A stretch of 12,413 bases of DNA. Source: an uncultured Planctomycetaceae bacterium. Its GTDB lineage: Bacteria > Planctomycetota > Planctomycetia > Pirellulales > JACPPG01. Positions 1 through 12,413 of this stretch are shown here, one piece after another (the first letter of the stretch is position 1; each line of letters begins with the position of its first letter). The notes under the pieces are model-generated. The model saw only the letters and a program-made list of their open reading frames with translations. It was not told the DNA's origin and ran no database searches. The translations under genes and the position numbers were made by a program. The stretch lies in contig CAMFLN010000022.1 in assembly GCA_945957305.1 (NCBI GenBank), positions 1 to 12,413 on the forward strand. Reading direction: 5' to 3'.

Positions 1-300
1 TTCTTCGGCTGCGGCACGCTGTTGGTCCTGGCGCTTGTCGTACTGGCGCATTTTCCAAAAAGTCCGTTGCGGGCTGCGCTCGTGCAAATCTGCGGCTGGG
101 CCACGGCGCTTCTGTGCGGGGCCTGGATTGCCTCGCCTGCCGATCCAATTCCCGATGTTTTCTTCCCGGTTGGATTCATCGACGACGTTTTGGCCGTGAT
201 CGTCGGGTTCAAAGCAGCCAAGGCGGCCTGGAAGGCCGGTAAGGAAAAGGCCGCCTTCCAGGAGGAAGAGGCGGCCGCGGCGGGGCGGCGGGCGGCATGA
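1..300 (+). CDS. YkvA/DUF1232-type small membrane protein, 5' end cut off
   Basis: The reading frame is open from the first base of the window and stops at 298-300, so this is the C-terminal part (99 codons) of a gene that begins upstream. A TTG at 22 could serve as a start, but the hydrophobic reading continues before it, so truncation by the window edge is more likely. The visible part has hydrophobic stretches (LLVLALVVLAHF, then ALVQICGWATALLCGAWI). These are followed by SPADPIPDVFFPVGFIDDV, which matches the SPxDxIPDxxPxxGxxDD signature of the YkvA/DUF1232 family. A charged Ala/Glu/Lys-rich tail ends the protein. The biochemical role of the family is not established. The gene is 55 nt upstream of the ParB-like gene on the same strand, so it may be the preceding member of the same operon. 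Confidence 0.75.
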   Translation, partial: FFGCGTLLVLALVVLAHFPKSPLRAALVQICGWATALLCGAWIASPADPIPDVFFPVGFIDDVLAVIVGFKAAKAAWKAGKEKAAFQEEEAAAAGRRAA

Positions 301-309
301 GGCCGCCCG
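289..309 (+). terminator. GC-rich hairpin over the stop codon of the DUF1232 gene
   Basis: CGGGCGGC (289-296) and GCCGCCCG (302-309) form a perfect 8-bp stem with the 5-nt loop ATGAG, which contains the stop codon. The only T-rich stretch (TTTTA) begins about 11 nt after the stem, so this is not a standard Rho-independent terminator. It could attenuate transcription or stabilise the mRNA before the ParB-like gene. It may also be a chance result of the very GC-rich gene end. Confidence 0.3.
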
Positions 310-355
310 TGCGCCCGTCGTTTTAATACCCGCGATTTCTTAGGAAGGAGTTCTC

Positions 356-1210
356 ATGTCCCACGAAGCGATTCGATACGTGCCACTCGACCAAATCGAT
401 TGCGAACTGCAAATCCGCACCAGTTTCGCCGAACAGCCTTTGATCGGCCTGGCGCGCAGTATCCAGGAAATTGGCCTGCAACAGCCACTCCGCGTGCGTG
501 CCGCCGGCGAGCGTTTTGTCGTGGTTGACGGTGAGCGCCGACTACGAGCGGCGCGGCTCGCGAAGCTCGCGGAAGTGCCGGTCATTGTTGAAGAAAAACC
601 TCTTTGCGCCGGCGAAATTCTGCAACGCCAGCTGATCGCCAATCTGCAGCGTGCGGGTCACACGCCGGTGGAGCGGGCGCAAGCTATCAAGCGGCTCCTG
701 GACGAGACGGGCTGGGCCGCCGTGGAAGCCGCCGGCAAATGCGGCATCTCCAGTGCCACCGTGACGCGGTCCTTAGCGATCCTGGAACTCCCCCAGCCGA
801 TCCAAGCGCGGATTAATGCCGGCGAAGTCCCGGAAAGTGCCGGCTATTTGCTCAAGCAGGTGGCCGATCCTCACAAGCGCGCGGAACTCGTTTCGCAGAT
901 GGCAGCAGGCCAGCTCTCGCGCGATGCGCTGGCCAGTGAAGTCAAAACCGATCGTCCACGCAAATCCCGCAAGTCTACCCCGAGCGTGAATCGCGCCACG
1001 GCGCTCGTGGCCGGCGGTGATTCGGTGACTGTGGTCGGGACCGCCCTGACGCTCGATCGCATGGTCGACGCTTTGTCGTCAGTGCTGGCCAGGATTCGCA
1101 AGTTGCGCTCGCGCGGCGTGGCCGATGTGGCGATGGCCTGCCGCTTGTTGCGTGAAGAGGCCCAGGCCGAGATGAAGGCTGCCCCGGCAGTTGCCCAGGA
1201 GGTGTCGTGA
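356..1210 (+). CDS. ParB/Spo0J-like DNA-binding protein
   Basis: A 284-aa protein with a strong ribosome binding site (GGAAGGAG, 5 nt before the ATG). The order of motifs is that of ParB-like proteins. An N-terminal ParB/sulfiredoxin-type fold carries the box GERRLRAAR at residues 59-67. The NLQRAGHTPVE box lies at about 96-106, in the place of the usual ENLQR motif. A helix-turn-helix follows at about 118-133 (KCGISSATVTRSLAIL). A basic linker (PRKSRKS) near 200 leads to a C-terminal helical part. Known family roles are CTP-dependent centromere binding in partitioning and, on mobile elements, transcriptional control or DNA processing. No ParA partner is in the window, so a partition function is unproven. 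It overlaps the coupling-protein gene in a TGATG arrangement, which suggests a role linked to DNA transfer or maintenance of the island. Confidence 0.85.
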   Translation: MSHEAIRYVPLDQIDCELQIRTSFAEQPLIGLARSIQEIGLQQPLRVRAAGERFVVVDGERRLRAARLAKLAEVPVIVEEKPLCAGEILQRQLIANLQRAGHTPVERAQAIKRLLDETGWAAVEAAGKCGISSATVTRSLAILELPQPIQARINAGEVPESAGYLLKQVADPHKRAELVSQMAAGQLSRDALASEVKTDRPRKSRKSTPSVNRATALVAGGDSVTVVGTALTLDRMVDALSSVLARIRKLRSRGVADVAMACRLLREEAQAEMKAAPAVAQEVS

Positions 1211-2706
1211 TGGACGAAAACCAGATCATGGCTGCCTGCCTGGCAGCTTGCGGACTGTTGTGGGTCGTCGGCCGCCGCCGGCAGCCGCGTAAAGGGAACC
1301 TTGACGCCCCGTTGTTTCGTTGGACCAAAAAGGATCCCTTTACGGTTCGCGATCTGATCAATGGCGGAGTGTGCATCGTGGGACGCGTCGGATCGGGGAA
1401 GACGAGTTCGTCTGGTCGCATTGTGGCGCAATCAATTGTGAATTATCGCAATTCGGGTGGGCTGATCTGCGCCGCCAAACCTGGCGAGGACGTGGCCCTG
1501 TGGCGAAAAATCTTCGCGCAAGCCGGCCGCAGCAAGGATCTATTAATATTCGAACCTGATGGCAAGCTGCGGTTCAACTTCCTGGCCGAGGCGCTGCGCC
1601 ACGGCGGACACACCCGCGAGATCACGAAGTGCATCACCACGATCGGCGAGACGCTGCGGTCAAGCGACCATCGTCGCGGCGAGAACGCCGATTTCTGGGA
1701 GCGTGAACAAGAGCGGATGATCTACAACGCCGTGGGGCCGGTGAAGCTGGCCACCGGTGCCGTCAACGCTCCTGATTTGCAGGAGTTCATCGTCACGGCC
1801 GCCGAGAACCCGGCGCAATTGAGCGAGCCGGCCTGGAAGAGCAAGTTTCACTGCCAGTGCATGGAAGCGGCCTGCCACGCGCGCAAGTCGAAGTTCGACG
1901 CGCATGATTATCAGCTCGCCAGCGACTACTGGTTCGCGGAAGTCCCCGCGATGTCCGATCGTACGAGGTCGTCAATCACGACGGGCGTGCTGGGCATCCT
2001 GCACACTTTCAATACGGGGCTGGTGCGGGAGTTGGTATCAACAACCACGAACGTCAGTCCCGACGACCTGCTGCGGCGCAAGTGGATCTTGGTGAATATG
2101 CCGCCGGCGGCCTACGGCGACATGGGCAGTTTTGTGAATGCCGGCTGGAAGTACCTGACGCAAAAGGCGATTCTCCGCCGCCACGCCAGACCAAAAGATC
2201 CGATCCATGTGATCTGGTGCGACGAAGCGGCGCAGTTCACCAATAGCCATGACCAGTATTTCGTCTCGCAGTGCCGGTCGCACCTAGGGTGCCTGGTCTA
2301 TCTCTGTCAATCGCTGCACAGCTTCCACGCGGCCTTGGGGGGAGGCGAAGGCCGCCATCAGGCCCAGGCGCTGTTGGCGAATTTTGGACATCGCATTTTT
2401 CACGCCCTCGGTGACATGGAAACCGCGATGTGGGCCAGTGGCTTGGTCGGGCAGCGTCTGGAGACGCTCATCGGCGGCTCGATGCAGCCGACCACCGACA
2501 TCTGGGACGAAATCATGAGCTATGGCCACTTCACCTCCACATTCAACACGCAATACCAACCCATCCTGCAAACCAACGAATTCATGAACGGCTTGCGGAC
2601 CGGCGGCCGCAAGGCGGGCTACGTCTGTGACGGCATCGTGGTGCGCTCGGGCGAGAGATTTTCCAACGGCGAGAACTGGTTACGAATGGCCTTCAGTCAA
2701 AGGTGA
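1210..2706 (+). CDS. VirD4/TraG-type coupling ATPase (type IV coupling protein-like)
   Basis: A 498-aa protein. The ATG at 1210 overlaps the ParB-like stop (TGATG) and has AGGAGG 7 nt upstream, which favours it over the in-frame GTG at 1207. A single N-terminal membrane segment lies at about residues 6-20. Walker A is GRVGSGKTS at 58-66 (Lys64). The segments KPGED and FEPDGKLRFNF recall the nucleotide-domain motifs of VirD4/TrwB proteins. Walker B is HVIWCDE at 333-339, followed by the TraM-recognition-like region with CLVYLCQSLHSF. Family members are inner-membrane hexameric ATPases that bring relaxase-DNA or protein substrates to a type IV secretion channel. The protein is shorter than many VirD4 proteins (usually 550-650 aa). 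No relaxase or VirB4 gene is seen nearby, so the transfer apparatus would lie outside the window or be absent. Confidence 0.85.
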   Translation: MDENQIMAACLAACGLLWVVGRRRQPRKGNLDAPLFRWTKKDPFTVRDLINGGVCIVGRVGSGKTSSSGRIVAQSIVNYRNSGGLICAAKPGEDVALWRKIFAQAGRSKDLLIFEPDGKLRFNFLAEALRHGGHTREITKCITTIGETLRSSDHRRGENADFWEREQERMIYNAVGPVKLATGAVNAPDLQEFIVTAAENPAQLSEPAWKSKFHCQCMEAACHARKSKFDAHDYQLASDYWFAEVPAMSDRTRSSITTGVLGILHTFNTGLVRELVSTTTNVSPDDLLRRKWILVNMPPAAYGDMGSFVNAGWKYLTQKAILRRHARPKDPIHVIWCDEAAQFTNSHDQYFVSQCRSHLGCLVYLCQSLHSFHAALGGGEGRHQAQALLANFGHRIFHALGDMETAMWASGLVGQRLETLIGGSMQPTTDIWDEIMSYGHFTSTFNTQYQPILQTNEFMNGLRTGGRKAGYVCDGIVVRSGERFSNGENWLRMAFSQR

Positions 2707-2709
2707 ACC

Positions 2710-3276
2710 ATGCACAACAACCATCAGCACAATCCCTTCGATATGCGCGCCGCGGTCAATCTGATGTACGTGGTCGTCAGCGGTCACGCTACCTGCGTCA
2801 CGCCGTTCGTACGGCGGAATTTCGGCCGCGAGGCGCTCGGACGCAATGGCGCCATGGCGTTTGTGATCCTGTTTCTCTACATGGCGGCCTATCCCCGGCA
2901 CGTGGCGCTGCAGCAGTTCACCCTGTGGTGGTTCGTGATGCTGGTCTTGCAGCGGTTGAAAACGGGCTACCTGGTGAGCCGCGGCCGTTCACCGCACAGT
3001 CGCTACGACGGCTATCCGTATGTGGGGTTTTTGTTGCCCTTTGTGAAGGATCACAAAGGTGCCTGGATATTCGAATTCCTGGCGCTTCTTGGCTGCGGCA
3101 TCTGGCTGTCCAGCCTGGATGCACCGCTGGGCAAGCTGATCATCGTGAGTGCCGTCTGCCTCATCGTCCGCACGGCCATCGACGAGGACATCGTTCGCCG
3201 TCGGTTGCATGCGATGCGCGACGCCGAAATCGAGCAGCGCGTGCTGCTGGATCGCTATCGTCGCGGCGATTTCTAA
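2710..3276 (+). CDS. Conserved-type membrane protein with about four transmembrane helices
   Basis: A 188-aa protein starting 3 nt after the coupling ATPase stop, with AAAGGTGA as the ribosome binding site. Hydrophobic segments lie at about residues 48-61, 71-84, 119-135 and 139-156. A His/Asn-rich start (MHNNHQHNPF) precedes them, and a charged C-terminal helix (DEDIVRRRLHAMRDAEIEQR) follows. No enzymatic motif is visible. Its place directly behind the ATPase gene suggests a membrane partner of the coupling or secretion complex. That is inference from context only; I do not recognise the family. A longer reading in another frame (2703-3473) has the Arg/Ala-rich composition of a shadow and was not accepted. 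Confidence 0.8.
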   Translation: MHNNHQHNPFDMRAAVNLMYVVVSGHATCVTPFVRRNFGREALGRNGAMAFVILFLYMAAYPRHVALQQFTLWWFVMLVLQRLKTGYLVSRGRSPHSRYDGYPYVGFLLPFVKDHKGAWIFEFLALLGCGIWLSSLDAPLGKLIIVSAVCLIVRTAIDEDIVRRRLHAMRDAEIEQRVLLDRYRRGDF

Positions 3277-3288
3277 CCGGAGGTCATT

Positions 3289-3549
3289 ATGTCAAACAAA
3301 AGCACACGACCAGCGTTCAGTGCGCCGCTGTGGGCGGCGTTGCGGCAGGGATCGAAGGAACTGGCCCAGGCGCTACCGGCCTTGCCCACGAGCATTCGGC
3401 CCGTCGAAGAGCCGGGCATGATGGGCAATCCGACGCCGCAACAAGTCACGGAACAGTCCCGCAGCGAAAGTGATTTTCAAAAGCTGCTCGATCGTTACGA
3501 CAGTCGATCGCGCGGTCGCGATGACCCTGATCAAGGAATGGATCGATGA
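3289..3549 (+). CDS. Small hydrophilic protein of unknown function
   Basis: An 86-aa protein with GGAGG 5 nt before its ATG, 12 nt after the membrane protein gene. Its stop overlaps the next start (ATGA at 3546-3549). It has no hydrophobic segment. The N-terminal half is rich in Ala, Pro and Leu, and the C-terminus is charged (FQKLLDRYDSRSRGRDD). No domain is recognised. The ribosome binding site, tight packing and overlap make it a real gene of the operon. A role as soluble partner of the adjacent membrane proteins is possible but not shown. Confidence 0.7.
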   Translation: MSNKSTRPAFSAPLWAALRQGSKELAQALPALPTSIRPVEEPGMMGNPTPQQVTEQSRSESDFQKLLDRYDSRSRGRDDPDQGMDR

Positions 3550-3761
3550 ATTTGCTGCTTGCATTCGTGATTGTTTGGGCCGTCATCGATCAGTGGCCAT
3601 TCCGCGGGTTGGCCTGGTTATGGCTGATCACGGTGTCGCTGCCGTTTTTAGTAATGGTCCTGGTCGTTTGGAGTGTGATCACGGGCTGTAAAGGGATCGC
3701 GGCGAAGTTAAGCCGCCTTCGTGATGCAGTTGTTACTCAATCGATCGCGGAGGACTCGTGA
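3546..3761 (+). CDS. Small membrane protein with two hydrophobic segments
   Basis: A 71-aa protein translationally coupled to the preceding gene by an ATGA overlap, with AAGGA 8 nt before its ATG. Two hydrophobic stretches (about residues 2-15 and 21-45) form a probable hairpin in the membrane. A basic amphipathic tail (GCKGIAAKLSRLRD) follows. Small two-helix proteins of this kind are common in conjugation operons (compare the VirB2/VirB3-like size range), but no family-specific motif is visible, so no such identity is claimed. Its stop overlaps the next start as TGATG. Confidence 0.65.
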   Translation: MNLLLAFVIVWAVIDQWPFRGLAWLWLITVSLPFLVMVLVVWSVITGCKGIAAKLSRLRDAVVTQSIAEDS

Positions 3762-3901
3762 TGTCGTTTTCGACGTTGTTCTTCCTGGCCGCCTGCACCG
3801 CAATGTACCGGCTGGGCATTTTCAATGAACGCCATCCGGGCCGCACGCGCGCCTGGCTTTGGAAGGTCACCGTCTGGACCTGGAAATCACTGAACAAGTG
3901 A
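3761..3901 (+). CDS. 46-aa small protein with a hydrophobic N-terminus
   Basis: The ATG at 3761 overlaps the preceding stop (TGATG) and has GGAGG 7 nt upstream, so the start is well supported despite the small size. The protein begins MSFSTLFFLAACTAMYRLG, a hydrophobic segment that could be a short membrane anchor. It continues with a basic Trp-rich part (RAWLWKVTVWTWKSLNK). The FFLAAC segment superficially resembles a lipobox, but a lipoprotein signal normally has a positively charged N-region, which is absent here. Function is unknown. The tight coupling suggests it is made together with the neighbouring 71-aa membrane protein. Confidence 0.6.
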   Translation: MSFSTLFFLAACTAMYRLGIFNERHPGRTRAWLWKVTVWTWKSLNK

Positions 3902-3928
3902 GCCGGAACTACCGGACAAGGGCTGCAA

Positions 3929-4108
3929 ATGAATCGTCATCGATGGTACTTCGTCTGCAGCTGTTGCGATGCCAAATGGTTCGCGTTCGCGCCCCGAATG
4001 GCGTGTCCATGTTGCGGCGCTATGACAAATTCGACCGGCCGGTTCGTGCCGCCTTGGCTGAAGCAATCGAAGCATAGCCGGCCTCCAGAGAAACCGGACG
4101 AACACTGA
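3929..4108 (+). CDS. 59-aa zinc-ribbon-like small protein
   Basis: The ATG at 3929 has AAGGG 6 nt upstream, and the stop TGA (4106-4108) overlaps the next start in a TGATG. The predicted protein has two Cys pairs, CSCC at residues 10-13 and CPCCGA at 26-31, separated by 12 residues. That gives two CxxC knuckles (Cys10/Cys13 and Cys26/Cys29) typical of a zinc ribbon or rubredoxin-type knuckle. The rest is a Pro/Lys-rich basic tail. It probably binds zinc and possibly nucleic acid or a protein partner; the partner is unknown. Other frames across this stretch lack these motifs and the clean overlap. Confidence 0.65.
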   Translation: MNRHRWYFVCSCCDAKWFAFAPRMACPCCGAMTNSTGRFVPPWLKQSKHSRPPEKPDEH

Positions 4109-4377
4109 TGTCCAACCGGCAAGCGCCTTCTGACAGGATTGAACGCAGCGATTCGCTTGCTGCGAGCGACCTTCCGGTCGATTCCGCGCTACCCGCCTGG
4201 ATTACGCCCGAGCTGATCGAGGACACGATCCGCGTCTGGCAACCCTACTACGCGACCGCTCTTACCCCGCAAGACGCCATCACCATCGTCCGGGATTTGG
4301 GTCGGCTGCTGGACGTGTTGTGCCGGAATGAGACGTCCAAGTCGCAGCGTAAGCATGCTGACGGAGCTAACGGGTGA
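4108..4377 (+). CDS. Small soluble protein of unknown function, last gene of the first operon
   Basis: An 89-aa protein starting in a TGATG overlap with the zinc-ribbon gene. The central part (ALPAWITPELIEDTIRVWQP, then YYATALTPQDAITIVRDLGR) reads like a compact conserved helical domain. It is followed by LLDVL and a basic tail. From memory, proteins with this ITPELIxxTIxVWQPYY pattern occur in planctomycete islands just ahead of recombinase genes; this cannot be checked here. Function is unknown. The stop codon TGA overlaps a GTG that opens a ten-codon reading frame, which may be the remnant of a further coupled gene. Confidence 0.7.
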   Translation: MSNRQAPSDRIERSDSLAASDLPVDSALPAWITPELIEDTIRVWQPYYATALTPQDAITIVRDLGRLLDVLCRNETSKSQRKHADGANG

Positions 4378-4406
4378 GCCAATTTGTACACGCCGCGTAC
4401 AGTTGA
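4374..4406 (+). pseudogene. Ten-codon coupled ORF, possible 5' stub of a lost gene
   Basis: A GTG at 4374 overlaps the preceding stop (GTGA), as the other genes of this operon do, but the frame encodes only VSQFVHAAYS before a TGA at 4404-4406. Serine recombinases often begin with a few residues followed by a strand such as AxYxRVS, which the stub would fit. It could therefore be the start of a recombinase gene interrupted when the downstream cargo entered. Ten codons are too few to be sure, and it may simply be a chance reading. Confidence 0.2.
4385..4401. promoter_or_regulatory. 17-bp inverted repeat, possible operator
   Basis: TGTAC and GTACA flank a 7-nt GC-rich spacer. The repeat lies about 50 nt upstream of the promoter-like elements of the precursor gene, so a regulator could bind there. 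No second copy was seen next to the other genes, which weakens the case. Confidence 0.2.
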
Positions 4407-4428
4407 TGCACCCTGCGAATATTGATGA

Positions 4429-4452
4429 GATGCTCATAGCATCGGCTTTTTT
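4429..4452 (+). terminator. Terminator-like hairpin closing the ParB/coupling-protein operon
   Basis: GATGC and GCATC form a 5-bp stem around the loop TCATA. The stem is followed by GGC and six T residues, 52 nt after the last stop of the first operon. The stem is short and only moderately GC-rich, so termination may be partial. Its position, directly before the promoter-like pair of the peptide cassette, supports a transcription boundary here. Confidence 0.45.
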
Positions 4453-4453
4453 C

Positions 4454-4482
4454 TTGAAGCGGCCAGTTTCACTCGGTAGACT
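4454..4482 (+). promoter_or_regulatory. Sigma-70-like promoter of the peptide cassette
   Basis: TTGAAG (4454-4459) and TAGACT (4477-4482) are separated by exactly 17 nt. Each matches the consensus at four of six positions. Transcription would begin near 4489, leaving a leader of about 40 nt before the precursor ATG. The elements lie just after the terminator-like hairpin. The match is modest, and planctomycete promoters are poorly defined. Confidence 0.4.
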
Positions 4483-4527
4483 GCCTCCACCCGTTTCCCT
4501 ACCTTTTTTCACTGTCTGAGGTGCGCA

Positions 4528-4749
4528 ATGGCAAAGAAAAAGGCCGCGAAGAAAAAGGCGACTCGTGGTGGAAGGCTACAGCTCATCGTATCGGATGAGA
4601 AGAAACCAAAGATTACGGTCGCGGCGGGCGAGAAACTAGAAGTTGTTGCGGTGTCACTTATCGACCCGGGGCGCAAACCAGCGCGCGCGACCGCAGCGCG
4701 CTTGTGCGGAGGCACGAGTACTTGCTTGGCCCTTGTTGATGTCTCCTAA
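4528..4749 (+). CDS. Candidate RiPP precursor peptide with a two-Cys core
   Basis: A 73-aa peptide with GAGG 6 nt before its ATG. It starts with a Lys-rich segment (MAKKKAAKKKATRGG). A beta-prone middle part follows (LQLIVSDEKKPKITVAAGEK). It ends in RATAARLCGGTSTCLALVDV plus a last Ser, with Cys60 and Cys66 as its only cysteines. The short length, charged leader-like part, Gly/Ser/Thr/Cys-rich C-terminus and the radical SAM/SPASM gene 35 nt downstream are the usual pattern of a precursor whose C-terminal core is modified. Cys60 and Cys66 are candidate thioether donors as in sactipeptides or ranthipeptides; this is inference. No double-Gly cleavage site is obvious other than GG at 14-15 and 61-62, and no protease or transporter gene is adjacent. 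Alternatively it could be a small basic DNA-binding protein, as KKAAKKKA is also seen in histone H1-like tails, but the hydrophobic C-terminus argues against that. Confidence 0.65.
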   Translation: MAKKKAAKKKATRGGRLQLIVSDEKKPKITVAAGEKLEVVAVSLIDPGRKPARATAARLCGGTSTCLALVDVS

Positions 4750-4756
4750 TGCCATG

Positions 4757-4775
4757 ACGGCCGATCGCTGGCCGT
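4757..4775 (+). promoter_or_regulatory. Intercistronic hairpin between precursor and radical SAM genes
   Basis: ACGGCC and GGCCGT form a perfect 6-bp stem with a 7-nt loop (GATCGCT). The hairpin starts 8 nt after the precursor stop and ends 9 nt before the enzyme start. There is no T-run, so it is not a standard terminator. In operons with a highly expressed peptide and a low-abundance enzyme, such hairpins often protect the upstream mRNA or reduce downstream expression. It occupies the place where the ribosome binding site of the downstream gene would be expected. Confidence 0.45.
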
Positions 4776-4784
4776 TAGTCACCG

Positions 4785-6209
4785 ATGCTGACGCCATCGC
4801 GCTACAACTTTGCTGTGCAGGATGACGATCGCGTACTCCTGTATTGCGCACGAACGGGCGCTGTGCTTTCGCTGGAAGGCAGCGATCGAGTCGTGCTGGC
4901 GGAGATGCTTTGTACCTATCGCCGCCCTTTCGTGTCTGACAATCTAGCGTCGGATATGTGTGCGGAGCTGGTTCGCGGTGGGTTTCTCGTGGAGGGGGAT
5001 TTCGACGAGCTCGGCGAGGTGCGACGACAATACTGGCTTGCGCGAGAAGAATCGCCAATCGTGTTGACGATTACCACGACCATGGATTGTAATCTGGCCT
5101 GCTACTATTGCTACGAGACACGAACCGCCGATCGCCTGGAAGAATCGGATTTGCCGAGTTTGGTCGCCTACGTTCAGGGCCTCATAGCCCGCAAGGCTCC
5201 GCCAACATTGCATGTTGACTGGTATGGAGGAGAACCGCTGCTGAACGTCGCGTTTTTGGAAGCGGCTTCTTACGCACTTCAAGCCACGTGCGCGGAAAGG
5301 GGCGTTGTTTATCACGCATCGATCATAACAAATGGCACCCGTTGGCCAGGCAACGCTGCATTGTTCGTCGAGAGGCACCGCATTCGCCAAGTGCAAGTGT
5401 CATTCGATGGATTAAAACAAAACCACGATCTTCGGCGTAGGTATCGTTCCAACGATGGCGAGGGCTCTTCGTTCGACGAAGCAGTTGGGCTCGTTGATGG
5501 GCTGGTGGGTGTCGTACGAGTGGATTTGCGTTTTAACATCGATCGGAAGAACGCCTGCGATATTGTCCCGTTTTTGCAGTTTGCGGAAACGAGAGGTTGG
5601 TTCCGGAGCGACCCACCGGTGACGATCCAACCAGCTCGGCTAGCGTCATATTCTGCTCGTTCACAGTTTATGCGCAACTGGGAGCTGTCCGTCGAGGAAT
5701 ATGACACCTGTCGCGCCGTGGTCCGCGGGTACGTCGGCAAGCGGGTGGCGGTAGAGGAATCCGAGTCTCCGGATGGCTTTCCTTGGCCGAGAAGTTCTGT
5801 GTGTGCAGCCCTGAATCCGTCGTCGACTGTTATAGGAGCCGACGGTTACGCGTACCGTTGCGGTCTTCAAGTCGGAGAACAGAATCGGCGCATGGAACGG
5901 ATCTGCGCTGGTCGCAGCAACGGGAACTTGAATTCGCTGCCAATCGTCGATTTGGCAAACCCTATCGGAGACGATCGCGAGTTTTGGAGGGACTTCGACC
6001 CAACCGTTCAACCAAACTGCTCGCGTTGTTCTTTCCTGCCGATCTGTTGGGGTGGCTGTCCCAAGAAACATCTCGAAAAGGACGCCCACGCGCTCGCGGA
6101 GCAAGGCGCCTACTGGCGACATAATCTTGCTCGATTGATTCTTGCTGGCGTAGGCCGGGATCCCTCTAGATCGGTTGCGTATTCAGAAAAAGAGCAATTC
6201 AGGGATTGA
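4785..6209 (+). CDS. Radical SAM/SPASM peptide-modifying enzyme
   Basis: A 474-aa enzyme. The start at ATG 4785 is fixed by an in-frame stop at 4776-4778. Residues 1-90 (SRYNFAV, then LLYCARTGAVLSLEG and a later LVRGGFLVEGDF) look like a PqqD/RRE-type peptide-recognition region; this is a pattern judgement. The radical SAM core has CNLACYYC (Cys102, Cys106, Cys109; CX3CX2C), which binds the SAM-cleaving 4Fe-4S cluster, and GGEP at 148-151. The C-terminal SPASM part has Cys340, Cys359 and the cluster CSRCSFLPICWGGC (Cys412, 415, 421, 425), which would hold auxiliary Fe-S clusters. Known relatives are sulfatase maturases and enzymes making thioether or C-C crosslinks in RiPPs. The 73-aa peptide upstream is the likely substrate and no sulfatase is adjacent. 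No clear Shine-Dalgarno precedes the start, which fits coupling to, or lower expression than, the precursor. Confidence 0.88.
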   Translation: MLTPSRYNFAVQDDDRVLLYCARTGAVLSLEGSDRVVLAEMLCTYRRPFVSDNLASDMCAELVRGGFLVEGDFDELGEVRRQYWLAREESPIVLTITTTMDCNLACYYCYETRTADRLEESDLPSLVAYVQGLIARKAPPTLHVDWYGGEPLLNVAFLEAASYALQATCAERGVVYHASIITNGTRWPGNAALFVERHRIRQVQVSFDGLKQNHDLRRRYRSNDGEGSSFDEAVGLVDGLVGVVRVDLRFNIDRKNACDIVPFLQFAETRGWFRSDPPVTIQPARLASYSARSQFMRNWELSVEEYDTCRAVVRGYVGKRVAVEESESPDGFPWPRSSVCAALNPSSTVIGADGYAYRCGLQVGEQNRRMERICAGRSNGNLNSLPIVDLANPIGDDREFWRDFDPTVQPNCSRCSFLPICWGGCPKKHLEKDAHALAEQGAYWRHNLARLILAGVGRDPSRSVAYSEKEQFRD

Positions 6210-6215
6210 ACAGCT

Positions 6216-6395
6216 ATGGGGGTGCAGAGGGATAATTCAGCAGACTGCATCCGCGCCAGCATATGCGGTTCGATTGCGGCTGCGAGACGACCGATGGCAC
6301 CCAAAACTGGTTTAATACTTTGGGCGTCCACTGCCATGGGTGACGATGCCCAGCTTGCGCTAACGCACAAACTGAGCCGTCAGCCCGCAATTTAG
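6216..6395 (+). CDS. Doubtful 59-aa ORF directly after the radical SAM gene
   Basis: This ORF starts 6 nt after the enzyme's stop, in the same reading frame, and ends before the terminator-like hairpin, so it would be the third gene of the cassette. The peptide begins MGVQRDNSADCIRASICGS and contains two Cys (11 and 17). AGGG lies 11 nt before the ATG, farther than usual. Codon composition is not convincing and no domain is recognised. It could be a second small peptide, a degraded 3' extension of the enzyme gene (only one stop codon separates them), or chance. Confidence 0.25.
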   Translation: MGVQRDNSADCIRASICGSIAAARRPMAPKTGLILWASTAMGDDAQLALTHKLSRQPAI

Positions 6396-6422
6396 GCGAT
6401 ACGACTCGATTGTTATTAAAGG

Positions 6423-6471
6423 ACGCCGTGACAATACCCAGACGATCGTCGGTTGGGTCGGCGTTCTTTTT
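6423..6471 (+). terminator. T-tailed hairpin ending the peptide cassette
   Basis: ACGCCG (6423-6428) pairs with CGGCGT (6459-6464), CCCA (6437-6440) pairs with TGGG (6454-6457), and the apex is the palindrome GACGATCGTC (6441-6450). The run TCTTTTT follows immediately. The outer stem plus T-tract has the form of a Rho-independent terminator, with an asymmetric internal loop on the 5' side. It lies 213 nt after the radical SAM stop and would separate the cassette from the helix-turn-helix/GAF unit. Confidence 0.55.
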
Positions 6472-6484
6472 CGGAGGTGCGGCC

Positions 6485-6736
6485 ATGATTCATGGCGTGG
6501 GACGGCTGTTCCTCCTGTTCAGGCCAAGGAAGGTGGAGTTAGGCCAGACAGACAGCAATTTGGAGATCGAGCGTTCGTGGGAGCCACCCAATTCGAGATT
6601 AGAGTTGGCCTGTTACCGTGGCGCATTGACACCCGTGCGGTTCGCGTGCCAGCGGCATGCTCGCAACATCCTTGCAGACAGGCACTTACGGCGCATTGGC
6701 CGGTGGCTGGCGGTTCAGCTCCCAGGAGGCGCATAA
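6485..6736 (+). CDS. Doubtful 83-aa ORF with a good ribosome binding site
   Basis: GGAGG (6473-6477) stands 7 nt before the ATG at 6485, an ideal arrangement, and begins just after the T-tailed hairpin. The protein starts MIHGVGRLFLLFRPRK and ends in an Arg-rich stretch (HLRRIGRWLAVQLPGG). No domain is recognised, and the Arg/Cys-rich composition is typical of both genuine small basic proteins and chance ORFs in GC-rich DNA. It may be a real small gene or a remnant. Confidence 0.3.
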   Translation: MIHGVGRLFLLFRPRKVELGQTDSNLEIERSWEPPNSRLELACYRGALTPVRFACQRHARNILADRHLRRIGRWLAVQLPGGA

Positions 6737-6823
6737 TCGGCAACTTCGACCCGCTAGACTTACCACTCATGGATGTAATTGCCGGCATGAACGGACTCGG
6801 CCACGCAAGGACGGGAGGGTTGT

Positions 6824-7543
6824 ATGGCCGGAGTGCATCGTTACGACCGCGCCGACGGCGATGAAGAACATGAGGAATGGTGTCAAGTTCGTGACGGCTT
6901 AATGGAAGCGCTGAAGTCCAAGGGCTTCACATTCCATGAGTTCTCCCAGGCAGTTCATCGCGCCGTGCTGGCGGCAAGCGATGGCTGGCGAAGCGACTTC
7001 GCTCATCGTGGCTTTGTGGAGTTTATTCAAGATGAGCGGAACAAAACGCTGAAGCGTGTCGACCCAGCAACGGACAGCGGAGAGTTTCGTGAATTCCGCG
7101 ATGGCCTGACGCTGCAAGAGCTAGCGAGCATTTGCGGCTGCAATCAAGGAACTCTGTCCAATTTGATAAATTCGCAAACGCAATGGCCTATTGCTCGCTA
7201 CGAGCAGATCATGACATTTTTGGACGGCGAAACGTCCCTGCTGCACCCTAAGCGCGATGATGCGGATTTAAACCGCACAATCCTGCTCGCTGCCGTCAAC
7301 TCGATTCGTACCGAGTGGCTGCATAAGCGTTCTCTGTTGCCTGGGTACGAGGAAGAATGCTTTTCTGAACCGATTGATCCGGTCCAGTTTGAAGCCTTTT
7401 TGGCCAGCCAAAGTTCCGCGTCGAACGTCCGGGACCATCAGCTCACGCCCCGCTCGTTATTTGCACCATTGCTCTTGGCGTGCTTCGTTTTGGACGGATC
7501 AGTCGACGGCCCACTTACCGGAGACCCACCATTTTTAAGGTAG
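6824..7543 (+). CDS. Helix-turn-helix (XRE/Cro-like) protein
   Basis: A 239-aa protein with GGGAGGG a few nt before its ATG. Residues about 94-133 contain a helix-turn-helix: LTLQELASICGCNQGTLSNL, then INSQTQWPIARYEQIMTFL. This fits the Cro/C1-type pattern of a helix, turn, recognition helix and following helices. The N-terminal 90 residues are acidic and helical, and the C-terminal 100 residues are unassigned. The family normally binds operator DNA as a dimer. The gene is 6 nt upstream of the triple-GAF gene, so the two are probably cotranscribed and could act together as regulator and sensor. The DNA target is not evident; the inverted repeat at 4385-4401 is one possible candidate. The long flanking regions are unusual for a simple XRE repressor, so another role, such as an adaptor in a signalling or defence module, remains possible. 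Confidence 0.65.
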   Translation: MAGVHRYDRADGDEEHEEWCQVRDGLMEALKSKGFTFHEFSQAVHRAVLAASDGWRSDFAHRGFVEFIQDERNKTLKRVDPATDSGEFREFRDGLTLQELASICGCNQGTLSNLINSQTQWPIARYEQIMTFLDGETSLLHPKRDDADLNRTILLAAVNSIRTEWLHKRSLLPGYEEECFSEPIDPVQFEAFLASQSSASNVRDHQLTPRSLFAPLLLACFVLDGSVDGPLTGDPPFLR

Positions 7544-7549
7544 CCAAAT

Positions 7550-9457
7550 ATGTCGAACTCCATGGACCAGTTAAAGGTACCACCTGTCATCCTGGTCGAG
7601 AATCAGGGTACGGAGTCGGAATTGAAGCTGGTTAGCGTAATCGAAAGTCATCGCAAACGGTGCCATCGTGACGGCCTTTCAGCATCCTCGCTCATTGCAA
7701 GGTCCCTAGCGAAGCGAGGCCTACTCGGACCTCCTCGACAAGTCACCGTTGACAATCGCCTCGAGGACGCACCACCCCAGCGCGAACTTCGTGTCCATGT
7801 GACGCATGGATCGACGGAGTCGTCGATCGTCGACGCGGTCACGGCGCTACGCCGGTCTGTCAAGCGCCATTTTATGTGCGAAACACGGCGCCGGCTTTTT
7901 GACTTGGTGGGCTCATTGGCTGAGCGCCTGCGTGCAACATCTTCGTATCTGTTTGCAGCACGTTCTAATGGCCGGCTCGATTCGGTGATTACAAGAGGAG
8001 TACGAACCGATCGCGGCGGCACAGAGATTCACCTCAGTGGATGGGACAACGGCATCGTCCCGCATGTCGCACGAACGCGGCAAGTATATTGCGTGGGCAA
8101 TGTTACCGATTGCTCGTTTTACCGGCCGACGGTCCGTTCCACACGTTCTGAAGTGGCCGTTCCCATTCTTGATCCGGGAAAAACGTCGCGATTCTTGGGC
8201 GTGTTGAATCTCGAATCAGACCATCCTAACAAGTTTGCGGCAGATAGCCTATCGGCCATCAGTGCGGACATTAACAACATCGCCTTACATTTGAAGTGCT
8301 TGCTCAGGATGGACGAGGACAACGCCTGGGCTTGGCCTTGGAATCCCAAAATTGGTCGGTCGTGGACGCTGAGGAACAGTTTGGCCCGTATCTGCACCCG
8401 AATTGCCGAAACGGTGTCAAAAGATCATTGCGCGAGCTGCACGATTTGGGATGTGGATTGGCGCGCATCTCGATTGTTTGTGGAAGCGACGCATGGCTAT
8501 GACTACGAGTTTATCGCTGCCAAGACGCTGGCTTTGAATTCGTTTACGGGTGACGCGGCCAAGCTAGGTCCCGAGCAAGTCTTGATGGACGATCCGATGG
8601 CGCGGCCGAACTTTCTTGAAAAACAGCGTGCTCGCGATTTCGGTCTCCAGCAAGTGTCGTCGGTGCCCTTATTCGGGATCACGTCACTGACGCCTTCCGC
8701 CGTTGACCTGCAAGCGACGGGTACGCTCAATGTCTACGCGTTTCGTGAATCGCGGGCAACGCGTTTGCCAAGACCAGAAGAGTTGGTGCAACTCGCGCGG
8801 TTCCTTGGTGGGACGCGCGCTGAGTTTGAAGCATTTCGCAAGGACCTTGCCTTAGGACGGTTGCACGGAAAGCTCGCCCATTGTGACGACGCCGGACGAT
8901 TTGACGCTGTTCGAGACGTGCTGTGCGAGGTGCTCGACGCGGACAGCTGTACCGTATTTGTCTGTCCTCCCGACGGAGACGAGATTATCTACGTGTCAAC
9001 AACGGGGCTGGTTCCGGAAACTGCAGTGTTGCGAAACCAGTTGGACATCCAAAGAATTGGGAATTTTGAGTCGGTGATGTTACGGCGTTCCGATCAAACG
9101 GGTTTGGTCCCATACCTTGCGAGACACGTCGGCTGCGTGCTTAGGCTTTATGATCTCGCAAATCGAAAGGATCGAGATTCTCCTGCCGATCTACCGAGTG
9201 TCGACCGACGGTTCGTCGACTCGATTGCTCGGAACGACGAGCATTGCCGCTTTATGGGAATATCGGTGGGATTAGAGGGTGTCGCAACGGGAGTCATACG
9301 CGTCCTTAGATCGGCATCCAATCCACCGTTTTCGCGAGGGGATGAGGAATTACTAGTACTCTTGGCTCGATCGATTGAAAGCCTGTTTCAAGAGGCAGCT
9401 GGGAGCGGCATCGACGCTGAGGTGCCGGCCGTTGTAAAGCTGGAAGCAGTCCAATGA
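7550..9457 (+). CDS. Multi-GAF-domain sensor-like protein without a visible output domain
   Basis: A 635-aa protein starting 6 nt after the helix-turn-helix gene (ATG 7550; an ATG at 7562 is an alternative). The first 100 residues are unassigned and basic. Three GAF-like units follow. The first is at about 112-250, with EVAVPILDPG and FLGVLNLESDHPNKF, the standard late strands of a GAF fold. The second is at about 275-420 (SCTIWDVDW and later TGTLNVYAF). The third is at about 440-617 (SCTVFVCPPDGDEIIYVSTT and later VATGVIRVLRS). GAF domains bind small ligands such as cyclic nucleotides, haem or bilins, or mediate dimerisation. No histidine kinase, GGDEF, PDE, HTH or other effector part is visible at either end, so output must come through a partner, most simply the helix-turn-helix protein encoded just upstream. 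No membrane segment is present, so the protein is predicted to be cytoplasmic. Confidence 0.75.
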   Translation: MSNSMDQLKVPPVILVENQGTESELKLVSVIESHRKRCHRDGLSASSLIARSLAKRGLLGPPRQVTVDNRLEDAPPQRELRVHVTHGSTESSIVDAVTALRRSVKRHFMCETRRRLFDLVGSLAERLRATSSYLFAARSNGRLDSVITRGVRTDRGGTEIHLSGWDNGIVPHVARTRQVYCVGNVTDCSFYRPTVRSTRSEVAVPILDPGKTSRFLGVLNLESDHPNKFAADSLSAISADINNIALHLKCLLRMDEDNAWAWPWNPKIGRSWTLRNSLARICTRIAETVSKDHCASCTIWDVDWRASRLFVEATHGYDYEFIAAKTLALNSFTGDAAKLGPEQVLMDDPMARPNFLEKQRARDFGLQQVSSVPLFGITSLTPSAVDLQATGTLNVYAFRESRATRLPRPEELVQLARFLGGTRAEFEAFRKDLALGRLHGKLAHCDDAGRFDAVRDVLCEVLDADSCTVFVCPPDGDEIIYVSTTGLVPETAVLRNQLDIQRIGNFESVMLRRSDQTGLVPYLARHVGCVLRLYDLANRKDRDSPADLPSVDRRFVDSIARNDEHCRFMGISVGLEGVATGVIRVLRSASNPPFSRGDEELLVLLARSIESLFQEAAGSGIDAEVPAVVKLEAVQ

Positions 9458-9460
9458 GCA

Positions 9461-9481
9461 GAGCGCGTGGGTTGCGCGCTC
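9461..9481. terminator. GC-rich hairpin between convergent genes
   Basis: GAGCGCG and CGCGCTC form a perfect 7-bp stem with a 7-nt loop, 3 nt after the GAF gene stop and touching the stop codon of the minus-strand gene. A clear T-run is missing on both sides, so it may act as a weak bidirectional terminator or as an mRNA 3'-end stabiliser. Confidence 0.4.
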
Positions 9482-10085
9482 AAGACTTTCCCTTGTTACC
9501 CTCATTAAAGTCCTGATCGCCGGGAGTGATCCGCAATATCCAGGGCTCGGCCGACGCGGCAGTTTCATGCTTCGGTCTTGAACACTCTTGGACGATCTCC
9601 CTATAGACCGTGGTCATACGGCGTACGAGCCCCACAGCGTCCTTGGTGGCCTGAATCCGTGCGACGACGGGATCGCGATGCGGCTCGTCATCCTGCGCGG
9701 TCGTAGATCGCTGTTTCAGACGCACGTCTAGCTCGTTGTCTAGGCGATCGAGTTCTTCGCCCAGCGCTTCGACTGTCAGACGACGAGCGATCCATTTTTT
9801 CACCAGCTCGTCGAGGCGTCTACTCCAGTTGTTCGAGTCGCGTCGTGCTACGGCCGCGAACAACGGCAAGAGGACCTGGACCGTGCTTGCCGGATTGGAA
9901 TCAAACGGCGAATAACCCGTCTTGTCCGGGACTACCAAAGCACGCAACAGGGCCACGGCATTCAACGGCCGTGGGCTGTCGGGAGGGAAACCCTGCAGCA
10001 GGTGGGTATTGCGGGAGAGCTTCAATAGCTCATCTAGATTTGGCAACTCGTCCGTCATCCCCTTTGGAAATGCCACATCAGACAT
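9480..10085 (-). CDS. Helical cytoplasmic protein of unknown function
   Basis: A 201-aa protein on the minus strand, convergent with the GAF gene. No long believable frame opposes it, and its composition is normal for a protein. The middle and C-terminal parts look helical, with a likely coiled coil at about 103-124 (TVEALGEELDRLDNELDVRL). No signal peptide, membrane segment or enzyme motif is visible and I do not recognise the family. A second Met at residue 10 (after FPKG) is an alternative start; no strong ribosome binding site precedes either. Its opposite orientation shows it is an independent unit, possibly island cargo or a resident gene. Confidence 0.6.
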   Translation of the reverse strand: MSDVAFPKGMTDELPNLDELLKLSRNTHLLQGFPPDSPRPLNAVALLRALVVPDKTGYSPFDSNPASTVQVLLPLFAAVARRDSNNWSRRLDELVKKWIARRLTVEALGEELDRLDNELDVRLKQRSTTAQDDEPHRDPVVARIQATKDAVGLVRRMTTVYREIVQECSRPKHETAASAEPWILRITPGDQDFNEGNKGKS

Positions 10086-10269
10086 CGAATGTCAACTTCG
10101 CCGCAGCTCGCCGCAATAAGGCAGGATGCACCGAAATGCACCGTCTCGCGATGGTGGCAAAGCCTTCGGTCAATCCTTGAGCCGGGTCGCGCATAAACAC
10201 GACCAAGGAGCTGGTAGTGTTGATGGCTGGCGCCAATCCGTTTCGATTCTCTAGGTGGAGAGGACCGTT

Positions 10270-10488
10270 ATGAAGATCCACGAAAACTACGAGCATCGCC
10301 AGATTCATCAGCTATCCCGCCAATTGGCGGACGACATTTCCGGGTTTGGCGACAGCAAGATTGCAGAGCGCATCGCTATCGAGATCGCTTTTCAGGCGAT
10401 CGAATATGTGCGCCAACACGAAGAAGCCGCGCGAGACTCGCTTGTGGCGTCGCGGCTGCGCTCCGGTAGCCGGCTGAGCAATCCCTGA
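10270..10488 (+). CDS. 72-aa helical protein of unknown function
   Basis: The ATG at 10270 is preferred over a GTG at 10255 because a purine-rich ribosome binding site (GGTGGAGAGG) ends 6 nt before it and overlaps the GTG. The protein begins MKIHENYEHRQIHQLSRQLA and is predicted helical throughout (IAERIAIEIAFQAIEYVRQH), ending in a basic tail. No motif is recognised. It lies 299 nt upstream of the recombinase on the same strand. A recombination accessory role is conceivable from position alone. Confidence 0.5.
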   Translation: MKIHENYEHRQIHQLSRQLADDISGFGDSKIAERIAIEIAFQAIEYVRQHEEAARDSLVASRLRSGSRLSNP

Positions 10489-10787
10489 GCAGGTTGTGCC
10501 AAACTCGCGCCAGGCATGGGTGTGGGCGGCATCCAGGGATGCGTGGTCGTCTCGGCGGGCGATCGGTCCGCACGCCTGCGGCATGTGTCGCTTATTCGAA
10601 CAGATTCGCGGTCCGAGCCGCAGGCTGCCAAGCCTGCCGCCATTGCCTGAATTGCGTCGGAATTGAAGGGAGCAACCGCCTGCCGCTGGTGAGAATTCAC
10701 CATGACTCGCCTTTCTCCGCAGGACGCCGTTACAATGTCCCTATGGTGTGGGTCGATTGGTGGGCGGTTCCCTCCAGAGGTTGAGTC
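10489..10787. other. 299-nt non-coding stretch upstream of the recombinase
   Basis: No convincing gene is seen. It contains a perfect 7-bp hairpin (GCAGGCT at 10620-10626, loop GCCA, AGCCTGC at 10631-10637) and a TACAAT (10731-10736) that could be a -10 element of the recombinase promoter, although no acceptable -35 lies 16-18 nt upstream. Serine recombinases often have their binding or control sites next to their gene, so this is where such a site might lie. Confidence 0.5.
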
Positions 10788-12269
10788 ATGAAACAGTACG
10801 TCGCGCTCGCACGGGTCAGCAGTCGAGAACAAGAACGGGAAGGATTCTCGCTCGCTGTTCAACAGGATGCGCTCAATCGCTTCGCCGAGCGCGCGGGTGG
10901 TCAGATCGTGCGCCTCTTTTCTGTTGCGGAGACGGCCAGCAAACAGGCCGAGCGGAAGACATTCCGCGAATTGCTCGCGTACGCGAAGAAGCATGCCCGG
11001 CGACTCGATGGGCTGTTGTTCTACAAGGTTGATCGCGCGGCGCGAAATCTCTTTGATTTCGTGGAGCTTGAACGATTGGAGGTCGAGTATGGTGTGCCGT
11101 TCATTTCGGTTTCTCAGCCGACCGACAACAATCCGGCCGGCCGGATGATGCGCCGCACGCTGGCTTCGATGGCTGCCTTCTACACTGACCAGCAGTCGGT
11201 CGATGTCCGCGAAGGTCAGGAGCGTCGCGTTAAGGAAGGCTGGTTCGTTGGTAAGGCTCCCTACGGCTATCGCAACGTCCGCAAGGATGGCCGCGGATTG
11301 GTGGAAGTTGATCCCGAGACCGCCGACAACGTGCGACGAATGTTTCACTTGTTCGCCTACGAGCCGCTGACGCTCGACGCCTTGGTCGAGCGATTGCATG
11401 CGGAAGGACGAAGGTTCCGGGCAGCCATGCCGAAATTCCCGCGCAGCTCGATCCACAACATGCTCTTGGATCGAGCCTACATCGGCGAGATCGAATTCCG
11501 CGGCCAGTGGTATCCCGGCAAGCACGAGCCACTCGTCGATCGGGCGACCTGGAACCGCGTGCAGGTGCTACTCGGCGGTAAGACCTATAAGGCCCATCAG
11601 CTCACCTACGCCGGAGCCATTATGCGCTGTAGCCACTGCGGCAACCTGGTCACCGGCGAACAGGTTCTCAAGAAGCAGACGGGCAAAGCTTACGTCTATT
11701 ACCGCTGCACCATGTACAACAAAGGAGACCATCCGCGCACGCGCGTCACGGAAGGACAACTTGACGCGCAGGTACTGGCGCTGTTTCGCACGATTAAGCA
11801 GCCTGAGGACGTGCGAGATTGGTTTGCTCTCACGTTGCGGGAGTGGTCCAAGCACGAACGCGGCGAGTCGATTGCGCGCGCCGACCAGCTTCAGCGCGAG
11901 TTGACGCAATTGCGGCTGCAAGAGGATCGGCTGCTAAATCTGCGGCTGCTGGATGAGATCAACGGCGATACCTTCGCCCGAAAGGCGACCGAGTTACGTG
12001 ATCGTATCGCCGAAGTAACGATCAGAGTCGAAGCCGCCGACCGTGATCGGGGCGAACAGGCCGATTTGGCGAGTCGCGTTTTTGAACTCTCGCAAGCCCT
12101 GGAGCAGAAGTGGCTTACGGCTGATTTCTCGGAAAAGCGGCAGATCCTTGATATTGTCTTTTTGAACTTGCGGCTCGACGGCGTAAGTCTCAGCTATGAA
12201 ATGAGAAAGCCCTTCGACGTTCTCGCCAAAGGGCTTTCTGTCCCGTCAAATCGGGGCGACAGGATTTGA
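10788..12269 (+). CDS. Large serine recombinase (resolvase/invertase superfamily)
   Basis: A 493-aa enzyme with an AGAGG-type ribosome binding site before the ATG. The N-terminal catalytic domain (about 1-150) begins MKQYVALARVSS, with Ser11 as the predicted nucleophile. It contains KVDRAAR at 80-86, with the DRxxR residues of the active site. A recombinase domain follows at about 165-275. A zinc-ribbon-like region comes next (CSHC at 281-284, Cys307, and probably His315 instead of a fourth Cys). A coiled-coil segment lies at about 359-440, then a conserved-looking end (RKPFDVLAKGL). The length and domain order are complete, so it should be active. Such enzymes join DNA through a 5'-phosphoserine link and mediate integration or excision of islands and phages. 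The stop codon lies inside the convergent tRNA-Pro gene, so the tRNA 3' end is the probable attachment site. It reads well as a planctomycete-type member from memory. Confidence 0.93.
   Translation: MKQYVALARVSSREQEREGFSLAVQQDALNRFAERAGGQIVRLFSVAETASKQAERKTFRELLAYAKKHARRLDGLLFYKVDRAARNLFDFVELERLEVEYGVPFISVSQPTDNNPAGRMMRRTLASMAAFYTDQQSVDVREGQERRVKEGWFVGKAPYGYRNVRKDGRGLVEVDPETADNVRRMFHLFAYEPLTLDALVERLHAEGRRFRAAMPKFPRSSIHNMLLDRAYIGEIEFRGQWYPGKHEPLVDRATWNRVQVLLGGKTYKAHQLTYAGAIMRCSHCGNLVTGEQVLKKQTGKAYVYYRCTMYNKGDHPRTRVTEGQLDAQVLALFRTIKQPEDVRDWFALTLREWSKHERGESIARADQLQRELTQLRLQEDRLLNLRLLDEINGDTFARKATELRDRIAEVTIRVEAADRDRGEQADLASRVFELSQALEQKWLTADFSEKRQILDIVFLNLRLDGVSLSYEMRKPFDVLAKGLSVPSNRGDRI
12204..12239 (-). 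terminator. Hairpin downstream of tRNA-Pro, inside the recombinase gene
   Basis: AGAAAGCCCTT (12204-12214) and AAGGGCTTTCT (12229-12239) form a perfect 11-bp stem with a 14-nt loop. On the minus strand it begins 11 nt after the tRNA 3' end, and its second arm leads into the T-rich CTTTCTCATTTCAT, the layout of a tRNA terminator. At the same time the plus strand of this hairpin encodes KPFDVLAKGLS of the recombinase C-terminus. Confidence 0.5.
12251..12269. other. Candidate attachment-site core at the tRNA-Pro 3' end
   Basis: These 19 nt belong both to the 3' part of the tRNA gene (acceptor arm and part of the T arm) and to the last codons and stop of the recombinase. Islands that integrate at tRNA genes usually use the 3' end and restore it, which fits the intact tRNA. 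No second copy is visible in the window, and a serine recombinase would need only a very short identical core, so the exact crossover point cannot be placed. Confidence 0.35.
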
Positions 12270-12325
12270 ACCTGCGACCTCTTGACCCCCAGTCAAGCGC
12301 GCTAGCCAGGCTGCGCCACGCCCCG
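12251..12325 (-). tRNA. tRNA-Pro (anticodon GGG)
   Basis: A 75-nt cloverleaf read on the minus strand. Acceptor arms CGGGGCG and CGCCCCG pair fully, with discriminator A at 12251. The D arm has GCGC/GCGC. The anticodon stem CTTGA/TCAAG carries the loop CTGGGGG, giving anticodon GGG for proline CCC (and CCU) codons. The T arm GCAGG/CCTGT has loop TTCAAAT. No variable-arm insertion is present and the CCA end is not encoded. Its 3' end overlaps the last 19 nt of the convergent recombinase gene. All stems are intact, so the tRNA should still function. Confidence 0.97.
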
Positions 12326-12413
12326 TGTGCGTGTTCTTGGCCGCTCGTGTTCCTTGGTGCCGCGGATAGCTTTGCCCGGGGCGGGTTACCGGCGGGCGGG
12401 CGCAATCAGCTGT

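Follow-up and report, generated by a model that had tools for sequence, protein, structure and literature searches.

We found that a gene for a 73-residue peptide and the gene for a radical SAM/SPASM enzyme directly behind it form a pair that recurs, rarely and patchily, in bacteria far apart. The pair lies in a stretch of 12,413 nucleotides from an uncultured Planctomycetaceae bacterium (contig CAMFLN010000022.1), hereafter called the window. In our judgment it probably represents a RiPP family that has no name yet and whose product is fixed, most likely with a cysteine thioether, and plausibly with a conflict or defence role inside the cell. The radical SAM RiPP kind itself is known; what appears to be new, judged by the public models searched, is this precursor/maturase family. 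Its pattern is unusual for a RiPP, as the product part is fixed and the leader drifts.

The two genes lie on the same strand and are separated by 35 nt (4750-4784), as the sequence-only reading of this DNA had described, and the peptide ends in CGGTSTCLALVDVS (Table 1). The window is the whole contig, which ends with it, from a genome that is 78% complete. Since the contig carries a ParB gene, a gene for a TraG/TraD-like protein, a serine recombinase gene and a tRNA-Pro, we took it as part of an integrative island, in agreement with the earlier view that the cassette sits on a mobile island. The genome belongs to the same taxonomic order as another genome, one contig of which matches Rubripirellula tenax by peptide sequence, and is thus probably a member of the Pirellulales. 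A candidate attachment repeat at the tRNA-Pro end was rejected; it had just two other matches, both inside whole tRNA-Pro genes, and the left end of the island was not found. Promoter-like and terminator-like signals had been read at the flanks of the cassette. The terminator-like sites were recovered (seven in 4340-6900 on both strands, against 2.8 expected from shuffles). The promoter was not: in a scan that covered sigma-70-type promoters, none lay before the peptide gene and the sole site was at 6207, with 1.0 expected.

Table 1. Features of the window and the evidence for them
Feature	Position	Strand	Evidence or remark
ParB gene	356-1210		
TraG/TraD-like protein gene	1207-2706		
Terminator-like hairpin, upstream	4429-4443	+	Consensus scan only; would stop transcription coming from upstream
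Precursor peptide gene, 73 aa	4528-4749	+	ORF; 94 database matches, own included
Codons of conserved C-terminal core AARLCGGTSTCLALVDVS, residues 56-73	4693-4746	+	
Cys60 codon	4705-4707	+	
Cys66 codon	4723-4725	+	
Asp71 codon	4738-4740	+	
Radical SAM/SPASM peptide maturase gene, 474 aa	4785-6209	+	ORF, profile matches, predicted fold
Predicted RRE-like N-terminal domain, residues 1-90	4785-5054	+	Predicted secondary structure; CteB alignment
CX3CX2C radical SAM cluster motif (C102, C106, C109; residues 102-109)	5088-5111	+	Each Cys in 120/120 aligned relatives
SPASM cysteines C340, C359, C412, C415, C421, C425	5802-6059	+	Each in 120/120 aligned relatives; TIGR04085 match
Terminator-like hairpin, downstream of cassette	6447-6463	+	Consensus scan only
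Serine recombinase gene	10788-12269		
tRNA-Pro	12251-12325	-	

The pairing of precursor and maturase, proposed from the window, was borne out in other genomes. The peptide gene stands directly before the enzyme gene in all eight loci that we read: the window, L024 (Mesorhizobium prunaredense), L025 (Sinorhizobium), L026 and L027 (Bradyrhizobium plasmids), L040 (Rubripirellula), and L043 and L044 (Mesorhizobium). L024 and L025 look like one context and L026 and L027 like another, leaving about five independent contexts besides the window. The enzyme gene of L027 is split over two frames. Independent searches of 72,556 plasmids with the enzyme (at least 46% identity) and the peptide returned the same eight records, all of them Bradyrhizobium plasmids of 0.86-0.98 Mb. 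The peptide profile matched two of 396 genomes of the window's order, with the enzyme adjoining in both, so that no peptide homologue was seen alone in either survey. When the 94 peptides were compared with the 120 best-listed of 575 enzymes, 12 peptides lay on a contig of exactly the same size as that of an enzyme (100 shifted controls: mean 0.71, maximum 6).

The peptide search gave 94 matches at E 0.1 or better, the window's own included. The peptide had no match among the models of NCBIfam, Pfam and PHROGs, in line with the impression that the precursor belongs to no recognised named class. The peptides are about 55-90 residues long, with the leader consensus LIVSDE..P.V.LKPGMKLEVV.V. Eight residues (P27, A57, R58, L59, C60, T65, C66 and A68) are invariant in 94/94, among them both cysteines that had been singled out, and the inter-cysteine loop is GGTST in 85. 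Mean pairwise identity is 93% over residues 56-70, 44% over residues 19-55 and 18% over residues 2-18, which agrees with the conserved core and variable leader expected earlier; as the search needs shared five-residue words and favours like cores, the core value is inflated and different cores are under-sampled. The 120 best-listed enzymes share 57% mean pairwise identity. The peptide alignment (A1) took in 46 of the 94 peptides. The fold of the peptide was predicted poorly (pLDDT 69, pTM 0.30).

That different cores were under-sampled is evident from two further core types. Starting from the Bradyrhizobium copy, we reached 46 proteins with [AS]RLCG[YLF]G and a CX6C loop; two Mesorhizobium peptides, also with CX6C loops, end in LCGYSSTYCVAVVEAK and LCGYDATYCVALIEQS and stand beside enzymes 43% and 41% identical to that of the window. 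The first-type loop is CX5C, with GGTST in most cases; that of the second type is CX6C, for the most part G[YLF]G[TS]N.; and the third type, also CX6C, has GY[SD][SA]TY. Both cysteines, and an alanine two residues after the second, are present in 94/94 peptides of the first type, 46/46 of the second type and 5/5 locus peptides. An Asp or Glu five places after the second cysteine (position 71) is found in 80/94, 46/46 and 5/5, respectively; the 14 first-type peptides without the acid include that of Rubripirellula, which has Arg. The equivalent of Thr65 is present in 94/94 first-type peptides and in both third-type Mesorhizobium peptides, and is replaced by Asn in 45/46 of the second type. Neither candidate acceptor, the acid at position 71 or Thr65, is therefore universal across the core types. 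The core is near-identical in Planctomycetota and Alphaproteobacteria, and the conservation pattern, as sampled by a word search biased toward like cores, appears to be the reverse of that of a diversifying natural product.

The enzyme passed the cut-offs of Pfam Radical_SAM PF04055 (40.6 bits, cut-off 29.5) and of the NCBIfam SPASM domain TIGR04085 (35.3 bits, cut-off 27). The radical SAM and SPASM cysteines that had been noticed in the sequence are each kept in all 120 aligned relatives; these counts rest on the best-listed 120 of 575 matches (own gene included), 24 of which alignment A2 took in. The enzyme thus has the radical SAM and SPASM hallmarks of the broad radical SAM/SPASM peptide maturase kind. 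The full SPASM pattern has seven cysteines, and the window's enzyme is without the last of these. At the N-terminus, strands are predicted within residues 2-30 and helices at 35-42, 56-64 and 75-89, an order that fits an RRE. Among the structures ranked by Foldseek, the thioether synthase CteB is closest to the predicted fold; its alignment begins at enzyme residue 5, the RRE-like region being compared as part of the whole enzyme. The nearest sequence models, TIGR04463 (161.1 bits, cut-off 525) and FlmE/OhkG (NF052473; 142 bits, cut-off 500), cover nearly the full enzyme and score far below their cut-offs, as do the models of PapB (NF047865; 81.6 bits, cut-off 340) and of the SCIFF maturase (TIGR03974; 38.6 bits, cut-off 425). 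The enzyme also stands apart from the sulfatase maturases, a possibility raised in the sequence-only reading: the anaerobic sulfatase maturase model TIGR03942 gave 74.3 bits against a cut-off of 349.45, and no sulfatase was present among the six other window proteins scanned. An ordinary sulfatase maturase was thus rejected.

In overlapping genome samples, with E 1e-60 as the threshold, the enzyme turned up in 1/392 Planctomycetota genomes (the window's own), and only in the centre genome itself in 249 genomes of the order of Mesorhizobium, 398 of its phylum and 297 of the Sinorhizobium family; within the genus Mesorhizobium it was found in 3/146 genomes, the centre included. At a loose threshold, 21/97 genomes (own included) had some radical SAM match. 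The best match other than the window's own was 1.3e-12 over about 140 residues, and thus we took these matches as other enzymes. Together with the 575 database matches, the sparse genome counts suggest a family with a broad but thin spread, which is what cargo moved by horizontal transfer would be expected to show. Four more distant plasmid maturases (H9, H10, H14 and H15; 24-30% identity) have other precursors or none visible, which suggests that the limit of the family lies somewhere between about 30 and 41% identity. We rejected the reading as a phage gene: scans of IMG/VR gave no close phage relative of the cassette, the sole locus (L033) being distant (30%) and in two frames, and 32 phage records that matched the enzyme were all below 60% identity (22-33% in the five shown).

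Several relatives have CBASS, SIR2-HerA, AbiEii, Septu, an Avs2 fragment or caspase genes at a distance of no more than about 10 kb. In the case of Bradyrhizobium L026, AbiEii lies immediately upstream and SIR2-HerA about 5 kb away on the same side, whereas a CBASS cyclase, E1-E2 and a phospholipase follow about 6-10 kb downstream. L043 has PtuA and PtuB (Septu) just upstream and a caspase and an LmuA-like metallo-beta-lactamase downstream; L044 has an upstream caspase gene, HipA and a PLD protein that matches DrmC weakly. By eye, two large genes on the far side of L044 resemble NACHT and CHAT genes; as neither Pfam nor PADLOC matched them, they are not claimed. In Rubripirellula L040, an Avs2-like frame, whose match (734 bits) is confined to the first half of the profile, occurs with PDC-S39, and next to them is a peptidase that barely passes the M48 cut-off (20.4 bits against 20.3). 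L024 has a DUF900 hydrolase and a TPR-CHAT protein upstream, a PDZ-S41 peptidase at the 3' side and a RES-domain gene further on. The CHAT- and S41-like frames of L025 resemble, by eye, those of L024.

At 1e-5, PADLOC profiles matched 13 of 26 neighbours outside the window (L040 2/4, L024 0/3, L043 4/6, L044 1/4, L026 6/9) and 0/10 control genes, which were chosen by position from 38 ORFs (the first two or three per stretch; the four stretches come from four of these genomes). As the neighbours were picked after viewing the loci and some matches are weak (caspase 27 bits, DrmC 42 bits), this association with defence is a lead and not a statistic. In the window itself, 0/3 neighbours matched, and no known defence gene was recognised within reach. 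The absence of a protease nearby, remarked on earlier, holds for the window and fails for some relatives, in which CHAT, S41, caspase or M48-like proteases occur near the pair; their arrangements differ and none is constant. We recognised no exporter or immunity gene among the window proteins or the neighbours scanned at the other loci, no constant partner gene in the loci read, and no vWA, MoxR or constant metallopeptidase partner among the proteins scanned. The loci are few, and islands collect unrelated cargo, which is a point against a conflict role.

From these observations we propose the following course. The ribosome would make a peptide of about 55-90 residues, whose leader would dock on the RRE-like N-terminal domain of the enzyme. 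The CX3CX2C cluster would cleave SAM, a hydrogen would be abstracted in the core, and the near-invariant C-terminal core would be radically modified, most likely to one or two thioethers from the two cysteines. The best candidate links are from Cys66 to the acid at position 71 (Asp in the window), which makes a CX4[DE] pair resembling the Cys-Asp/Glu substrates of PapB, and from Cys60 to Thr65, with the spacing once reported for CteA. The family thus yields a sharp prediction of one fixed crosslinked loop, in which these two links are the first suspects. In some relatives, a nearby protease may set the tail free. As the product is fixed and no exporter was recognised, it probably works inside the cell, plausibly serving conflict or defence functions of the island as their signal or effector. 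A narrower proposal, to which we give only a minor probability, is that the near-invariant crosslinked loop, in at least three types, is a minimal or modular immune RiPP, an intracellular signal or ligand that would arm or restrain conflict effectors such as caspase, CHAT, Avs-like and other island systems.

We weighed several rival explanations. Most arms-race products do not keep a core so constant across phyla, and the near-identity of the present core in Planctomycetota and Alphaproteobacteria argues against a secreted or released peptide antibiotic, such as a sactipeptide- or ranthipeptide-like bacteriocin, that rides islands by chance. The lack of a recognised exporter or immunity gene among the proteins scanned points the same way, and we regard this explanation as improbable despite the RiPP architecture, the mobile location and, in the available part of PMC12715929, reports of RiPP clusters near defence genes. 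A fixed core and the closeness to CteB speak for a second rival, in which the peptide is a small functional protein, with a redox, metal or cofactor-like site, and the maturation of its cysteine loop serves general metabolism and not conflict, after the manner of QHNDH maturation or SCIFF; the breadth of SCIFF in Clostridia is used against an antimicrobial role in the portion of a review available to us (PMC8326336). The rarity of the family (besides the centre genomes 0/391, 0/248, 0/397 and 0/296, and 2/145 in one genus) and the want of a constant partner gene in the loci read make this unlikely too.

A different question is whether the enzyme performs other chemistry on the core, such as formylglycine formation from Cys or Ser, epimerisation, cyclopropyl formation or another oxidation. 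We consider this doubtful, though it is the least improbable of the rivals: two invariant cysteines point to cysteine chemistry, the score with the sulfatase maturase model is low, and the last SPASM cysteine is missing, whereas the auxiliary clusters of anSME and SuiB are fully ligated according to the accessible text of PMC8326336. We found nothing that speaks for a chance ORF beside an ordinary sulfatase maturase; the 93 other peptide matches, the co-occurrence with the enzyme on contigs, the adjacency in 8/8 loci and the same low score refute it.

No NCBIfam, Pfam, PHROGs or PADLOC model names the pair (PADLOC was run on the enzyme only), and no open-access paper, in a search that took in little of the subscription literature, contains the core strings CGGTSTC, RLCGGTS, GGTSTCLA or LCGGTSTCLAL. 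The search likewise gave no open-access paper in which FlmE or OhkG occurs together with radical SAM. In the related TIGR04463 family, the Methylomagnum enzyme adjoins a gene annotated as a Cys-every-fifth peptide. Prokaryotic viperin (pVip) shares the radical SAM domain with the window's enzyme, with a match of 36 bits, listed by PADLOC with no cut-off to set it against, over residues 97-217 only; the pVip profile has 257 residues against the 474 of the enzyme, which adds a SPASM domain and a paired peptide gene.

The known enzyme to which the predicted fold comes closest, CteB, is a ranthipeptide synthase that acts on the SCIFF peptide CteA. However, SCIFF has six cysteines in 45 residues, whereas the window's 73-residue peptide has two, in a C-terminal loop, and SCIFF is spread among Clostridia, whereas the present family is patchy and in other phyla. 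A Cys32-Thr37 thioether with five-residue spacing was reported for CteA in vitro, as far as the available part of PMC8326336 goes. PapB, a SPASM enzyme that acts on PapA (freyrasin, a ranthipeptide), joins Cys to an Asp or Glu from which it may be separated by 0-6 residues, in the text of PMC9413430 available to us. Cys-X4-Asp/Glu is shared by 80/94 first-type and 46/46 second-type peptides, but the repeated CX3D of PapA is absent here; the window's peptide has CX4D, and the acid is missing in 14/94.

The peptide-processing modules of NTP-dependent conflict systems offer the nearest likeness in plan. In the portion of Kaur et al. 2020 (PMC7159879) available to us, the more conserved C-terminal peptide of such modules is proposed to act as a toxin or a signal, and the FxSxx-type module carries a radical SAM/SPASM enzyme; the part of PMC12715929 at hand also cites radical SAM-dependent peptides seen close to phage defence systems. 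The window's peptide differs from the modules so described in having no FxSxx, RxD or four-acid motif and no F at all. The pair shares with them a variable precursor whose C-terminal peptide is more conserved, a radical SAM/SPASM enzyme as in the FxSxx type, and a conflict setting. If the defence setting reflects function, the present family would link bacterial immunity with the peptide chemistry of radical SAM enzymes, a link that, in the same available portion of PMC7159879, was a gene-neighbourhood prediction for FxSxx-type modules.

A boundary of the putative integrative island likely lies where the serine recombinase reading frame meets tRNA-Pro (window 10788-12325), as the terminus of the frame is contained in the 3' end of the tRNA gene, the two overlapping at 12251-12269. 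A search of this incomplete assembly for a left repeat matching the tRNA-Pro end found none. The HTH-like and two-GAF-domain proteins, whose genes are separated by 6 nt in the window, are perhaps regulators of the island; this gene pair was not seen next to the cassette in the relatives' loci read.

Features of the window and of related loci
Feature	Locus	Position	Strand	Remark
HTH-like protein gene, 239 aa	window	6824-7543	+	weak matches, below cut-off
Two-GAF-domain protein gene, 635 aa	window	7550-9457	+	
ORF, 201 aa	window	9480-10085	-	Pfam matches all below cut-off
Three genes convergent with cassette	L026	13385-16580	-	no Pfam matches
Enzyme gene	L027	12001-13387		two frames
Relative (30%)	L033	7714-9078		two frames
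Avs2-like reading frame, 763 aa	L040	90-2381	-	best Avs2 profile, first half only

In the Bradyrhizobium plasmid locus L026, the first of the convergent genes overlaps the 3' end of the enzyme gene by 26 nt, and two of the three, also scanned with PADLOC and PHROG, gave no matches. The peptide of L027, on the plasmid of Bradyrhizobium sp. 62B, is identical to that of L026, and the accompanying enzyme gene lies in two frames. Around the distant relative on the IMG/VR contig (L033), no peptide with the cassette-type core was seen among the listed ORFs of at least 40 aa. In the Rubripirellula locus (L040), PDC-S39 adjoins the Avs2-like frame.
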